In this document: positions 1 through 64,000 of the stretch, in pieces
How positions within the stretch are numbered: the first letter of the stretch is position 1
Layout of the letters: each line of letters starts with the position of its first letter
Translations under genes and position numbers: made by a program
Assembly (NCBI RefSeq): GCF_001659785.1
Contig: NZ_CP015961.1
Span: 3,286,001-3,350,000 of the forward strand
DNA: 64,000 bases
Origin: Dietzia timorensis
GTDB taxonomy: Bacteria; Actinomycetota; Actinomycetes; Mycobacteriales; Mycobacteriaceae
Direction: 5' to 3'
The notes under the pieces: model-generated
Told to the model about the DNA's origin: nothing
Databases searched by the model: none
What the model saw: only the letters and a program-made list of their open reading frames with translations

Positions 1-890
1 TCCTCGTCGCCATGCTGGCGCTGCCGGAGAACGTCGGCATCGGGATCGGCGAATGGGTGGCCAACCTGGCTCTCGTCCAGGTACTCGTGCCCGGGGCACT
101 CGTCGCCGGTCTCACCCACGCCTGGTCGCTATCGGTGGAGGCGGCCTTCTATGTCGTGCTGCCGCTGCTGTGGCTCGCGCTGGCGCCGCTGCGCGGAGAC
201 CGCGCGAAATGGCGGGTGCCACTGATTCTCGGCATCGCCGCCGTCAGCCTCGCGTGGGCGTACGTGCCGTGGGAGGCGGCCGGCCTTCCCGCCGGAATCA
301 ACCCGCATACGCTCCCCGCCGCGTTCGCTTCGTGGTTCGCGGTCGGCATCCTGCTCGCCGAGTTCACCGCCGCGCCGCCTCGCGCGCTGCTCGCGCTCTA
401 CCGGGCCCCGTGGTCGAAGTGGGCGTGGTGGGCCGCGGCGGCACTGATCTTCCTCACCACGACGAGCACCCGCCTCTACACCGAGGGCTTCGTGCAGGCG
501 AGCCCCGCCGAATTCGCCGGGCGCACCGGCTCGGGCGCGCTCATCGCGTGGTGCCTTCTCTCGCCGATCGTTCTCGCCGGTCCCGCGGCGCGCTTCCGGT
601 TCCTGGGTTCGCGCCCCATGCTCGCTCTCGGTCGCTGGTCCTACGGTATTTTCCTGTGGCACATGGTCGTGCTCCAGCTGCTCTTCGGCGTGCTCGGGGT
701 GCCGATGTTCGGCGGCCACATGCCGATCATGTGGATCGCGACCGCCGCGGTGACGATCGTCGTGTCCGCGGCGAGCTACGCGTGGATCGAGGAACCCGCC
801 AGACGCGCGGCCGGTCAGGCCCCGCTGCGGCCGGTAGTGCCCGCGTCGGCGCCCGGTTCGGCATCGGGCTCCGGCGCGCGGCGCGGGTAG
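1..890 (+). CDS. Acyltransferase-3 family membrane protein (3' part)
   Basis: The gene enters from the left edge and is open in frame from base 3 to the TAG at 890, so only about 295 C-terminal residues are present. The visible part is a multi-pass membrane protein with the acyltransferase-3 (OafA/YrhL) signature HAWSLSVEAAFY near residue 40, followed by hydrophobic helices and a short Arg/Ser/Gly-rich tail. Family members O-acylate sugars or envelope glycans at the membrane. The acceptor here is unknown. Its last 76 bases overlap the end of aftD on the other strand, so transcription is convergent. The family call is firm; the true start lies outside the window. Confidence 0.85.
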   Translation, partial: LVAMLALPENVGIGIGEWVANLALVQVLVPGALVAGLTHAWSLSVEAAFYVVLPLLWLALAPLRGDRAKWRVPLILGIAAVSLAWAYVPWEAAGLPAGINPHTLPAAFASWFAVGILLAEFTAAPPRALLALYRAPWSKWAWWAAAALIFLTTTSTRLYTEGFVQASPAEFAGRTGSGALIAWCLLSPIVLAGPAARFRFLGSRPMLALGRWSYGIFLWHMVVLQLLFGVLGVPMFGGHMPIMWIATAAVTIVVSAASYAWIEEPARRAAGQAPLRPVVPASAPGSASGSGARRG

Positions 891-3800
891 TCCAGCGCCC
901 CGCGGGCGAACACCACGGCGAGCGCGGCCAACGCAAGCAGCTGCGCGGCGATCGAATCACCGCCCCACTCGGTCCCCGGCCACGGCTCGCGCGCAACGAG
1001 CATCGCGGCGACGCCGAGGGCCCCGGCGATAAGGACGGGCGCGGCCCGCCGTGGGAGCACACGCAGACCCGCGACGGCGGCAGCGAATAGCGCAAGTCCG
1101 GGCACGCCGCCGATGACGACGCCGGTAACCGCTCCCCCGGCCAGCCACCAGCGCCTCGAGCCTCTGCGGGGTTCGCTGGCGGCGCCCGCCCGGTCGTGGC
1201 CGCGCGCAAGCAACAGCCACAGCACGAGGATCAGCGCGAACGGTCCGGTGGAGAGAGCGGCGCGGTAGTAGCCGTCGAGAGGGAAGTCCATGACGATCTT
1301 CGCGCCCGCATCGACCCCGGCGGGAAGAATCCAGCCCTGCTGCCAACCGCCGACGGGGATCGGCGTGAGTTCGGATTCGCCGTCTGCGGAGACAAGGCGC
1401 GCATTCCATCCGGTGTTGTACGACTGCGGCACAACAAGCAGGGTCCCCGCGTCGCCGGTGCGAGTGGTCAGCTCGAGGACGCGGCGCGCGGGACCGTCCT
1501 CCTCGACGACGGTGTTCGCGCGGTCCTGTGCGGCCTCGCCGAGCGCCGGATCGCCCGCCCGCGCCGAGGCCGGGGACAGTTCGAGCCCATCGACGCTGAG
1601 CGCGGGGCCCGGTTCAACGGTGACCGTACCCTCGCCCGCCGGAAGGCGTGCCGGCGCGTCGCCGCAGGGCGCAGCGAGGACGGGTTCGCCGCGGCGCAGC
1701 GCGTCGACCGTGGTCGTCACCGTCATTCGCGTTTCGGACGCGACCTCGCCGTGGGCGTCGCGGACCCGAATCACGGGGCCCTCCGAGCACGGCACGCGGA
1801 TCGGTTCCTCGCCGGTCCCGAGCGGCCGGGCAAGTGGGAGCCCATCGGTGCCGAGCAGGCGCACGTCCCCGATCGCGGGCGGGCGGGCGTCGAAGCCGGA
1901 ACCCGCATCGTTGCGCACGACCGAGTATTCGAGCACGCGAATGGTGGCCTCCGAGGCCGTGGCGTCCGGGATATCGAGGATCCACGAGCCATCGGTTTCG
2001 GGCTCGGTGTCGGTGAGGTCGACGCGCTCGGTGCGGTCGCCGATCTCGATCTCCACGACCTCCGGCCGCGCCCCGTTCACCGCCGCCGTGGGCCAGATCC
2101 GTACCGAACCGATGCGGCCGCGCTCGGGCACACCGATGCGCAGCTCCGCGGGCTCGGCCTCCTCCGATCCGGCGTCGTCGTCCTTCCCCCTGCCGTCGCG
2201 TTCGTCTTCGGCTTTCGCGTCCTCTTCGTCGTCGACGACGGACTGCGGCGCCCGCCAGGCGGTGCCCGGGTCTCCGTCGACTGCTGCGAGCGCGTTGCCG
2301 AGCGGATCGTCGACATCGGCATCCCCACTCGCGGTGAGCTCGTCACGCCCGGCGGTGAGCAGCGCGTCGAGCGCTCCCCCCGCCCTCGCCCGCACGCTCA
2401 GCAGCGGACGGAACTCGCCTTCGCGCGCCGAGTCCAGGGTGCGGGTGAATTCGCCCGGCTCCTCGGCAGGCACCGCGAACCCTGCCTCGCACGCAGTGGG
2501 GGCCTCCGGCCCCGGCCTGCCTCCGGGCCGGGCGATACGCCCGGCCTCGGGCATGCATGCCGAGCGGCCCGGGTACTGCGCGCCCAGCGACCAGCCGAGC
2601 ACCTGCCGCCCGCTCGCGGGGACGACGACCTCGCGCCGCGGGGTCACGTCCTCCCCGCCGCTGCGCACGCCGAGTTCGGAAATCGCGAAATCAAAGCCCC
2701 TCGTCCCGGCTTCGGTGGCCACCGCCGTCACCTCTGCAAATGTCGAGGCGCCGGTGGGCAGCGCGATCGTCGACGGCTCGCCCGGGGTGATCGACGCGAC
2801 CGTCGAGCCGGTGTCGGTCTCGACGTTGACCCGCACGACCGGCGAACCGGCGAGCTCCTCCGGGCCCGGGGTCTGCACGGTGAGCACGAGCCTGTCGCGA
2901 GGGACATCGAAGTCCACGCGCACGCTCTGCCCGAACGCTCCGTCCCCTCCGCGCGAGTGCCACGTGGTTCGCTCGTCCCGGTCGGCGAGCGCTGCGACAC
3001 CCTTGCCCTGCGCGACGGGACCGGGCTCGTCGGCGGCGCCCGCCGAACTCGACGCGGTGATCTCGCCCCCGCGCCAACGCAGATGTGTGCGGTAGGCCTC
3101 GGCGGAATCGCCGGCCCCGGGATCGGCCTGCTCGCCGTCATCCGGATCGATCTGCGCGGCGTAGTCGAGCTGCGAGCTCAGGGTGGTCCGCTCCTGCCCG
3201 GGAGTGCGCAGCGCGGACGTCGACTGCGACGCCCTTCCGAAGTCCGTCTCCCGCAGGCCGGGTGTGTCGGTTCCGATGACGGCGGACGTGCCCAGATCCC
3301 CGGCCCCCGCTGCCCCCGCCGCCTCGGCGTCCTTCGCGAGCAGCCGCGTCGTCGGCTCGGCGCCCGCGCCGTCGCCGGAATCCGTTGCCGAACCCGGGCG
3401 CAGGGCGGCGAGATCATCGAGCCGCGCGAGCGCCTCGGGGCCCCCGGCGACCTGCGGGACCTGGTCGAGCGGGATCGAATACGGGGTGAGATCGGTGGCC
3501 GAGCCGACGCGGTAGATGACGATGGACGGGACCTGCGGGCGCAGCCCGGAATCGACGGTCGCGGTCGCGGACTCGCCAACGATCGGGGCGGCGCCCTGGG
3601 GTACGCCGAAGCGGGCGACGGGCGTGAACCCGCCGGACTCGCGCAACGCCTGATGGACGAGCGCAGGCCGGGTCCCGCCGGTCTGGGGCACGAGATCCGA
3701 ACGCACGACGACATACCCGATGCCCTGCTCCGTGAGCGTCGCCGACAACCCCGGCGAGGGGCGGCCGGAGTCGAAGACGCGCTGCACGGAGTCGAGCGCC

Positions 3801-5392
3801 CGAATCGCCGGCGCCGGCTGCAGCGGAATCGAATCGCGCACGGCCCAGGGCGAATCGGCGAGGGGCTGGATCGGCTCGTCCCGCGAGGTGCCCCACACCT
3901 GGACGCCAAAGGAGGAGCCGGGCGCGACGAGCGCGCGGGAGTCCGCGGCGTTGGTGGCCAGCCAGTCGGCCGCCTCGGACCAATGCTCGGCGGGCGCCTC
4001 GTGCGGACCGTTGGCGGCGAGCTCGCCGCGCCACACCGGGGTCAGCGCGAGAACGAGGGCCAGGACGACCGCACAGACGGCGGCCAGGCCGGGGTAGCGC
4101 TCGATGCGCTCGAGGCGAAGCGCGTGCGGGCGCCACCCCGACCCCTTCGGCAGACGGCCCGCGGCGCGGGTGAAGAAATAGATCGCCGCGAGGACGAGCG
4201 GCAGACGCAACACCGGCTCCCATTTGTGGGCGTTGCGCAGCGGGGCTCCGGCGCCGTCGAGGAAATCCTGGACCGCTTCGGCGAAGGGAAAGGAGGGGGT
4301 GATCCAGCCGGGTCCGGGAATCGCGTAGGCCGCCGTCAGCAGGAGCAGTCCTGACCCGGCCATGAGGGCGAGCCGGCCGCGATGGGAGATCGCTCGCTCC
4401 TCGGTTCGCCCGGTGCCCCCTCGTCCGGCGGCACCCTGCCCGGAGGCGCCCGGCCAGGCGAGCCCGACGAGGCCGGCGCCTGCGACGACGACCGTGGCGA
4501 TGATGACCAGCGGGGTCGCGACGATCTGCTCGTTGGCGCCGACGTTCGGGGAGATGTACGGCACCCAGCTGCTCGAGCCGCGGAGCACCTCGACGAGCGC
4601 GGACCAGCGGGAGGTCACCGCCGCGGATTCGATGTAGTCGAGGAACGGCGGGGCGACGCTGCCGAGTACGACAAGTGGCACGATCCACCAGAGGCTCACG
4701 AGCGCACTGAGGCCGACCCACCAGCCGGCGAGCCGCCGCCATGTCCGGTTCGGACGGGAGGTGAGCAACCACAGCAGCGCGGGAAGGCACGCGGCGACGG
4801 TGGCGACGGCGTTGACCGCTCCCATGAGCGCGACCGCGAGCGCGGCCGCGGCGCCTGCGCGGCGCGGGGTCCACCGGGAGGTCAGGCCCTTGTGGATGGC
4901 GAGCACGACCCACGGCGCAAGCATCATCGGCCAGATCTCCGAGGAGATCGTCCCGAGAGAGGTGAGCACCTTCGGTGCGCCGACATAGGCGAGAGCGCCG
5001 AGGATCTGCCACGGGGTGCGGCCGATCCCGAGCGCTCGGGCAAGGCGGTAGATGCCGGTGAAGCCGATGGTCAGCGCGAGCGCCCACCACAGTCGTTCCG
5101 TGATCCACGGTGGGACGTGCGCGAGCTGGCCCACCGCGAAGAAGGCACCCTGGGGGAAGAAGTAGCCGTAGGACTGGTTCTGCACCTGCCCGGAAAAGGA
5201 CTCATCGGTCCAAATATGCACGCTGCGGGAGAGGAAGCCGACAGGGTCGACGAGGAGATCGTATTTGGTGTCCGAGACGATCTTGCCCGGCGATTGCAGC
5301 CCTACGACGAGAAGGAATGCGGGGAATGCGAGAACGAAGTCGGCCAGTCCTCGCAGGCGCGGCGCGGACTTCGGCAGCGCCGGTGACGCCAC
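815..5392 (-). CDS. aftD: Alpha-(1->3)-arabinofuranosyltransferase AftD (DUF3367)
   Basis: A 1525-residue protein, somewhat longer than the roughly 1400 residues of mycobacterial AftD. The N-terminal third is a GT-C type membrane domain with many helices and an early acidic loop (DTKYDLLVDPVGFL, near residue 41). The middle and C-terminal parts are large, Asp/Glu/Gly-rich and extracytoplasmic, with discoidin/F5-8C-like carbohydrate-binding segments, and a final cluster of helices closes the protein. AftD adds alpha-1,3-branched arabinofuranose in arabinogalactan and lipoarabinomannan biosynthesis using decaprenyl-phospho-arabinose. It starts 6 nt after the small DUF2613 gene, which matches the Rv0236c/Rv0236A arrangement of Mycobacterium tuberculosis. 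Linkers rich in Gly/Ala/Asp may explain the extra length. Confidence 0.93.
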   Translation of the reverse strand: MASPALPKSAPRLRGLADFVLAFPAFLLVVGLQSPGKIVSDTKYDLLVDPVGFLSRSVHIWTDESFSGQVQNQSYGYFFPQGAFFAVGQLAHVPPWITERLWWALALTIGFTGIYRLARALGIGRTPWQILGALAYVGAPKVLTSLGTISSEIWPMMLAPWVVLAIHKGLTSRWTPRRAGAAAALAVALMGAVNAVATVAACLPALLWLLTSRPNRTWRRLAGWWVGLSALVSLWWIVPLVVLGSVAPPFLDYIESAAVTSRWSALVEVLRGSSSWVPYISPNVGANEQIVATPLVIIATVVVAGAGLVGLAWPGASGQGAAGRGGTGRTEERAISHRGRLALMAGSGLLLLTAAYAIPGPGWITPSFPFAEAVQDFLDGAGAPLRNAHKWEPVLRLPLVLAAIYFFTRAAGRLPKGSGWRPHALRLERIERYPGLAAVCAVVLALVLALTPVWRGELAANGPHEAPAEHWSEAADWLATNAADSRALVAPGSSFGVQVWGTSRDEPIQPLADSPWAVRDSIPLQPAPAIRALDSVQRVFDSGRPSPGLSATLTEQGIGYVVVRSDLVPQTGGTRPALVHQALRESGGFTPVARFGVPQGAAPIVGESATATVDSGLRPQVPSIVIYRVGSATDLTPYSIPLDQVPQVAGGPEALARLDDLAALRPGSATDSGDGAGAEPTTRLLAKDAEAAGAAGAGDLGTSAVIGTDTPGLRETDFGRASQSTSALRTPGQERTTLSSQLDYAAQIDPDDGEQADPGAGDSAEAYRTHLRWRGGEITASSSAGAADEPGPVAQGKGVAALADRDERTTWHSRGGDGAFGQSVRVDFDVPRDRLVLTVQTPGPEELAGSPVVRVNVETDTGSTVASITPGEPSTIALPTGASTFAEVTAVATEAGTRGFDFAISELGVRSGGEDVTPRREVVVPASGRQVLGWSLGAQYPGRSACMPEAGRIARPGGRPGPEAPTACEAGFAVPAEEPGEFTRTLDSAREGEFRPLLSVRARAGGALDALLTAGRDELTASGDADVDDPLGNALAAVDGDPGTAWRAPQSVVDDEEDAKAEDERDGRGKDDDAGSEEAEPAELRIGVPERGRIGSVRIWPTAAVNGARPEVVEIEIGDRTERVDLTDTEPETDGSWILDIPDATASEATIRVLEYSVVRNDAGSGFDARPPAIGDVRLLGTDGLPLARPLGTGEEPIRVPCSEGPVIRVRDAHGEVASETRMTVTTTVDALRRGEPVLAAPCGDAPARLPAGEGTVTVEPGPALSVDGLELSPASARAGDPALGEAAQDRANTVVEEDGPARRVLELTTRTGDAGTLLVVPQSYNTGWNARLVSADGESELTPIPVGGWQQGWILPAGVDAGAKIVMDFPLDGYYRAALSTGPFALILVLWLLLARGHDRAGAASEPRRGSRRWWLAGGAVTGVVIGGVPGLALFAAAVAGLRVLPRRAAPVLIAGALGVAAMLVAREPWPGTEWGGDSIAAQLLALAALAVVFARGALDYPRRAPEPDAEPGADAGTTGRSGA

Positions 5393-5398
5393 CTTCGG

Positions 5399-5569
5399 TT
5401 AGCCGCGGGAGCCGTACTCGACCTGTCCGAACAACGACTGGTCGGCCGGCGGGGTCTCGAGCTCGGGGACCGAGTTCTCCGCCACGGCTGCCTGCGCGCC
5501 GAAAGCCACGATGACACCGGCAACGATGCCGACGCCTACTCCGGCAAGACTTCCTACCATTGCCTTCAT
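5399..5569 (-). CDS. DUF2613 small secreted/membrane protein, AftD neighbour
   Basis: A 56-residue product starting MKAMVGSLAG, with one long hydrophobic segment (residues 6-30) resembling an uncleaved signal anchor, and a polar C-terminus ending GQVEYGSRG. Size, sequence style and position directly before aftD match the DUF2613 family (Rv0236A in M. tuberculosis). An upstream in-frame start would give 100 residues but adds a Pro/Asp-rich leader unlike the family, so the ATG at 5569 is preferred; an AAAGGG lies about 12 nt before it. Probably co-transcribed with aftD. The function is unknown; a partner role in arabinan assembly is inference from context only. Confidence 0.8.
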   Translation of the reverse strand: MKAMVGSLAGVGVGIVAGVIVAFGAQAAVAENSVPELETPPADQSLFGQVEYGSRG

Positions 5570-5866
5570 TTTCGAGGTGACCCTTTCGGTTGCTGCGCGG
5601 GCCCCGGCGTGAATCGGCGGCCCGGGCGCGGGCGTATCTGTGGTGACTTTAACAGCTGCCACAAGGCTTGCCCAACATGACGCATCATCGCGTGGCGGCA
5701 CATGCCGCGGACTCCCACTCCGAGCGTATTTGAGGTCACGCGACCGGGATCCCGCCGAGCGCGATATATTACTGGCGGGTAAGTTAGATCACAGCGCGTG
5801 GCGGACCGCCGCGCACCGCGTGGAGCCCATCCACATCACGTCGCAGTCGAGCATGGGGAGGTACAT
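5570..5866. promoter_or_regulatory. Divergent promoter region DUF2613-aftD / TetR, with palindrome
   Basis: About 300 bases without a gene lie between the divergent DUF2613-aftD pair and the TetR gene. Near the TetR side, a TATATT box at about 5764-5769 is followed by the inverted repeat TTAC-N6-GTAA at 5769-5782. An interrupted palindrome of this size next to a tetR start is typical of an autoregulatory operator. This assignment is inference from layout. Confidence 0.4.
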
Positions 5867-6559
5867 GTGCCCACCAGAGCCACATCCTCCAAGAGAGCGT
5901 CGTCCACAGCTCCGCGCGAGCCGAGTGGCGGCGAGAGTAAGAAGCACGCCGGGACGAAGCGCGTACCCCGTGCGATCAGGGAACAGCAGATGCTCGACGC
6001 GGCCATCAAGGTCTTCTCCGAGCACGGGTATCGCTCTTCGTCGATGGACGCGATCGCGAAGCAGGCCGAGACCTCGAAGCCGATGCTGTATCTCTACTAC
6101 GGCTCGAAGGAGGAGCTCTTTCTCGCGTGCGTGACTCGCGAGTCCGGGCGGCTGATCGACACCCTCGAGGCGCAGATCGCGCCGGATGATTCCCCGAAGA
6201 CGCGCCTGAAGAAGGTCATCTCGTCCTTCCTTCAGTTCGTCGAGTCCAACGCCGATTCGTGGAACGTCGTCTACCGGCAGGCCGAGGCCGAGCCGCCCTT
6301 CAGGCAGACGGTGACCTCCACCCGCCGACTGTTCATCGAGATGACGGCAGAGTTGCTCAAGCGCTCGACTTCGGACACGTATTCGGGCGAGGACGCCGAG
6401 CTCATCGCCGTCGCGCTCGTCGGCGCGGGCGAGGCCGTCGCCGACCGGGTGGCGAACAAGGAGGTCGACCAGAACGCGGCGGCCGATCTCGTCGTCCAGT
6501 TAAGCTGGGGTGGCCTCGCCGGCACGAACTCAACACCCCTACCTCGCGAAACATCTTAG
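5867..6559 (+). CDS. TetR/AcrR family transcriptional regulator
   Basis: A 230-residue TetR-type repressor. After a Lys/Ser/Pro-rich N-terminal tail of about 35 residues comes a canonical helix-turn-helix (residues about 40-85, with SMDAIAKQAETSKPMLYLYY), then an all-helical ligand/dimer domain. The GTG start at 5867 is chosen because GGGGAGG (5855-5861) sits 5 nt before it; a longer reading frame from 5798 lacks such a site. In M. tuberculosis a TetR gene (Rv0238) also sits beside the aftD/lpqI region. It precedes a fadD gene by about 100 nt, so it may control lipid or cell-wall functions. The ligand is unknown. Confidence 0.85.
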   Translation: MPTRATSSKRASSTAPREPSGGESKKHAGTKRVPRAIREQQMLDAAIKVFSEHGYRSSSMDAIAKQAETSKPMLYLYYGSKEELFLACVTRESGRLIDTLEAQIAPDDSPKTRLKKVISSFLQFVESNADSWNVVYRQAEAEPPFRQTVTSTRRLFIEMTAELLKRSTSDTYSGEDAELIAVALVGAGEAVADRVANKEVDQNAAADLVVQLSWGGLAGTNSTPLPRETS

Positions 6560-6661
6560 AAATCGAAGCCGTCCGTGCGTACGGGTCCCGCGCCATCGCA
6601 CGGTCCTTCACCGCCAAGCCAATTCCATACTGCACACGCAACTGCAACGTCAGGGAGAATC

Positions 6662-8557
6662 TTGTCCGCGCCGCATAAAGACACCTCAGCACGCAAAAAC
6701 CGATATTCGACGGTCTCGATCACGGACATCGCCAAGGGGCTGCCCGACATGATCCCGGACCTGCCCTCGGTTTTTCGCGGCCTGTTCCTCCTGCGCACGA
6801 TTCGTAGCCACCACAAGCGCTCGATCGGGCAGGTGTTCGAGCAGAACGTCGACAAGGCCCCGGACCGCCCGTTTCTCAAGTTCGCCGACGACGTGTGGAC
6901 GTACCGCGAGGCCAACGAACGCGTAAACGAGATCGCCGCGGTGCTCGACGCGCAGGGCGTGCGTTCGGGCGACACGGTCGGCGTGTGCATTACCAACCGC
7001 CCTGAGGCGCTGCTCGCCGTGCTGGCGACGGTCAAGCTCGGCGCGTCTGCGGGCATGATCAACGTGCACCAGCGCGGCGACGTACTCGACCACTCGCAGG
7101 GCTTGCTGGATTCGAAGGTCATGCTCATCGGCGCCGAGTGCGAAGAGGCCTATCTGTCACTTCCGGGGTCGAGTAAGTGGTGCGGCACCGTCATCGGTGT
7201 GGACACCGCGCACGACCTTCGCGTGGCAGACGCCGCCGCCGGAGAGCGCCCCGACGCGATGAGGGACCTGCCGTGGCTCGACGATCTGGTAGAGCAGATG
7301 GGCGGCCACGCGAGCACGGACAATCCGCCGTCAACCCCCCATGTTCTCGCCAAGCAGACCGCCTACCAGGTGTTCACCTCCGGCACGACGGGCATGCCCA
7401 AGGCGTCGAAGATGACCCACCTGCGGTGGAACAAGGCGATGGTCGCCTTCGGCCTTTCCGGTGCGCGCCTGCGCAGCACCGACACCCTCTACTGCCCGCT
7501 GCCGCTGTATCACAACAACGCGCTCACGGTCGCGCTGTCCGCGGTGCTCGGTGCCGGCGGCTGCCTCGCGATCGGCGAAAAGTTCTCGGCGAAGCGGTTC
7601 TGGGACGAGATCGTCGGTTTCGATGCGACCGCATTCATCTACATCGGCGAGCTGTGCCGGTATCTACTGGGTCAGCCTGTCCGCCCGCAGGAACGTGAGC
7701 ACAACCTGCGGATGATCATGGGCAACGGCCTGCGCCCGGAGATCTGGAAGGAATTCCAGGAGCGCTTCAACATCCCGCGGGTGTGCGAGTTCTACGCCGC
7801 CAGCGAGTCGCCCGTCGCGTTCGTCAACGCGTTCAGCGTCGACTCCACCGCCGGGTTCACCACGGTCCCGCACAAGATCGTCAAGGTCGACACCGACACC
7901 GAGGAACTCGTCCGCAATAAGAAGGGCTGGCTCGTCGAGGCGAGGCCGGGCGAGGTCGGCCAGATGATCGGCCACATCACGAAAACGACTCCCTTCGACG
8001 GCTACACGAACTCGGCCGCCACCGAAAAGAAGATCGTGCGCGACGCCTTCAAGAAGGGCGACGCCTGGTTCCTGTCCGGAGACCTCGTGTTCAACCAGGG
8101 CTTCAACCACATCGCCTTCGTCGACCGGCTCGGGGACACCTTCCGCTGGAAGGGCGAGAACGTGGCGACCACCGAGGTCGAGGGTGCGTTCGGCGGAATC
8201 GACGGCGTCGACACCGCGACCGTCTACGGCGTACAGATCCCGGGCACCGACGGCCGTGCGGGAATGGCGGCGCTCACGCTCAAGGACGGCGCGGATTTCG
8301 ATGGCAAGGCCTACGCCGAGGCGCTCACCGGTTCGCTGCCGAACTACGCGGTCCCGCTGTTCATCAGGATCATCGAGCAGCTCGAGGAGACCTCGACGTT
8401 CAAGGTACGTAAGACCGATCTCAAGAAGGACGGCTACGACGCCACGCGCTTCGACGATCCGCTGTACGTGCTCTCGTCCAAGGACTGCGAATACGTGCCC
8501 TACTACGACGGCGCCGAGAAGGACGTCGCCGCGGGATCGGTATCTGGGGGAAAGTAG
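6662..8557 (+). CDS. Long-chain acyl-CoA synthetase, FadD6-like
   Basis: A 631-residue ANL-superfamily enzyme that would activate long or very long fatty acids to acyl-CoA through an acyl-adenylate. The AMP-binding P-loop (VFTSGTTGMPKASKMTH) lies near residue 236 and the hinge/A8 region (GDTFRWKGENVATTE) near residue 490. The length and the N-terminal region place it with FadD6/FATP-like synthetases rather than short-chain ligases. The TTG start at 6662 is chosen because AGGGAGA (6652-6658) lies just upstream; the frame stays open further 5' without a ribosome site. It follows the tetR gene in the same direction and may be regulated by it. Confidence 0.88.
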   Translation: MSAPHKDTSARKNRYSTVSITDIAKGLPDMIPDLPSVFRGLFLLRTIRSHHKRSIGQVFEQNVDKAPDRPFLKFADDVWTYREANERVNEIAAVLDAQGVRSGDTVGVCITNRPEALLAVLATVKLGASAGMINVHQRGDVLDHSQGLLDSKVMLIGAECEEAYLSLPGSSKWCGTVIGVDTAHDLRVADAAAGERPDAMRDLPWLDDLVEQMGGHASTDNPPSTPHVLAKQTAYQVFTSGTTGMPKASKMTHLRWNKAMVAFGLSGARLRSTDTLYCPLPLYHNNALTVALSAVLGAGGCLAIGEKFSAKRFWDEIVGFDATAFIYIGELCRYLLGQPVRPQEREHNLRMIMGNGLRPEIWKEFQERFNIPRVCEFYAASESPVAFVNAFSVDSTAGFTTVPHKIVKVDTDTEELVRNKKGWLVEARPGEVGQMIGHITKTTPFDGYTNSAATEKKIVRDAFKKGDAWFLSGDLVFNQGFNHIAFVDRLGDTFRWKGENVATTEVEGAFGGIDGVDTATVYGVQIPGTDGRAGMAALTLKDGADFDGKAYAEALTGSLPNYAVPLFIRIIEQLEETSTFKVRKTDLKKDGYDATRFDDPLYVLSSKDCEYVPYYDGAEKDVAAGSVSGGK

Positions 8558-8653
8558 ATCTCTCCCGCTCGCGCCGCTTGGACGGTGATTGCTCGCGTCA
8601 TTAAACTCAGGCGGAGTCCCATCTCCCGATCCCCCTAGCGAGCAGGAGTTCCG

Positions 8654-9781
8654 TTGAGCACATCCCGCCGGCGTGGCCCAGCGTGGCGCCGCCCGGCGAC
8701 GCGCCGCCAGATGCTGTGGGGCATGGTCGCAGGGGTCGGAGGGGCGGCGGCATTCTCGGTGGCCCGCACCGGCTCCGATTCCGGATCCGACGAGTCCTCG
8801 GAATTGCGCGGCGTGGACCGTCCGAGCACGTTCCACTATCAGCGGCCCGACGGGCCCGTCGACGTCCTGCCTCCGCGCCGCACGTTCTATCGCAACGCCG
8901 CCGAGGGCGGGCAGCAGACGTTCGGGGATTTCTATCTGCCGGCCTCCGTCAACCCCTCGATGCCGGTCGTCGTGCTCGTCCACGGCGGTGGCTGGTCGCA
9001 GGAGCAGAGCCTGGAGTACATGGGCAAGCTCGCCGAGGATATCGCCTCGTTCGACGTCGCCGTGTGGAATATCGAGTATCGCCGCACCGGTAGCGGCGGA
9101 GGCTGGCCCACCACGGTCCAGGACGTCTGCGATGCGGTCGATTACCTGCCCGAGATCAACGATCAGATGGGCGGCCGCCTCAACCTCGACGCCGTCTCGG
9201 TGTGCGGGCATTCCTCCGGCGGCCATCTCGCGCTGTGGATCGCCGGTCGCAGCGCCCTGCCGGCGAACCTTCCCGGCGCAAACGTCCGGCAGCCGGTCTC
9301 GCACTGCGTGTCCCTCGCGGGCGTCGCGGACCTGGTCAAGGCAGAGGAGAGCGGGGACCGCTACCTCAAGACGCTGCTAGGCACCACGCTGGACGAGGAC
9401 CGCAAGAAGTTCGTCGACGCCAGCCCGGTTTCGCACCTTCCCACCGGCGTCGAGGTCGTCGCCATCCACGGCGAGAAGGACGACGTCGTCCTGCCCGCCC
9501 AGTCCGAGGACTACGTGTCCAAGGCCCGCGCGGCCGGAGACGACGCACGCCTGGAGATCGTGCCCGGCGGCAATCACGACCCGTGGACCGACATCCGCCA
9601 GGGCCCGTGGAAACGGGTGCGGACCATCTTGCTCACCCAGCTCGGTGTGCCGGGTGCCCATCTGCGCGGGCAGCCCCCTACCGTCACCGCGCCGGTCTCG
9701 CCGGGCAGGTCCGAGTCGGCCGGAGGTTCCTCCGGCAGTTCCTCGCCGTCGACGTCCAGCTCGGAATCGAGTTCCGGCTAG
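8654..9781 (+). CDS. Exported alpha/beta-hydrolase (esterase/lipase)
   Basis: 375 residues. The N-terminus carries a Tat-like signal (TRRQMLWG near residues 17-24, then a hydrophobic run), so export is likely. The hydrolase core has the oxyanion motif HGGGW near residue 110, the nucleophile elbow GHSSGGH near residue 185, a probable Asp in EKDDVV near 273 and His in GGNHDPW near 306, which is the layout of BD-FAE/carboxylesterase-type enzymes. The tail is Ser/Gly-rich low complexity. The TTG start follows AGGAG at 8643-8647. The substrate is unknown; an acyl ester in the envelope or medium is likely. Confidence 0.85.
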   Translation: MSTSRRRGPAWRRPATRRQMLWGMVAGVGGAAAFSVARTGSDSGSDESSELRGVDRPSTFHYQRPDGPVDVLPPRRTFYRNAAEGGQQTFGDFYLPASVNPSMPVVVLVHGGGWSQEQSLEYMGKLAEDIASFDVAVWNIEYRRTGSGGGWPTTVQDVCDAVDYLPEINDQMGGRLNLDAVSVCGHSSGGHLALWIAGRSALPANLPGANVRQPVSHCVSLAGVADLVKAEESGDRYLKTLLGTTLDEDRKKFVDASPVSHLPTGVEVVAIHGEKDDVVLPAQSEDYVSKARAAGDDARLEIVPGGNHDPWTDIRQGPWKRVRTILLTQLGVPGAHLRGQPPTVTAPVSPGRSESAGGSSGSSSPSTSSSESSSG

Positions 9782-9805
9782 AGTCCGGCCGCAGAACGTG
9801 CGGCG

Positions 9806-11047
9806 CTACGTCGTGTAATCGGCGTTGATCGCGATGTACTCGCGGGTGAGGTCGCAGCCGTACACCGTCGCCGTGCCACCTTCGCCGCTGTTGTCGATGC
9901 CGAGCTCGACGCGAATCTCCACCGACTCCGCGCTCATGATCTGGGTGAGCCGCTCCAGCTCCGCCTCCCCCGCGAAGGTTGGGTACGTCTCGAGGTCGCC
10001 GAACACGATCCGCACCTTCTCCGGATCGATGTCCTGGTCAGGCCCGCCCTCGACACCGAGCTTGCCGATCGCCATCGCCACGCGGCCCCAGTTCGGGTCC
10101 GCCCCGTGCACCGCGGTCTTCACCAGCGGCGAGTTGAGCACCGCCTTCGCCACCCGCTTGGCCTGGGCGTCGTCGCGCGCCGCCGTCACCGACACGGTGA
10201 GCAGCTTCGTCGCGCCCTCCCCGTCACGCGCGAGCTGCCGGGTCAGGTCCAGGCATACCGCCGCAACCGCGTCCTCGAAGGCGTCCGCGGGCACCGGCCC
10301 GGCCGCCCCGGATGCAAGTATGACGGCGGAGTCCGAGGTCGAGGTGTCTGTATCGACACTCAGCGCATTGAACGTGCGGTCGACGACCCTCCGGAACACC
10401 TCGTCGAGCTCTTCCGCCGGCACCTGGGCATCGGTGCATATCGCGGCGATCATCGTCGCCATGTTGGGCTCGACCATCCCGACGCCCTTGGCGATCCCGA
10501 CAACGCGGGCATCGCTGCCCGCGACCTGGGCTTCGGCGGTCTTGGGGTGCGTGTCGGTCGTCATCATCGCCTCGGCCACGGCGACGGCGTCCGCCTCCGT
10601 GGTCGCGCCGACCCCGCCGTCATCCGCCATTGCGTCGAACGCGGAGCGCAGGAGGTCCATGGGGTAGCGCCGACCGATCACGCCGGTGGAGGCGACGAAC
10701 ACCTGCTCTGCGTCGAGCCCGGCGACGCCGGCGGCGAGCTGCTGCAGCTCGCGCGCGTTATCGAGGCCGACCTGACCGGTGGCGACGTTCGCGTTCTTTG
10801 CGACCGTGACCAACGCCCGGCCCGCCCCACCGGAAAGCGCCTCGCGGCTCACTCGGACCGAGGGACCGGCGAACAGGCTCTGGGTGAACACGGCCGCGGA
10901 TGAGGCGTTCTCGGTGTCTTCCGCGGCAAGCAGCGATACGTCAGGGCCGTGCTCGCGCAGCCCCGCCGCCGTCACGAAGCAGCGAAAGCCACGGGGAAGA
11001 TCCAGGTGCTCGTGGGCCTGTGTGGGTGCGGGGCGGGATTGGGTCAT
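9806..11047 (-). CDS. argJ: Glutamate/ornithine N-acetyltransferase, OAT2 (ArgJ) family
   Basis: A 413-residue Ntn-type enzyme that moves an acetyl group between N-acetylornithine and glutamate. The self-cleavage/nucleophile site is visible as KGVGMVEPNMATM, with the catalytic Thr at residue 198 after Ala, and the alpha/beta chain split would occur there. Other family blocks present are TGVIGRRYPMD, MTTDTHPK, TSTSDSA and HGADPNWGR. No other arg genes are near. As recalled, the sequence looks closer to the stand-alone OAT2 subfamily (such as the enzyme of clavulanate clusters) than to the ArgJ of actinobacterial argCJBD operons. The ATG at 11047 is chosen; the upstream extension is antisense to the divergent SRPBCC gene. 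Confidence 0.88.
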   Translation of the reverse strand: MTQSRPAPTQAHEHLDLPRGFRCFVTAAGLREHGPDVSLLAAEDTENASSAAVFTQSLFAGPSVRVSREALSGGAGRALVTVAKNANVATGQVGLDNARELQQLAAGVAGLDAEQVFVASTGVIGRRYPMDLLRSAFDAMADDGGVGATTEADAVAVAEAMMTTDTHPKTAEAQVAGSDARVVGIAKGVGMVEPNMATMIAAICTDAQVPAEELDEVFRRVVDRTFNALSVDTDTSTSDSAVILASGAAGPVPADAFEDAVAAVCLDLTRQLARDGEGATKLLTVSVTAARDDAQAKRVAKAVLNSPLVKTAVHGADPNWGRVAMAIGKLGVEGGPDQDIDPEKVRIVFGDLETYPTFAGEAELERLTQIMSAESVEIRVELGIDNSGEGGTATVYGCDLTREYIAINADYTT

Positions 11048-11095
11048 GGATCCATTGTGAACGATCGCGGCGGCGAACGCGGTTAGGGTGGGGTC

Positions 11096-11557
11096 ATGGC
11101 CGACATCGAAGTGTCCCAGGAAATCGACGCCCCGCTGGCCACCGTGTGGGAGTTGCTCATCGACGTGGCCCGCCTGCCTGAGATTCTCAGCGGAGTGCAG
11201 GCGGTGCAGGTCGCCGGTGGCGGCGATTTCGCCCCCGGTTTCCGGTGGCTGGAGAAGCGGCGCGCCTCCGGTTTCCCCGGCGAGCGGGAGTGGCAGGTCA
11301 TCGAGAGCGCGCCGTACGCCGGGTTCACGCAGGAGTCCTTCTCGGACGGCGAGCGAACCCGCATCACCTACCGACTCGACGCGCGCGGTGAGGGCGCCAC
11401 CGTGCTGGGGCTGCACTACGAGCGGGTGCTCGAACATGCCCCGGCGGTCGTACACGTCGCCTCGCGGATTTCCGATCCCTTCCACGAGCGCGCTGTTCGT
11501 AAGACGCTGGGCGTTGATGCGCGGCAGATCGCGGCCGCCTGCGAACAGACCCGTTAG
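11096..11557 (+). CDS. SRPBCC (START-like/polyketide-cyclase) family protein
   Basis: A 153-residue single-domain protein starting MADIEVSQEIDAPLATVWELL, the usual first strand and helix of the SRPBCC fold, and ending with the long C-terminal helix. Such proteins bind a hydrophobic ligand in a deep pocket, and some act as cyclases or in lipid handling. No catalytic residues can be assigned. It is divergent from argJ with only 48 nt between the starts, so the two promoters must overlap. Confidence 0.8.
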   Translation: MADIEVSQEIDAPLATVWELLIDVARLPEILSGVQAVQVAGGGDFAPGFRWLEKRRASGFPGEREWQVIESAPYAGFTQESFSDGERTRITYRLDARGEGATVLGLHYERVLEHAPAVVHVASRISDPFHERAVRKTLGVDARQIAAACEQTR

Positions 11558-11629
11558 CCGAGCGCCGAAGTAGACACATGGCCCCCTATTGTCCGGCCGG
11601 AGCTGACCGCCAGGGTGAGGGCCGTTAAG

Positions 11630-12817
11630 ATGGCGGCTATGAAATTTCGGTCCGGGCTACTGGCTGCCGCCATGAGCACGGTGATGGCGACGACCTCCGC
11701 GTGTGCCCTGCTCCCCGGCGAATCCTCGGATCCCTCGGTGCAGCAACCCACCGTCTCGGCGGCGTCCGAACAGACGTCCACCTCGTCCCCGAAGACCGAT
11801 ACGTGCCCGATCCACACCGAACTCGATTCGATGGAGGTTCGCACCAAGATCGCGCAGCTGCTCACCGTTGGCGTGGCGAGCGCCGAGGACGCGATGTGGG
11901 CGGTCAACGACATCAACGTCGGCGGGATCTTCATCGGGTCCGACGTCGCCGAGCCGATCCTCGCCTCCGGGCAGCTTCCGGAGCTCCGCCGTCAGGCCCC
12001 CTTCCCGTTGATGGTGACCATCGACGAAGAGGGCGGCCGGGTCTCGCGGATGGACGCGGTGAGCGGACCGCTGCCGTCGGCGCGCGCGATGGCGCAAATG
12101 CCGATCGAGGAGGTTCGCAATCTCGCGCGGATGCGCGGCGAGGAGATGAAGCGTCTGGGGATCACCGTCGATTTCGCCCCGACGATCGATGTCTCGGCCC
12201 AACCCGACGACGACGTGATCGGGGACCGCTCGTTCTCTCCGGACCCGCAGGTCGTCATCGATTACGCGCGTGCCTTCGCCGAAGGGCTCCTCGAGGCGGG
12301 GATCACGCCTGTGTTCAAGCACTTCCCGGGCCACGGCCGCAGCACCGGGGACTCGCACCAGTCCGCGGTGTCGGTCCCGCCGATCGAAGAGCTACGCGAT
12401 TACGAGCTCCGCCCCTTCGCGCAGCTGGTGGGGATGCCGCGCACCGCCGTCATGATGGGCCACCTCGATGCGCCGGGGATCACCGCGCCGGGCGAACCGG
12501 CGTCGATGTCGCCGGGCGCCTACGACCTCCTGCGCTCGGGAGAGGGCTACGGCGGTCCGCCTTACAACGGGGTCATCTTCACCGACGACCTGTCTGGGAT
12601 GCGGGCGATCACGGACCACTACACAGTTCCGGAGGCGGTTCTCCAATCGCTCATCGCCGGCGCCGATTCGCCGCTCTGGATCTCGACCGCCGAGCTCGTG
12701 CCGACGATCGACATCATCGAGCAGGCGGTGAACGACGGGCGCTACCCCGTCGAGCGGCTCGACGCGTCGGTGCAGCGGATGTCCGAGCTGCGCAGCTCCA
12801 ACGGCTGCAACGAGTAG
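11630..12817 (+). CDS. GH3 beta-N-acetylhexosaminidase lipoprotein, LpqI-like
   Basis: A 395-residue exported lipoprotein. A short signal peptide ends in the lipobox-like TTSAC (Cys about residue 27), followed by a Ser/Pro/Thr linker. The catalytic domain has the GH3/NagZ features DEEGGRVSRMD, the loop KHFPGHGRSTGDSH (catalytic His, about 229-242) and FTDDLSGMR with the nucleophile Asp near 317. It would cleave terminal GlcNAc from muropeptides during peptidoglycan recycling. LpqI (Rv0237) lies next to aftD in M. tuberculosis, and the same neighbourhood is kept here with extra genes between. The ATG at 11630 is chosen for the GGTGAGGG upstream. Confidence 0.88.
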   Translation: MAAMKFRSGLLAAAMSTVMATTSACALLPGESSDPSVQQPTVSAASEQTSTSSPKTDTCPIHTELDSMEVRTKIAQLLTVGVASAEDAMWAVNDINVGGIFIGSDVAEPILASGQLPELRRQAPFPLMVTIDEEGGRVSRMDAVSGPLPSARAMAQMPIEEVRNLARMRGEEMKRLGITVDFAPTIDVSAQPDDDVIGDRSFSPDPQVVIDYARAFAEGLLEAGITPVFKHFPGHGRSTGDSHQSAVSVPPIEELRDYELRPFAQLVGMPRTAVMMGHLDAPGITAPGEPASMSPGAYDLLRSGEGYGGPPYNGVIFTDDLSGMRAITDHYTVPEAVLQSLIAGADSPLWISTAELVPTIDIIEQAVNDGRYPVERLDASVQRMSELRSSNGCNE

Positions 12818-12851
12818 CACGCGGCGCCAGGAGCGCGTAATAATCGTCTGC

Positions 12852-13694
12852 GTGTCCACGATCGCGTTCTTCCACGCCCATCCAGACGACGAATCCTCCC
12901 AGACCGCCGGCATGATGTTCCGCGCCGCGCGTGCCGGGCACCGCGTCGTACTCATCATCGCCACCGACGGTCGTTATGGCACGCCGCCGGCCTCGGGCGA
13001 GGACATCGTCTCCTTCCGCCGCGGCGAGGTCGAGGCGTCCGCTCGCGTCCTCGGCATCGAGCCGCCGCGCTGGCTCGGCTACCACGATTCGGGCATGCTC
13101 GGCGCGGAGACGAATGCCGACGATCTCGTGCTGGCCCGCGCCGATGTCGACGAAGCCGCCGGACGCCTGGTCGAGGTGCTGGATGACGTCGCCGCCGACT
13201 ATCTCCTGGGCTACGACCACCACGGCGGGTATGGGCATCCCGACCATGTCCAGGTACACAAGATCGCCGTAGCCGCCGCGCGCCTGCGACCGGATGTGCG
13301 CCTTCTGTTCACGTCGTTCAGCGCGAGCGAGAGCGCCGCGCAGATGGCCGATCCCGCACTCCTCGAGGTCCTCAAAGCCGAGGCACCGGACTTGGCCGCG
13401 GTGTTCGAGACGATGGATCCGCAATCGATCAACATCGGCAGCGATGGCGAGCCGATGGGCCTGGACGATTCCGATCTGCGCTGGAAGATCACTCTCGACG
13501 CCGACGAGCTCGCGGCCAAGCGCCGCGCGATGGAGTGCCACGCCTCGCAGACCAGCGACGTCGGGATGATGCTGTCTCTTCCGCGCGCGATTTACGATGC
13601 CCGATTCGGCGCAGAGTTCGTGACGGTTCCCGAGTACGTCGACGCGCGCGGCACCGTGGGCCCGCCGGTCGAGGGCTGGCCGTTCGGCGACTGA
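12852..13694 (+). CDS. PIG-L (LmbE) family metal-dependent deacetylase
   Basis: 280 residues. The zinc-binding motif HAHPDDE lies at residues 8-14 and the partner HPDH near residue 128. The family includes MshB and Mca of mycothiol metabolism, which remove acyl groups from GlcN-Ins compounds, but this sequence lacks the specific blocks I would expect of either, so only the family is called. It starts with GTG 34 nt after the hexosaminidase and may be co-transcribed with it. Confidence 0.82.
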   Translation: MSTIAFFHAHPDDESSQTAGMMFRAARAGHRVVLIIATDGRYGTPPASGEDIVSFRRGEVEASARVLGIEPPRWLGYHDSGMLGAETNADDLVLARADVDEAAGRLVEVLDDVAADYLLGYDHHGGYGHPDHVQVHKIAVAAARLRPDVRLLFTSFSASESAAQMADPALLEVLKAEAPDLAAVFETMDPQSINIGSDGEPMGLDDSDLRWKITLDADELAAKRRAMECHASQTSDVGMMLSLPRAIYDARFGAEFVTVPEYVDARGTVGPPVEGWPFGD

Positions 13695-13718
13695 TGATGC
13701 GCCTTACGTTCTGAATGG

Positions 13719-14522
13719 CTAGAAGAGAACCCCGAGCTGGAGCATCCGGACGATCGAGAGAATGACCAGGGCCACGCCGACGGCGATCGTGAGCCATTTG
13801 CCCAGTGTCTTTGCCCGCGCGAGGAACCTGTTGATCTTCGACGTGGCCGCGTCCACCCTGCTGCTGTTGACTTTACTCAGCACGGTGATGAGGCATGCGC
13901 TCGGCGCAATGGCCACGAGCGCGAAGACGACGATCTCGATGATCTGCTGAAGCACTGAGGTGCCCGCGAAAGAGATGACGACGACGCCGGTGGCGAACGG
14001 AATCGAGGTTCCCGACTGGATAATGCCCAGCGCGATGCCGGTGCCGAAGAGTCCGAACTTCTGCAGCACCGATTTCGGAATCGGACTGTCCTCGGCGAGC
14101 GCCTCGTCGACTGCTTGCTCCGCAGCCACCTCGTAGCCCTCGCGCCGAGAATCGGCGAGCTTCGCCGCCGCGTGTTCGGCGCGCTTGTTCTTCTGCGGTT
14201 TGAACGCGACCGCGAGGAGTATGACACCGATGATGCCGGCGATGACGGCGACGATAGGGTTCTCCCACAGCTCGCGGAGGAAATCCTGGTTCGCGCCGAT
14301 CACCCACACCGCGAGCGCGGCGAGGATCATGATCCCGATGAAGGCGCCGCCGGTGAACTGCGCGGCGCGCGGGGCGAAGAGGCCGGGCTTATCCCGCAGG
14401 CTCAGCCACAGGCCTGCGATAACCGCAAACGCGAGGAGGTTGACCGAGTCGACCGCGGCGAGCCCCATAAGCTGCAGGATGTGCCCGAAGACCACTAACG
14501 GCACCTCCATCTGTTCGCCCAT
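13719..14522 (-). CDS. GAP-family (Sap-like) lipid-addressing membrane protein
   Basis: A 267-residue integral membrane protein with about six predicted helices in two groups, separated by a charged loop (residues about 105-140, rich in Lys, Glu and Ala). The pattern matches the GAP (peptidoglycolipid-addressing protein) family, to which mycobacterial Sap belongs. Members help move glycolipids across the membrane, which fits a mycolate-type envelope. It converges on the PIG-L gene with 24 nt between. A second possible start lies a few codons downstream after TGGAGG, so the N-terminus is uncertain by about 10 residues. Confidence 0.75.
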   Translation of the reverse strand: MGEQMEVPLVVFGHILQLMGLAAVDSVNLLAFAVIAGLWLSLRDKPGLFAPRAAQFTGGAFIGIMILAALAVWVIGANQDFLRELWENPIVAVIAGIIGVILLAVAFKPQKNKRAEHAAAKLADSRREGYEVAAEQAVDEALAEDSPIPKSVLQKFGLFGTGIALGIIQSGTSIPFATGVVVISFAGTSVLQQIIEIVVFALVAIAPSACLITVLSKVNSSRVDAATSKINRFLARAKTLGKWLTIAVGVALVILSIVRMLQLGVLF

Positions 14523-14691
14523 GTGTGTTTCGCCGGTACCGGCGCACGTTAACTTCTATCGCCCATGAGACGAATTTCATTGCTCATTGTGGATTGTTTC
14601 AGGGCGCCGGACTACTCAACAGTACCGGGGTGTCGCAGAATGGAAGGGTCGCCCGACCAAGCCCAGTAGATTCGCGAAGGAAGTCCCCTTG

Positions 14692-15201
14692 ATGTTCAGG
14701 ATTCGCCGTGGAGCTCTCGTTGCAGCGAGCAGCCTCTCCCTCGTCGCCGGCGCCGCATTCATCGCCCCGGCCGCATCCGCGGCCAGCTCCGTCGATGTAT
14801 TCCAGAACCCGGCGACGGTCGTGGGGACCGGATCCGCATCCGGAAGCGGGGGCAGCGCTGCCCCCGCTCTCCAGGAGTTCTCCCTCGAGGTGGAGCAAGG
14901 CGCGTCTGGGGTCGGCATCGTCAGCGTCGCCGACTCGGAGGCCACGTGCTCGTCCCCGGGCGACGAGCTCGAGGTCACCTGGTCGAACTTCACATCCGGC
15001 GAGCGCGGCACCTTCGAGGTCGACGCGTGCGGAACCGAACCGGGTGAATCCGGCGAGAGTGTCGAGTTCGGTTCCGGTTCGATCAACTTCTCCACCCGCG
15101 TGCTCGGTCCGCTGAGCGTCCAGTTCGGTTCCGCGGGGACCATCGGCTCGCTCGTCCCGTCGGCATACCTGTCGGGGAACGGATCCTTCACTCTCGACTA
15201 G
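14692..15201 (+). CDS. Small secreted protein of unknown function
   Basis: 169 residues with a classical Sec signal (Arg-rich n-region, hydrophobic core, cleavage expected after PAASA near residue 29). The mature part is Ser/Gly/Glu-rich and probably beta-structured, with two Cys (in EATCSSPG and VDACGTEPG) that may form a disulphide. AAGGAAG precedes the start by 9 nt. I do not recognise a family. It stands alone between divergent and convergent neighbours. Confidence 0.7.
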   Translation: MFRIRRGALVAASSLSLVAGAAFIAPAASAASSVDVFQNPATVVGTGSASGSGGSAAPALQEFSLEVEQGASGVGIVSVADSEATCSSPGDELEVTWSNFTSGERGTFEVDACGTEPGESGESVEFGSGSINFSTRVLGPLSVQFGSAGTIGSLVPSAYLSGNGSFTLD

Positions 15202-15231
15202 TCCGCTCGGCGGGCGCGTAGAGCTCTTCGA

Positions 15232-16746
15232 CTAGGAGAAGTGGAGGTCCGGGTCGTCGATCCGGCCCTTGAGCAAAACCTTCCGGTCGTCGACGTAGCG
15301 GTTACCGATGGTCCACGTCCCGGAGTCGAAGACGCGCGGCAGCTTGTCCTCGTTCCGCTTGACGTAGCCCGCTCCGAAATCGAGGAGCGGGCGCGTCGCG
15401 GAAAAGTCCCCGGAGAATCGCGGCGTCGCGATGCGGTAACCGCGTTCGTCCATATAGCGCAGCAGGCGAGTGAAGTGGGTGGCGAGCAGCCCGATCTTCA
15501 GCGTCCACGAGGAGTTCGTGTAGCCGACGGCGAACGCGAGGTTCGGCACGTCCGAGAGCATGATCCCCTTATAGGCCGCGTGTTTTCCGACCTCGATCGG
15601 CTGCCCGTCGACGGAGAGGGCGATGCCTCCGAGTGGCTGGAGAATAAAGCCCGTCGCCGTCACCAGAAGGTCACACGGTAGGTGCTTCCCCGACCGGGTG
15701 ACGATGCCGTCCGACGTCAGGTGGTCGATAGTGTCGGTGACGATCTCGGCGTCACCCTCGGCGATTGCCGTGAACAAATCGCCGTCGGGGACGACGCACA
15801 GGCGCTGGTCCCATGGGTTGTAGGGCGGGGTGAAGTCCGGGTCCATCGGGTAACCGGCGGGCAGGTACCGTTTGGCGAAGGACTCGATGAACTTGCGGCC
15901 GAACGCCGGGAAGCGGCGCAGTATCGAGTACTGGGTGGCCTGGAATTCGATGTGGATGGCGCGCATGATGTGGTGCGCACGTTCGACACCGAACAGCCTT
16001 CGCAGCGGTTTGACCAGTGGGGACACCCTGGGAAGCGGGAACATGTAAGTGGGAGTGCGTTGCAGCATCGTCACCGATTCGGCTTTCTCGGCGAGCGAGG
16101 GGATGAGCGTCACCGCGGTAGCGCCCGAGCCGAGCACGACGATCTTCTTGCCGCTGTAATCGAACCCCTCGGGCCAATATTGCGGGTGGATGATCTCGCC
16201 GGCGAAGTCCTCGCGACCGGGAAGTTCGGGGTTGTTCGCCTTGTCGTAGCGGTAGTATCCGCTGGCGTTGAACAGCCACGTCGCGTGCACGGCCTCGGTA
16301 CGCACGGAACCGTCGTCGCGGGTGACCTCGCAGGTCACCGTCCATTTCTTGGCTGCCGAATCCCAGTGCGCTCCGGCGACCTTGTGGCGAAATCGGATCG
16401 AGTCCTCGACACCGTATTCGCGCGCCGCTTCGCGCACATAGTCGCGGATTTCCTCGCCCGGGGCGATCATCGTGTCCCCGGTCCACGGCTTGAACCCATA
16501 GGAAAAGGTCTGCACATCCGAGTCGGAGCGGATCCCGGGGTAGCGGAACAAGTCCCAGGTACCGCCGATCGCGTCGCGCGCCTCGAGGATCGCAAAGGTT
16601 TTTCCGGTCTCGCGCCGGCCGAGTTCGATGGCCGTGCCGATTCCGCTGATTCCGGCGCCGATGATGGCGACGTCGACGTCGATCCCGCCGCCTGCGTCGT
16701 CGCCGTTGCCGGTGCGGCCGGCAGGCTGCTCGTTAGCTTCGGCCAT
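15232..16746 (-). CDS. Flavin-containing Baeyer-Villiger-type monooxygenase
   Basis: A 504-residue class B flavoprotein monooxygenase. An FAD Rossmann motif (GAGISGIG) lies near residue 31, the Baeyer-Villiger fingerprint FAGEIIHPQYWP near residue 178, and an NADPH-binding motif (GSGATAVT) just after it. The enzyme would insert one oxygen next to a ketone or oxidise a soft nucleophile using NADPH and O2; EthA is a known relative. The ATG at 16746 is chosen because GGAGGGA precedes it. The physiological substrate is unknown. Confidence 0.88.
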   Translation of the reverse strand: MAEANEQPAGRTGNGDDAGGGIDVDVAIIGAGISGIGTAIELGRRETGKTFAILEARDAIGGTWDLFRYPGIRSDSDVQTFSYGFKPWTGDTMIAPGEEIRDYVREAAREYGVEDSIRFRHKVAGAHWDSAAKKWTVTCEVTRDDGSVRTEAVHATWLFNASGYYRYDKANNPELPGREDFAGEIIHPQYWPEGFDYSGKKIVVLGSGATAVTLIPSLAEKAESVTMLQRTPTYMFPLPRVSPLVKPLRRLFGVERAHHIMRAIHIEFQATQYSILRRFPAFGRKFIESFAKRYLPAGYPMDPDFTPPYNPWDQRLCVVPDGDLFTAIAEGDAEIVTDTIDHLTSDGIVTRSGKHLPCDLLVTATGFILQPLGGIALSVDGQPIEVGKHAAYKGIMLSDVPNLAFAVGYTNSSWTLKIGLLATHFTRLLRYMDERGYRIATPRFSGDFSATRPLLDFGAGYVKRNEDKLPRVFDSGTWTIGNRYVDDRKVLLKGRIDDPDLHFS

Positions 16747-16855
16747 CGTGGATCCCTCCTCCACAGGACGAAGGTCGCCCTGCGCCGTGGTGTGGGACTA
16801 TTCTGGCACGAACAACTTGGCCACCGCCGCCGAAAAAGGGTATGAGTGGACGACG

Positions 16856-17806
16856 ATGACGCCAGCCGAGAACTCGCCCGACGATGCCCCTTCCGGCGAC
16901 GAGAGCAAGGGCGACGCCCTACGCGGCCGATTTCAGGTATCCCCCGAGCCCGTCGAGTATTCCGGTTCGGTTGCCGGCCACGAGGTTCTCGTCGAGATTC
17001 GGCACAGCGTCGTCGACACGACCCTCGCCCGCATGTGGGTCGACGGCTCCCCCGCTCTACAAAAGTCGGAGGATGACGCCGCGCGGAAGAAAGCCCGTAA
17101 GCGTCTCGCTGCTCTCGACAAGAAGGAAGCGAAAGAGGGCGAGCTGAGCGAGCACGACTGCGCCGCTCGCCGTCTCGACGAGGACAGCGCCGACCATCCG
17201 TGGCACGCGGTATTCGATGCCAAATACTTCTCGTTCGACACCTCCGACGCGGAAGCGGACGACGGCGACGAAGAAAGCGTCGAAGAGGACCGGGACAAGG
17301 ACGGCAAGACCTTGCGGATCAAGGTCAAATTGCGTTCGCTGGGAAAGACTGCCGAGGTGACGACGGCGATGACTGCTAAGCCTCAGTTCCTTGTGCCGGC
17401 CGCCGGTTCGGACTCGGCGCGGCGCGATGCCAAACAGCTGGCGAATCCGCAGAAGTTCGCGCTTCGATCGGCCGCGATCAAGGCCATCGCCATTGTTCTC
17501 GGTATCGGCGCAGCATGGGTCGGCGGGCGCATCATTTCGTGGCTCGTCCGTCAGCTGTCTCCACTGATTCCCGAAATCTCGTTGCCCAGCATCAACATCC
17601 CCACGCCGGACATTTCCCTGCCAAGCATTTCCCTGCCGAGCATCGATCTGCCGGCACTGCCCTCGTGGTTGGGCGCCGTGGAACCGTTCATCCAGCCGGT
17701 CGGGCTCATCCTCATCGCCGGCGTCGTGGCGTGGTCCTTCGCGAAGAGGAAACAGAAGGCCCTGCAGGAACGAGAGGACGATAAGGACGCAGCGCCCGGC
17801 GAGTAG
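16856..17806 (+). CDS. Unknown membrane-anchored protein with LPSI repeats
   Basis: About 316 residues. The N-terminal half is soluble and very rich in Asp, Glu and Lys, with an acidic run near residue 140. A hydrophobic segment lies near 210-230, then a short repetitive stretch in which SLPSI/LPSI units recur (about residues 240-272), then a second hydrophobic segment and a charged tail. I do not recognise the family. The start is uncertain: ATG at 16856 has only a weak ribosome site, and the frame is open upstream over the divergent monooxygenase. The gene ends at 17806, directly abutting the end of the UvrA-like gene. Confidence 0.6.
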   Translation: MTPAENSPDDAPSGDESKGDALRGRFQVSPEPVEYSGSVAGHEVLVEIRHSVVDTTLARMWVDGSPALQKSEDDAARKKARKRLAALDKKEAKEGELSEHDCAARRLDEDSADHPWHAVFDAKYFSFDTSDAEADDGDEESVEEDRDKDGKTLRIKVKLRSLGKTAEVTTAMTAKPQFLVPAAGSDSARRDAKQLANPQKFALRSAAIKAIAIVLGIGAAWVGGRIISWLVRQLSPLIPEISLPSINIPTPDISLPSISLPSIDLPALPSWLGAVEPFIQPVGLILIAGVVAWSFAKRKQKALQEREDDKDAAPGE

Positions 17807-20116
17807 TTACCCGCCGACCGCCTCGCGAAGGTGGGTCCCGGTGATGGTGTCGGCGGTGACGAGGTGTGCAGGTGTGCCCTCGAAGACGACCTTCCCTCCG
17901 CGCGAGCCGGCGCCCGGGCCGACGTCGATAATCCAGTCGGCAGCCGCCATGACCGCCATGTTGTGTTCGATGGCAACGACCGTGCGACCTGCATCGACGA
18001 GTCCGTGCATCATGTCGACGAGCCGGTGGGTGTCGGCGAGGTGCAGTCCGGTGGTCGGCTCATCGAGGACGACGACGGGCTCGGCGTCTGTGAGGCGGGT
18101 GGCGAGCTTGAGGCGCTGGCGTTCGCCGCCGGACAGCGTATTGAGCGGTTGGCCGAGCTTGATGTAACCGAGACCCACGTCGTTCATTCTGCCGACGATC
18201 TTGCCCGCCTCGCCCGTGGTGAACAGTTCGGCGGCGGCCTCGAACGACGTGTTCAGCACATCGTCGATCGACCGGCCCTTGAACGTGTACTCGAGAACCT
18301 CGGGAAGGAAGCGGCGACCTTCGCACTGTTCGCAGCGCGTGGATACCCCGGCCTGCATCGCCAGGTCCGTATAGACGACGCCCAACCCGCCGCAACCCGG
18401 GCAGGCGCCCTCGGAGTTGAAGCTGAACAGCGCAGGCTTAACCCCGTTGGCGCGCGCGAACTGCTGGCGCACCTTGTCCATCAGTCCCGTGTAGGTCGAT
18501 GGAGTGGAGCGACGGGACCCACGGATCGGCGCCTGGTCGACGACCAGCGCGTCCGCGTGTGAGTCGAGCCCGCCGTGGACGAGCGAGGACTTCCCGGAGC
18601 CGGCGACTCCGGTGATCACGGTGAGCGTGCCAAGCGGGATCCGCAGGGACTCGGAGCGGACATTGTTCTTGGTGATCCCGTCGACGACGAGTTCGCCGGA
18701 AGGCGTGCGCGGAGCCTCGGCCAACTCGAGACCCGCGTCGAGAGAACGAGACGTGATGGTGTCCGCGTCGTGAAGCCCGGCGACGTCACCGCGGTAACAG
18801 ACCTCTCCACCGGACTCGCCCGAGCCGGGGCCGAGGTCGATAACGAGGTCCGCGCGGCGAATGACCTCAGGTTTGTGCTCGACGACGAGGACGGTGTTGC
18901 CCTTGTCGCGAATATCGGTGAGCAGGTCGATCATCCGGGCTATGTCGTGCGGGTGCAGCCCGATCGTCGGCTCGTCGAAAACATACGTGACGTCGGTGAG
19001 CGCACTTCCGAGGTGCTTGACCATCTTCACCCGCTGCGCCTCGCCTCCGGACAGCGTGCCCGCAGCACGAGACAGGCTCAGGTACCCGAGTCCGACGTTG
19101 ACCATGGACGACAGCATGTCCTTGAGGGCACGTGCCGTGGGGGCCACAGACGGGTCGTCGATCTCGCCGACCCAATCGAGCAACTCATCGATCTGCATAT
19201 CGGTCAGTTCGCCGATCGTCTTTCCCCGCACCGTCGCAGTTCTGGGCGCCTCGGCGAGCCTGGTGCCGCCACATTCCACACAGGCCTCCCGTGTGGACAC
19301 CCTGTCAACGAACTCGAGGATGTGTTTTTGCTTGGGTGGGGTGTCCCGGTCGAGGTAAAGCTGCCGCAGTTTCTTCTCCACGCCGAGATAGGTTTGGTTC
19401 GAGCTTCCGCGCTTCTCTTTGACCGGCCCGCCGTGGAGGAACCACTCCCACTCGGCCTCGTCGTAGTCTTTCAACTTCTTGTTCACGTCGAGCTTCGGAG
19501 TCGCCTCGTAGGCCGTCCAGTGCCAGTCCCCGACGTTGAAGCCGGGCGCCGAAATGGCGCCCTCGGCAAGGGATTTCTCCGTGTCCAGGTACACCGAGCG
19601 GTCGAGCACACTCACAGAGCCAACGCCCTCGCACGCCGGGCACATGCCCTCGGGGGTGTTGAACGAAAACACGTAACTCGCACCCACGTGTGGTTCGCTG
19701 AGCCGCGAGAACAACAGCCGAAGGTACGAATTCGCATCGGTCGCGGTGCCGACCGTCGACCGCACGTTGGCGCCCATGCGCTCTTGGTCGACGACGATCG
19801 CCGCCGTCAGATTCTCCAGATGGTCCACTTCCGGGCGCGGAAGGGAGGGCATGAATCCCTGGATAAAGGTGGAATAGGTCTCGTCGATCAACCGACGCGA
19901 TTCCGCAGCGATCGTCCCGAACACCAGCGAGGACTTGCCCGAGCCGGAAAGTCCGGTGAACACCGAAAGCGCCTTCTTGGGGATGTCTACATCGATGCCC
20001 TTGAGGTTGTTGACGCGCGCCCCGCGGACGCGGATTTCATCATGTTCGTGCTTTGCGGATTGGTCGGCGGAATGGTCGTTGGCCATGGAAATCACAGTAC
20101 TGGAGCGCTCTGTCAT
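17807..20116 (-). CDS. UvrA-like ABC ATPase (UvrA2/DrrC type)
   Basis: 769 residues, shorter than the roughly 950 of housekeeping UvrA, because the UvrB-interaction region is reduced. Two ABC modules are complete: Walker A GLSGSGKSS (about 55-63) with signature LSGGEAQRV, and GVAGSGKSS with signature LSGGERQRL. Zinc-finger CxxC pairs are seen in CPACEGVG, CVECGG, CPGCGG and CEQCEG. This build matches UvrA class II proteins such as DrrC, a DNA-binding protein linked to daunorubicin resistance. It may protect or repair drug-damaged DNA. The start may be the ATG at 20086; neither has a strong ribosome site. Confidence 0.88.
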   Translation of the reverse strand: MTERSSTVISMANDHSADQSAKHEHDEIRVRGARVNNLKGIDVDIPKKALSVFTGLSGSGKSSLVFGTIAAESRRLIDETYSTFIQGFMPSLPRPEVDHLENLTAAIVVDQERMGANVRSTVGTATDANSYLRLLFSRLSEPHVGASYVFSFNTPEGMCPACEGVGSVSVLDRSVYLDTEKSLAEGAISAPGFNVGDWHWTAYEATPKLDVNKKLKDYDEAEWEWFLHGGPVKEKRGSSNQTYLGVEKKLRQLYLDRDTPPKQKHILEFVDRVSTREACVECGGTRLAEAPRTATVRGKTIGELTDMQIDELLDWVGEIDDPSVAPTARALKDMLSSMVNVGLGYLSLSRAAGTLSGGEAQRVKMVKHLGSALTDVTYVFDEPTIGLHPHDIARMIDLLTDIRDKGNTVLVVEHKPEVIRRADLVIDLGPGSGESGGEVCYRGDVAGLHDADTITSRSLDAGLELAEAPRTPSGELVVDGITKNNVRSESLRIPLGTLTVITGVAGSGKSSLVHGGLDSHADALVVDQAPIRGSRRSTPSTYTGLMDKVRQQFARANGVKPALFSFNSEGACPGCGGLGVVYTDLAMQAGVSTRCEQCEGRRFLPEVLEYTFKGRSIDDVLNTSFEAAAELFTTGEAGKIVGRMNDVGLGYIKLGQPLNTLSGGERQRLKLATRLTDAEPVVVLDEPTTGLHLADTHRLVDMMHGLVDAGRTVVAIEHNMAVMAAADWIIDVGPGAGSRGGKVVFEGTPAHLVTADTITGTHLREAVGG

Positions 20117-20254
20117 TTCCGCTGCGTGCGCCAGCGCCTCCGCCTCCCGAGATACTCAGCGGATTCTTGGCACAAACCCTGTCGACTGTTCGTTCCTACA
20201 CTTGGAGGCCACGACAGTTAGCGCCGGAAAATTACCTACAGAGGAGACGCCCAC

Positions 20255-21100
20255 ATGAACGCGATACAGATTCCGAAAGTGACGTCGCACGACGGGCTCA
20301 CCCTGCCCACGATCGGCTTCGGCACCTACAAGCTCAAGGGCAACGCCGGTGCCGATGCCATCGCGCGCGCCATCGGCAACGGGTATTCGCTGCTCGATTC
20401 GGCCTTTAATTACGAGAACGAGGGAACCATCGGGCAGGGGATCCGCGCGGCGGGCCGCGAACGCTCGGGGATCACCGTGACCTCGAAGTTGCCCGGCCGC
20501 CACCACGATTACGAAGAAGCGCTCGCCACGATCGAGGAGAGCGTCTTCCGCACCGGTCTCGGCCACATCGACCTGTACCTCATCCACTGGCCGAACCCGA
20601 AGGTCGACAAATACGTCGAGGCATGGAAGGCGCTCATCGCCGCGAAGGAGCGCGGCATCATCCGCGCGATCGGTGTGAGCAACTTCCTTCCCGAGCACAT
20701 CGACCGCCTCGAGAGCGAGACCGGCGTTCTACCCGCGGTCAACCAGATCGAGCTTCACCCCTACTTCCCGCAGGTCGAGGCCGTCGACTTTCACCGCAGC
20801 CGCGGGATCATCACGCAGGCATGGAGCCCGATCGGCCGTGGCAACGAGGTGCTCACCGAGCCCGTAGTGGCCGAGCTCGCCGCCAAGTACGGGGTTGACG
20901 CCGCCGGCATCGTGCTCGCCTGGCATGTTGCCCGCCGCGTCGTCGCGCTTCCCAAGGCAGGTTCCGACGAGCACCAGATCTCCAACCTCAACGCGGCCAC
21001 CATCGCGTTGAAGAACGACGAGGTCGACGCGATTACCGCGCTCGGTAAGCCCGACGGCCGCAACAAGGGCCAAGATCCCGCGACGTACGAGGAGTTCTAG
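20255..21100 (+). CDS. Aldo/keto reductase
   Basis: 281 residues, the usual AKR length. The catalytic tetrad can be read directly: Asp48, Tyr53, Lys78 and His111 (DSAFNYENE, TSKLPG, YLIHWPNP). It would reduce aldehydes or ketones with NADPH; 2,5-diketo-gluconate reductases are close relatives, but the substrate cannot be told from sequence. AGAGGAG lies 8 nt before the ATG. A short hairpin with a T-run follows the stop codon. Confidence 0.9.
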   Translation: MNAIQIPKVTSHDGLTLPTIGFGTYKLKGNAGADAIARAIGNGYSLLDSAFNYENEGTIGQGIRAAGRERSGITVTSKLPGRHHDYEEALATIEESVFRTGLGHIDLYLIHWPNPKVDKYVEAWKALIAAKERGIIRAIGVSNFLPEHIDRLESETGVLPAVNQIELHPYFPQVEAVDFHRSRGIITQAWSPIGRGNEVLTEPVVAELAAKYGVDAAGIVLAWHVARRVVALPKAGSDEHQISNLNAATIALKNDEVDAITALGKPDGRNKGQDPATYEEF

Positions 21101-21103
21101 GCA

Positions 21104-21129
21104 GCTCTCGCACCGCGCGAGCCCCTTTT
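21104..21129 (+). terminator. Probable terminator after the aldo/keto reductase
   Basis: An 8-bp imperfect stem (GCTCTCGC with GCGCGAGC, one mismatch, 3-nt loop) is followed by CCCTTTTCC, 4 nt after the stop codon. Confidence 0.55.
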
Positions 21130-21147
21130 CCTCTCGACAGTCTCTCC

Positions 21148-21208
21148 CCGGGCCGTTTCACCGCGCGCGGCAGGAAACACACCTGCCAGCCGCGGTGAAT
21201 CGGCCCGG
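21148..21208. repeat. 61-bp nested hairpin beside the IS3 element
   Basis: The 18-bp arms 21148-21165 and 21191-21208 pair with a single mismatch. The loop holds a second stem, GGCAGG (21169-21174) with CCTGCC (21182-21187). It is followed by GTGTTTT. It may be a strong terminator or a remnant of a mobile element. The right arm shares the 13-mer TGAATCGGCCCGG exactly with the left end of the IS3 element 79 bases away. Confidence 0.65.
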
Positions 21209-21311
21209 AGCGTGTTTTCCGACCCCACATCGACCGCCGAGCCGCCTTCCTCCTCGGCCTAGCTCAATGTCCATGTGCGCGCCAGGCTGAATCGGCCCGG
21301 GTTTTCAGCCG

Positions 21312-22268
21312 CTACTTTGTGGGTGCGGGCTCTCGGGTGAGGGCCTCGTAGTGGAGCGCCTCGGACTCTACCGGGGTAAGCATCCCCAGCGAGCCGTGGA
21401 GGCGGCGGTTGTTGTACCAGTCGACCCAGCCGGCGGTCGCGAACTCGACGTCTGCGAGAGTCCGGAACGGCCCTGAGTGGAATATGGTGGTGCGGATACA
21501 CTCGGTCTTATAGAGACCGTTGATCGTCTCCATGAGCGCGTTATCGTAGGCGTCGCCGACGGTGCCGATTGACGGGGAGATGCCTTCGAGGGCGAGGTGC
21601 TCGGTCAGTCGAATCGCGGTGTACTGGGATCCTGCGTCGCTGTGATGGATCAAATCGCCAGGTGACACAGGGTTTCCCTCTCGATCTCGTTGCCAGAGCG
21701 CGATCCTCAGCGGAGTCATGACCAGGTCGACCTTCTTGCACGTGCTGGCGTGCCAGCCCACGATCCGCTGGGCAAACACGTCCACGACGAACGCGACATA
21801 GACGAATCCTGCCCAGGTGCGCACGTAAGTGAAGTCGGTGACCCACACACGGTTCGGCGCAGGGGCAGTGAAGTCGCGATTGAGCAGGTCAGCTGCCCGT
21901 TTCCCATTCGGGTCGGGGATCGTCGTGCGGAGCTTCTTGACGCGTCGCACGCCCTCGAGTCCGAGGGTGCGCATCGCCCGGTCCACCGCGCCCCGTGACG
22001 TGCCGGCCAGACCTTCCTGGCGGCGGAGCAGGGCGACCCACTTCCGCCGCCCGTACAAGCCCTCCGGTGTCATCTGGACCCGCCCGGTGACGGGGTTGAT
22101 CCTCCAGGCGAAGGTGCGGATCTTGTCCTCGACCTGGGCGTCTGTGACGGTTCGGGCAGCAATGTGGCCTGGCCGCTTCCAGGATCGGTAGGTGCGTGCA
22201 GCAATCCTCAGGCCTTGCTGGCGCAAGACACGGAGGATCGACTCGACTGCGAAACCTTCGGCTCTCAT
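21312..22268 (-). CDS. IS3-family transposase OrfB (DDE integrase)
   Basis: 318 residues by its own ATG. An HTH_21-like region (LYGRRKW) precedes an rve integrase core with the DDE acidic residues in WVTDFTYV, HHSDAGSQY and NALMETING, and ends WYNNRRLHGSL. In frame, the sequence stays open upstream (LICAFIDE before the ATG), so OrfB is probably made mainly as an OrfAB fusion by -1 frameshifting near the end of orfA. Confidence 0.9.
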   Translation of the reverse strand: MRAEGFAVESILRVLRQQGLRIAARTYRSWKRPGHIAARTVTDAQVEDKIRTFAWRINPVTGRVQMTPEGLYGRRKWVALLRRQEGLAGTSRGAVDRAMRTLGLEGVRRVKKLRTTIPDPNGKRAADLLNRDFTAPAPNRVWVTDFTYVRTWAGFVYVAFVVDVFAQRIVGWHASTCKKVDLVMTPLRIALWQRDREGNPVSPGDLIHHSDAGSQYTAIRLTEHLALEGISPSIGTVGDAYDNALMETINGLYKTECIRTTIFHSGPFRTLADVEFATAGWVDWYNNRRLHGSLGMLTPVESEALHYEALTREPAPTK

Positions 22269-22288
22269 CTCGTCGATGAACGCGCAGA

Positions 22289-22600
22289 TCAGCGGCCTCG
22301 GGGGCCTGGCTCCCCCGCGAAGAAAATCGAGGCCCGTCGCAAGATCTCGTTATCCTCGCGCAACCGTCGGTTCTCTGACTTGAGGCGTTTGACCTCGGCA
22401 GACTCCTCGCTGGTGATACCGGGCCGGGCCCCATCGTCGACCTCGGCCTGCGCCAGCCAGCGTCTCACCGACTCGCGCGAGACCCCTTCCTGCCGGGCCA
22501 CCGCAGTGACTGCAGCGGTCACAGTGGGGTACTCCTGCTGGTGCTCCCTGACGAGCCGCACACACCTCGCGCGCAGCTGGGGATCGATACTCTTCGGCAT
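22289..22600 (-). CDS. IS3-family OrfA (HTH DNA-binding subunit)
   Basis: 103 residues from the ATG at 22600. An N-terminal helix-turn-helix (RQEGVSRESVRRWL) and a C-terminal leucine-zipper-like stretch (VKRLKSENRRLREDNEIL) are typical of IS3 OrfA. The stop codon overlaps the region where orfB is open in the -1 frame. A G5 run and a GC-rich hairpin near 22300-22320 are candidate frameshift signals. An ATG at 22609 is an alternative start. Confidence 0.82.
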   Translation of the reverse strand: MPKSIDPQLRARCVRLVREHQQEYPTVTAAVTAVARQEGVSRESVRRWLAQAEVDDGARPGITSEESAEVKRLKSENRRLREDNEILRRASIFFAGEPGPRGR

Positions 22601-22703
22601 GCTGTCCATCCTTCCGGACTCAAACAGCAGCGGCATCAAACCTGGACCGGTTCAGGGTGCACAATTAGACAAACCCCTTTAACGAAACTTGAAGGCCACC
22701 GCA

Positions 22704-22726
22704 CCAACGGTCCGCATAACCGTTGG
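22704..22726. repeat. 8-bp inverted repeat in the gene-free stretch after IS3
   Basis: CCAACGGT (22704-22711) and ACCGTTGG (22719-22726) are perfect complements around a 7-nt spacer. The surrounding 22655-22861 holds no gene I can support. It could be an operator or the scar of another element. Confidence 0.4.
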
Positions 22727-22861
22727 GCGGTCGCGAAATTGGAGTCTTGACCGCCACCATAAGACCGTGAGCTTCCTTCCCCGGCCGTAAAGTTTTAGGC
22801 CCTTACCTCAGAGCCTGGGTTAGCTTGAGTCTCCAGCCTCGATCCCTAACCTTCCCAGACG

Positions 22862-23163
22862 CACCTATCCCCAACAACCTCCGACGGCCCGATCGCCGTC
22901 GCCGCGGTGAGCAAGTGGGGCGCAAAAGGCCATCGGCACCAGGGACGTGAGCGGGGCGCTGACCTCGGTCCCGCTCGCGTCCCGACCCGACATCGTCCAC
23001 GTCGTCGACGAGATCCCGCTGACCAACTGGTACCGGCCGGACGCCACCGAGCTCGCCGCCCGGGGCCTACCCAAGGCCGGACCCCGGACCCCGGACCTGG
23101 GTCCGCGATCCGGGGTCGGGCGCGTACTCGCGACTGACCAAGGCGGTCCGGGAGAGGTTGTAG
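22862..23163 (+). pseudogene. Acyl-CoA synthetase (FadD) C-terminal remnant
   Basis: Stitching two frameshifts gives a coherent C-terminus: VAAVSKWGAK (frame of 22907), then IGTRDVSGALTS to HVVDEIPLTNWYRPD (frame of 22947), then RTWVRDPGSGAYSRLTKAV and the TAG at 23161-23163. The pattern VVDEIPLT-x-WYRP matches the end of fatty-acyl-CoA synthetases. The first break is at an AAAAGG run near 22924-22929. The second is a 7-bp slippage (CCGGACC three times at 23077-23097 where two copies restore the frame). The rest of the gene is gone, and the IS3 element lies about 200 bp upstream. Confidence 0.7.
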
Positions 23164-23312
23164 CTGCCAGCTGGTCAGGACGCACTGCTCCTCGGCCGCG
23201 GGATCGATCTTCTTCGGCTTGCCGCCGTCCTCCGGGACTCGAACCGAAAGATGGCGGAGAACCTGAGGCAGTAATCGGTCCGAAAGGCCGCCCGTCACAG
23301 CCCATTGTCTGT

Positions 23313-23332
23313 ACTGTGAGAAACATCACAGT
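23313..23332. promoter_or_regulatory. CRP/GlxR-type operator (TGTGA-N6-TCACA)
   Basis: ACTGTGA-GAAACA-TCACAGT is a perfect 7+6+7 palindrome containing the full CRP/GlxR consensus TGTGA-N6-TCACA. It lies 79 nt before the lipase start. GlxR (Crp) of corynebacteria and mycobacteria binds this motif in a cAMP-dependent way. Activation or repression cannot be decided from position alone. Confidence 0.75.
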
Positions 23333-23410
23333 GATTCGCATTTCGCTCTTCACGTCAACAGTGTTCAGGTCCGGGAAGTGCAGGGATGCGTGTACGAATC
23401 GGAGGGCGTC

Positions 23411-24646
23411 GTGTCAGAGATCCAACCCACAACACAAATCATCGACCGCGAGCCCGGTCTCGGGGTAGCGATGGGGCTCCTCGCCCGCCGCTGCGGGAGC
23501 GCTCTGATGGCGGCGCTCCTGGCGTTCGGAATGGCGCAGCCTGCGGTCGCTGCCGCCCAACAGGGTGATCCCGGGTCGGCGGGATCGCTCGACGTGGCGG
23601 GCTCGTTACGAGCTCCCGACTGGGACTCGGTGCCGGCCGGCCCGCGCGAAGACGACTTCGGCACCGCCTTCCGTCGCTCACTGCTCAATCCGGCGATGCT
23701 TCCGGACGGGGTCAACGACTGGGACTGCACCCCGAGCCCCGAGCACCCCAACCCGGTCGTGCTTGTCCACGGGACGTGGAGCAACGCCTACACCATGTGG
23801 TCGGCGCTGGCGCCCGAGCTTGTCGAGGAGGGCTACTGCGTCTACGCCCTCAACTACGGCGATGAGAACCAGTCCCTCGTCGGACTCGTGCCGGGGCTAT
23901 ACGCATCCCGCGGGTTGGTCGAGTCCTCGACCGAGGTGGCGGCCTTCGTCGAACGGGTCCTCGACGAGACGGGGGCGTCGAAGGTCGACATGGTCGGGCA
24001 CTCGCAGGGCGGCACCCAGCTCCAGCTGTACATCCAGCGCCACGGCGGCGACCAGACGGTCGAGCGCATGGTGGGAGTCAACCCCAACACACATGGCACC
24101 TCGTTGCTAGGGATCGGCACTCTCGGATGGACGCTCGACGATGCCGGGTCGTTGGGCATCGGCTCGGTTCTAGGGTCGGCCAACGTGTCGGACCCAGGTC
24201 TGATGGCCACGGTCGGCCTGGTCATCGGTCCCGCCGGGGTTCAACAGGCCATCGGCTCCCCGGTGATCGAGGAGATGATCGACGCCGGTGATACCCGGCC
24301 AGGATTGGATTACACGATCATCACCTCGCGGTATGACGAGGTGGTGACGCCGTACCCCGGCCAGTTCCTCGTTGCGGGCCCGGGTGCCACGGTCCGGAAC
24401 ATCCTGTTGCAGGACGGATGCACCGAGGACCGGTCCGACCACCTGTCCGCCACCTACTCGCTGCGGGGCAAGGAACTCATCAAGCAAGGGCTGGATCCGG
24501 CGAGACGCGGGCAGCCCGTGCCCTGCGAGGTCGTGGTGCCCGGTGGCGGACAGGGCTGGCCGGGCGCCCCGGTCGGATCGGTCTCCCCCTCGTTGGCGGC
24601 GGTGGGTGGATCGGCCGCGTCGGTCACCGATGGGGAGGGGTCATGA
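23411..24646 (+). CDS. Secreted triacylglycerol lipase/esterase
   Basis: 411 residues. After a long polar leader comes a hydrophobic signal segment ending in an AVAAAQQ cleavage area (near residue 50). The hydrolase domain has VLVHGTWSNAY (oxyanion loop), the nucleophile motif GHSQGG near residue 199, Asp in RYDEVVTP and His in DRSDHLS near 355, all typical of class-2-like bacterial lipases. The tail is Gly/Pro/Ser-rich. The GTG at 23411 is chosen because GGAGGG (23401-23406) precedes it; an in-frame ATG at 23471 would give a more ordinary signal peptide. A perfect GlxR-type site upstream suggests carbon-source control. Confidence 0.85.
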   Translation: MSEIQPTTQIIDREPGLGVAMGLLARRCGSALMAALLAFGMAQPAVAAAQQGDPGSAGSLDVAGSLRAPDWDSVPAGPREDDFGTAFRRSLLNPAMLPDGVNDWDCTPSPEHPNPVVLVHGTWSNAYTMWSALAPELVEEGYCVYALNYGDENQSLVGLVPGLYASRGLVESSTEVAAFVERVLDETGASKVDMVGHSQGGTQLQLYIQRHGGDQTVERMVGVNPNTHGTSLLGIGTLGWTLDDAGSLGIGSVLGSANVSDPGLMATVGLVIGPAGVQQAIGSPVIEEMIDAGDTRPGLDYTIITSRYDEVVTPYPGQFLVAGPGATVRNILLQDGCTEDRSDHLSATYSLRGKELIKQGLDPARRGQPVPCEVVVPGGGQGWPGAPVGSVSPSLAAVGGSAASVTDGEGS

Positions 24647-24717
24647 GAAAAGCCAGCGGCGGATCACGCGACTCGTCCGGATCCCTCCGTGGTGCTCCCA
24701 TGAACTGATGGCTGTCT

Positions 24718-25285
24718 GCGATCACCGCGTCGGGGCGGGTGCGGGGTCGGCCCTTGCCGCGGCGTGGGACGTGGATGTCGGCCAGGACTTCGGCCGGCAT
24801 CGCGCCGTCGTTTCGTTGTCCACCGGTGATCACGTTCGCCAGAGGCCGGCCGCGCCCGTCGACGGCACTGTGGATCTTGGTGGTCAGCTCTCCTCGCGAG
24901 CGACCGATGTCATGACCTGCGGGTTCACAGTCCCGGAAGGGCCGGTTCTTGCGATTCGACCCTGCCCCCTGTGTCCTGCTCAGGGCGCTTTGCATTTCTG
25001 CCGTGCTGGTGAGCGCGGCAGATGGTGGCGTCGACCGAGACGTTCCAGTCGATCTTTCCAGCTGCGTCAGCATCGGCCAGGATCACGTGCAGGATGCGAT
25101 CCCAGGTGCCGTCCCGGGCGTAGCGGGCGTGACGCTTCCACACGGTCTGCCACGCACCGAAATCCTCCCGGGGCAGGTCCCGCCAGGGAATACCGGCGCG
25201 GTAGCGGTAGATGATCCCCTCGACGACCTTAGCCTTTCCATACGGCCACGGTCTCGCGGGTCACCGCTCAGCCATGGGAGACACG
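24718..25285 (-). pseudogene. Degenerate IS5-family transposase remnant
   Basis: Reading the minus strand with frame changes gives VVEGIIYRYRAGIPWRDLP, VWKRHARYARDGTWDRIL, then SVDATICRAHQHG and GHDIGRSRGELTTKIHSA to RPDAVIAD, the N-terminal and central parts of an IS5-family (IS427-like) transposase. At least two frameshifts separate the blocks, and the sequence stops matching at about 24718 (VIAD is followed by unrelated residues), so the C-terminus and one end are missing. It cannot transpose. Confidence 0.8.
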
Positions 25286-25617
25286 CCCTAGCTGATGGCG
25301 CTCTCTCGAAACTCGTCAAGATGTTCGACAGGACTTACTTGCAAAAACTCTCGAATCGTCAAGTCCAGACCAGCACGGATGGACGATCTTGACAACTTAA
25401 CTTGACGGGTTAACTTGCACCTTGAACACAAAGACACGTCTTCCCGCTGGTAAAACGTGTATTCAGCTTTTGTTTGATCGATATCGAATCTTGACAACTT
25501 GACAGATTGTCAGTCTGGACTGCATCTCGACACTCAATACTCACGGGACCAACCCTTGCACCAATTGTTCTAGTTAAGCTATAACTATTAATGTAATTAC
25601 TTCTTGGGGAGGCGCAC
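25286..25617. promoter_or_regulatory. AT-rich leader with iterated CTTGAC motifs before gntR
   Basis: No gene is seen in these 330 bases, which are clearly richer in A and T than the neighbourhood. CTTGAC or its complement occurs six times: 25315, 25358 (both as GTCAAG), 25388, 25401, 25490 and 25498. A 13-bp direct repeat ATCTTGACAACTT lies at 25386-25398 and 25488-25500, and TTAACTTG is repeated at about 25397 and 25410. Some copies could be -35 boxes; the clustering suggests an operator array. Confidence 0.5.
25571..25587. promoter_or_regulatory. Palindromic operator candidate before gntR
   Basis: TAGTTA-AGCTA-TAACTA has perfect 6-bp arms and lies 30 nt before the gntR start, overlapping a likely -10 region (TATAACT). 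This is the expected position for autoregulation by a YtrA-type GntR repressor. Confidence 0.5.
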
Positions 25618-26013
25618 ATGAGGTACTCGATAGACGAAGCCTCCTCCGTGCCGATTTATGAGCAACTGGTCAGACAGATCACCACGGCGATTGTCGACGG
25701 GACACTTCCGGCGCGAACCAAGATGCCGCCCGCGAAGGAACTCGCCGCGTCACTGGATATCAACGTGCACACGGTGCTGCACGCGTATCAAGACCTTCGG
25801 GATGCCGGGCTCGTCGAGCTTCGCCGCGGACGCGGAACCATCGTTTCCGCGCAGCACGAGGACTTCTCTACCCAAGCACGCAGCATTCACGCGGCTGTCG
25901 GTGAAGCGCTCGCCGCCGGCCTGCCACCCGCAGCTATCCGCGCCGCCGTCGACCATGCGCTAGTTGTGATGTCCGGGGAGGTTGTACCGCTGCTCGGTGG
26001 TGAGTCGGGGTGA
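25618..26013 (+). CDS. GntR/YtrA-family regulator, 3' end replaced by IS481
   Basis: 131 residues as it stands. The winged helix (residues about 10-75, with VPIYEQLVRQI and ELAASLDINVHTVLHAYQDL) is the short YtrA-type GntR form without a large effector domain. Codons up to Leu115 are native. From there the frame runs into the IS481 left end and stops by chance at 26013. Removing the IS restores a native end of 16 different residues and a TGA 4 nt before the DUF1648 gene. DNA binding may be kept, because only the C-terminal tail changed. GGGGAGG precedes the ATG. Confidence 0.85.
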   Translation: MRYSIDEASSVPIYEQLVRQITTAIVDGTLPARTKMPPAKELAASLDINVHTVLHAYQDLRDAGLVELRRGRGTIVSAQHEDFSTQARSIHAAVGEALAAGLPPAAIRAAVDHALVVMSGEVVPLLGGESG

Positions 26014-27073
26014 CAAGGGAAGACCTCCGGTAGTGGAGTGGAGCTGTCTAGTTCACCGCTTCAGGTCCCGGAGGTCTTCATGTCCCACGCTAACGCTGTC
26101 TTGACGCCACGCACACGATTGCGGCTGGCGAAGTTGGTCGTCGAGGACCATTGGACGTATTCAGCGGTGGCGAAAATGTTTATGGTCGCGCCGCGCACAG
26201 CGAAGAAGTGGGCTGATAGATACCGGGCCGAAGGCGCCTCGGGAATGGCCGATCGCAGCTCGCGTCCTCGCCGTAGCCCGGGCAAGACACCGCAGTCGGT
26301 CGTGCGTCGGATCGTGGCGTTGCGCTGGCGCAAGCGGCTCGGACCGGTCCAGATCGCTGGCCGGCTCGGCGTGCCTGCCTCGACCGTACATGCGGTGCTG
26401 GCGCGATGCCGGATCAACCGACTCACCTACATCGACCGGGTCACTGGGGAGCCGCTGCGCCGTTACGAGCACCCCTATCCGGGCTCGATGATCCACGTCG
26501 ACGTCACCAAGTTCGGCAACATCCCCGACGGCGGCGGACACAAGTTCGTCGGTCGCAAGCAGGGCCAGCAGAATTCGCTAGCAACAGCGCATCGAACGGG
26601 CGAGCGTGGGAAGGATTACCGCCCCCGAATCGGCACCGCCTACGTCCACACGGTCATCGATGACCACTCCCGGGTCGCCTACGCCGAGATCTGCTCTGAT
26701 GAGAAGGCCGAGACCGCGATCGGGGTCCTGCGCCGAGCGAGTGCATGGTTCGCCGAACGAGGCGTTGTGGTCGAACGAGTTCTCTCCGACAACGGCTCGT
26801 GTTACCGCGCCCATACCTGGCGAGATGCATGTGCTGACCTAGGTATCAAGCACAAGCGAACACGTCCCTACCGGCCACAGACCAACGGCAAGATCGAACG
26901 TTTCCACCGCACCTTGTCCGACGGCTGGGCCTACGCCCAGTTCTACGCGTCAACCGCACAACGCAACGCAGCCCTGCCCGAGTGGATGCACTTCTACAAT
27001 CATCACCGAGCACACTCCGCTATAGGAGGCCAACCCCCAGTCACCCGACTGACCAACCTCCCTGGACATCACA
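25965..27073 (+). mobile_element. IS481-family insertion sequence with target duplication
   Basis: The ends read inward as TGTGATGTCCGGGGAGGTTG (left) and TGTGATGTCCAGGGAGGTTG (right), differing at one of 20 positions. GCTAG flanks the element at 25959-25963 and 27074-27078 as a target duplication; a sixth base differs (T at left, A at right). It carries a single transposase and is inserted in the 3' end of gntR. The near-perfect ends point to a recent insertion. Confidence 0.9.
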
Positions 27074-27078
27074 GCTAG
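26080..27078 (+). CDS. IS481-family transposase
   Basis: 332 residues. An N-terminal helix-turn-helix (AVAKMFMVAPRTAKKWADRY) and a second one are followed by an rve/DDE core with acidic residues in MIHVDVTKFG, VIDDHSRVAY and NGKIERFHRTL. GGAGG lies 8 nt before the ATG at 26080. The last codons leave the element: the final Ser and the TAG stop (27076-27078) are formed from the duplicated target GCTAG, so the stop codon is supplied by the insertion site. Confidence 0.9.
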   Translation: MSHANAVLTPRTRLRLAKLVVEDHWTYSAVAKMFMVAPRTAKKWADRYRAEGASGMADRSSRPRRSPGKTPQSVVRRIVALRWRKRLGPVQIAGRLGVPASTVHAVLARCRINRLTYIDRVTGEPLRRYEHPYPGSMIHVDVTKFGNIPDGGGHKFVGRKQGQQNSLATAHRTGERGKDYRPRIGTAYVHTVIDDHSRVAYAEICSDEKAETAIGVLRRASAWFAERGVVVERVLSDNGSCYRAHTWRDACADLGIKHKRTRPYRPQTNGKIERFHRTLSDGWAYAQFYASTAQRNAALPEWMHFYNHHRAHSAIGGQPPVTRLTNLPGHHS

Positions 27079-27132
27079 ATCAAGGCGTGCCCCGAGCCGC
27101 AGAACGCCAGACATCACAGGAAGGCTGAGTCG

Positions 27133-28116
27133 ATGTCCGCTATGAGCAAGTACCCACCGCGCCTAAGGGGCCCGCTCCGCATTCACGTCGCGCTGTCGGT
27201 ATGCCTCGTCCCGTTCCTCCTCTCACTCTCATGCTTCGCCATCGCGCAGTCGTGGTACAACCAGCTGCCGGACTCGGTGGCAATTCACTTCGGTACCGGA
27301 GGCGAGCCGGATGACTGGATGGGAAAGAACGCCAACTACGCCTTCGATGCCATCTTTATGTTCGGTTTCAACGCTCTCAACCTCGGTCTCTCGTACTTCG
27401 GGCTGATGCGAGGACGGTCAGGGCAGGTTACCGGCGCCCTCTTGGCAGGCGCGGTCGGACTGGTGTCACCGTTGCTGCTCGCCACCCTCTATTTCCAGCT
27501 CGATGGAGCTGAGGCACATCTCGGCGGCAACGCCTTCCTCTTCGGACTCGCCGGCGCCATCGTCTGCGCCGGCGTGACGGCGCTGACTTTCCCCACCCAC
27601 GCAACGGAGCCCGAGAAGCCCAGCCACTCGGATCCTCGGCGCGCCCCGCGCGAGTCCCTACGTTCGGGCGAGAAAGCCGCATACTTCGGTGGTCAGAGTG
27701 GAAACCCGGCACTGCTCGGTTCGGTTGCCGCACTCATTCTCGGCTCGACAATTCTCGTGGCGTTCGTCGATTGGTGGGCGGTAGCGATCACGCTCGTCGC
27801 CGGCATCATCGCGATCCCGCTCATCGCATACCTCCGGGTTCGTATCGATCAGACCGCAGTGACGTGGGCGTTCGGATTCGGACTTCCCCGGGGGTCGATC
27901 GCGTTGAGCGATATCGAATCCGTCGAGGTGATCGACATCAATCCGATGGACTTCGGCGGCTGGGGGTACCGACTCCGTGCAGGCACCACAGGGTTGATCG
28001 TCCGAGGCGGACCCGGCATCCGCCTCAATCGCACGAGCGGCCGGTCCGTCGTGATCAGTCTCGCGGAGCCGAACGAAGCGGCGGAAACGGTCCGGCAGCT
28101 GCTCGCGCGAACCTAG
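27133..28116 (+). CDS. DUF1648-domain membrane protein
   Basis: 327 residues with about six membrane segments. The N-terminal DUF1648 region has the expected VAIHFGTGGEPDDWMGK (about residues 50-66), shared with SdpI-type immunity proteins and sensors. The C-terminal third is a soluble, PH-like beta domain (from about 235). In the reconstructed pre-insertion sequence it lay 4 nt behind gntR and would be translationally linked to it. A YtrA-type GntR gene followed by a DUF1648 gene is a common pairing, often in envelope-stress or bacteriocin-response loci. The exact role is unknown. Confidence 0.78.
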   Translation: MSAMSKYPPRLRGPLRIHVALSVCLVPFLLSLSCFAIAQSWYNQLPDSVAIHFGTGGEPDDWMGKNANYAFDAIFMFGFNALNLGLSYFGLMRGRSGQVTGALLAGAVGLVSPLLLATLYFQLDGAEAHLGGNAFLFGLAGAIVCAGVTALTFPTHATEPEKPSHSDPRRAPRESLRSGEKAAYFGGQSGNPALLGSVAALILGSTILVAFVDWWAVAITLVAGIIAIPLIAYLRVRIDQTAVTWAFGFGLPRGSIALSDIESVEVIDINPMDFGGWGYRLRAGTTGLIVRGGPGIRLNRTSGRSVVISLAEPNEAAETVRQLLART

Positions 28117-28125
28117 TATCGGGGA

Positions 28126-29226
28126 ATGTCGATTCGCGTAGCACAGTGGGCCACCGGAGCCGTGGGCACTCTGTCCCTCGGACTCATCCTCGATCGCCCC
28201 GAACTCGAACTCGTCGGAGTGTTCGTATCCGATCCGGCCAAAGAGGGAAAGGACGCGGCCGAGCTCGCCGGACGCAGCAACGCCACCGGAATTCTCGCGA
28301 CGAGCGACCGCGATGCTCTGCTTCGGGGAAGACCCGATGTGGTGATCAATGCCGCGGACGCCGACACCCGCATGGAGGAGGCCGTCGACGACCTCGAATG
28401 GCTTTTGCGCGCGGGCGTCGACGTCATCGCGTCCGGCCCCGTGGTCCTGCAGTACCCCTGGGGATCGGCATCCCCGGAATGGATCGAACGGCTCGAGGCG
28501 GCCTCGTCCGCCGGGCAGTCCACACTTCACATCACAGGCATCGACCCGGGCTTCGCCAACGACATTCTGCCTCTAACTCTCACGTCGATCGCTTCGCGCA
28601 TCGACGAGATCCGGGCCTTCGAGATCTCGGACTATTCGACGTATGACAATGCAGCCATGGTCGAGGGATTCTTCGGGTTCGGCACGCCGATGGACCGCGA
28701 TCCCGTGATTGCGCTGCCGGGGGTCTTGGCCAGCGGTTGGGGCGGAACAGTTCGCCAGCTTGCCGCGGCGCTCGACGTCATACTTGATGAGCAGTTGACC
28801 GAGCACGTGGAGCGACTGCCGGCGCCCAGCGATATCGACACGGTGTGCACCCACATCGCTGCGGGCACGCAGGCGGCGCTGCGTTTTGAGGTCATCGGCA
28901 CCGTGGACGGGGAGCCGCGCATCGCGCTCGAGCACGTGCTCCGCGCGCGAACCGACCTCGACGCAGACCTCGCTCCCGAGTGGGCGGCGCCGCTCGACGG
29001 CGGTCCCGCCTCGTTCCGCGTGGAGATCTCCGGCGAGCCAAATCTTCGGCTCGAGCTCACACACATGTCGTCCGACGGCGACCACGGCGCCTCGGGCATG
29101 CTCACCACGGCCGCACGGCTGGCGAACTGCGTCGAGGCCGTACATGCGGCGCCGCCGGGAATCGTGAGCGCGAAGGACCTCCCGCTCGTCACCGGCCGAG
29201 GGCTGGTTTCCCCACGCCAATCCTGA
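28126..29226 (+). CDS. NAD(P)-binding reductase of the dihydrodipicolinate-reductase-like type
   Basis: 366 residues. A Rossmann fold opens the protein (RVAQWATGAVGTLSL), and the body resembles the 2,4-diaminopentanoate/dihydrodipicolinate reductase-like family found as paralogues in mycobacteria, often near lipid genes. It starts 9 nt after the DUF1648 gene and is followed by a fadD with operator-like sequence between. The substrate is unknown; a role in lipid or steroid catabolism is inferred from context. Confidence 0.72.
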   Translation: MSIRVAQWATGAVGTLSLGLILDRPELELVGVFVSDPAKEGKDAAELAGRSNATGILATSDRDALLRGRPDVVINAADADTRMEEAVDDLEWLLRAGVDVIASGPVVLQYPWGSASPEWIERLEAASSAGQSTLHITGIDPGFANDILPLTLTSIASRIDEIRAFEISDYSTYDNAAMVEGFFGFGTPMDRDPVIALPGVLASGWGGTVRQLAAALDVILDEQLTEHVERLPAPSDIDTVCTHIAAGTQAALRFEVIGTVDGEPRIALEHVLRARTDLDADLAPEWAAPLDGGPASFRVEISGEPNLRLELTHMSSDGDHGASGMLTTAARLANCVEAVHAAPPGIVSAKDLPLVTGRGLVSPRQS

Positions 29227-29230
29227 ATTG

Positions 29231-29250
29231 CGGTTAGTAATAACTAACCG
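29231..29250. promoter_or_regulatory. 20-bp palindrome upstream of fadD
   Basis: CGGTTAGT-AATA-ACTAACCG has perfect 8-bp arms and begins 4 nt after the preceding stop codon. It is a good candidate TetR-type operator for the downstream acyl-CoA synthetase. Confidence 0.6.
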
Positions 29251-29273
29251 TCCGTAGCGACCTCGGCGTTATT

Positions 29274-29287
29274 GTGATTAGGATCAC
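29274..29287. promoter_or_regulatory. GTGAT-N4-ATCAC inverted repeat at the fadD start
   Basis: GTGAT-TAGG-ATCAC ends 4 nt before the ATG of fadD. The same arms occur with a different spacer before fadD19 (31673-31684), which suggests one regulator for both. Confidence 0.45.
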
Positions 29288-29291
29288 TCCT

Positions 29292-30815
29292 ATGTCGAAT
29301 CTCGCTCGCGCCAACAGTGTCGACGCCCTCATCCGCAGGGCCGCCGCGCGCACCCCGAACGCCGTCGCCCTGCACTTTTCGGGCCGCTCGCATACCTACG
29401 CCGAACTAGACGCCGCGATCTCCCGCGCCGCCGGGCGGCTGCTCTCACTCGGCCTCGAACCCGGCGACCGGATCGCCGCCTACGGCACGAACTCCGACGC
29501 CTATGCGATCGCGTTCTTCGCCGCCTCGCGCGCCGGTCTCGTCCACGTCCCGGTCAACTTCGCGCTGCAAGGCGAGGAGCTGTCCTACATCCTCGCCGAC
29601 TCCGGAGCCACTGCCCTTCTGGTTGACGCCGCGCTCCGCCCCCACTTCGACGCCGTCGCCTCCGACACCTCTATTCAGCACGTCCTCGACTTCCGCGAGG
29701 GACCCGACTCCCTCCTCGCGCAGGCCTCCGCCGGAGAGATCCCGGAGCTGGCCCCGCCGGCGGGCGGGGACGACCTCGTCCAGCTGATGTACACCTCGGG
29801 GACGACGAGCAAGCCCAAGGGCACGATGATCAGCCACAGCGGGCAGATCTACCACTACCTCGCCTGCCTGCAGGCGCTCGATTACGCCGCGGACGACAGG
29901 CCACTGGTGTGCATGCCGCTTTATCACACTGCCGCGATGCACGCGTTCCTCGTGCCTTACCTCGCGATCGGCGCGGAGGTCTTCCTGCACGAGCGCCCGG
30001 ACATTCCGGTACTCCTCGAGGCGATCGAGCGCGATTCGATCGGTTCGATGTTCCTCGCCCCGACTGTGTGGGTGCCACTGTCGCACCACCCCGACCTCGA
30101 CTTGCGCGACATCTCCTCGCTGAAGAAGGCGCAGTACGGAGCGTCGATCATGCCGACGCCGGTCTTGCAGCGCCTGCGCGCGAAATATCCGGAGCTCGGC
30201 TTCTACAACGCATTCGGCCAGACCGAAATCGGGCCGGTGGCAACGGTGCTTCGCCCGGAGGAACACGACGAGCGCCCGGCCAGCGCCGGCCGCCCCGTGA
30301 TGTTCGTGGAGGCGCGGGTCATCGACGCCGAAGGCAACGACGTCGCGCCCGGAGAGCAGGGCGAGATCGTCTACCGTTCCCCGCAGCTATGCCTGGGGTA
30401 CTGGAACAAACCGGAGGCGACCGAGGAGGCGTTCGAGGGCGGATGGTTCCATTCCGGTGATCTGGTCGTCCGCGACGAACAGGGTTACGTGACCGTCGTC
30501 GATCGCATCAAGGACGTCATCAACACCGGCGGGGTGCTCGTCGCCTCTAGGGAGGTAGAGGAGGCGATCTATGGACACGAGTCCGTCGCCGAGGTCGCCG
30601 TCGTCGGAATGCCGCACGAGCGGTGGATCGAGCAGGTCACAGCGTTCGTCGTCGTCAAGGATGGTGCTGCCGAGCCGACCGAGGACGAGATCGTCGAATT
30701 CGCCGCGCAGAGCATAGCCTCGTTCAAGGTGCCGAAGCAGGTGATCTTTGTGCCGCAGCTGCCGCGCAATCAGAGCGGGAAGCTACTCAAACGCGTTCTG
30801 CGCGACGAGCACTGA
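29292..30815 (+). CDS. Acyl-CoA synthetase (FadD)
   Basis: 507 residues, medium/long-chain ANL ligase. The P-loop MYTSGTTSKPKG lies near residue 168, the aromatic/ATP motif FGQTEIGP near 308, and the hinge with GVLVASREVE and the C-terminal Lys in NQSGKLLKR near 498. It makes an acyl-CoA through an acyl-AMP. It lies in front of the echA19/fadD19 pair, convergent with echA19 (24 nt apart). Two palindromes precede it. The acid substrate is unknown; membership in the sterol or lipid catabolic block is inferred. Confidence 0.85.
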   Translation: MSNLARANSVDALIRRAAARTPNAVALHFSGRSHTYAELDAAISRAAGRLLSLGLEPGDRIAAYGTNSDAYAIAFFAASRAGLVHVPVNFALQGEELSYILADSGATALLVDAALRPHFDAVASDTSIQHVLDFREGPDSLLAQASAGEIPELAPPAGGDDLVQLMYTSGTTSKPKGTMISHSGQIYHYLACLQALDYAADDRPLVCMPLYHTAAMHAFLVPYLAIGAEVFLHERPDIPVLLEAIERDSIGSMFLAPTVWVPLSHHPDLDLRDISSLKKAQYGASIMPTPVLQRLRAKYPELGFYNAFGQTEIGPVATVLRPEEHDERPASAGRPVMFVEARVIDAEGNDVAPGEQGEIVYRSPQLCLGYWNKPEATEEAFEGGWFHSGDLVVRDEQGYVTVVDRIKDVINTGGVLVASREVEEAIYGHESVAEVAVVGMPHERWIEQVTAFVVVKDGAAEPTEDEIVEFAAQSIASFKVPKQVIFVPQLPRNQSGKLLKRVLRDEH

Positions 30816-30839
30816 GCCTGCCGATCGGCCCGGACTCTC

Positions 30840-31643
30840 CTACTCCCCCGTGAACTCGGGAGTCTCCTTACGGGCGAACGCCCGCGGCCCGATCTTCGCG
30901 TCGTCGGAAGCGAAGACCGCCGCGCCTTGCTCGGCGTCGAACCGGAATGCCTCCTCCTCGTGCATCCCTTCCGTGGCGCGCACGGTCCGCATGATCGCCT
31001 GCACGGCGAGCGGACCGTTCGCGGCGATACGCTCGGCGACCTCGAGCGCCGCGTCGAGTGCGGTGCCGTCGTCGACGACGCGACCGATGAGCCCGTACTC
31101 GAGAGCCTCGTCCGCCGAAATCGAGCGCGCGGTGAGCAGCAGGTCCATCGCGACCGTATAGGGAATCTGCCGGGGCAGGCGCACCGCCGAGCCCGCGAGC
31201 GGGTACAACCCCCACTTGGCCTCGGCCACCCCGAAGCGCGCGGAGCGTCCGGCGATGCGAATGTCTGTGCCCTGGAGAATCTCGGTGCCCCCGGCGATCG
31301 CGGGCCCCTCGACCGCGGCGATGAGCGGCTTACTCAGCCGCCTCCCCTTGAGCAGCGCCGGCAACCGAGTGAGGTCCCAGCCCCCTTCGGCGAATTTATC
31401 GCCCGGCGCCTTCTCGTTCATCGATTTGAGGTCGGCGCCCGCGCAGAAATATCCGCCCGCGCCGGTGAGGATGCACGCGCGGATGTCGGGATCGGCATCC
31501 ACTTCGTCCCACGCCGCCTCCATCCCGCGCAGCATCGCGCCGGACAACGCGTTCCGGGATTCGGGACGATTCATCGTGACCACGAGGACGTGGCCGCGCT
31601 TCTCGGTGACGAGTTGCTGCTCGTCGGGCGTCTTTTCCGGCAC
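30840..31643 (-). CDS. echA19: Enoyl-CoA hydratase EchA19
   Basis: 267 residues of the crotonase family. Long blocks agree with M. tuberculosis EchA19 as I recall it: [19 protein letters not shown][12 protein letters not shown], [26 protein letters not shown] and [11 protein letters not shown]. EchA19 hydrates steroid enoyl-CoA intermediates of side-chain beta-oxidation. The GTG at 31643 is chosen because AGGAGG (31650-31655) precedes it. It is divergent from fadD19, as in M. tuberculosis (Rv3516/Rv3515c), with a KstR-like box between them. Confidence 0.92.
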
Positions 31644-31670
31644 CGTGTACCTCCTGCAAGGCCATGTGAA

Positions 31671-31686
31671 AGTGATGAGCATCACT
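31671..31686. promoter_or_regulatory. 16-bp palindrome between echA19 and fadD19
   Basis: AGTGATG-AG-CATCACT has perfect 7-bp arms. It contains GTGAT-N4-ATCAC, also seen before the fadD at 29292. It lies in the 85-bp divergent promoter and could control both genes. Confidence 0.5.
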
Positions 31687-31704
31687 CAATCCGCTGCGGG
31701 GAAC

Positions 31705-31718
31705 GATAACACGTTCTA
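31705..31718. promoter_or_regulatory. KstR-like box between echA19 and fadD19
   Basis: GATAACACGTTCTA fits the KstR consensus TNNAACNNGTTNNA with one mismatch (first base G instead of T). KstR is the TetR-type repressor of cholesterol catabolism, and a KstR box at this intergenic position is expected from other Mycobacteriales. Confidence 0.6.
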
Positions 31719-31728
31719 GGTTTCGGGT

Positions 31729-33369
31729 ATGGCCTTCCACATCGCGGACCTCTTCGAGCACAGCGTCGACCTGGTATCCGAGCGGGTCGCGCTCGTCCAG
31801 GGCGAGCGGCAGCGCACGTACGCCGAGTTGGACCGGCGCGCGAACCAGCTGGCGCACCACCTCCACTCCGCCGGGGTCCGCCCCGGCGACAAGGTTGCCC
31901 TCTACAGCCGTAATACCATCGAGGCGATCGAGTCCATGCTCGCCATCTACAAGACGCGAGCGGTGATGGTGAACATCAACTACCGCTACGTCTCTTCCGA
32001 ACTACGGCATTTGTTGAGCGACTCGGAGGCGAAGGTGGTCATCGCCGAGCGCCGCTACTCCGACGTCATAGCCGAGACATTGCCCGAGACCCCGGGCGTG
32101 GCGGAGGTGATCTTCGTCGCGGACGGGACCGATGCCCCGGTTATGACGTCGGAGGCCGGCGGCGTCAGGACTGCCGACTATGAGCAGGTCCTCGACACCC
32201 AATCGGCGGAACGCGATTTCGGCGAGCGCTCCGGCGACGACGTGTACATGCTGTACACGGGCGGGACGACGGGCGCACCCAAGGGCGTGATGTGGCGCCA
32301 CGAAGACGTGTTCATGGTTCTCGGCGGGGGCATCGATTTCCTCACCCGCGAGGTCGTCGCCGACGAGTGGGAGCTCGCAAAGAAGGGCGCAGACTCGGGG
32401 CCGATCAACTCGCACGCGCTGCCGCCGCTCATCCACGGCGGCGCCCAGTGGGCGATCCTGCAGGCGCTGTTCGGCGGGCGGATGTCGATCATCGAGCCGG
32501 AATTCGACCCGCACACGGTGTGGGCGAACGTCACCCGGCACAAGATCAACCTCATGTTCATCACCGGCGATGCGATGGCGCGCCCACTCATCGACGCCTG
32601 GGATCCGGACGTCTACGACGCATCCTCGCTGCTCTATGTGGGTTCCTCGGCGGCGCTGTTCTCGCCCGCGGTCAAGGACCAATGGCTCGAGGCGTTCCCG
32701 AATCTGCTGCTCTCGGACAACATCGGTTCCTCGGAAACCGGGTTCTCGGGCCTGGAGAAGGTGGAAAAAGGCGCAGGCACTACCGGTGGTCCGCGGGTGA
32801 TGATCGACGAAGAGACCAAGGTCATCGACGCCGAGGGCAATCCCGTCGAGCCCGGTTCGGGGCAGGTCGGCAAGATCGCCCGCACCGGGCACATCCCCCT
32901 CGGTTACTGGAACGACGAGGCCAAGACCGCGAAGACGTTCGTCACGCTCGGCGGGGTGCGCTACGCGATTCCCGGCGACGATGCCGTCGTCGAGGCCGAC
33001 GGGACGGTGACGATGCTCGGGCGCGGCTCGGTGTCGATCAACACCGGCGGCGAGAAGGTGCACCCCGAAGAGGTCGAGGCCGCGCTCAAGGCGCACCCGG
33101 AAGTGTTCGACGCGCTCGTGATCGGCATCCCCGACGAGCGGATGGGCAACAAGGTCGCCGCGGTGGTCGCGATGCGTTCGGCGGATGCGGCGACGCTCGC
33201 CGAGATCAACGAGGTCGCGCGCGAGCGCATCGCCCGCTACAAGTGCCCGCGCTCCATCTGGGTCACCAGCGAGATCCGTCGCAGCCCCGCGGGCAAGCCG
33301 AACTACCAGTGGGCGGCCGAGCTCGCCGCCTCCCGCGAACCGGACGATTCCCAGGAGTTCTCGCGATGA
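31729..33369 (+). CDS. fadD19: Steroid side-chain acyl-CoA synthetase FadD19
   Basis: 546 residues, the size of FadD19. The P-loop MLYTGGTTGAPKGVMWRHED (near residue 173) and later blocks (SDNIGSSETG, GRGSVSINTGGEKVHPEE) are characteristic. FadD19 activates the C26/C27 carboxyl of the sterol side chain and is required for C24-branched sterols in rhodococci. Its neighbour echA19 and the nearby ltp3, ltp4, fadE26 and fadE27 homologues support the role. The stop overlaps the start of the next gene (ATGA), so the two are translationally coupled. Confidence 0.92.
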   Translation: MAFHIADLFEHSVDLVSERVALVQGERQRTYAELDRRANQLAHHLHSAGVRPGDKVALYSRNTIEAIESMLAIYKTRAVMVNINYRYVSSELRHLLSDSEAKVVIAERRYSDVIAETLPETPGVAEVIFVADGTDAPVMTSEAGGVRTADYEQVLDTQSAERDFGERSGDDVYMLYTGGTTGAPKGVMWRHEDVFMVLGGGIDFLTREVVADEWELAKKGADSGPINSHALPPLIHGGAQWAILQALFGGRMSIIEPEFDPHTVWANVTRHKINLMFITGDAMARPLIDAWDPDVYDASSLLYVGSSAALFSPAVKDQWLEAFPNLLLSDNIGSSETGFSGLEKVEKGAGTTGGPRVMIDEETKVIDAEGNPVEPGSGQVGKIARTGHIPLGYWNDEAKTAKTFVTLGGVRYAIPGDDAVVEADGTVTMLGRGSVSINTGGEKVHPEEVEAALKAHPEVFDALVIGIPDERMGNKVAAVVAMRSADAATLAEINEVARERIARYKCPRSIWVTSEIRRSPAGKPNYQWAAELAASREPDDSQEFSR

Positions 33370-34481
33370 CCATCCGCACGCCCCTCACCGAGAAATTCGG
33401 CATCGACTACCCGGTCTTCGCCTTCACCCCGTCGAAGGCGGTCGCCGCGGCGGTGAGCCGCGCGGGCGGGCTCGGAGTGCTCGGAGCCGTCCGCTACAAC
33501 GATGCCGGCGAGCTCGACGACGCGCTCACCTTTATGGACCAGAACACCGACGGCAAGCCGTACGGGGTCGACGTGGTGATGCCGAACAAGGTGCCCACCG
33601 AAGGCACCCCGGAAAACCTCGGTGAGCTCATCCCCGAGGCGCACCGCGCGTTCGTGTCCCGTGTCCTCGACGATCTCGGCGTCCCGCCGCTCGGGAACGA
33701 CGCGGCCCACGATGCCGGCGTGCTCGGCTGGCTCCACTCGGTCGCCCAGTCGCACGTCGACGTCGCGCTGCGGCACAGGCCCGTGCTCATCGCGAACGCC
33801 CTGGGCTCTCCGCCGCCCGACGTCATCGCGCAGGCCCATGATGCGGGCGTCAAGATCGCCGCCCTGGCAGGGGCGGTGCGGCACGCGGTCTCGCATGTCG
33901 ATGCCGGGGTCGACGTCGTCATCGCGCAGGGCGGCGAGGCGGGCGGGCACACCGGGGAGGTCGCGACGGTGGTGCTCGTGCCGGAGATCGTGCGCGCGCT
34001 CGGCGGCTCGGTGCCCGTCCTCGCCGCGGGCGGGATCGGGGACGGCACGCAGCTCGCGGCCGTCATCGGCATGGGTGCGCAGGGGGCGTGGATGGGTTCG
34101 CGCTGGCTCACCGCAACCGAATATTCCGATGACGGCGGAAGCCGCGCGATGCAGGCGGCGCTGGTCGAGGCGAGCTCGCAGGACACGGTGCGCACGCGCA
34201 TCTATTCCGGCAAGCCGGCGCGGCTCCTCAAGTCGAAGTGGACGGACGCCTGGCAGGCCGACGACGCCCCCTCGCCGCTGCCGATGCCGCTGCAGAACCT
34301 GCTCGTGTCGGAGGCGCACCAGCGGATCGCGGCCGCTCAGGACCCCGCGGTGGTCGCGATGCCTGCAGGGCAGATCATCGGTTCGCTGGACGGGGTCGTG
34401 CCCGTGGCCGACACGATGGCGCAGATCGTGCGCGAGTACCGCGAGGCCGTCGGGCGGATGCGGGCGACGCTGGGCGACTAG
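33366..34481 (+). CDS. Nitronate monooxygenase-family FMN enzyme (Rv1533-like)
   Basis: 371 residues, TIM-barrel FMN protein of the 2-nitropropane dioxygenase/nitronate monooxygenase family. Visible blocks are AAVSRAGGLGVLGAV near residue 20, KPYGVDVVMP near 60, AQGGEAGGHTGE near 182 and VLAAGGIGDGTQ near 220. The pattern matches the Rv1533 subgroup rather than classical nitronate oxidases, so its true reaction is uncertain. It overlaps the fadD19 stop by ATGA and must be co-expressed with it, which points to a job on a sterol side-chain intermediate (inference). Confidence 0.83.
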   Translation: MTIRTPLTEKFGIDYPVFAFTPSKAVAAAVSRAGGLGVLGAVRYNDAGELDDALTFMDQNTDGKPYGVDVVMPNKVPTEGTPENLGELIPEAHRAFVSRVLDDLGVPPLGNDAAHDAGVLGWLHSVAQSHVDVALRHRPVLIANALGSPPPDVIAQAHDAGVKIAALAGAVRHAVSHVDAGVDVVIAQGGEAGGHTGEVATVVLVPEIVRALGGSVPVLAAGGIGDGTQLAAVIGMGAQGAWMGSRWLTATEYSDDGGSRAMQAALVEASSQDTVRTRIYSGKPARLLKSKWTDAWQADDAPSPLPMPLQNLLVSEAHQRIAAAQDPAVVAMPAGQIIGSLDGVVPVADTMAQIVREYREAVGRMRATLGD

Positions 34482-34894
34482 AGGTAGCCTCGACTTTCAT
34501 ATGCCGACAGGTCGATTTCGCGAATCGACGACGTGGTTACTGCGAACAGTGCAGACCCCGGCTTGAGCGCTTCCGCGTGGATCCGCGACCTATGCGTGAT
34601 GAAAGCTCGAGCCATCTCACGCGCGGTGAGATTCCTTGAGGTCAATACGAATGCACGGACCGAGCTGTCGATAAGGGCACCGACCTCAGCACTTCGATAA
34701 CGAATCCTCTGGTCCTTCATGAGGACTGGTCACCCGTTCGCTCCAGCGAGCGTGAGCCACTCGACATCACTGACTGTTTCCTCTTTCGGCACACCGAAGA
34801 CTTCAGCCAGCGTATGGAGTTCCCAGCCATCGTCACGCAGAAGCTGCGGCAACTGGACCCGCCCTAAGCTCCGGTCGAGGAAGAAGGGCGCCAT
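34478..34894 (-). pseudogene. VapC45-like PIN toxin broken by an in-frame TGA
   Basis: The frame starts MAPFFLDRSLGRVQLPQLLR at 34894 and ends ESRGYL at 34481, 138 residues, equal in length to VapC45 (Rv2019). Codon 55 is TGA (34730-34732) where GANG-stop-PVLMKDQRIRYR would be continuous with Trp (TGG). One G-to-A change therefore truncates the toxin within the PIN-like domain (acidic residues Asp7, Glu32 and Asp44 precede the stop, and Asp/Arg after it are lost). An ATG directly downstream (34720) could give an 80-residue C-terminal fragment. It starts 11 nt after the antitoxin gene. Confidence 0.75.
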
Positions 34895-34905
34895 TGGTGT
34901 CGCTC

Positions 34906-35631
34906 TTAGGCGGCCTGCACGTAGACGGCCAGAACGTCCTCAAGCTGGCTCCTCGGGATGCCGAATTCCGCGGCGACCACGTCCACGTCGCGCTCGGCGA
35001 CAAAAAGCGAGAGCACGTCTTCCAGCCGCGCTCCCCCTCGTTCGAAAGTCGGCTGACCGAACGATCTCCGAACATCCGCAACCACCTCAGCAGATCGGAA
35101 ACCGAGCAATGGAATCTGGTCGGCGAGACCGTCGCCACCGAATTCGATTCGATTGAGGTAGCTGCCCACGACGTCCGCCATCACTCGCTGGTTGTCTCGA
35201 ACCACCGTGAGTCCTCGCAGGGCATCCCTTTCGTCCCCACCCGATTTCTCGCCGTAGTCGAAGAGCACTTCGGCGCCATCTGTAAATAGCCGCCGAGATG
35301 CGAGTGCATGGCGCATGCCTACCTCGCGATCCAAAATCGCCAAAGCTGGGCGAATCTTCTGCAACGGGACTCCGGTCGCTCGAATCGCGTATAGCGCATA
35401 GCCCTCCGCCAGACCGACGAACGGAATATTGGGGCCGTGTGCCGTTTCCCTGGCTACGGTCGTGACGACAGGCGCCGCAGTGATCGTTTTTCCGCCACGC
35501 TCGTATGCGTAGCCACGCGCCCAATTTCGATACGTCGACGCAGAAAGCCCCAAGAACCTGGACGCCTCGGCCTGCGAATACAGCGGGGCAGATCGCTTGT
35601 CGACGGCAGACGCCTGTTCCAGCACTGTCAT
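34906..35631 (-). CDS. VapB45-like antitoxin with HTH and DUF433-like C-terminus
   Basis: 241 residues, matching the unusually long VapB45 antitoxin (Rv2018, 239 residues). The N-terminus has a MerR-like helix-turn-helix (YSQAEASRFLGLSASTYRNW, about 18-37) for DNA binding. The C-terminus has a DUF433-type segment (VAAEFGIPRSQLEDVL) expected to contact the toxin. It is intact although its toxin partner carries a stop codon. The pair sits between the fadD19-nitronate monooxygenase genes and the fadE26-fadE27 operon. Autoregulation is expected for the family. Confidence 0.8.
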   Translation of the reverse strand: MTVLEQASAVDKRSAPLYSQAEASRFLGLSASTYRNWARGYAYERGGKTITAAPVVTTVARETAHGPNIPFVGLAEGYALYAIRATGVPLQKIRPALAILDREVGMRHALASRRLFTDGAEVLFDYGEKSGGDERDALRGLTVVRDNQRVMADVVGSYLNRIEFGGDGLADQIPLLGFRSAEVVADVRRSFGQPTFERGGARLEDVLSLFVAERDVDVVAAEFGIPRSQLEDVLAVYVQAA

Positions 35632-35769
35632 GATCCAACCCCATTCGGTGTCCTCGTAATTTCGCGCGGACGACGCGCTCCGGGCCTCTAAAGATACTCC
35701 GTTTCGCGTTGCACAAAGTCTTGCACGGAAACCCGCGCGCGTGGGGTTGCTACCACTGCCGAACCGGTT

Positions 35770-36894
35770 TCACGCCCACGGATCGCCGTGCAGGGCGAGC
35801 GTCCGACCGAGGTCGGCGAGCTGCGCGGTCGCGCCGCCAAGCCGGAATTCCCCGGCCTTCGCCGCTAGGAAGTAGCGGTGCAGCGGCTCGGACCGGTCGA
35901 GCCCAGTCCCGCCGTGGACGTGTACCGCGCTGTGCGCGACGCGGTGGGCAGCTTCGCTCGCCCAGAAGTGAGCCGCCGCCACCGCGGCTCGCGCAGCCGG
36001 CCCCGGAACGCCTCCACATTTGTCGAGTTCGTCCGCCGCGCGCAGGGTCGAAAGACGCACTGCGTCGACGTCGATGAGTCCGTCCGCGAGCCGCCCGGAC
36101 ACTCCCTGGAACGTGCCGATCGGCCGCCCGAACTGGTTCCGCTCGGAGGCATATCGCGCGGTCCGCTCCAGTGCCGCATCGAGCACTCCCCATTGGTACG
36201 CGGCCAGGTGCACGCGCCGCCGTAGCGACTCGAGTTCCGCCGCCTCCCCGGACACGTCCAGCCTCTCCGCAGCTGCTGCCGCCTCCGCCGAGATTGTCAC
36301 GCGCCCGGCGCACGAGAAATCAACTGGCACGAGCCGCTCAACCTGCACCCCGCCGGCGGGAAGGCGATACACGCGCAGGCCACCTGGTACCGAATCGCAC
36401 AGGAGGTCCGCCGCCGGCGCCCACGACACCGAATGGAGTATGACGTCGGAGCCCGACTCCCCCTCGCCGTGCTCGACCTCGACGCCCGTTAGAATGTCCG
36501 GCACGGCGGCGATGAGCTCCCCCGTTGCAACGGACCGGGCGAGTGCGGGGTTTCCCGCCGCGGCCAGCGCGTGCGCGGCGGCGACGGCCGAGTCCAACGG
36601 AACCGGGGCGAGCGCCCGCCCGAGCTCAAAAAATACGTACGCGGCGGCAGTCACGCCGAGCCCGTCGCCGCCGGCCGCCTCGGGCCCCAGCGCGAGCGGC
36701 ACCCCGGCGTCAACAAGCCCGGACCACAATTGCTCGTTCAGCCGCGAGTTCGCGCGCTGCGCGCCCGCGGATTCGGCCCCGGGGCCGAACCTCGCGTCGA
36801 GCTCGGCGAGAGTGTCCTCCCCGCCGCGCGCGGCACAGAGGTCGCGCACGAGGTCCGTCAGTTCGCGCACATCGCCTGTCGGTCGAAAGTCCAT
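35770..36894 (-). CDS. fadE27: Acyl-CoA dehydrogenase subunit FadE27 (ChsE5)
   Basis: 374 residues, close to ChsE5 (Rv3505, 373). It has an acyl-CoA dehydrogenase fold with the C-terminal helix bundle (RTARYASERNQFGRPIGTFQGV, HVHGGTGL), but the catalytic Glu is not evident, as expected for the non-catalytic partner of a mixed alpha2beta2 dehydrogenase. With FadE26 it would desaturate sterol side-chain acyl-CoAs. It is the last gene of the minus-strand operon, 14 nt behind fadE26. The ATG at 36894 follows AGAGGCG. Confidence 0.88.
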   Translation of the reverse strand: MDFRPTGDVRELTDLVRDLCAARGGEDTLAELDARFGPGAESAGAQRANSRLNEQLWSGLVDAGVPLALGPEAAGGDGLGVTAAAYVFFELGRALAPVPLDSAVAAAHALAAAGNPALARSVATGELIAAVPDILTGVEVEHGEGESGSDVILHSVSWAPAADLLCDSVPGGLRVYRLPAGGVQVERLVPVDFSCAGRVTISAEAAAAAERLDVSGEAAELESLRRRVHLAAYQWGVLDAALERTARYASERNQFGRPIGTFQGVSGRLADGLIDVDAVRLSTLRAADELDKCGGVPGPAARAAVAAAHFWASEAAHRVAHSAVHVHGGTGLDRSEPLHRYFLAAKAGEFRLGGATAQLADLGRTLALHGDPWA

Positions 36895-36908
36895 GGTCGC
36901 CCGCCTCT

Positions 36909-38144
36909 CTACTTCTGTCGCGCCGGTGCCACGCGGGGCGCGGGTGGCAGGCCGAGCCCGGCCATTGCGATGATGTCGCGCTGCACCTCGTTGGTGCCGC
37001 CGCCGAAGGTGAGGATCAGGGCGGAGCGGTGCAGCCGTTCGATGCGCCCGCCGAGAACGGCGGCCGGCGATCCCGCACGCTGATATCCGGCCGGACCGAG
37101 TACCTCCATGAGCAACCGGTAGGCCTCGCACGCCGCCTCGGTGCCGAACACCTTGGTCGCCGACGCCGTGACGCGGCCCACGCCCGAGTCATCGTCGGCG
37201 AAGACGATCTCGAGGTTCCGCAGCGCGAGATACTCGGCCATCGCGTGCACGCGGGCGAGATGGGTCTGCACCCACGGCTGCTCGGCGACCGTTCCACTGC
37301 CGCCGATGCCGACCTCGGCGCACGTCGTCGAGGTCGCCCAGTCGAGCACCTGGCGCAGGGAGGCCTGCAACGCGCCGGCGGTGGTGAGCGAGACGCGCTC
37401 GTGGTTGAGCTGGTTCGTGATGAGCGCCCAGCCGCCGTTCTCCTCGCCGATGAGGTTCGACGCGGGGACCTCGACATCGTCGTAGAACGTGGCCGAGGTG
37501 TCGGGGCCGGCCATCGTGCGCACCGGGGTCCACGAGAATCCGGGAGCGTTCGTCGGTACGGCGATGAGCGAGATCCCCTTGTGCCGAGGCGCGTCGGGAT
37601 CGGTCCGCACGGCGAGCCACACCCAGTCCGCATACGCGATCAAGGAGGTCCACATTTTCTGACCCGAGATGCGATATACGGCTTCTCCGACGTCATTCGT
37701 GGTTTTTACCGCACGCGTTCGTAGTGCCGCGAGGTCCGTGCCGGCGCCGGGTTCGGAGTAGCCGATGGCGAAGTGGAGTTCGCCGCGGGCGATGCGCGGG
37801 AGGAAGTAGTCCTTTTGCGCGTCCGTGCCGAAGGCCATGATCGTCGGGGCGACCGAGTTGACGGTGAGGAACGGGACGGGCACGCCGGCGATGGCGGCCT
37901 CGTCGGCGAAGATGAGCTGGTCGGCCAGCGGTCGGTCCTGCCCGCCGAACTTCTCCGGCCAACCGAGCGCGAGGAGCCCGGCGCGGCCGAGCTCGGCGAC
38001 GACGTCGCGGTAGGCGCTGCCGTGGCCGTACTCGCCGGTGGTGGCGGCGAAAGCCTCGCGGCGCTCCGGTGTCATGAGTTCGGCGAAGAATTCGCGCAGC
38101 TCGCGCCTGAACTCGGGTGCCGTGGTGGAGAATTCGCCGGTCAT
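36909..38144 (-). CDS. fadE26: Acyl-CoA dehydrogenase subunit FadE26 (ChsE4)
   Basis: 411 residues. Blocks agree with ChsE4 (Rv3504) as I recall it: LMTPERREA, LGWPEKFGGQ, IGYSEPGAGTDLA, GQKMWTSLI, TMAGPDTSATFY, NQLNHERV (probable catalytic Glu249) and ILTFGGGTNEVQRDI. It pairs with FadE27 to form the FAD-dependent heterotetramer that introduces the 2,3-double bond into sterol side-chain CoA esters. Its ATG overlaps the ltp3 stop (ATGA), so translation is coupled. Confidence 0.93.
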   Translation of the reverse strand: MTGEFSTTAPEFRRELREFFAELMTPERREAFAATTGEYGHGSAYRDVVAELGRAGLLALGWPEKFGGQDRPLADQLIFADEAAIAGVPVPFLTVNSVAPTIMAFGTDAQKDYFLPRIARGELHFAIGYSEPGAGTDLAALRTRAVKTTNDVGEAVYRISGQKMWTSLIAYADWVWLAVRTDPDAPRHKGISLIAVPTNAPGFSWTPVRTMAGPDTSATFYDDVEVPASNLIGEENGGWALITNQLNHERVSLTTAGALQASLRQVLDWATSTTCAEVGIGGSGTVAEQPWVQTHLARVHAMAEYLALRNLEIVFADDDSGVGRVTASATKVFGTEAACEAYRLLMEVLGPAGYQRAGSPAAVLGGRIERLHRSALILTFGGGTNEVQRDIIAMAGLGLPPAPRVAPARQK

Positions 38145-39367
38145 AGCGCCTGGTCCTGAGTCTCCCGGAGAGAGGCTACGGCCTCGTTGGGCTCGGCTCC
38201 CACCACCCACATCGAGAAGTATTGGCTCGCCCCGCCGTAGGCATGACCGAACGCGCGGCGGGCACCGGCGATCTGGTGCTCGTCCGCGCGTCCCATCACC
38301 TGGCGTGCCGCCTCGGCGAAGCGCAGCATCCCGGAGGCGCCGATGGGGTTCGAGCTGAGCACGCCCCCGGAGGGGTTGACGGGGAGATCGCCGTCGGGCG
38401 CGGTCGCCCCCTCGGCGACGAGCTTCCACCCATCGCCCGCGTCGCAGAATCCGAGGTTCTCGAGCCACATCGGCTCGAACCACGAGAACGGCACGTAGAT
38501 TTCGGCGACGTCGATCTCCGCGCGCGGGTCGTCGATCCCCGCCTCTGCCCACAGCGCGGCGGCCGCGTCGCGCCCCGCGCGCGGGCTGCGGTGGTTGCGA
38601 CCGGAGTAGGTGCCCGCCTCGGTGCGCATCGAGGTCGCGTGGATCCAGGCGACGCCCCTGCCGGCGCTCTCGGCCTCGCGCGCGGCGACGGAGTCTCCGA
38701 TGACGATTGCCGAGGCCCCGTCGGAGGACGGGCAGGTCTCGTCGTAGCGGATCGGGTCCCACAGCATTTTCCCCGCCATCACCTGCTCGACGGTGATGTC
38801 CGGCTGGTGCAGGTGCGCGTGCGGGTTGCGGGCGCCCGCCCTGCGATCCTTGACCACGACCTTCGCTCCCGTGTCGAGCGGGGCACCGGAGGTCTCGATG
38901 TAGGAGCGCACGTGCGGGGCGAAGTGGCCGCCTGCGCCGGCGCCGACCGGCGCGGCGAAGGGAACGGGCAGGCTCAGCGCCCACATAGCGTTCGACTCGG
39001 ACTGCTTCTCCCACGAGACCGCAAGCACACGCCGGAAGCGGCCGGACTGCACGTGCGCCGTCGCAGCGATCGCGGTGGACCCGCCGACCGAACCGGCGGT
39101 GTGTACGCGCAGCAGCGGCTTGCCGGCGGCGCCGAGGGCGTCGGCCATCATGAGCTCCGGCATCATCACGCCCTCGAACAGGTCGGGGGCCTTGCCGATG
39201 ATGATCGCGTCGATGTCGTCCCACCCCGCGCGCGCGTCGGCCATCGCCGCGTCGATCGCCTCGCGGCACAGCCCCGCCATCGAGACGTCGAGGCGACGGG
39301 AGGTGTGGTGGGTCTGCCCGGTCCCGAGGACAGCGGCCTCCACCGGCGGCCTGTTCGCTGGGTTCAT
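38141..39367 (-). CDS. ltp3: Thiolase-fold lipid-transfer protein/aldolase Ltp3
   Basis: 408 residues of the SCPx/thiolase superfamily. The usual nucleophile Cys loop reads HTAGSVGGST, with no Cys, so a thiolytic role is unlikely; the C-terminal block is NPSGGVLSSNPIGASG with HAYGG. The gene order DUF35-ltp4-ltp3 equals Rv3521-Rv3522-Rv3523. Ltp3 and Ltp4 were linked genetically to the removal of C24-branched sterol side chains by retro-aldol cleavage. It starts 3 nt after ltp4. Confidence 0.87.
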   Translation of the reverse strand: MNPANRPPVEAAVLGTGQTHHTSRRLDVSMAGLCREAIDAAMADARAGWDDIDAIIIGKAPDLFEGVMMPELMMADALGAAGKPLLRVHTAGSVGGSTAIAATAHVQSGRFRRVLAVSWEKQSESNAMWALSLPVPFAAPVGAGAGGHFAPHVRSYIETSGAPLDTGAKVVVKDRRAGARNPHAHLHQPDITVEQVMAGKMLWDPIRYDETCPSSDGASAIVIGDSVAAREAESAGRGVAWIHATSMRTEAGTYSGRNHRSPRAGRDAAAALWAEAGIDDPRAEIDVAEIYVPFSWFEPMWLENLGFCDAGDGWKLVAEGATAPDGDLPVNPSGGVLSSNPIGASGMLRFAEAARQVMGRADEHQIAGARRAFGHAYGGASQYFSMWVVGAEPNEAVASLRETQDQAL

Positions 39368-39370
39368 GAT

Positions 39371-40420
39371 CTACCCACGCCCTTCCAGAAGTGCGACGAG
39401 ATTGTGTTGGAGGAGGGGGCCGGCGCTCGCGTGGCCGAGAGTACGGCGGGCTCCGCCGTCATAAATGGCTTTCGCGGCGTAGCCGATGCGCTCCAAGCCG
39501 GCGGAGAACATCGGGTCCGCGGCGAGCGAGCCACCGGATGGCGTGATTCGGACGTTGTCGCCGAGGCCGAGCTCGCGGCGCACGATGATCTCCTGGTGGC
39601 TGTACGGCGTATGCAGCTCGGCGAGGTCGATGGGGCCGAGCTCGGCGCCGCCGGTGGCCTGGCGGGCCGCCTCTCGCACGCTCGGGCTGGCGGTGAGGTC
39701 GCGGGCACCGAGCTCCGCCGAGTCGATCGCCTGCCCGAGCCCCGCTATCCAGGCGGGTGTCGTGCGGATTTCCTTCGCGCGGTCGCCTGCCGCGAGAATG
39801 ACGGCGCACGCACCGTCGGTCACCGGCGGGCAGTCGAATGCGGTGAGCGGATCCGCCTCCGCCCGTGCCGCTGCCACCTCGGCGAGTTCTATCCCGTGGG
39901 TGCGTGCAGCGATTCGCGCGAGGTCGTCCGTGCTCCACATGCCCGCATCGAGTCCCGCGCGCGCCTGTAGCGCTGCAAGCTGGTGTCGCCCCGGCCCGAG
40001 CGGGGACTGAGTGTAGGGATCGAGCTGTGCGGCCATCGTCGCATCGAGATCGGCGGAGGCCGAGGCCTTGCCGAAACCATAAACGAGGGCGGTATCGGCA
40101 TGGCCGGACAGGATGGTCAGCCACGCCTCGAACAGCGCCCAGGCGGCGTCGCCCTCGACATGGGATTCCTGGATCGACGGCGTCGCGCCGATCGCCTCGA
40201 TCGCGGAGATGAAGGAAAAGGCACGCCCCGCGAGGTAATCCGAGGACCCCGAACACCAGAAATCGATCTCCCTGCGGTCCAAGCCGGACTGCTCGTAACA
40301 CTCGGCGAAGACGGGCGCGAGCATCTCCACGCCATTCGTCGTTCCCGGGCTCGCCTCTGAGTGGGCGGCGTGGGCGAAGGCGACGATCGCGACGTCGCGG
40401 GCCGGCGTTGTGGTGGTCAT
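39371..40420 (-). CDS. ltp4: Thiolase-fold lipid-transfer protein/aldolase Ltp4
   Basis: 349 residues (Rv3522 is 354). A thiolase fold in which the normal Cys position lies in SHVEGDAAWALFEA without Cys; conserved Gly/His blocks are ITPSGGSLAADPMFSAG and GHASAGPL. It is likely to act with Ltp3 and the DUF35 protein as a retro-aldolase on a beta-hydroxy sterol side-chain acyl-CoA. Stop and start distances to both neighbours are under 15 nt, so one operon is almost certain. Confidence 0.85.
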   Translation of the reverse strand: MTTTTPARDVAIVAFAHAAHSEASPGTTNGVEMLAPVFAECYEQSGLDRREIDFWCSGSSDYLAGRAFSFISAIEAIGATPSIQESHVEGDAAWALFEAWLTILSGHADTALVYGFGKASASADLDATMAAQLDPYTQSPLGPGRHQLAALQARAGLDAGMWSTDDLARIAARTHGIELAEVAAARAEADPLTAFDCPPVTDGACAVILAAGDRAKEIRTTPAWIAGLGQAIDSAELGARDLTASPSVREAARQATGGAELGPIDLAELHTPYSHQEIIVRRELGLGDNVRITPSGGSLAADPMFSAGLERIGYAAKAIYDGGARRTLGHASAGPLLQHNLVALLEGRG

Positions 40421-40432
40421 ATTCTCGGCCCC

Positions 40433-41434
40433 TTACAAGTGCTTCTCGAACGAGCCGCGCGGTGCGTCGGGCTCGCCGGTCGGTTCGAAATGGGAGATCG
40501 ACGCCATCGAGTGGACGCGCTCGGATTCGGGGACCCAGTGCGCGCGTACGCGCATCCCCATGCGGACTTCGTTCGCCGGTATGCCGAGGACAAGGTGCTG
40601 GATGGGTAGGTCCGATCCGTCGAGGAGGATGTACGCCGTCACATAGGGAGGCGTGATCTTCTGCCCGGCGAACGCGGCGTTGACGATGCCGAAGGTCGTG
40701 ACCACCCCGGTGTCGGCGACCTCGACGAACTCGCCCATCGGCACGCCGTCGGACGGGCACCAGTCGCGCGGCGGTACGTACACCTCCGGCCCGTTGGACC
40801 TGCGGCGGCCGATGATCTTCCCCGCCGCCAATCCGCGTAGGAATGTGCGCTCGGCGAACCCGGCGGTGTGGGTGACGTCCAGTTCGACCGGGGTGACCAG
40901 GCGGTCGGAATCGTCGAGGCCGCCACGGTAGTCGGCGAGTCCGGGCGACATTTGGCTACCGGCAGGCACGAAGTAGAGGTCGCGGATCGAGCCGCGGGGC
41001 TCGGGTATCCAGCGCGCTTCGACCCGCATCCCGGTCGAGATGTCCGCGGCGGACTCGGCGGCGATGACGTGGAGCATCGCGGTGTCCGCACCTCGCGGAC
41101 GGATCAGTGCCAGCGCGTGCGGGCTGGCTAGCGCCGCCGACGCACCCGGCTCGGAAACCCACGTCCACGAGACCACCTCGCCCTCCTCGGCGACGTCGAC
41201 GATGTCGCTCGCGGACAGCGCCTCATGGGTGGTGGGATCGAACTCGACCGGCGGGACGTGGACCCGGCCGGAGTTGTCGCGGATTCCGCGGAGGGTGCGC
41301 TCGCGCAACCCGGCGAAGAACGCCCCGAGGATCGGGCCGGTGGAACGGGTGTAGTCGAATGACGGGTGCAGGGGCGCGCTCAGCGCCTCGCCTTCGGGCG
41401 CCTCGATCTGGACCGCAATGCTGTCGGTAGCCAT
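40433..41434 (-). CDS. Tandem DUF35 (OB-fold) partner of Ltp3/Ltp4
   Basis: 333 residues with two DUF35-type halves (VHVPPVEFDP near 58, EVYVPPRDWCPSDG near 219), each followed by an OB-fold with SWTWVSEP or TFGIVNAA. DUF35 proteins partner thiolase-fold aldolases, as in ChsH2-Ltp2. The rubredoxin-like zinc ribbon normally present is degraded: the whole protein has one Cys. It occupies the place of Rv3521 at the head of the ltp4-ltp3-fadE26-fadE27 operon. The ATG at 41434 is chosen; the ribosome site is weak. Confidence 0.83.
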   Translation of the reverse strand: MATDSIAVQIEAPEGEALSAPLHPSFDYTRSTGPILGAFFAGLRERTLRGIRDNSGRVHVPPVEFDPTTHEALSASDIVDVAEEGEVVSWTWVSEPGASAALASPHALALIRPRGADTAMLHVIAAESAADISTGMRVEARWIPEPRGSIRDLYFVPAGSQMSPGLADYRGGLDDSDRLVTPVELDVTHTAGFAERTFLRGLAAGKIIGRRRSNGPEVYVPPRDWCPSDGVPMGEFVEVADTGVVTTFGIVNAAFAGQKITPPYVTAYILLDGSDLPIQHLVLGIPANEVRMGMRVRAHWVPESERVHSMASISHFEPTGEPDAPRGSFEKHL

Positions 41435-41570
41435 GATGTGAAGTGAAACACACACGCCCCGCCGCCGCCCGGCGATTCCGCACAGCCGTACAGACAACTG
41501 TCCACCGGTGTATGGATAGAGAAGACGCGGCGATCTCGCCGCCGCATCAACGGCACGTGAGGACTTCCCA

Positions 41571-43175
41571 ATGACCAAGCCACCAACGGTTCCCGCGAGC
41601 GCCGGAGTGGAGAACCCCGCGACGGGCACGCATGTTACCAGCGCTTTCGCGATCGCCGAGGCCGATCCGGACCGTCCGGCGATCGTCGATTCCCGCGGGC
41701 GGACCAGCACGTATTCGAACCTCGTCTCCGCCGCACACCGGTTCGCGAACGGGCTGCAGGATCTCGGCGTGGGCCGCGGCGACGCCATCGTGATCCTCGC
41801 GCCCAACTGCCTCGAATTCGTCGAGTTGTACTTCGCCGCGCTCGAGATCGGCGTCTACGTCGCGCCGGCCAACTGGCACCTCACCGGGCCCGAGGTCGCC
41901 TACATCCTCGACAATTCCGAGGCTAAGGCGTTCTTCGCAGCGGAACGGTTCGCGGGCGTCGCCGATGCCGCCCGGAGGGAGTCCGGGATCGCCTCCGAAC
42001 GCTGCTTCGCTATCGGTGACGTCGCCGGTTTCCGTCCCCTCGGCGAGCTCTCCGCCGGCCACAACGGCGACGAGCTCCCACGCGAGCGCACCCTCGGCGG
42101 ACCGATGCTCTACACCTCCGGCACGACAGGAAAGCCGAAAGGAGTGCGCCGCCCACTCACGGGTGCATCCCCGGATCAGGTCAGCGTTCCGAACTACTTC
42201 TTCTTCGCCGGCTTCGGCATCGCCGAGCCGGACAACGTCCATCTGTGCGGCTCGCCGATGTACCACACCGCGGTACTCAACTTCGTCGTCATCTCGCTGC
42301 AGCTCGGCCAGCTCGTCGTACTCATGGACAAGTGGTCCGCCGAGGAGATGCTGAGGCTCATCGACGCCCACCGCGTCACCCATTCGCACATGGTTCCCAC
42401 CCAGTTCGCGCGGCTGCTCGAGCTCGAAGAATCGGTGCGCGCATCTTACGATGTTTCGTCGCTGCGCAACGTCATCCACGGCGCCGCACCATGCCCACTA
42501 CATGTGAAGAGGGCGATGCTCGAATGGTGGGGCCCGGTGATCACCGAGTACTACGCCGGCACCGAGGGTGGCGGTTGCACGATCACCGGAGCCGAGTGGC
42601 TGCGCAAGCCGGGAAGCGTAGGCCGTCCCTGGTCCACCACCACATTGCAGATTCTGGATGACGACGGGGCCCCTGTGCCCACCGGCGAGATCGGCAATGT
42701 CTACATGCAGATGCACGGCTCGTCGTTCAGCTATCACAAGGCGCCGGAGAAAACCGCCGGTTCCTACGTGGGATCGATGTTCACGATGGGCGATCTTGGC
42801 TATGTCGATTCCGATGGCTACCTGTTCCTGTGCGACCGGAAGAACGACATGATCATCTCCGGCGGGGTCAACATCTATCCCGCCGAGATCGAGTCCGAGC
42901 TCACCGCGTTGCCGCAGGTTCGCGATGCTGCGGTGTTCGGTATCCCGCACCCGGACTGGGGAGAGGAGGTCAAGGCGGTCGTCGAACCGGCCAACACTCT
43001 CGACGCGAGCGACCCGGATGCCGTGGCCGCCCTCGAGGAAGCCATCCTCGGCAGCCTCGCGGCCAGGGTCGCGAAGTTCAAACTCCCACGGTCTATCGAC
43101 TTCGTCGATGCTCTACCCCGGCAGGACAACGGGAAGCTCGTCAAGCGCGTGCTCAAGGATCCGTACTGGTCCTAG
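41571..43175 (+). CDS. Acyl-CoA synthetase, FadD4-like
   Basis: 534 residues. The P-loop MLYTSGTTGKPKGVRRP lies near residue 178, then the subgroup blocks GSPMYHTAVLNFV, THSHMVPTQFARLL, VIHGAAPCP, EYYAGTEGGG and DRKNDMIISGGVNIYPAEIE, and the catalytic Lys in DNGKLVKR near 524. This set matches the FadD4 group of mycobacteria. It is divergent from the DUF35-ltp operon (136 bp between) and lies 37 nt before an acyl-CoA dehydrogenase, so it may feed a CoA ester to that enzyme. Confidence 0.87.
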   Translation: MTKPPTVPASAGVENPATGTHVTSAFAIAEADPDRPAIVDSRGRTSTYSNLVSAAHRFANGLQDLGVGRGDAIVILAPNCLEFVELYFAALEIGVYVAPANWHLTGPEVAYILDNSEAKAFFAAERFAGVADAARRESGIASERCFAIGDVAGFRPLGELSAGHNGDELPRERTLGGPMLYTSGTTGKPKGVRRPLTGASPDQVSVPNYFFFAGFGIAEPDNVHLCGSPMYHTAVLNFVVISLQLGQLVVLMDKWSAEEMLRLIDAHRVTHSHMVPTQFARLLELEESVRASYDVSSLRNVIHGAAPCPLHVKRAMLEWWGPVITEYYAGTEGGGCTITGAEWLRKPGSVGRPWSTTTLQILDDDGAPVPTGEIGNVYMQMHGSSFSYHKAPEKTAGSYVGSMFTMGDLGYVDSDGYLFLCDRKNDMIISGGVNIYPAEIESELTALPQVRDAAVFGIPHPDWGEEVKAVVEPANTLDASDPDAVAALEEAILGSLAARVAKFKLPRSIDFVDALPRQDNGKLVKRVLKDPYWS

Positions 43176-43184
43176 CGAGCCGAA

Positions 43185-43200
43185 TGTGCGCCGGCTCACC
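43185..43200. promoter_or_regulatory. Weak CRP/GlxR-like site before the FadE5-like gene
   Basis: TGTGC-GCCGGC-TCACC matches TGTGA-N6-TCACA except at the two inner/outer ends. It lies 12 nt before the start codon, so binding would more likely repress. Weak evidence. Confidence 0.25.
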
Positions 43201-43212
43201 TAGTGTGGGTTC

Positions 43213-44997
43213 ATGGACGCACCGATTCTTTCCCAGGCCGATATCGACTTCCTCCTCCACGACTGGTTGAAGGTCGAGGAACTGACGAAGCGGGAGAAAT
43301 TCGCCGACCATTCACGGGAGACGTTCGACGCGATGTTGGAGGTGTCGCGTTCCATCGCCGAGACCCATTTCCGACCGCACTATCGCAAGAGCGATACCCA
43401 CGAACCGACGTTCGACGGGCACACGGTGTCGATCATCGACGAGGTCGCACCGGCGCTCGAGTCGTTCGCCGACACCGGCCTGCTCGCCGCGGCTTTCGGC
43501 GAGGAGCACGGCGGCATCAATCTGCCGTTCGTCGTGCACCGCGCCTGCTTCGCGTGGCTGCAGGCGGCGAACATCTCCACCGCCGCGTATCCGATGCTCA
43601 CCATGGGCAATGCGAACCTGATCCTCGCCCATGGCACACCGGAGCAGATCGCGACATATGTAGAGCCCGAGCTCGAAGGTCGCTTCTTCGGCACGATGTG
43701 CCTGTCCGAACCGCACGCGGGCTCGTCCCTCGCGGACGTGAAGACCAGGGCGGTCCCCGATTCCGCCGGCGCCTATCGCCTCTCGGGGCAGAAGATGTGG
43801 ATCTCCGGGGGCGAACACGAGCTGTCGGAGAACATCGTCCACCTCGTCCTCGCTCGCGCCGAGGGATCGCCGGCGGGAGTCAAGGGGCTCTCGCTGTTCA
43901 TCGTTCCCAAGTACCTGGTTGGCGCGGACGGCTCGCTGGGCGAGCACAACGACGTCACCCTTTCCGGTCTGAACCACAAGATGGGTTACCGCGGCACGAC
44001 GAACACGCTGCTCAACTTCGGCGAGGGCACGCATACCCCGGGCGGCAAGGCCGGCGCCGTCGGGTATCTCGTCGGCGAGGTCAACCGCGGCCTGCAGTAC
44101 ATGTTCCACATGATGAACGAGGCGCGCGTAGGTGTCGGCGCGGGTGCGGCGGCGCTGGGAATGACGGGCTACCTGCAGTCGCTCGACTACGCGCGGGTCC
44201 GCCCCCAGGGACGCCCGGTCGGGGCGAAGGATCCGGAAGCGCCACAGGTGATGCTCACCGAGCACGCGGACGTGCGGCGGATGCTGCTCGCACAGAAGGC
44301 CTATGCCGAGGGGGCGATGGCGCTGTGCCTGTACGCGGCGAAGCTCGTCGACGAAGCCGACACCGCCGGTGGCGCTGATGCCGCGAACGCCGCGCTCCTC
44401 CTCGACGTGCTCACCCCGATCGTCAAGAGCTGGCCGTCGCAATACGGCCCGATCGCCAACGATCTTGCGATCCAGGTGCTCGGCGGGTCCGGCTACACCC
44501 GCGACTATGACGTCGAGCAGTTCTATCGCGATAACCGTCTCAATCCGATCCACGAAGGAACCCACGGCATCCAGGCCCAGGACCTGATCGGCCGGAAGGT
44601 GATCATGTCCGGCGGGTCCGGTCTGGCGCTGCTTGCCGACACGATCGGGGACGCGATCGCCGCGGCCGGCGAGGAGTTCGCCGACTTCGCCGCTTCCCTG
44701 CAAGCGCGGCTCGACCGGCTCGTCGAGGTGACGGCGAACGTGTGGTCCACCGCCGACCCCGAGACAGCGCTCGCCAATGCAACCCCGTACCTCGAGGCAG
44801 CCGGGCACATCGTCGTCGCCTGGATCTGGCTCGACACCGCCCGAGCAGCCGCAGAGTCCGGTTCTTCCCTTGCTCCCGGAAAGAAGGCAGCTGCCGAGTA
44901 CTTCTTCACCTACGAACTCCCCCGCGTCGACGCGATGCTCGACCTCGTCGACGGGCGCTCGAAGTTTCTGGTGGACCTCGACCCGGCGGTGCTCTAG
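43213..44997 (+). CDS. Acyl-CoA dehydrogenase, FadE5-like (594 aa)
   Basis: 594 residues, the long acyl-CoA dehydrogenase form with an extra C-terminal domain (about 470-594). Conserved blocks are MCLSEPHAGSSLADV, GQKMWISGGEHE, NHKMGYRGTTN and the catalytic Glu in NPIHEGTHGIQAQDL near residue 450. Such FadE5-type enzymes oxidise a broad range of chain lengths in fatty-acid degradation. It follows the FadD4-like ligase closely and is likely co-expressed with it. Confidence 0.88.
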   Translation: MDAPILSQADIDFLLHDWLKVEELTKREKFADHSRETFDAMLEVSRSIAETHFRPHYRKSDTHEPTFDGHTVSIIDEVAPALESFADTGLLAAAFGEEHGGINLPFVVHRACFAWLQAANISTAAYPMLTMGNANLILAHGTPEQIATYVEPELEGRFFGTMCLSEPHAGSSLADVKTRAVPDSAGAYRLSGQKMWISGGEHELSENIVHLVLARAEGSPAGVKGLSLFIVPKYLVGADGSLGEHNDVTLSGLNHKMGYRGTTNTLLNFGEGTHTPGGKAGAVGYLVGEVNRGLQYMFHMMNEARVGVGAGAAALGMTGYLQSLDYARVRPQGRPVGAKDPEAPQVMLTEHADVRRMLLAQKAYAEGAMALCLYAAKLVDEADTAGGADAANAALLLDVLTPIVKSWPSQYGPIANDLAIQVLGGSGYTRDYDVEQFYRDNRLNPIHEGTHGIQAQDLIGRKVIMSGGSGLALLADTIGDAIAAAGEEFADFAASLQARLDRLVEVTANVWSTADPETALANATPYLEAAGHIVVAWIWLDTARAAAESGSSLAPGKKAAAEYFFTYELPRVDAMLDLVDGRSKFLVDLDPAVL

Positions 44998-45108
44998 GGA
45001 GCGCGACGGCGGACGCTCGGTGAGCGCAATCACCGCCGCACAATCCGTCTTTAACCTCACAGCTCGAAGGTGTTTAACCGCAGGTCCGGCTCTGTTAGCT
45101 TCGAAATT

Positions 45109-45558
45109 GTGCAGCTAACGACCACCTCACTTCTCGCGCTTCGGGCGCTGGTTCTCCTGGCCCGATTCCGCAGGAGTGGGCAAAGGGCGACGGCGGCATC
45201 GCTCGCCGTCGAACTCGGCACCTCGTCGTCACAAGTGGCGAAGGTATTGTCGACGTTCGTCGACGAGGGGCTCATCGACGCCCACAGGGGCCGCGGGGGC
45301 GGTCTCGAGATTTCCGAGGCCGGACTTTCGACCACCGCGGACACCGTGATGACGCTCGCCGAGGGCGAGCGACCCCACGAGGGGCAAACCGGTAACCCGG
45401 ACGCGCTGATGATCGGCCGTCTACCCGAGGCACTCGAGGCAGCCAGGAAGGCGTACCTCGACGCGTTGTCGGGGTACACGCTCGCCGACCTGGCGGCGAC
45501 GCCTCCCGGCGACCTCGGGTTGCGCGGTGTCCCCACGATCGGTTCGCAGCTGCGCTGA
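45109..45558 (+). CDS. Rrf2-family regulator without Fe-S cysteines
   Basis: 149 residues, winged-helix Rrf2 protein (LALRALVLLARF, ASLAVELGTSSSQVAKVLSTFVDEGLI). It lies 44 nt before hmp, the classical target of the NO sensor NsrR, but contains no Cys at all, so the [Fe-S] cluster that NsrR uses cannot form in the known way. The GTG at 45109 has no ribosome site; a leaderless transcript is likely, common in actinobacteria. Regulation of hmp is inferred from position; the signal is unknown. Confidence 0.82.
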   Translation: MQLTTTSLLALRALVLLARFRRSGQRATAASLAVELGTSSSQVAKVLSTFVDEGLIDAHRGRGGGLEISEAGLSTTADTVMTLAEGERPHEGQTGNPDALMIGRLPEALEAARKAYLDALSGYTLADLAATPPGDLGLRGVPTIGSQLR

Positions 45559-45602
45559 CCGCGCCACAAGGCGACTTTTCTCATTCACGAGGGGTTCCAA
45601 CC

Positions 45603-46895
45603 ATGAGTGTGTCCACTGAACAGGTCTCCACCCGCCTAAACGATCACCGCGATCTACTCTCGTCGCCGCGGCAACTCTCGGAAACCGACCGGAAGATCAT
45701 TTCCGAGACGCTTCCCGTCATCGGGGCGCACATCAACGACATCACCCCGGTGTTCTACTCGAAGCTGTTCGACAATCACCCGGAGCTCATCCGCGACCTG
45801 TTCAATCGCGGCAATCAGAAGCAAGGAGCACAGCAGCGGGCACTCGCCGCCTCGATCGCCACCTTCGCTTCCCACCTCGTCGAGGGGAAGTCCCCGGTCG
45901 ACCTCCTGTCCCGAATCGGACACAAACACGCTAGCCTCGGCATCCGCGAGGACCAGTATCAGGTCGTCCACGACAATCTCTTCGCCGCGATCGTCGAGGT
46001 GCTCGGCGACGCAATCACCCCGGAGATCGCCGCCGCGTGGGACGAGGTGTACTGGATCCTCGCAGAGACTCTCATCGGTTTCGAGCGAGCACTCTACTCA
46101 GACGCTGGCGTCGAGCCCGGCGAGGTGTTCCGCACCGCCCGCGTCGTCGGGCGCGAGGACGTCACCGACGACGTGGCCGTGTTCACGCTGCGCGCCGCCG
46201 ACGGTTCCGCACTTCCCGCGTCGCGACCGGGACAATACATCACGGTCGGGGCGCGGCTGGACGACGGCGCACGCCAGTTGCGGCAGTACTCGCTCATGGG
46301 GGCACCGGGCGAGGACGATGGCGGGACGTGGCGTATCGGCGTGCGCCGCGTCGACGAGGGCAGCACTCCCGCAGGTGAGGTGTCCACCTGGCTGCACCGC
46401 AACCTCGCGGTTGACTCGGAGGTGGAGGTGACGTTGCCGTTCGGCGACCTCACCCTCGCCCACGCAGGGCTCACCGAGGACAATCTCGGGGTTCCGGTCG
46501 TGCTGTGCTCTGCCGGAATCGGGATCACGCCGATGCTCGGCCTGCTCAGCGAGCTCGAGGCCACCCAGTTCAGCCGGCCCGTGACCGTCCTGCACGCCGA
46601 CCGCTCTCCGCACGAGCACGTCCTCCGTTCCGAGGTCTCGGGCGCAGCGGAATCGCTCAGTGATTCGGTCGTTCATTCCTGGTACGAGTCCGGCGCCGAC
46701 ACCGCAGACGGTCCGGGCGAGATCCATACGGGACTGATGAACCTCGGCGAGGTCGATATCCCGGCGGGCGCGCACGTCTTCCTCTGTGGCGGCACCGGGT
46801 TCCTCGAGGCGCAGCGCTCTGCACTAGCCGCGCTCGGGGTAACAGAAGATCGCGTCCACGCCGAGCTCTTCGCGCCGAACGACTGGCTCGTCTAG
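45603..46895 (+). CDS. hmp: Flavohaemoglobin, nitric oxide dioxygenase
   Basis: 430 residues. The globin domain (about 25-160) has FYSKLFDNHPEL-x-x-LFN and the proximal His in IGHKHAS (His109). The FAD domain has RPGQYITV and RQYSLMG, and the NAD domain has SAGIGITPML near 303 and LCGGTGF near 396. The enzyme converts NO and O2 to nitrate with NADH, protecting against nitrosative stress. It is behind an Rrf2-type regulator gene in the same direction. Confidence 0.94.
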   Translation: MSVSTEQVSTRLNDHRDLLSSPRQLSETDRKIISETLPVIGAHINDITPVFYSKLFDNHPELIRDLFNRGNQKQGAQQRALAASIATFASHLVEGKSPVDLLSRIGHKHASLGIREDQYQVVHDNLFAAIVEVLGDAITPEIAAAWDEVYWILAETLIGFERALYSDAGVEPGEVFRTARVVGREDVTDDVAVFTLRAADGSALPASRPGQYITVGARLDDGARQLRQYSLMGAPGEDDGGTWRIGVRRVDEGSTPAGEVSTWLHRNLAVDSEVEVTLPFGDLTLAHAGLTEDNLGVPVVLCSAGIGITPMLGLLSELEATQFSRPVTVLHADRSPHEHVLRSEVSGAAESLSDSVVHSWYESGADTADGPGEIHTGLMNLGEVDIPAGAHVFLCGGTGFLEAQRSALAALGVTEDRVHAELFAPNDWLV

Positions 46896-46901
46896 TCGCC
46901 T

Positions 46902-47774
46902 CTACAGATGTGCGAGAATTTGGCTCGCCATGGCCTGCTGCCCGTAGGCGTTCGGGTGCAGCGGCACCGGGTGGTCGGTGAGGAGGATCGGCTCGACCAT
47001 CCGGGCTCCCGGAGGCTTACACGGATCGTGCCCCTCCGAGGCCGCGGACATGTCGATGAATTCCGCGCCGGTCTCCTCTGCCGCGCGGGCGGCCGCGCCG
47101 TTGAGCTCGCTTTGGAGACGGCGGAAGTAGGGCATGTCCGACGCGAGTACCGGCATCTGCGGCAGGCACTCGCCTTGCGCAGGAACGAGCCACGGGTACC
47201 CGACGATCAGCACGCGCGCGGCGGGCGCCTTCTCTCGGATCGAGGTGAGCACCTGCTTGACGGCGGGGTAAGTGACCTCTCGAACGGTGGTGATGGGCGC
47301 CTCGCCAATGCGGTGAGTGCACGGCGCGTCGATGATCGGCAGCTGGAACGTCGCCTTGATGCAGTTTTCGACGGTGCCGCCGAAGACGTCGCTGTCGTTC
47401 CCGCCGATCATCACCGTCACGAGCTCTGCGTCGGCGGTGAGGGCGTCGAGTTGGGGCGGCGTCCATTCCTTCTGCCGCTCGTACATGTCCTTAGTTTTCG
47501 CCCCGCCACAGCTGACGTCGGTGAGCTCATACCCCTTGGCCTCGGCGACGATGTGTGCGTAATTGTTGACCGTCTGGCCGCAGTCCTCGGCCGAACCCGG
47601 GGCGATCGGCGCGAGGCCGCCGACGGCGGCGTAACTGTCGCCGAGGGCGATGTACCGAGCGCCTTCGGGAGGAGGGGCAGCGGTGGCCGCGCTCGCCGTG
47701 CCGATTCCGACCGCCAGCGCGGCCACGATGGCGCCCACTCGACGGGTTACCTGTCCGAATACTGTTGCAGCCAT
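46902..47774 (-). CDS. Secreted SGNH-family lipase/esterase
   Basis: 290 residues with a Sec signal peptide (cleavage near ASAATAAPP, residue about 33). Block I is ALGDSYAAVGG with the nucleophile Ser47, block III is GGND (oxyanion Asn), block V contains HPN with the catalytic His. Several Cys suggest disulphides. It resembles the SGNH lipases of actinomycetes. A TATATAG box lies about 40 nt before the start on the minus strand. Confidence 0.87.
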   Translation of the reverse strand: MAATVFGQVTRRVGAIVAALAVGIGTASAATAAPPPEGARYIALGDSYAAVGGLAPIAPGSAEDCGQTVNNYAHIVAEAKGYELTDVSCGGAKTKDMYERQKEWTPPQLDALTADAELVTVMIGGNDSDVFGGTVENCIKATFQLPIIDAPCTHRIGEAPITTVREVTYPAVKQVLTSIREKAPAARVLIVGYPWLVPAQGECLPQMPVLASDMPYFRRLQSELNGAAARAAEETGAEFIDMSAASEGHDPCKPPGARMVEPILLTDHPVPLHPNAYGQQAMASQILAHL

Positions 47775-47900
47775 GCCGTTCGCCTTCTCACGTCTCTAGC
47801 CCGGCTATATAGAACTGACTGTAATTAAAGTTCTCTGCCGGCGAGGCGGGAATGACGAAGAAACGAATGCGGCCGCAACAGGGGAGTCGCGCGTCCGACG

Positions 47901-48977
47901 TCAGCGTGCGGGGAGGCCGACCTCTGCGCTGTGCTCGCGCGGCACCTCTTCGCCGGTGGGAACCGGGCCCGGTGCGGTGCCATCGCCGAACGGCGTGCCG
48001 CCCAACTCTTCGCGCCCGTGCGGGGTGAGCAGCCCGGACAGGTCCGGGCCCTTGGGGATGACGCCGCGCGGGTTGATCTCGTGGTGGACGATGTAATAGT
48101 GCTGCTTGATCTGCGTGAAGTCGGTAGTGTCGCCGAATCCCGGCGTCTGGAACAGATCGCGCAGGTATCCCCACAACGCCGGCATCTCGCTGATCTTGTT
48201 GCGGTTGGCCTTGAAATGTCCGTGGTAGACAGCGTCGAAGCGGACGAGCGTGGTGAAGGTGCGGATGTCCGCGGCGGTGATGTGGTCGCCGACGAGATAG
48301 CGCCTCGTACTCAGTCGCTCCTCGAGCCAGTCGAGCGTGGCGAAGACGTCGTCGAAGGCCTCCTCGTGCGGGCCCTGATCTGCGGCGAAGCCGGTCCGGT
48401 ACACGCCGTTGTTGAGCTTCGGGTAGACGCGCGCGTCGATCTCGGCGATCTCGTCGGCGTGCTCGTCGGGCAGCAGGTCCGGGGCGCCGGGGCGGTGGAG
48501 CTTCGTCCATTCCTTGACGAAGTCGGTGTTCATCTTGGAAAAACCGTTGGTCACTACGGAAGTAGTGGCGACATCGACGAGGGCGGGCACCGTGATGCCG
48601 CGCGGGTAATCGGGGATCCGGTTGAAGTACGCCTGCTGGAGGCGCTCGATGCCGAGCACGGGGTCGACCCCGCCCGGGTCGAGATCGAAGGTCCACGAGT
48701 TCTTGTCGTGGGTTGGGCCCGCGAGCGCGAGAGAGATCGAATCCTCGAGCCCGAGGAGACGGCGGGTAATCACCGAGCGGTGCGCCCAGGGACAGGCGCG
48801 CGCGGCAGCCAGGCGGTAGCGCCCCGCCTCGACCGGCCACGTCATTTCCCCGATCACATCACCTTGCGGCGCGCTTCCCGGCTCGAGCGATGAGACGACG
48901 CGGTCGTTGATATAGGTGGTATCGCGAACGAATGCACCGGTCGTGGGTAGGTTTGCGGGCTTGAGGTCGTCCGACAT
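47901..48977 (-). CDS. Xi-class GST-like / glutathionyl(mycothiol)-hydroquinone reductase
   Basis: 358 residues. The N-terminal thioredoxin-like domain has the active-site Cys in ACPWAHR (near residue 65), and the C-terminal all-helical GST domain has the YVGDHITAADI-type N-capping block (YLVGDHITAADIRTF, near 245). The arrangement matches Xi-class enzymes (YqjG/ECM4). In an actinobacterium the thiol used is probably mycothiol rather than glutathione (inference). AGGAGG (48982-48987) precedes the ATG at 48977. Confidence 0.85.
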   Translation of the reverse strand: MSDDLKPANLPTTGAFVRDTTYINDRVVSSLEPGSAPQGDVIGEMTWPVEAGRYRLAAARACPWAHRSVITRRLLGLEDSISLALAGPTHDKNSWTFDLDPGGVDPVLGIERLQQAYFNRIPDYPRGITVPALVDVATTSVVTNGFSKMNTDFVKEWTKLHRPGAPDLLPDEHADEIAEIDARVYPKLNNGVYRTGFAADQGPHEEAFDDVFATLDWLEERLSTRRYLVGDHITAADIRTFTTLVRFDAVYHGHFKANRNKISEMPALWGYLRDLFQTPGFGDTTDFTQIKQHYYIVHHEINPRGVIPKGPDLSGLLTPHGREELGGTPFGDGTAPGPVPTGEEVPREHSAEVGLPAR

Positions 48978-49018
48978 CGATCCTCCTGACATTCGGCGGG
49001 GTCACCGCCAACGTTTGT

Positions 49019-49040
49019 TGATATATCACCAATATAGGTG
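49019..49040. promoter_or_regulatory. Double palindrome in the GST/DUF2332 divergent promoter
   Basis: TGATATATCA (49019-49028, perfect) overlaps CACC-AATATA-GGTG (49027-49040). The AT-rich, palindromic sequence is centred between the two divergent starts and is a candidate operator for either gene. Confidence 0.45.
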
Positions 49041-49089
49041 CTTCGCGGACAAATCACCAGAGCCCGCAACCACGTGGAAGAATGCGGCC

Positions 49090-50139
49090 ATGGACTCCGC
49101 TCATGTCACCGACGTCGCGTCCCGCTACGCCAATTTCGGACAGTACGAGGTCCGTGGGCGTAACCCCGTCTATTCTGCCTGGACCGAGGGCGTTGCCGAG
49201 GACCCGGAGATCAGCGCGCTCATCACCGAGCTTCCGCCACTGCGCCGTCAACCCGTGTTGCTCTTCGCCGCCGCCCGATTCGCGGGCGCGGCCGAAACCA
49301 CCAAGTACGACGAGTTCCGCACATTCCTCCTCGGCAACTGGGAGCGGATCGCCGAGATCGCGATGACCCATTCGACGCAGACCAACGAGGCCAAGCGCAC
49401 CGCGTGCCTGCTCCCGTTCTTCTCCGCCGCGGCCGCGTCCTCGGCCCGCGCGGGAACGGTCTCGCTCATCGAGGCTGGCGCGTCGGCGGGGCTGTGCCTC
49501 TACCCCGACCGCTACAACTTCCGCTTTCACACCGAGGGCTCCGACCTAGTGACCGAGCTATCGGCGACGCCGCACGACTCCGACGCACCCGCGCCGGTGC
49601 TCGACTGCGATATGCGTGGGATGATCGCGCCGCCTCGCGCGCTTCCCGTGGTGCTCTGGCGCGGCGGGGTCGACCTCAACCCGCTGGACCCGGCCGATCC
49701 GGACAATCGCGCATGGCTCAAGACACTCATCTGGCCCGGCCAGACCGAACGCGCCGAGCGACTCGCTCTCGCGCTCGACATCGCCGCCGCCGAGCCGGCT
49801 CATATCCTCGCCGGCGATCTCGTCGAGCGCACAGGCGAGGCCGTCGCCGCGGCACGCGAGGCGGCACCGGATACGACGCCCGTGGTTTTCCATACCGCGG
49901 TGCTCGCCTATCTCGAACCCGGCGACCGGGAGAAATTCGCGGGCACGATGCGCGAGCTCTCCCGCGATTATGGCGCCGTGTGGATCGCCAACGAAGGGGT
50001 GACGATCCTCCCCAAGGTCGCCGAAAAGGTGCCACCGGCGGTGCGCAAGAACAAGGGTGTCTTCGTCATTTCGGTCAACGAAACACCGCTCGCGACGACG
50101 CACGGCCACGGCGACTGGGTTCGCTCGCTCGAGCCCTGA
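49090..50139 (+). CDS. DUF2332 family protein
   Basis: 349 residues. The DUF2332 pattern is visible in IEAGASAGLCLYPDRY, LPVVLWRGGVDLNPLDP and VVFHTAVLAYLEP. The fold and role of the family are not established; the GASAG-like block recalls nucleotide- or SAM-binding loops, but this is speculative. The ATG at 49090 is chosen over a longer frame that covers the divergent GST promoter; GGAAG lies 10 nt upstream. Confidence 0.78.
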   Translation: MDSAHVTDVASRYANFGQYEVRGRNPVYSAWTEGVAEDPEISALITELPPLRRQPVLLFAAARFAGAAETTKYDEFRTFLLGNWERIAEIAMTHSTQTNEAKRTACLLPFFSAAAASSARAGTVSLIEAGASAGLCLYPDRYNFRFHTEGSDLVTELSATPHDSDAPAPVLDCDMRGMIAPPRALPVVLWRGGVDLNPLDPADPDNRAWLKTLIWPGQTERAERLALALDIAAAEPAHILAGDLVERTGEAVAAAREAAPDTTPVVFHTAVLAYLEPGDREKFAGTMRELSRDYGAVWIANEGVTILPKVAEKVPPAVRKNKGVFVISVNETPLATTHGHGDWVRSLEP

Positions 50140-50158
50140 TCACTGCGCGAATCCCACG

Positions 50159-50809
50159 TCATCGCACGAAGCGGCGCGTGGCGGGGTCGGTACGCCCCTG
50201 CCACCGGGCCCGTTCGAGCTCGGGCACGTCGTCGGAGCGCTCGGGGTAGCCCACGCAGAGGTAGCCGACCAGCGCCCATTCCTCCGGCACGTCGAGACTC
50301 GCGCTCAGTCGCTCTGGGTCGATAATCGAGATCCAGCCGACCCCGATCCCGCGCGCCCGGGCGGCCAGCCAGAACGTGCCGATCGCCATCGCGGCCGAGT
50401 ACTCGAGCGTCTCCGGCATCGTCGCGCGGCCGAGCCCATGTCCCTGCTCCGGATTGCGGTAACAGAACACGGCGAGCTGGATCGGCGCCGCGTCGAGCCC
50501 GGCGAGCTTGAGCCCGGCATAGTGCTTCGCCCGCTCGCCGCTGTACCCGGAAAGCGCCGCCGCATTGGCCTCCTGGAAATTCTCCCGCACCTCGGCCCGG
50601 ATCTCGGGCGAACGCACCTCCACCCATCGCCACGGCTGGCTGTTGCCCACCGAGGGCGCGAGCTCGGCGGCGGCGAAGATCTCCTCGACAACCGCCGGGT
50701 CCGGAGCGTCGCGTCGAAACCTGCGCACGTCCCGGCGCCACGCGAACAGCCGGTCGAGCTCCCTCGCGAACCCCGGGGAGAACGTCCCCTGATCTCGTCG
50801 ATCGGCCAC
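50159..50809 (-). CDS. bluB: 5,6-Dimethylbenzimidazole synthase BluB
   Basis: 216 residues of the nitroreductase fold. BluB hallmarks are WRRDVRRFRRDAPDP, LAPSVGNSQPWRWVEV, GVGWISIIDPERL and YLCVGYPE. BluB breaks down FMNH2 with O2 to give 5,6-dimethylbenzimidazole, the lower ligand of cobalamin. It lies downstream of the ect operon, separated from it by a strong terminator, so it has its own promoter. No other cobalamin genes are in the window. Confidence 0.87.
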   Translation of the reverse strand: MADRRDQGTFSPGFARELDRLFAWRRDVRRFRRDAPDPAVVEEIFAAAELAPSVGNSQPWRWVEVRSPEIRAEVRENFQEANAAALSGYSGERAKHYAGLKLAGLDAAPIQLAVFCYRNPEQGHGLGRATMPETLEYSAAMAIGTFWLAARARGIGVGWISIIDPERLSASLDVPEEWALVGYLCVGYPERSDDVPELERARWQGRTDPATRRFVR

Positions 50810-50834
50810 TCCCGCTCCCCTCTACATGAGAAAA

Positions 50835-50874
50835 GGGTGGTTGCCCCAGCCACACAGGGCCGGGGCAACCACCC
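50835..50874 (-). terminator. Rho-independent terminator of ectABC
   Basis: A perfect 13-bp stem (GGGTGGTTGCCCC at 50835-50847 with GGGGCAACCACCC at 50862-50874) is followed on the minus strand by TTTTCTC. It lies 27 nt after the ectC stop. Confidence 0.85.
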
Positions 50875-50901
50875 CTCGCAGCGCCGAAGCGCTAGGCGTT
50901 C

Positions 50902-51303
50902 TTACTCGTCGTCGAGCGTGACGAGCGGGTACACGCCGTTCTCGTCGTGCACCTCGCGGCCGGTAACCGGCGGGTTGAACACGCACATCATGCGCATCTG
51001 CTCCTCGCAAACGACCTGGTGCTTCTCGTTCCCGTCGAGCAGGTACATCGAGCCTGCGGCGAGCGGGTACTCCTTGTTATTGTCGAGGTCGATGAGCTTG
51101 CCCTTGCCCTCGAACAGCCACACGGCTTCGATGTGGTTGGCGTAGTGGAACTCGTTGGTCGTTCCCGCCGGGATCGTGGTCTCGTGGAAGCTGAAGCCCA
51201 CGCGATCGTCGGCGAGCACGATGCGCTTGGAGCGCCACGTGTTGTCCTCGTTCGAGACGTCGCGATCGGTGCCGGTGATTTCCTCGGTGGTACGTACGAT
51301 CAT
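50902..51303 (-). CDS. ectC: L-ectoine synthase
   Basis: 133 residues, cupin-fold. The start MIVRTTEEITGTDRDV and the blocks FSFHETTI, EFHYANHIEAVWLFEGKG and MYLLDGNEKHQVV are typical of EctC, including the metal-binding Glu/Tyr/His set. It closes N-gamma-acetyl-diaminobutyrate to ectoine. Last gene of ectABC, 83 nt behind ectB and followed by a strong terminator. No ectD hydroxylase follows. Confidence 0.95.
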   Translation of the reverse strand: MIVRTTEEITGTDRDVSNEDNTWRSKRIVLADDRVGFSFHETTIPAGTTNEFHYANHIEAVWLFEGKGKLIDLDNNKEYPLAAGSMYLLDGNEKHQVVCEEQMRMMCVFNPPVTGREVHDENGVYPLVTLDDE

Positions 51304-51386
51304 CGCTGGGTTCTCCTTCTCAAAATCTGTCTATCGGAAGTTATGACGTCGGAGGTGGCGCATTCGCACCGCCTCCGCAATCGAAA

Positions 51387-52700
51387 CTACTTGCTCAACA
51401 GCTCGTCGATGACCTCGGCGCAGATCTTCGAGCCCTCTTCAAGCTCGTCGCGGGTGATGACCAGCGGAGCGAGGAACTTGATGACCTCGTCGTTCGGTCC
51501 CGCGGTCTCGACGAGCAGCTTGCGGTTGAAGCACTCGGCGAGCGCCTCTTCGGCGAGCTCTGGGCGCTTGAGGAAAGCGATACCAAAGGCCATTCCGCGG
51601 CCACGGAGCTCGAGCTCCTCGGGGTGCTTCTCGACGAGCTTGCCGAAGAACTCGCGCAGCCACTTGCCGTTCTCCAGGGTGTGGTTCTGGAGCTTGTCGT
51701 CGGACCAGTACTTCTCGATCGCCACGGCGGCGGTGGCGAACGCGAGGTTGTTGCCACGGAAGGTGCCGTTGTGCTCTCCGGCAGCCCACACGTCGAGGTC
51801 CTTGCGGAACAGGGTGACCGCCAGCGGCAGGCCGTAGCCACCGATGGACTTCGACAGGGTGACGATGTCCGGCTTGATGCCAGCGAACTCGAAGGAGAAG
51901 AACTCGCCGGTACGGCCGCAGCCCATCTGCACATCATCGATGATGAGCAGGATGTCCTGGCGCTTACACAGCTCGGAGAGAGCCTTGAGCCACTCCGCGC
52001 GGGCGGCGTTGATGCCGCCCTCGCCCTGCACGCACTCGACGATGACGGCAGCCGGGCGGTTGATGCCCGAGCCCGAGTCCTCGAGCACTCGCTCCATCCA
52101 CTGGAAGTCCTCGGTGATGCCGCCGAAGTAATTGTCGTACGGCATCGGCGTGGCGTGGACCAGGGGGATACCGGCGCCGGCGCGCTTCATGGAGTTACCG
52201 GTCACCGACAGCGAACCGAGCGTCATGCCGTGGAACGAGTTGGTGAAGTTGAGGATCGCCTCGCGGCCGGTGACCTTACGGGCGAGCTTCAACGCGGACT
52301 CGACGGCGTTGGTGCCCGTCGGGCCGGGGAACATGACCTTGTAGTCCAGGCCGCGCGGCTCGAGGATCTTGTCGCTGAACGACTGCAGGAAACGACGCTT
52401 GGCGACGGTGAACTTATCGAGCGAGTGCGTAATGCCATCGCGCTCGATGTGCTCGAGGAGCGCGGCCTTCATGTCATCGTCGTTGTGGCCGTAGTTGAGC
52501 GCGCCGGCACCGCCGAAGAAGTCGAGGTACTGCTCGCCACTCTCGGTCGTGATGCGCACGCCCTTGGCGGTGTCGAAGACCTCGGGCCAGTTCCGCGAGT
52601 AGGACCGGACCTCGGACTCGCGCTCGCCGAAAATGGCGACATCGGAATGGTCCGGGACCGCTGCGATGTCTTCGGGCGTTTCGGTGTTGTTCTCGGTCAT
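51387..52700 (-). CDS. ectB: Diaminobutyrate-2-oxoglutarate transaminase
   Basis: 437 residues, class III PLP aminotransferase. The PLP Lys lies in TLSKSIGGYGLPLA near residue 263, the cofactor phosphate loop in PGPTGTNAVE near 120, and IIDDVQMGCGRTG gives the pyridoxal-N Asp. It converts aspartate semialdehyde to diaminobutyrate with glutamate. The ATG at 52700 is chosen because AGGAG is 8 nt upstream; an ATG six bases earlier is too close. Confidence 0.95.
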   Translation of the reverse strand: MTENNTETPEDIAAVPDHSDVAIFGERESEVRSYSRNWPEVFDTAKGVRITTESGEQYLDFFGGAGALNYGHNDDDMKAALLEHIERDGITHSLDKFTVAKRRFLQSFSDKILEPRGLDYKVMFPGPTGTNAVESALKLARKVTGREAILNFTNSFHGMTLGSLSVTGNSMKRAGAGIPLVHATPMPYDNYFGGITEDFQWMERVLEDSGSGINRPAAVIVECVQGEGGINAARAEWLKALSELCKRQDILLIIDDVQMGCGRTGEFFSFEFAGIKPDIVTLSKSIGGYGLPLAVTLFRKDLDVWAAGEHNGTFRGNNLAFATAAVAIEKYWSDDKLQNHTLENGKWLREFFGKLVEKHPEELELRGRGMAFGIAFLKRPELAEEALAECFNRKLLVETAGPNDEVIKFLAPLVITRDELEEGSKICAEVIDELLSK

Positions 52701-52810
52701 TACCATCACTCCTGTGTGAGGATTCTTTGTTTCCGCGTCGCGACCTGCGCCGAGAGCGGAAGTGGTCGTACTTCGAATTAAACGTGGCGCCTCCGGCGCC
52801 GAAATCTCAT

Positions 52811-53344
52811 CTAGACGATCGAGTAAAGGTCTTCAGGCTCGTGTCCCTCGCCGAGATCTGCGGCCTGGAGGTAGTCCTCACGGACGAGCTCCTTACCGCG
52901 GTCCCTCGCCACGGAAGCGAAGAGCTTCTGGGAGGCCTCGTTATCGGGGCTGATCGTCGTGCGCAATCGCACGACCTGGGAATCGAGGCGGTCGAGAATA
53001 TCGTGGAGCATGCGCGCCGCGAGCTTCTTCCCGCGCTGGTCGGCATCGACGCCGACCTGCCACACGAAAATCGTGTCGGGCTCGGAGGGGCGGATGAAGC
53101 CGGTCACGAAACCGACTACCTTTCCTTCCACCTCGGCCACCACGGAGGTTCCGGCGAATTCCTTCGCCCACAGCGTGTAGGCGTAGGTCGAGTTCTCGTC
53201 GAGCACTCCGGTGTCCCGAGTGATCTCCCACATCCGTATGCCGTCAGCGACTTCGGGCTGACGGAACACGGTGCCATCGTGTGTTTCACCTCCGCCAGAG
53301 GCGGGGTTCGAATCGGATCCTGGTCCCTCTGTAAAGGTATTCAT
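52811..53344 (-). CDS. ectA: L-2,4-diaminobutyrate acetyltransferase
   Basis: 177 residues, GNAT fold (VVAEVEGKVVGFVTGF, WQVGVDADQRGKKLAARML for acetyl-CoA binding). It acetylates diaminobutyrate at the gamma-amino group, the second step of ectoine synthesis. First gene of the operon, 110 nt before ectB. The N-terminal 25 residues are Gly/Ser/Asp-rich and variable. Ectoine protects against osmotic stress, which fits a halotolerant lifestyle. Confidence 0.94.
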   Translation of the reverse strand: MNTFTEGPGSDSNPASGGGETHDGTVFRQPEVADGIRMWEITRDTGVLDENSTYAYTLWAKEFAGTSVVAEVEGKVVGFVTGFIRPSEPDTIFVWQVGVDADQRGKKLAARMLHDILDRLDSQVVRLRTTISPDNEASQKLFASVARDRGKELVREDYLQAADLGEGHEPEDLYSIV

Positions 53345-53810
53345 TTCCTCATCAACGTTATGCGACAGATTTCCTCATGCCAGCCGAGGGGGTACGCGGC
53401 AACGTGCAAAGCCGTTGAACCTACAGGTCACTCCCTCGGTGTGACGTTGCGCACTCGGTACGGGATCCCTCCCTTGCGCGAACACAACGTCCCGAACCCC
53501 ATTGAGTGTAGTTCAATAGCACACGGTGGGACGTGCACAGATTCCACCAGGCGGAGTCTCGCGGCCCCGCGGCCCCGACTCGCCGCGCATCTCGATGGAG
53601 CGCGCCGCATGCCGAAGAGAGTGAATTCTTGCAGAACAGTACGGTCACTTCTGCCCGATCCGGAATTGAAAACAGCTAGCATTCAGATAAAGAGAAGTTT
53701 TCTTGCCACCGGAGTCGGCGGAACGGCATTTCCCCGACTTCGGAGCAAGATCACCGCCGTTGCGCGCCCGCGACAGCAGTGGTCTTCGTTCGATTCATGG
53801 GGAGCCAGAT
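53345..53810. promoter_or_regulatory. ectA / tetR divergent region
   Basis: 466 bases without a convincing gene; short frames here lack ribosome sites and actinobacterial codon bias. An inverted repeat ATTGA-N7-TCAAT lies at 53501-53517, and a TGTGA-N6-GCACT half-match to GlxR sites near 53440-53455. The GC content drops in 53630-53710. Promoters of ectABC and of the tetR gene must lie here; osmotic induction elements cannot be identified by eye. Confidence 0.4.
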
Positions 53811-54620
53811 ATGACAGATTCACCGGGTGCGGACTCGGGGCAGGACGCTTCATCTGATTCGACCGGGAAGAAGACCTCTCGCGTCTACGGGGGAAAAACC
53901 TCGGAGGAGCGTCAGAGCGAGCGCTATCAGGCGCTCCTCGATGCAGCTTTCGACATCGTCGGGGGCGAGGGCTACGCGGCGGCCACCGTCCGCGCGATCT
54001 GTAAGCGGGCGAGCCTGTCCGAGCGCTATTTCTATGAGAGCTTCGATTCGCGGGAGACTATCCTCAACGCGCTCTATGACACCATCGTTCACGAGGCGCG
54101 CACCCGGGTTCTCGACGCGATCTCGGCTGTCACCGTCGACGATCTCGAGGCGGCCAAGCGCTCCCCCGGAAGCATCCACCCGATCATCCTCGCCGGCACC
54201 CGCGCCTACAGCGAGTTCTTCACCGAGAAGCCCTACAGGGCGAATGTCGTCGTCATCGACGCGACGTCGGTGCCGGCCAACCGAGAGGGCCTCAGCGTCG
54301 GGTCGAGCTACTCTTTCAGCGATCTCATCAGCGAGCTGCTCTCCTCGCTGCTCGGTTACGAACATCCGCTGGCCAAGGTGTGCGGAATCGGCATGGTCGG
54401 CTACTTCTCGCGCGTGCTCAGCTGGTGGTTCATCGAGGGCCACGAGCAGGACGCCCAGTATCTGGCCGAATCCACCGCGATCGTCTTCCAGGGCATGCTC
54501 GACAGGATGGCGCAGGAAAAGCCGGACGGAGTAGAGGTTCCCGATCCGCAGCTCATAGCAGCCAAGATCGGCTCCGACCGTAAGCGCGGCATGCCGCTCA
54601 ATCCGGTGGAGGGCGACTGA
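53811..54620 (+). CDS. TetR/AcrR family regulator
   Basis: 269 residues. A polar Ser/Asp/Gly-rich N-terminal tail of about 40 residues precedes the helix-turn-helix (GYAAATVRAICKRASLSERYFYESFDSRE, about 62-90 in two parts), then the ligand domain. GGGGAG lies 7 nt before the ATG. It is divergent from ectABC and could regulate it, but the usual ectoine regulator EctR is MarR-type, so this link is only positional. Confidence 0.82.
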   Translation: MTDSPGADSGQDASSDSTGKKTSRVYGGKTSEERQSERYQALLDAAFDIVGGEGYAAATVRAICKRASLSERYFYESFDSRETILNALYDTIVHEARTRVLDAISAVTVDDLEAAKRSPGSIHPIILAGTRAYSEFFTEKPYRANVVVIDATSVPANREGLSVGSSYSFSDLISELLSSLLGYEHPLAKVCGIGMVGYFSRVLSWWFIEGHEQDAQYLAESTAIVFQGMLDRMAQEKPDGVEVPDPQLIAAKIGSDRKRGMPLNPVEGD

Positions 54621-54626
54621 TCCGAG

Positions 54627-55445
54627 TTATTCCCGCAGCGCCGCCCACGCTTGCCGAGCGAGTTCGGGCGTAGCTGCGGCGACCACAGTGCCACCCGCGA
54701 GCGGGCTCGTCCCGTCGGGACCCTCGATCACACCCCCGGCGCCTTCGATAATCGGGATGAGCGCGACGATATCGTGCGCGCCCAGCTGAGATTCGACGAC
54801 GAGATCCACCCGGCCCTCCGCGAGCTGGCAGTAGGCATAGCAGTCCCCACCGAAGCGCTGCAGCCGCACCGAATCGCCGAGCCGCCCGAAGTTCCACTCG
54901 CCGCTGTCGAACATAGACGGGTGCGTCGAATAGCAGACCGCCTCGCCCAGCTCTTCACATGTAGACACAGCGAGCTTCTCGCGCTCGGGCACGCCGAAGT
55001 CGACGACGAGTCCGCGGCGAATCACCTCGGCCGAACCATCGAACCCGATATATGTCTCCCCGAGCACGGGCTGGTCCATGATGCCAGCGACGGCCCGCCC
55101 GTCCTCGACCGCGCCGATCAGCGTCCCCCAGCCGGTCATCCCGCTGAAGAATGCCTTCGTCCCGTCGATGGGATCGACGAACCACGAGCGTGCCGCGTCG
55201 GCGCGGCCGCTCTCGCCCTCCTCTTCGCCGACGATCCGGTCGCCTGGCCACCGCCGTTCGATCCCCTCGCGCAGTACTGCCTCGATCTCCCTGTCGGCGA
55301 GGGTCACCGGATCGAAACCGGCCTCGCCGCCCTTGTCCTCGGTGCCGAGCGCACCCGGGCGGGCGTAGAAGTACCCGATGGCGATCTCCCTCGTCCGCCC
55401 GAGCAGCTCGAGGACGGCGGAAAGGTGCGGATTCGCGCTGGTCAT
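54627..55445 (-). CDS. Inositol-monophosphatase-family phosphatase, HisN-like
   Basis: 272 residues, FIG/IMPase superfamily. Metal sites are visible: GEEEG (near 72), DPIDGTKAF (near 91-99) and GAHDIVA with the third Asp (near 222). The TKAFFSGMTGWGTLIG context and overall pattern resemble actinobacterial histidinol-phosphatase HisN, but inositol-1-phosphatase activity cannot be excluded. It converges on the tetR gene with 6 nt between. Confidence 0.82.
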   Translation of the reverse strand: MTSANPHLSAVLELLGRTREIAIGYFYARPGALGTEDKGGEAGFDPVTLADREIEAVLREGIERRWPGDRIVGEEEGESGRADAARSWFVDPIDGTKAFFSGMTGWGTLIGAVEDGRAVAGIMDQPVLGETYIGFDGSAEVIRRGLVVDFGVPEREKLAVSTCEELGEAVCYSTHPSMFDSGEWNFGRLGDSVRLQRFGGDCYAYCQLAEGRVDLVVESQLGAHDIVALIPIIEGAGGVIEGPDGTSPLAGGTVVAAATPELARQAWAALRE

Positions 55446-55516
55446 CGACGTTCCCTTCTTCGTGTCCGGCCCCTTTCAGGGCCAGGTCCCGACCTCAAGA
55501 GTGTAAACCGGTACTT

Positions 55517-56632
55517 ATGACGTCGGAGACCACCAACCCCCAGACCCCAGCAGATACACCGGATCCGGACGGGGGCTCGGCGGCTCCCTCGCCCCTCGGA
55601 GACTATGCCCAGGCGGCGAAGCGCGCGCGGAACGGGGTGCCGTTGTCGGTGCTGGATCTCGTCGGGGTGTCCGAGGACGGGCGGCATGCGCTGTCCGCGT
55701 CGATGGAGGCCGCCGCGGCCGCCGAGCGGGCCGGATACTTTCGCTACTGGTTCGCTGAGCACCACAACACCGAGGGAGTGGCGAGCTCGGCGACCTCGAT
55801 CATCATCGCGATGGCAGCGCGCGCCACATCGACGATCCGAGTGGGTTCGGGCGGCATCATGCTCCCGAACCACGCGCCGCTGCAGGTCGCCGAGGATTTC
55901 GGCACGGTCGCGCAGATCGAGCCGGGCCGCATCGATCTCGGCCTCGGCCGCGCCCCCGGCACCGATCAGATGACCTCGCAGCTGATCAACCATTTCTCGC
56001 CCGAGCCAAAGCTCTTCGCGCAGGCGATCTACGACATGCAGGGCTGGTTCTCCGGGCGCGGCACCGGCCACTCGACGCCGGTCCGCTCGGTCGCCTCCGC
56101 AGGAACCGATGTGCCGATCTGGGTGCTCGGGTCCACCGTCAACGGCGCCTCCATCGCGGGCCAGCTCGGCCTCCCCTTCTCCGTGGCCAGCCACTTCCAG
56201 CCCGAGGGTTTCGAGGAGGCGATCAAGACCTACCGCGACACCTTTTCCACTGAGTCGCCGACGGCGCGGATCGATGCACCGCACGTGATGGTCGCCGTCA
56301 ACGTGCTCGCCGCGGAGAACTCGGAGGAGGCATGGCGCCAGTTCACCACTACCCAGCGCATGTTCCTGGGGATCCGCCGCGGCCGCCAGACCAAGCTCGC
56401 CAAGCCGCTGCCAGATATCTCCGACGTCGCCACTCCGATGGAGGTCGCGATGCTCGATTCGGTGCTGCGCGTGCGCGCGGTGGGCACCCCGGACGAGGTC
56501 GTCGCCTCGCTTGACGAGATCGCCGAGCGCACGGGAGCGGACGAGATCATCACCACGACCTACGCGCACGATCCGGCGGTGCGCATCCGTTCGATGGAGC
56601 TGCTCGCCGAGCGCTGGAACTCCCCGAGCTAA
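55517..56632 (+). CDS. LLM-class (luciferase-like) flavin oxidoreductase
   Basis: 371 residues, bacterial-luciferase-like TIM barrel. Diagnostic blocks are RYWFAEHHNTEGVASSAT, VGSGGIMLPNHAPLQVAE, DLGLGRAPGTDQ and the C-terminal VGTPDEVVASL. Group 1 members (like YhbW/LuxA homologues) use FMN. The ATG at 55517 has no ribosome site and may be translated from a leaderless message; GTAAAC and TACT upstream may be promoter parts. The substrate is unknown. Confidence 0.83.
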   Translation: MTSETTNPQTPADTPDPDGGSAAPSPLGDYAQAAKRARNGVPLSVLDLVGVSEDGRHALSASMEAAAAAERAGYFRYWFAEHHNTEGVASSATSIIIAMAARATSTIRVGSGGIMLPNHAPLQVAEDFGTVAQIEPGRIDLGLGRAPGTDQMTSQLINHFSPEPKLFAQAIYDMQGWFSGRGTGHSTPVRSVASAGTDVPIWVLGSTVNGASIAGQLGLPFSVASHFQPEGFEEAIKTYRDTFSTESPTARIDAPHVMVAVNVLAAENSEEAWRQFTTTQRMFLGIRRGRQTKLAKPLPDISDVATPMEVAMLDSVLRVRAVGTPDEVVASLDEIAERTGADEIITTTYAHDPAVRIRSMELLAERWNSPS

Positions 56633-56985
56633 TTGAGCAGCATGTAGGTCGAGACCACGAAGATCACGAGCGCGGCGACGCCCAGACCGAGGCCGATGTT
56701 GGATCGCTGCATGTTCGGCGGGACCGTGACCGGCGTGTTCGGAACGCGGGTGAGCCCGGCGAACACGATCGCGATCAGCCCGGCGACCATGCCGATGATG
56801 TTGAGCAGCGGCATCCAGCTCAGCACGATCGCGATCACCCCGAAGATCAGCGCCTTGGTGCCGAGATCCATCTCCTTCTGGCCGCCCGCGCGCTTCCTAC
56901 GCGCCGATCGATCCCAGCGCGAATCGTCACCGTCCCCGTCGGGCAGGGGCGAGCGATAGCGGGGTCCGAATCCGAAGAGTGCCAC
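56629..56985 (-). CDS. Small membrane protein, DUF4190-like
   Basis: 118 residues with a charged N-terminal third (Arg, Asp, Gly), then two or three hydrophobic segments from about residue 45 (LGTKALIFGVIAIVLSW, GMVAGLIAIVFAGLT) and a C-terminal helix. The GxxAIVLSWMPLLNIIGMVAG pattern resembles DUF4190 proteins. Its stop overlaps the end of the luciferase-like gene by 4 bases. The role is unknown. Confidence 0.7.
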   Translation of the reverse strand: MALFGFGPRYRSPLPDGDGDDSRWDRSARRKRAGGQKEMDLGTKALIFGVIAIVLSWMPLLNIIGMVAGLIAIVFAGLTRVPNTPVTVPPNMQRSNIGLGLGVAALVIFVVSTYMLLN

Positions 56986-57021
56986 GCCTTCACCGTATCC
57001 AATCGCCGCAGCAGTAGCCGC

Positions 57022-57909
57022 TCACCTGCGCGCGAGCCGCGGCCCGAGCACGTGCTCGAGGACCTGCGCCACCCCGTCCAGATCATGTCGCGGCGCCACG
57101 TAACGAGACCGCTGGATGACGTCGGTGTGTCCGTTCGCCATGGCGACCGAGGCCTCGGCGTAGTCCATCATCTCGAGGTCGTTGAGATAGTCGCCGAACA
57201 CCATGGTCTCGTCCCTTCGCACCCCGAGCGCCGCCTGCAGGCGCTCGAGCGCGACTCCCTTGTTCACGTTCGGCGGCATCACGTCCACCCAGTGGTGTCC
57301 GGAAACCACGACGTCGGCAAGCGAATCGATACCGGCGGCGCGGAGCGCGGGTGCCACGGAATCCTCCGCCTCGCCGAAGGTGAAGATGGCGACCTTGACC
57401 GGTTCGCCCGGGATGTCGTGGAGATCGGCGACGGTGGTGAGCGCGTGGTAGTAGCGGCGCGCCTCGCGGAGGAAGTCTTCGTCTTCGCGCTCGGTGTACG
57501 CCATCTGGGGTGTGCACACGACCGCACCACAGCCGCGGCGCTCGCCGCCCTCGGGGGTACCGCTGCCGAGGTCGCGGACCACGTCGACAACGCTATCGGC
57601 GACTCCGCCCGGCAGGGGTTCGATCGCTATCTCGACGCCGTCGCGCATGACGACGGTGCCGTTCTCCGCGATGACGGTGAGACCGTCGTGGATATCGGCG
57701 AAAAGGTCCGCCAGGGTCGCGTACTGGCGACCGCTGGCGGGCACGAAAACGATCCCTGCCGAGCGCATAGCGCGAATCATCTCCCAGGTCCGGAGCGAAA
57801 TCCGGCCATCGGCACCGAGGAGGGTGCCGTCCATATCGCAGACGACAAGGCGAATGGCCGAGCCATCGGGAAGGAGATCGGCAGGGGTGGGTCCGGGCAG
57901 CGCCGTCAC
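57022..57909 (-). CDS. HAD-superfamily (Cof-type) sugar-phosphatase-like hydrolase
   Basis: 295 residues. HAD motif I is CDMDGTLL (near 24-31, nucleophile Asp), motif II ASGRQ, motif III Lys in VNKGVAL and motif IV GDYLNDLEM with the metal-binding Asp. The C2-type cap between motifs II and III marks the Cof/YbiV group that dephosphorylates sugar phosphates or cofactors. It is 36 nt behind the DUF4190-like gene start, on the same strand and probably upstream of it in one operon. Confidence 0.85.
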   Translation of the reverse strand: MTALPGPTPADLLPDGSAIRLVVCDMDGTLLGADGRISLRTWEMIRAMRSAGIVFVPASGRQYATLADLFADIHDGLTVIAENGTVVMRDGVEIAIEPLPGGVADSVVDVVRDLGSGTPEGGERRGCGAVVCTPQMAYTEREDEDFLREARRYYHALTTVADLHDIPGEPVKVAIFTFGEAEDSVAPALRAAGIDSLADVVVSGHHWVDVMPPNVNKGVALERLQAALGVRRDETMVFGDYLNDLEMMDYAEASVAMANGHTDVIQRSRYVAPRHDLDGVAQVLEHVLGPRLARR

Positions 57910-57950
57910 GAAGAGTCCTTATCTCGCCGCGAGCGCCGCCCCGGACTTAC

Positions 57951-58067
57951 TTACGGGGTTGCGCCGCGGTCGATCGAAGCGGTGAGCGGGTCGATGGAAC
58001 CTGCGAGCGGAAGCCGAATGGCATCGAAGATCGCGTTCCAGGCTTCGGTGATCATATCTAGAGGCAT
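57951..58067 (-). CDS. Candidate 38-residue protein with its own promoter
   Basis: The frame begins MPLDMITEAWNAIFDAIRLP and ends with SIDRGATP before a TAA. Codons are strongly G/C-ending and give an amphipathic helix-like first half. A TATAGG box lies about 20 nt before the ATG on the minus strand, with TTGTGT 15 nt further up. Tiny amphipathic proteins act as outer-membrane porins in corynebacteria (PorA/PorH), but I see no firm similarity. The ribosome site is weak (AGAGTGACG). Confidence 0.35.
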   Translation of the reverse strand: MPLDMITEAWNAIFDAIRLPLAGSIDPLTASIDRGATP

Positions 58068-58096
58068 CGTTAACGTCACTCTTCCTATAGTCGCCA

Positions 58097-58142
58097 GTGT
58101 CGAGACACAATCCTCCGGACACTTTTATGTGGTGTCCGACAC
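58097..58142. promoter_or_regulatory. Cluster of GTGTC/GACAC inverted repeats
   Basis: GTGTC-GA-GACAC (58097-58108), GGACAC-N9-GTGTCC (58117-58137) and GTGTC-C-GACAC (58132-58142) overlap within 46 bases. The first palindrome overlaps the promoter of the 38-residue frame. A repeated five-base arm in three symmetric arrangements suggests cooperative binding by a dimeric regulator. The rest of 57910-58368 holds no other feature I can support. Confidence 0.55.
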
Positions 58143-58368
58143 GGAAAGTGCACTGCCACGATCAGTATATCGGGCGGCGGCTCCTAACCATTACGTTCTT
58201 TTCTCGCAGGCGCAAGGTTATTTTGTGCACATGAGGGGCCGAGTTTGTACAGAGCGCCTTATCGCTCCTGCACAACACGGTCGGAACGTCCCAGATTCGC
58301 TCAGGTGGTCGGTGATTGTTTCCTTTCCGTAATAATATGTGCGAAACGGCGCCGGTAGGGTGGGACCC

Positions 58369-58803
58369 ATGCCCGCCTTGATCTGGTTAGCCGCAGCAGT
58401 AGGCCTCGCCTTCGCCGAGACCATCGGCGGCGACCTCATCCTGCTCATGCTCGCCGGCGGCGCACTCGGCGGTTCGGGGGCTGCTGCCCTCGGCGCTCCA
58501 TTGTGGCTCCAGGGCATCGTCTTCGCCGCGGTATCACTGATGCTCATTTTCGTCGTCCGGCCGTTCGCGAAGAAACGGATGCTGGCCGGGGACCCTGCGC
58601 ACACCAATGTCGATGCGCTCACCGGCCGCGAGGCGGAGGTCACCGGGGAAATCCAGAATTCCACCGGTCTCGTGTCCATCTCCGGGGACGAATGGACGGC
58701 CAAATCCCTGGTCCCAGGGGAAACCTTCCGCGTCGGCGAGAAGGTCTGGGTCCACGAGATCGAGGGAGCGACGGCCATAGTCGCCAAGAAATACATCGAC
58801 TAG
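58369..58803 (+). CDS. NfeD-like membrane protein
   Basis: 144 residues. Two or three membrane helices (residues 1-70) are followed by a small OB-fold domain (TGREAEVTGEIQ, VSISGDEWTAKS, VGEKVWVHEIEGATAIV), the NfeD layout. NfeD proteins work with SPFH/stomatin partners, and such a gene follows after 94 nt, so the pair probably forms one membrane-microdomain complex. Confidence 0.85.
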   Translation: MPALIWLAAAVGLAFAETIGGDLILLMLAGGALGGSGAAALGAPLWLQGIVFAAVSLMLIFVVRPFAKKRMLAGDPAHTNVDALTGREAEVTGEIQNSTGLVSISGDEWTAKSLVPGETFRVGEKVWVHEIEGATAIVAKKYID

Positions 58804-58897
58804 CCGGTAATGCACGCCACAAACCACACGATCCCCGTATAAGCGACCCATCCCACTTCCGCCCCGCCGGGCGGCGGAGACGAGAACAGGACCGAAC

Positions 58898-60292
58898 ATG
58901 GCAGCACTTGTGTTTCTGGTCATCCTGGTTGTGCTTATCGCGGCCATTGTCGCGAGCACGATCAAGCTGATCCCCCAGGCGGAAGCCGCCGTCATCGAAC
59001 GGCTCGGCCGTTACCACCGCACCGTCAACGGACAGCTCACGCTGCTCATCCCTTTTATCGACCGGATTCGCGCGAAGGTCGACCTGCGTGAGCGGGTCGT
59101 CGCGTTCCCGCCCCAGTCGATGATCACCGAGGACAACCTGACGCTGTCCATCGATACCGTTGTCTACTTCCAGGTCACCGACCCGAAGGCCGCGGTGTAC
59201 GAGATCAATAACTACATCGTCGCCGTCGAGCAGCTCGCCACGACGACACTGCGTAACGTCGTCGGTGGTCTCACGCTCGAACAGACCCTCACCAGCCGCG
59301 ATATGATCAACAAGCAGCTGCGTGGTGTCCTTGATTCGGAGACGGGCCGCTGGGGCCTGCGCGTCGCGCGCGTCGAGCTGCGCTCAATCGATCCACCGCC
59401 GTCCATCCAGGAGTCGATGGAAAAGCAGATGAAGGCGGACCGAGAGAAGCGCGCGATGATCCTCACGGCAGAGGGCCAGCGGGAAGCGTCGATCAAGACC
59501 GCCGAGGGCGCAAAGCAGGCCGCGATTCTCGACGCGGAAGGCGCCAAGCAGTCGGCAATCCTCTCTGCTGAGGCAGAGCGGCAGTCGCTCATGCTCCGCG
59601 CGCAGGGTGAGCGCGCAGCACGTTACCTCACCGCAGAGGGCGAGGCCGCGGCCATCGCCAAGGTCAACTCGTCGATCAAGGCGTCGAAACCGAGCCCGGA
59701 GTTGCTCGCCTACCAATACGTCCAGAACCTCCCCGAGATGGCAAAGGGCGACGCGGCGACGATGTGGATGATCCCGTCGCAGTTCGGCGATTCGCTCGAG
59801 ACCTTCGCACGCGCCATGGCAAAGAAGGACGAGGAGGGCGTGTTCCGATACGAGGCACCCTCTGCGCCTGTTGAGGAACCGGCGGCGGCGACCCCGCCCG
59901 AGGATTGGTTCGACACATCTACCGACCCGACGATTGTCGAGACAGTCAAGCAGGCCGAGGCCGCGGCGCGCAGTACCGAAGAGACCGACTCCGCGGCCGC
60001 GGACAAGCGTTCGCGGAAGCCGCGTCCAGAGATCTTCGACAAGGTCCCCGCAGACCAGGGAGGCTCGGCGACGAGCGGGGGCGCGGGCGATCAGCGGGCG
60101 ATCACCGATCGTCAGCCGCAGGGAAACGACACCTACGGCCGTCACGCCGACCCACAGGCGGGTAATCAGCCACAGCCCAACTGGCACCAGCAGCAAGGGC
60201 AACAGCAGCAAGGGCAGCAGGGCCCGGGTCACGGTAACCAGCAGGGCGGCGGTTACTACTTCCCGCCCGGGAACACCCCGCCCCAGCGCTGA
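58898..60292 (+). CDS. SPFH/Band-7 (QmcA/stomatin-like) protein
   Basis: 464 residues. One N-terminal membrane helix (3-24), then the SPFH domain (about 25-190: IERLGRYHRTVNGQLTLLIPF, SMITEDNLTLSIDTVVYFQV), a helical flotillin-like segment with repeats EGAKQAAILDAEGAKQSAI (about 195-230), and a long Pro/Gln/Gly-rich disordered tail with QQQ runs near 433-450. Members organise membrane microdomains and assist proteases. Its gene partner is NfeD. A strong hairpin follows. Confidence 0.88.
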   Translation: MAALVFLVILVVLIAAIVASTIKLIPQAEAAVIERLGRYHRTVNGQLTLLIPFIDRIRAKVDLRERVVAFPPQSMITEDNLTLSIDTVVYFQVTDPKAAVYEINNYIVAVEQLATTTLRNVVGGLTLEQTLTSRDMINKQLRGVLDSETGRWGLRVARVELRSIDPPPSIQESMEKQMKADREKRAMILTAEGQREASIKTAEGAKQAAILDAEGAKQSAILSAEAERQSLMLRAQGERAARYLTAEGEAAAIAKVNSSIKASKPSPELLAYQYVQNLPEMAKGDAATMWMIPSQFGDSLETFARAMAKKDEEGVFRYEAPSAPVEEPAAATPPEDWFDTSTDPTIVETVKQAEAAARSTEETDSAAADKRSRKPRPEIFDKVPADQGGSATSGGAGDQRAITDRQPQGNDTYGRHADPQAGNQPQPNWHQQQGQQQQGQQGPGHGNQQGGGYYFPPGNTPPQR

Positions 60293-60320
60293 GTACAGCA
60301 ACTTACGCCACCCGCATTCC

Positions 60321-60358
60321 GAGCGCCCCGACGGACAATGAGTTCCGCCGGGGCGCTC
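60321..60358 (+). terminator. Terminator after the SPFH gene
   Basis: GAGCGCCCCG and CGGGGCGCTC form a 10-bp perfect stem, extended inward by CGG/CCG, and the hairpin is followed by GTAATTTTTG. It separates the SPFH gene from the tetR gene. Confidence 0.8.
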
Positions 60359-60375
60359 GTGTAATTTTTGAGTTC

Positions 60376-61011
60376 ATGAGACCTAATCCGCTCCTTCCGT
60401 TCGACGAAGACACCATCGCGATCCTGCAATCGGCGCGCGAGGTCTTCATCGCCAACGGAGTGAAGGGGACCAACGCCGACGACATCGCCGCCGCCGCGGG
60501 AGTCGCCCGGGTGACTCTGTACCGGCGCATCGGACGCATGCAGCAGATCATGGACGCCACCAGCCTTCTGGAACTCACAGAGCTCGCCATGGACGTGGAA
60601 GAGTCCTTCGTGCCCTACGATTCCATCGAATGGGATCCGGTCCGGCACATCGAGGACATCTTCGATTACACGCTGACCTACTTCCGCGAATCCCGGTACA
60701 TCGAGGCGATCATCCGTTTCGACTCCGGCCTCACCACGACGGCGATGATGGAGAATTCCCGCCAGGACTTCAATGTGATCACCGAATGGCTGTCGCGAAT
60801 CCTGCGTAATACCTGGGCTTCCGACATTCATTCGCGCCAGTTGTCCGACGAGGAAATCCAGGGCCGTTCACGGGCGCTCGGCGCGATGCTCGGGCACTTC
60901 CTGCAATCGCTGGTGCTGCTTCCCGATGGCCCACCGGACCTCGATTCGTCGGAAAAGACCCGCGAGTACGCTCGCGTATACATGGCCCCGATTTTTCTCA
61001 TCCGCCGCTAG
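60376..61011 (+). CDS. TetR family regulator
   Basis: 211 residues. N-terminal HTH (ADDIAAAAGVARVTLYRRIG, about 36-55) and a helical sensor domain. No ribosome site is seen before the ATG; a leaderless message is possible. It is 32 nt ahead of the methyltransferase gene, which may be its target or partner. The ligand is unknown. Confidence 0.82.
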   Translation: MRPNPLLPFDEDTIAILQSAREVFIANGVKGTNADDIAAAAGVARVTLYRRIGRMQQIMDATSLLELTELAMDVEESFVPYDSIEWDPVRHIEDIFDYTLTYFRESRYIEAIIRFDSGLTTTAMMENSRQDFNVITEWLSRILRNTWASDIHSRQLSDEEIQGRSRALGAMLGHFLQSLVLLPDGPPDLDSSEKTREYARVYMAPIFLIRR

Positions 61012-61043
61012 GTTCGGCGTTCGACGACAACCAAGGAGTGAGG

Positions 61044-61649
61044 GTGAACCCTTCCGTGCCCAACGAGCAGTATCTTGCGCACCCCGACCCGTGGGGAACG
61101 ACGCCCGCGGCGACGGTTGTCGCCGAGGTGGCCTCGGCCATGGAGGCTGGGCTCGGCGTCGGCACGGCAGTGGACCTCGGTTGCGGCGACGGCCGCCACT
61201 CGCGCTGGCTCGCCGGCCTGGGATGGCAGGTCGACGCGATCGACGTCGACGAGGATATTATCTCGAGCGCTCGGGAACGGGATTCGGACGACGGCCGGAC
61301 CGGGCACGTCGACTGGATTGCTGGAGACGCGTTGTCGTGGTCGCCGAGCAGCCCGGTGGAGCTCGTCGTGATCGGGTTCGTGCACCTACCGTTGCAGCGG
61401 CTCCGCGAGGTGATCGCGCGCGCCGCAGGCTGGCTCGCCCCCGGCGGGCACCTGCTGTTCGTGGGGCACGCGGCCGAGAATCTGCGCCGCGGGGTGGGCG
61501 GGCCCAAGGACCCCTCGACGCTCCCGGAGCTCGGAGACCTCGCGGCCGGGGCGGCCGGTCTTCGCGTGCTCTCCCTGCGCCACGAGCTGCGGCCCGCCGG
61601 TACGGCCACGGCAGTCGACGCCGTTCTCCACGCGACGACGTGGGAGTGA
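61044..61649 (+). CDS. Class I SAM-dependent methyltransferase
   Basis: 201 residues. The SAM-binding motif I is VDLGCGDGRHSRWLA (near 42-56), motif II acidic loop AIDVDEDI, and motif post-II GDALSWSPSSPVELVVIGFVHL. The substrate class (small molecule or metal such as tellurite) is not clear; no TehB-specific motif is seen. The GTG at 61044 is chosen because AAGGAG is 7 nt before it; GTG at 61038 would be too close. Confidence 0.82.
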   Translation: MNPSVPNEQYLAHPDPWGTTPAATVVAEVASAMEAGLGVGTAVDLGCGDGRHSRWLAGLGWQVDAIDVDEDIISSARERDSDDGRTGHVDWIAGDALSWSPSSPVELVVIGFVHLPLQRLREVIARAAGWLAPGGHLLFVGHAAENLRRGVGGPKDPSTLPELGDLAAGAAGLRVLSLRHELRPAGTATAVDAVLHATTWE

Positions 61650-61705
61650 CTGGCCGGGGAGGATCGGCGGCTCCGACGTCATAGGCGGGTGTGTCGCGTG
61701 TTCGG

Positions 61706-62419
61706 CTATACGGCGTCGCCGGGAGATGGGTCCGGCGCGAGCGAGCGGGCGGCGTGGAACCTTCGGCCCACGCGCCACCACACGATAAAGCCCCAGAGCA
61801 CGAAGCCGGCGTAGACGATGTAGAGCACCGCCGACGGGTAATAGCCGGCGGTGAGGAGGAGCGGCACGCCGACGATGTCGACGGCGAGCCACAGCAGCCA
61901 GAATTCTGTCCAGCCGCGCGCCATTCCGTAGGTCGCTAGCAACGAGCCCATGAAAATCCACGCGTCGGCGACCGGCCCCCACGAGCCGAGAGCTCGGAAA
62001 AGGACGCTGAGCGCCGCCGTGCCGACGAGCATCGCGACGACGAGGCCGATGCGCTCGCGCCGCGAGGCCCACTTCGGGACGACGGCCTCCTGCCCCGCGT
62101 AGTCGAGACCGAGCGCGCGTGCGCGGCGCTTGCCCAGCGACCACGTCCACCAGCCATAGACGCTGACGGCGAGGAACATGATCTGCCGGCCGGCCTGGCC
62201 GTACAGGTCCAGGTTCTGCGGGGTGTGGAAGACGCCGCCGAGGAACACCGTGAGCAGCAAGCCATTGCCCACGATGCCGACCGGCCACGCCCAGACCTGC
62301 CTGCGCATACCTCCGATAGCCGAGGCGAGGCCGAAGAGATTGCCGACGATCTCGCGCCACAGGATCGGAATCCCTGCGATGAGGAGTTGGGCGTCGAGGA
62401 GGTCGACGAGAACGCTCAC
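61706..62419 (-). CDS. pnuC: PnuC-family vitamin/nucleoside transporter
   Basis: 237 residues with about seven membrane helices. PnuC features are GNLFGLASAIGGM, the aromatic NLDLYGQAGRQIMFLAVSVYGWW-like block, and WTEFWLLWLAVDIVGVPLL. It would take up nicotinamide riboside (or a related vitamin) by facilitated diffusion. Its GTG overlaps the stop of the Rieske gene (GTGA), so the two are coupled. No NadR-type repressor gene is nearby. Confidence 0.86.
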   Translation of the reverse strand: MSVLVDLLDAQLLIAGIPILWREIVGNLFGLASAIGGMRRQVWAWPVGIVGNGLLLTVFLGGVFHTPQNLDLYGQAGRQIMFLAVSVYGWWTWSLGKRRARALGLDYAGQEAVVPKWASRRERIGLVVAMLVGTAALSVLFRALGSWGPVADAWIFMGSLLATYGMARGWTEFWLLWLAVDIVGVPLLLTAGYYPSAVLYIVYAGFVLWGFIVWWRVGRRFHAARSLAPDPSPGDAV

Positions 62420-62910
62420 TCCCCGATCACCAGCTGGTCCCCTTCGGCGCGGATCGCGACCTCATCCAGCGGCCGCTCGGCAGGCGGGTTGGTGACCGCG
62501 CCGGTAGTGGCGTCGAACTGGGAACCGTGAAGTGGACAGCGCAAGGAAGTCTCTCCGACGAGCTTGACCTTCGCGCCCTGGTGGGTGCAGGCGGCGGAGA
62601 AGGCGACGAATTCGCCGGCGGTCGGCTGCGCGACGACCACGGAGCCGCCCTCGTCGCCGGCGTCGACGATGGTGGCCCCTCCGACGGGGACATCACCGGC
62701 GGACAGCGTCGTCTCGGGGACCGAAACAGAGGTCTGGGCGGTGGATTGCGCCTCGCGCGGCGACATCGAGCCCGAGCAGGCGGCCAGCGCGCCGGGGAGG
62801 ACCACCAGGCCCGGAATTCCCGCCAGCAGCGCGCGCCGCGTGCACGGCGCCGGAATCACGTCCGGCGCGGCAGTGGTCGTTCGGCGAACGTCATCGTGTT
62901 CCTTGCCCAT
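62416..62910 (-). CDS. Rieske [2Fe-2S] lipoprotein with Tat-type signal
   Basis: 164 residues. The N-terminus has a Tat-like CTRRALLAG and a lipobox LAAC (Cys near 45), so a folded, lipid-anchored protein is exported. The Rieske motifs are CTHQG (near 112) and CPLHGSQFD (near 127), each giving one Cys and one His to the cluster. It may pass electrons to an exported enzyme. The link to PnuC is only operon position. Confidence 0.86.
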   Translation of the reverse strand: MGKEHDDVRRTTTAAPDVIPAPCTRRALLAGIPGLVVLPGALAACSGSMSPREAQSTAQTSVSVPETTLSAGDVPVGGATIVDAGDEGGSVVVAQPTAGEFVAFSAACTHQGAKVKLVGETSLRCPLHGSQFDATTGAVTNPPAERPLDEVAIRAEGDQLVIGE

Positions 62911-62947
62911 GTCTAGAGATGCTAGTCCTCTCCCTACACTGGGCCAC

Positions 62948-64000
62948 ATGACGGTTCAACGGCTCCTCCCCCACGCGTCGACGATCTTCGCCGAGGTCTC
63001 AGACGCGGCGCGCACACATCAGGCGATCAACCTCGGGCAGGGATTTCCGGACACCGAGGGGCCCCAATCGATGTTGCAGGTGGCGGCCGACGTCATCGCC
63101 GCCGGCGGCCACAACCAATACGCGCCCGGCCGAGGCGTTCAGGAGCTGCGGAACGCCGTGTCCACGCAGATCTCCCGCGATGAGGGGCTGACCTACGATC
63201 CGGACACGGAGATCCTCGTGACGGTCGGCGCGACCGAGGGCATCGCGTCGGCGCTGCTCGGGCTCGTCGAGCCCGGCTCGGAGGTCGTCGTGATCGAACC
63301 GTATTACGATTCCTACGCAGCTTGCGTGGATCTTGCGGGGGCACGACGTCGGACGGTCCCGCTCGTTCCGGCCGGCGAGACCTTCGTCCTCGACCGCGAT
63401 GCGCTGGCGGCCGCTTGTTCGAATGCGACGTCCGCCGTCATCGTAAATTCCCCGCACAATCCCACAGGGGCCGTGCTCTCCGATGGGGATCTCGAGGCGA
63501 TCGCGGCGGAGTGTCGCGAGCACGACATCATCGCCATTTCCGACGAGGTCTACGAGCACCTCGTGTTCGATGGCGCCCGGCACCGGTCCATCGCGCGCTT
63601 CGAGGGCATGCGCGAGCGCACCGTGCGTGTGTCGAGCGCCGCAAAATCGCTGAGCTGCACCGGCTGGAAGATCGGCTGGATCACAGCGCCCGCGGACCTG
63701 ATCGCCGGTGCAATGGCGGCCAAGCAATATCTCAGCTTCAGCTCCGGCACGCCGCTGCAAATCGCGGTCGCCCACGCGCTCGAGCACGAGCAGGCGTGGA
63801 TCGGCGAATTGCGGGCGCAGCTGCAGGCGCAACGGGATCAGCTCTATGCGGCGCTCACCGGGCTCGGCATGGGGGTCTCGCACTGCGTGGGGACGTACTT
63901 CCTCGCAGCCGATGCGCGGCCTCTCGGCTACTCCGATGCGACGGAGCTATGCCGCAGAATGCCGCGCGAGATCGGCGTCGCGGCGGTGCCGTTCTCCCCG
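62948..64000 (+). CDS. dapC: N-succinyldiaminopimelate aminotransferase DapC (5' part)
   Basis: 351 codons are visible and the gene runs off the right edge. Class I PLP aminotransferase with NLGQGFPDTEGP, the phosphate-cup TVGATEGIASA, NSPHNPTGAVL, SDEVYEHLVF and the PLP Lys in SSAAKSLSCTGWKIGW (near 237). The sequence follows M. tuberculosis DapC (Rv0858c) closely as I recall it, including the start MTVQRLLPHASTIFAE. It transfers an amino group to N-succinyl-2-amino-6-ketopimelate in lysine/diaminopimelate biosynthesis. It diverges from the Rieske-pnuC pair (37 nt apart). Confidence 0.9.
   Translation, partial: MTVQRLLPHASTIFAEVSDAARTHQAINLGQGFPDTEGPQSMLQVAADVIAAGGHNQYAPGRGVQELRNAVSTQISRDEGLTYDPDTEILVTVGATEGIASALLGLVEPGSEVVVIEPYYDSYAACVDLAGARRRTVPLVPAGETFVLDRDALAAACSNATSAVIVNSPHNPTGAVLSDGDLEAIAAECREHDIIAISDEVYEHLVFDGARHRSIARFEGMRERTVRVSSAAKSLSCTGWKIGWITAPADLIAGAMAAKQYLSFSSGTPLQIAVAHALEHEQAWIGELRAQLQAQRDQLYAALTGLGMGVSHCVGTYFLAADARPLGYSDATELCRRMPREIGVAAVPFSP

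Follow-up and report, generated by a model that had tools for sequence, protein, structure and literature searches.

The stretch of Dietzia timorensis DNA analysed here, a window of 64,000 nucleotides, holds a gntR regulatory gene and a DUF1648 membrane-protein gene that lie on the same strand and are separated by an IS481-family element. The question raised by this locus is whether the insertion has broken up an operon, as the initial annotation proposed, or whether the two genes still function together, and what becomes of the transposase gene that now lies between them. The features on which the following sections draw are compiled in Table 1.

Table 1. Features of the gntR-DUF1648 locus and of the inserted IS481 element, with positions counted from the first letter of the window
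Feature	Position	Strand	Basis and remarks
Possible gntR operon promoter, TTGCAC-18 nt-TATAAC	25556..25585	+	By eye; inferred; missed by the stricter consensus scan
Probable GntR operator, GTTCTA-N7-TATAAC	25567..25585	+	1 mismatch to GTTCTA-N7-TAGAAC; overlaps the possible -10
gntR, present reading, 131 aa	25618..26013	+	Host-coded to 25964, last part IS-coded; Pfam GntR 50.7 bits
Left target copy, GCTAGT	25959..25964	+	Sequence
IS481-family element, 1109 bp	25965..27073	+	1 of 5 full-length copies in the genome
Left terminal inverted repeat	25965..25984	+	19/20 match with the right end
Leader hairpin, 5' arm	26019..26030	+	Inverted repeat, folding, arm pairing
Leader hairpin, 3' arm	26068..26079	+	Contains Shine-Dalgarno-like GGAGG and abuts the transposase ATG; folding, arm pairing
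IS481 transposase gene	26080..27078	+	NCBIfam transpos_IS481, 352.6 bits (cut-off 224)
Right terminal inverted repeat	27054..27073	-	19/20 match with the left end
Right target copy, GCTAGA	27074..27079	+	Sequence
Stranded former gntR 3' end, to the TGA at 27126-27128	27080..27128	+	Sequence
DUF1648 membrane-protein gene, 327 aa	27133..28116	+	PF07853, 39.8 bits (cut-off 28.7)

The initial annotation held that the ancestral gntR-DUF1648 junction can be rebuilt exactly by deleting the element together with one copy of a GCTAG flank. Near-perfect inverted ends were indeed found at 25965 and 27073; they start and finish with TGT...ACA and agree at 19 of 20 positions, and GCTAG is present on both sides of the element. 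The duplication, however, is 6 bp long (NCTAGN) rather than five, and its two copies, the left GCTAGT and the right GCTAGA, match at 5/6 bases and differ at the last one. The junction is therefore recoverable only to within one base, and an exact reconstruction is more than the flanks allow. Moreover, the shared GCTAG carries little information, since CTAG is the element's own target and is present at any two insertion sites. With one target copy retained the gntR frame is restored as described: it spans 131 codons and closes with a TGA that lies 4 nt ahead of the ATG at 27133. The present gntR ORF, which ends inside the IS, also reads 131 codons, so that its length is the same before and after the insertion. 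Read in its three frames, the right flank gives 17 open codons that finish ahead of the ATG in one, 23 open codons in another and an immediate stop in the third; taken by itself, continuation in frame is about a one-in-three coincidence, and synteny in relatives is stronger evidence for an old coupling than the flank sequence.

The family search covered 301 genomes, with DUF1648 matches at E ≤ 1e-10 in 78 of them, the window genome included, and gntR was examined at the 29 best-scoring other DUF1648 loci of these genomes (L020-L048). A gntR relative lies directly beside the DUF1648 gene at 26 of these 29 best-scoring loci, upstream as in the window at 21 and downstream at five, while none was found at L028, L039 and L043, the L028 stretch ending at a contig end. 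For 20 of the 21 upstream cases a possible DUF1648 start is present between -14 and +8 nt relative to the gntR stop, a 4-base overlap being the commonest arrangement. The former coupling of the two genes, which had been read from the junction, is thus well supported by the conservation of the pair. The GntR starts and lengths in the relatives were estimated from the alignment start, and by this estimate 23 of the 26 proteins are 115-121 aa long, the others having 124, 130 and 135 residues. In the window the IS insertion point lies after GntR residue 115 and the last 16 residues are changed. Most relatives end within a few residues of this point, hence the 16 replaced residues constitute a non-conserved tail, and to say that the element "splits" gntR, as was done initially, is an overstatement.

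Within the genus the pair seems to be accessory, since no close relative of either gene is present in the 22 other genus genomes. Specifically, none of the 22 is among the DUF1648 matches at E ≤ 1e-10 (nine gave short weak matches of up to 44 residues and 13 gave none), and GntR-family proteins were matched in each of the 22, at best with 1.8e-13 and 37% identity, none of them close; a search of these genomes for an IS-free allele thus gave none. Nor was a close-relative locus found among named sequences, where the search returned six partial matches (five Arthrobacter and one Sphingobacterium), which were left out of the later comparisons, and a further search for relatives returned four Streptomyces plasmids, at 26-35%. 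An IS5 fragment is 90% alike to plasmids of Dietzia kunjamensis.

The inserted element encodes a single transposase, which scores 352.6 bits with the NF033577 model against a curated cut-off of 224 and carries the rve and LZ_Tnp_IS481 domains (Pfam), and this places it in the IS481 family. Five full-length IS481 copies are present in the genome, which consists of one 3.6-Mb contig; the window copy shares 97-98% identity with the other four, a similarity that suggests fairly recent transposition activity. All five copies sit on NCTAGN, with perfect 6-bp duplications in four; the one exception, with unlike 6-bp flanks, is the window copy. These unlike flanks would fit an origin by recombination between two IS copies, in which loss of the intervening DNA brought a gntR locus and a DUF1648 locus together and left unlike target copies behind. 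Against this stand several observations: the pair is found side by side in 26 of the 29 related loci described above, beyond the right end of the element the reading frame of gntR runs on to a stop that precedes the DUF1648 start by 4 nt, a reciprocal exchange is disfavoured by the absence of a second full-length copy whose flanks differ, and single-base differences occur elsewhere, as in L103 (ACTAGT/ACTAGC), one of 29 relatives that were gathered by transposase protein similarity. We therefore rejected IS-IS recombination as the origin of the flanks on the ground of conserved synteny and consider it very improbable. Under ordinary transposition, the imperfect target duplication in the window would be explained by one later point mutation.

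The TAG stop of the transposase, at 27076-27078, lies in the right target copy and thereby beyond the end of the IS. The stop is supplied by the duplicated target in all five copies of the window genome, and in 21 of the 29 relatives it is a TAG preceded by C. Automatic end calling set the right boundary of the element 2 bases ahead of the stop codon in 10 of the 29; the automatic ends were mis-set for some relatives (e.g. L112 and L125), and those were left unused. A target-supplied transposase stop is already known for IS481 elements.

As judged from ORF length and by eye, the five insertions in the genome are at or near gene 3' ends. Three copies coincide exactly with the TAG that closes an ORF (306, 406 and 464 codons), a fourth falls 9 codons short of the end of an ORF of 348 codons, and the fifth is the window copy in gntR. 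Competing frames exist at two of the sites: at L002 a 345-codon ORF in another frame also ends on the TAG, and at L003 a 557-codon ORF on the opposite strand runs across the insertion site. The CTAG tetranucleotide is under-represented in the window (41 observed vs 82 expected), and 12 of the 41 sites are already stop codons of gene-like ORFs, picked by length alone. Given the rarity of CTAG and this share of stops, no extra preference is needed, and we rejected the idea that the IS has a special preference for stop codons; the distribution of the target explains that three of the five copies are on stops of long ORFs. The insertion itself is ordinary, and it shows how an element that seeks CTAG can come to lie at the end of a gene within an operon and do no obvious harm.

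How does the operon fare with the element inside it? The winged-helix domain of GntR is present (PF00392, 50.7 bits, residues 14-76), as is the DUF1648 domain (PF07853, above its Pfam cut-off as given in Table 1), and both the GntR DNA-binding domain and the DUF1648 ORF are intact. By eye, a Shine-Dalgarno-like AGGAAGG is present at 27118-27124, 8 nt 5' of the DUF1648 ATG. With respect to its class, the regulator resembles the YtrA-like proteins, a label that we take to denote short GntR regulators beside membrane-protein genes: it is alike in length (~115-131 aa), winged-helix domain and short tail, and it differs in having a DUF1648 protein as partner and in that no NCBIfam cut-off was reached in the NCBIfam model search. 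Of the traits that would mark the YtrA type (a short C-terminal tail, no effector domain and a palindromic operator upstream of its own gene), what is seen here is a short protein and an upstream palindrome that is shared with relatives, with no model above its cut-off.

Of the 26 relatives, 12 have this palindrome, GTTCTA-N7-TAGAAC, beginning 25-34 nt ahead of where gntR starts in the alignment when up to 2 mismatches are allowed, a count that is partly circular as the motif was derived from the relatives in which it was counted. The match in the window is not circular; it lies at 25567-25585 (position -51) with one mismatch, and 0/500 shuffles, which keep the base composition only, were as good. 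At 2 mismatches the motif is absent from the other 14 relatives, some of which have a different palindrome of the GTTTGCAT..ATGCAAAC type. Scanning the genome with a pattern that allows the window's base and 1 mismatch gave the window site and one other, compared to 4 and 3 sites for the backwards controls, and given these control counts the second site is meaningless. From the palindrome and its position we infer that the gntR-DUF1648 operon is probably autoregulated.

The initial annotation took the IS to separate the regulator from its partner, with the DUF1648 gene possibly silenced or driven from a promoter within the IS; in an operon uncoupled in this way, GntR function might also be lost. 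The insertion does lie between the two start codons and changes the end of GntR, and IS-borne promoters are known in general. Yet the lost GntR tail is not conserved, both ORFs are intact, and scans of 25400-27300 found neither a terminator-like site nor a sigma-70-consensus promoter. We consider uncoupling unlikely. Given that no terminator-like site and no consensus promoter were found in the scanned region and that the DUF1648 gene has its own Shine-Dalgarno-like sequence, expression of DUF1648 by read-through is more likely than silencing. In keeping with continued read-through, GntR probably still works and DUF1648 is probably still expressed, as far as can be judged from the sequence.

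The part of the locus that is worth following is a conserved hairpin in the transposase leader, where two perfectly complementary 12-base arms enclose 37 bases. The leader is predicted to fold with -47.3 kcal/mol and a z-score of -4.2 when the 5' arm is included, and with a z-score of +1.33, which is no unusual structure, when it is not. No Rfam family matched within 25500-27300. Hairpin arms against the start were detected in 16 of the 29 IS481 relatives. A further 10 could be aligned at the start but have no such arms (L113-L121 and L127, a shorter match); of the remaining three, L104 is cut, and L107 and L129 are without an aligned start. On this comparison of sequences the hairpin appears as a trait of a subgroup of IS481 elements.

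For the analysis of pairing, the window element (L001) was aligned with these 16, i.e., with hairpin-bearing relatives only, and the alignment leaves out the hairpin-less relatives, L104 and the other four copies of the window genome. In the 17 elements the two arms pair in 192 of 204 cells as compared to 156 +/- 5.6 after re-dealing the arms among the elements (maximum 180 in 2000 trials), even with L122 framed two bases off, which lowers its pairing to 9/12. RNAalifold reported compensatory changes on both sides at 3 of 10 pairs, with covariation contributing a small part of its energy (-0.74 of -16.72 kcal/mol). The 17 elements were then made into a covariance model, which at E ≤ 0.001 matches 121 of the 394 genomes in the class. 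In the window genome it gave seven strong matches, all at IS481-related sites (the five full copies and two partial relatives), and seven weaker ones that are antisense echoes of the same seven places. We checked 32 model-match loci, comprising 30 loci returned by the search and the two partial copies of the window genome. IS481 transposase sequence is present in 28 of them, and 24 have the hairpin (at least 9/10 pairs) at the aligned start, of which L131, L132 and L138 were already in the hairpin alignment and L134 is a window-genome copy; four others have broken or partial transposases with an unalignable start, and four end within ~70 bases after the motif.

The predicted structure covers the ribosome-binding site of the transposase gene, as indicated by structure prediction and paired changes only. 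Over positions -12 to -5 the mean unpaired probability is 0.07 with the 5' arm vs 0.377 without it, and removal of the arm made the ribosome-binding region more open in every one of the 37 leaders, though by a very small margin in one case; L122 was excluded from this set, and 21 of the 37 are model matches kept for having at least 9/10 pairs and are hence not independent. Instead of forming an RNA hairpin, the inverted repeat at the transposase start might be a DNA site bound by the transposase or by a host repressor. A dyad of this kind would show paired changes as well, and model matches on the antisense strand fall on those seven places too. The spacer between the 12-nt arms is, however, long and variable (35-39 nt in 16 of 17, and 32 in the mis-framed L122), and the 3' arm covers the Shine-Dalgarno-like stretch, against the start codon, in 16 relatives and in the 24 model-match loci. 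We hold a DNA site to be a doubtful reading, with a low probability, and continue with the RNA hairpin. By eye, 11 of the 17 aligned leaders carry TGACA immediately ahead of the 5' arm. As a guess, it could be part of a -35 element with the transcript start inside the loop; no good -10 is visible, and the consensus scan of 25400-27300 found none.

Taken together, the explanation that we favour, and regard as probable, is an insertion into a conserved gntR-DUF1648 operon in which read-through continues and in which the hairpin silences the transposase. According to this explanation, the IS481 element would have entered a CTAG at the end of gntR by ordinary transposition, oriented along the direction of transcription. 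GntR with its swapped tail would still bind the palindrome and repress the operon promoter, while the transcript from the gntR promoter would run through the IS into DUF1648, which would still be translated from its own Shine-Dalgarno sequence. In the read-through RNA the hairpin would hide the Shine-Dalgarno sequence of the transposase, such that its translation would be confined to transcripts initiated within the loop, such a start being a guess, or would occur only rarely. The predicted outcome is that the IS stays quiet and that the operon works in a slightly altered form. The data may also point to a two-ended design in a large actinobacterial subgroup of IS481, in which the hairpin on the left blocks read-through translation and the target on the right supplies the stop, and by which the element sits in operons at or near gene ends, disturbs little and stays quiet; for this broader proposal we see about even chances. 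If the hairpin works as proposed, it would give IS481 elements a built-in protection from being switched on by host transcription, and such elements can carry resistance cargo, as described for a member of the family in part of a report on Rhodococcus equi (PMC6794481).

For the right end, close parallels are described in the passages of two papers drawn on here. In TnRErm46 / ISRe46 of R. equi the right TAG is the transposase stop, and insertion of TnRErm46 can leave the TAG stop of a host gene intact on the left (PMC6794481). The IS481 family, the NCTAGN duplication and the target-borne stop are common to these and the window element, whereas TnRErm46 is a 6.9-kb cargo transposon and the window element is a bare 1109 bp; the passages describing TnRErm46 / ISRe46 do not mention a leader hairpin (PMC6794481). 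For ISLxc2 and ISLxx4 of Leifsonia xyli, the stop codon is given as lying inside the duplicated NCTAGN host site (PMC2516522). ISLxc2, an IS481-family element of 1105 bp, is like the window element in having its stop within the duplicated site and unlike it in that its transposase is interrupted by an early in-frame stop, and no hairpin is mentioned in the passages describing ISLxc2 / ISLxx4 (PMC2516522).

Turning to the left end, our search of the open-access literature found no account of a leader hairpin for IS481, which is a weak negative as most subscription journals were outside its scope. In IS10 and IS50 a fold-back structure acts against outside transcription. These two and IS200 belong to IS families other than that of the window element; what they would have in common with it is a 5' structure limiting translation. 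For IS200, control of transposase translation by a 5' structure is indicated by the title of a paper cited in PMC8450116. The same article describes, in the passages drawn on here, that a structure at the 5' end of the ISPpu9 mRNA limits translation of the transposase (PMC8450116). ISPpu9 is of another IS family and has a 244-nt leader and two sRNAs (PMC8450116), in contrast to the short pair of arms against the start codon in the window element, and what the two would share is a limit on translation set by structure at the 5' end.

The target of IS481 elements may in some cases be CTAA, by which a stop codon for the transposase would still be provided, as read from the flanks of two relatives of the window element: L126 carries GCTAAC at both flanks, L109 is flanked by TCTAGT and ACTAAT, and the transposase stop is TAA in both. 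Within the leader hairpin of the window element, the predicted fold has a second, inner stem in the loop, and the loop also contains a CTAG that 7 of the 16 further leaders in the alignment share. The relatives L113-L121 form a transposase subgroup (about 58-61% identical across almost full length) that lacks the leader hairpin and whose element ends were not found by the automated end search; terminator-like hairpins precede some of its members.

The stretch upstream of gntR is IS-rich, since an IS3-family transposase gene and an IS5 remnant are present there. In the stranded 3' tail of gntR, 33 bases past the IS481 end, 11 of 12 bases are the same as in the IS terminal repeat, which is either a coincidence or a remnant of something older.

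Features in and around gntR and the IS481 element (window positions)
Feature	Position	Location	Likeness
IS3-family transposase gene	21312-22268	upstream of gntR	region 83% alike to Citricoccus plasmid IS3
IS5 remnant	24624-25230	upstream of gntR	90% alike to Dietzia plasmids
Loop with predicted inner stem	26031-26067	IS leader	
IS-repeat-like stretch	27107-27118	stranded gntR tail	IS terminal repeat

Eight genus mates have a weak DUF1648 match (loci L011 and L013-L019) and a GntR gene (loci L051, L053, L056, L058, L061 and L064-L066) on one contig, with approximately 2.7 to 5.1 kb between them; these pairs may belong to another GntR system in which further genes separate the two.
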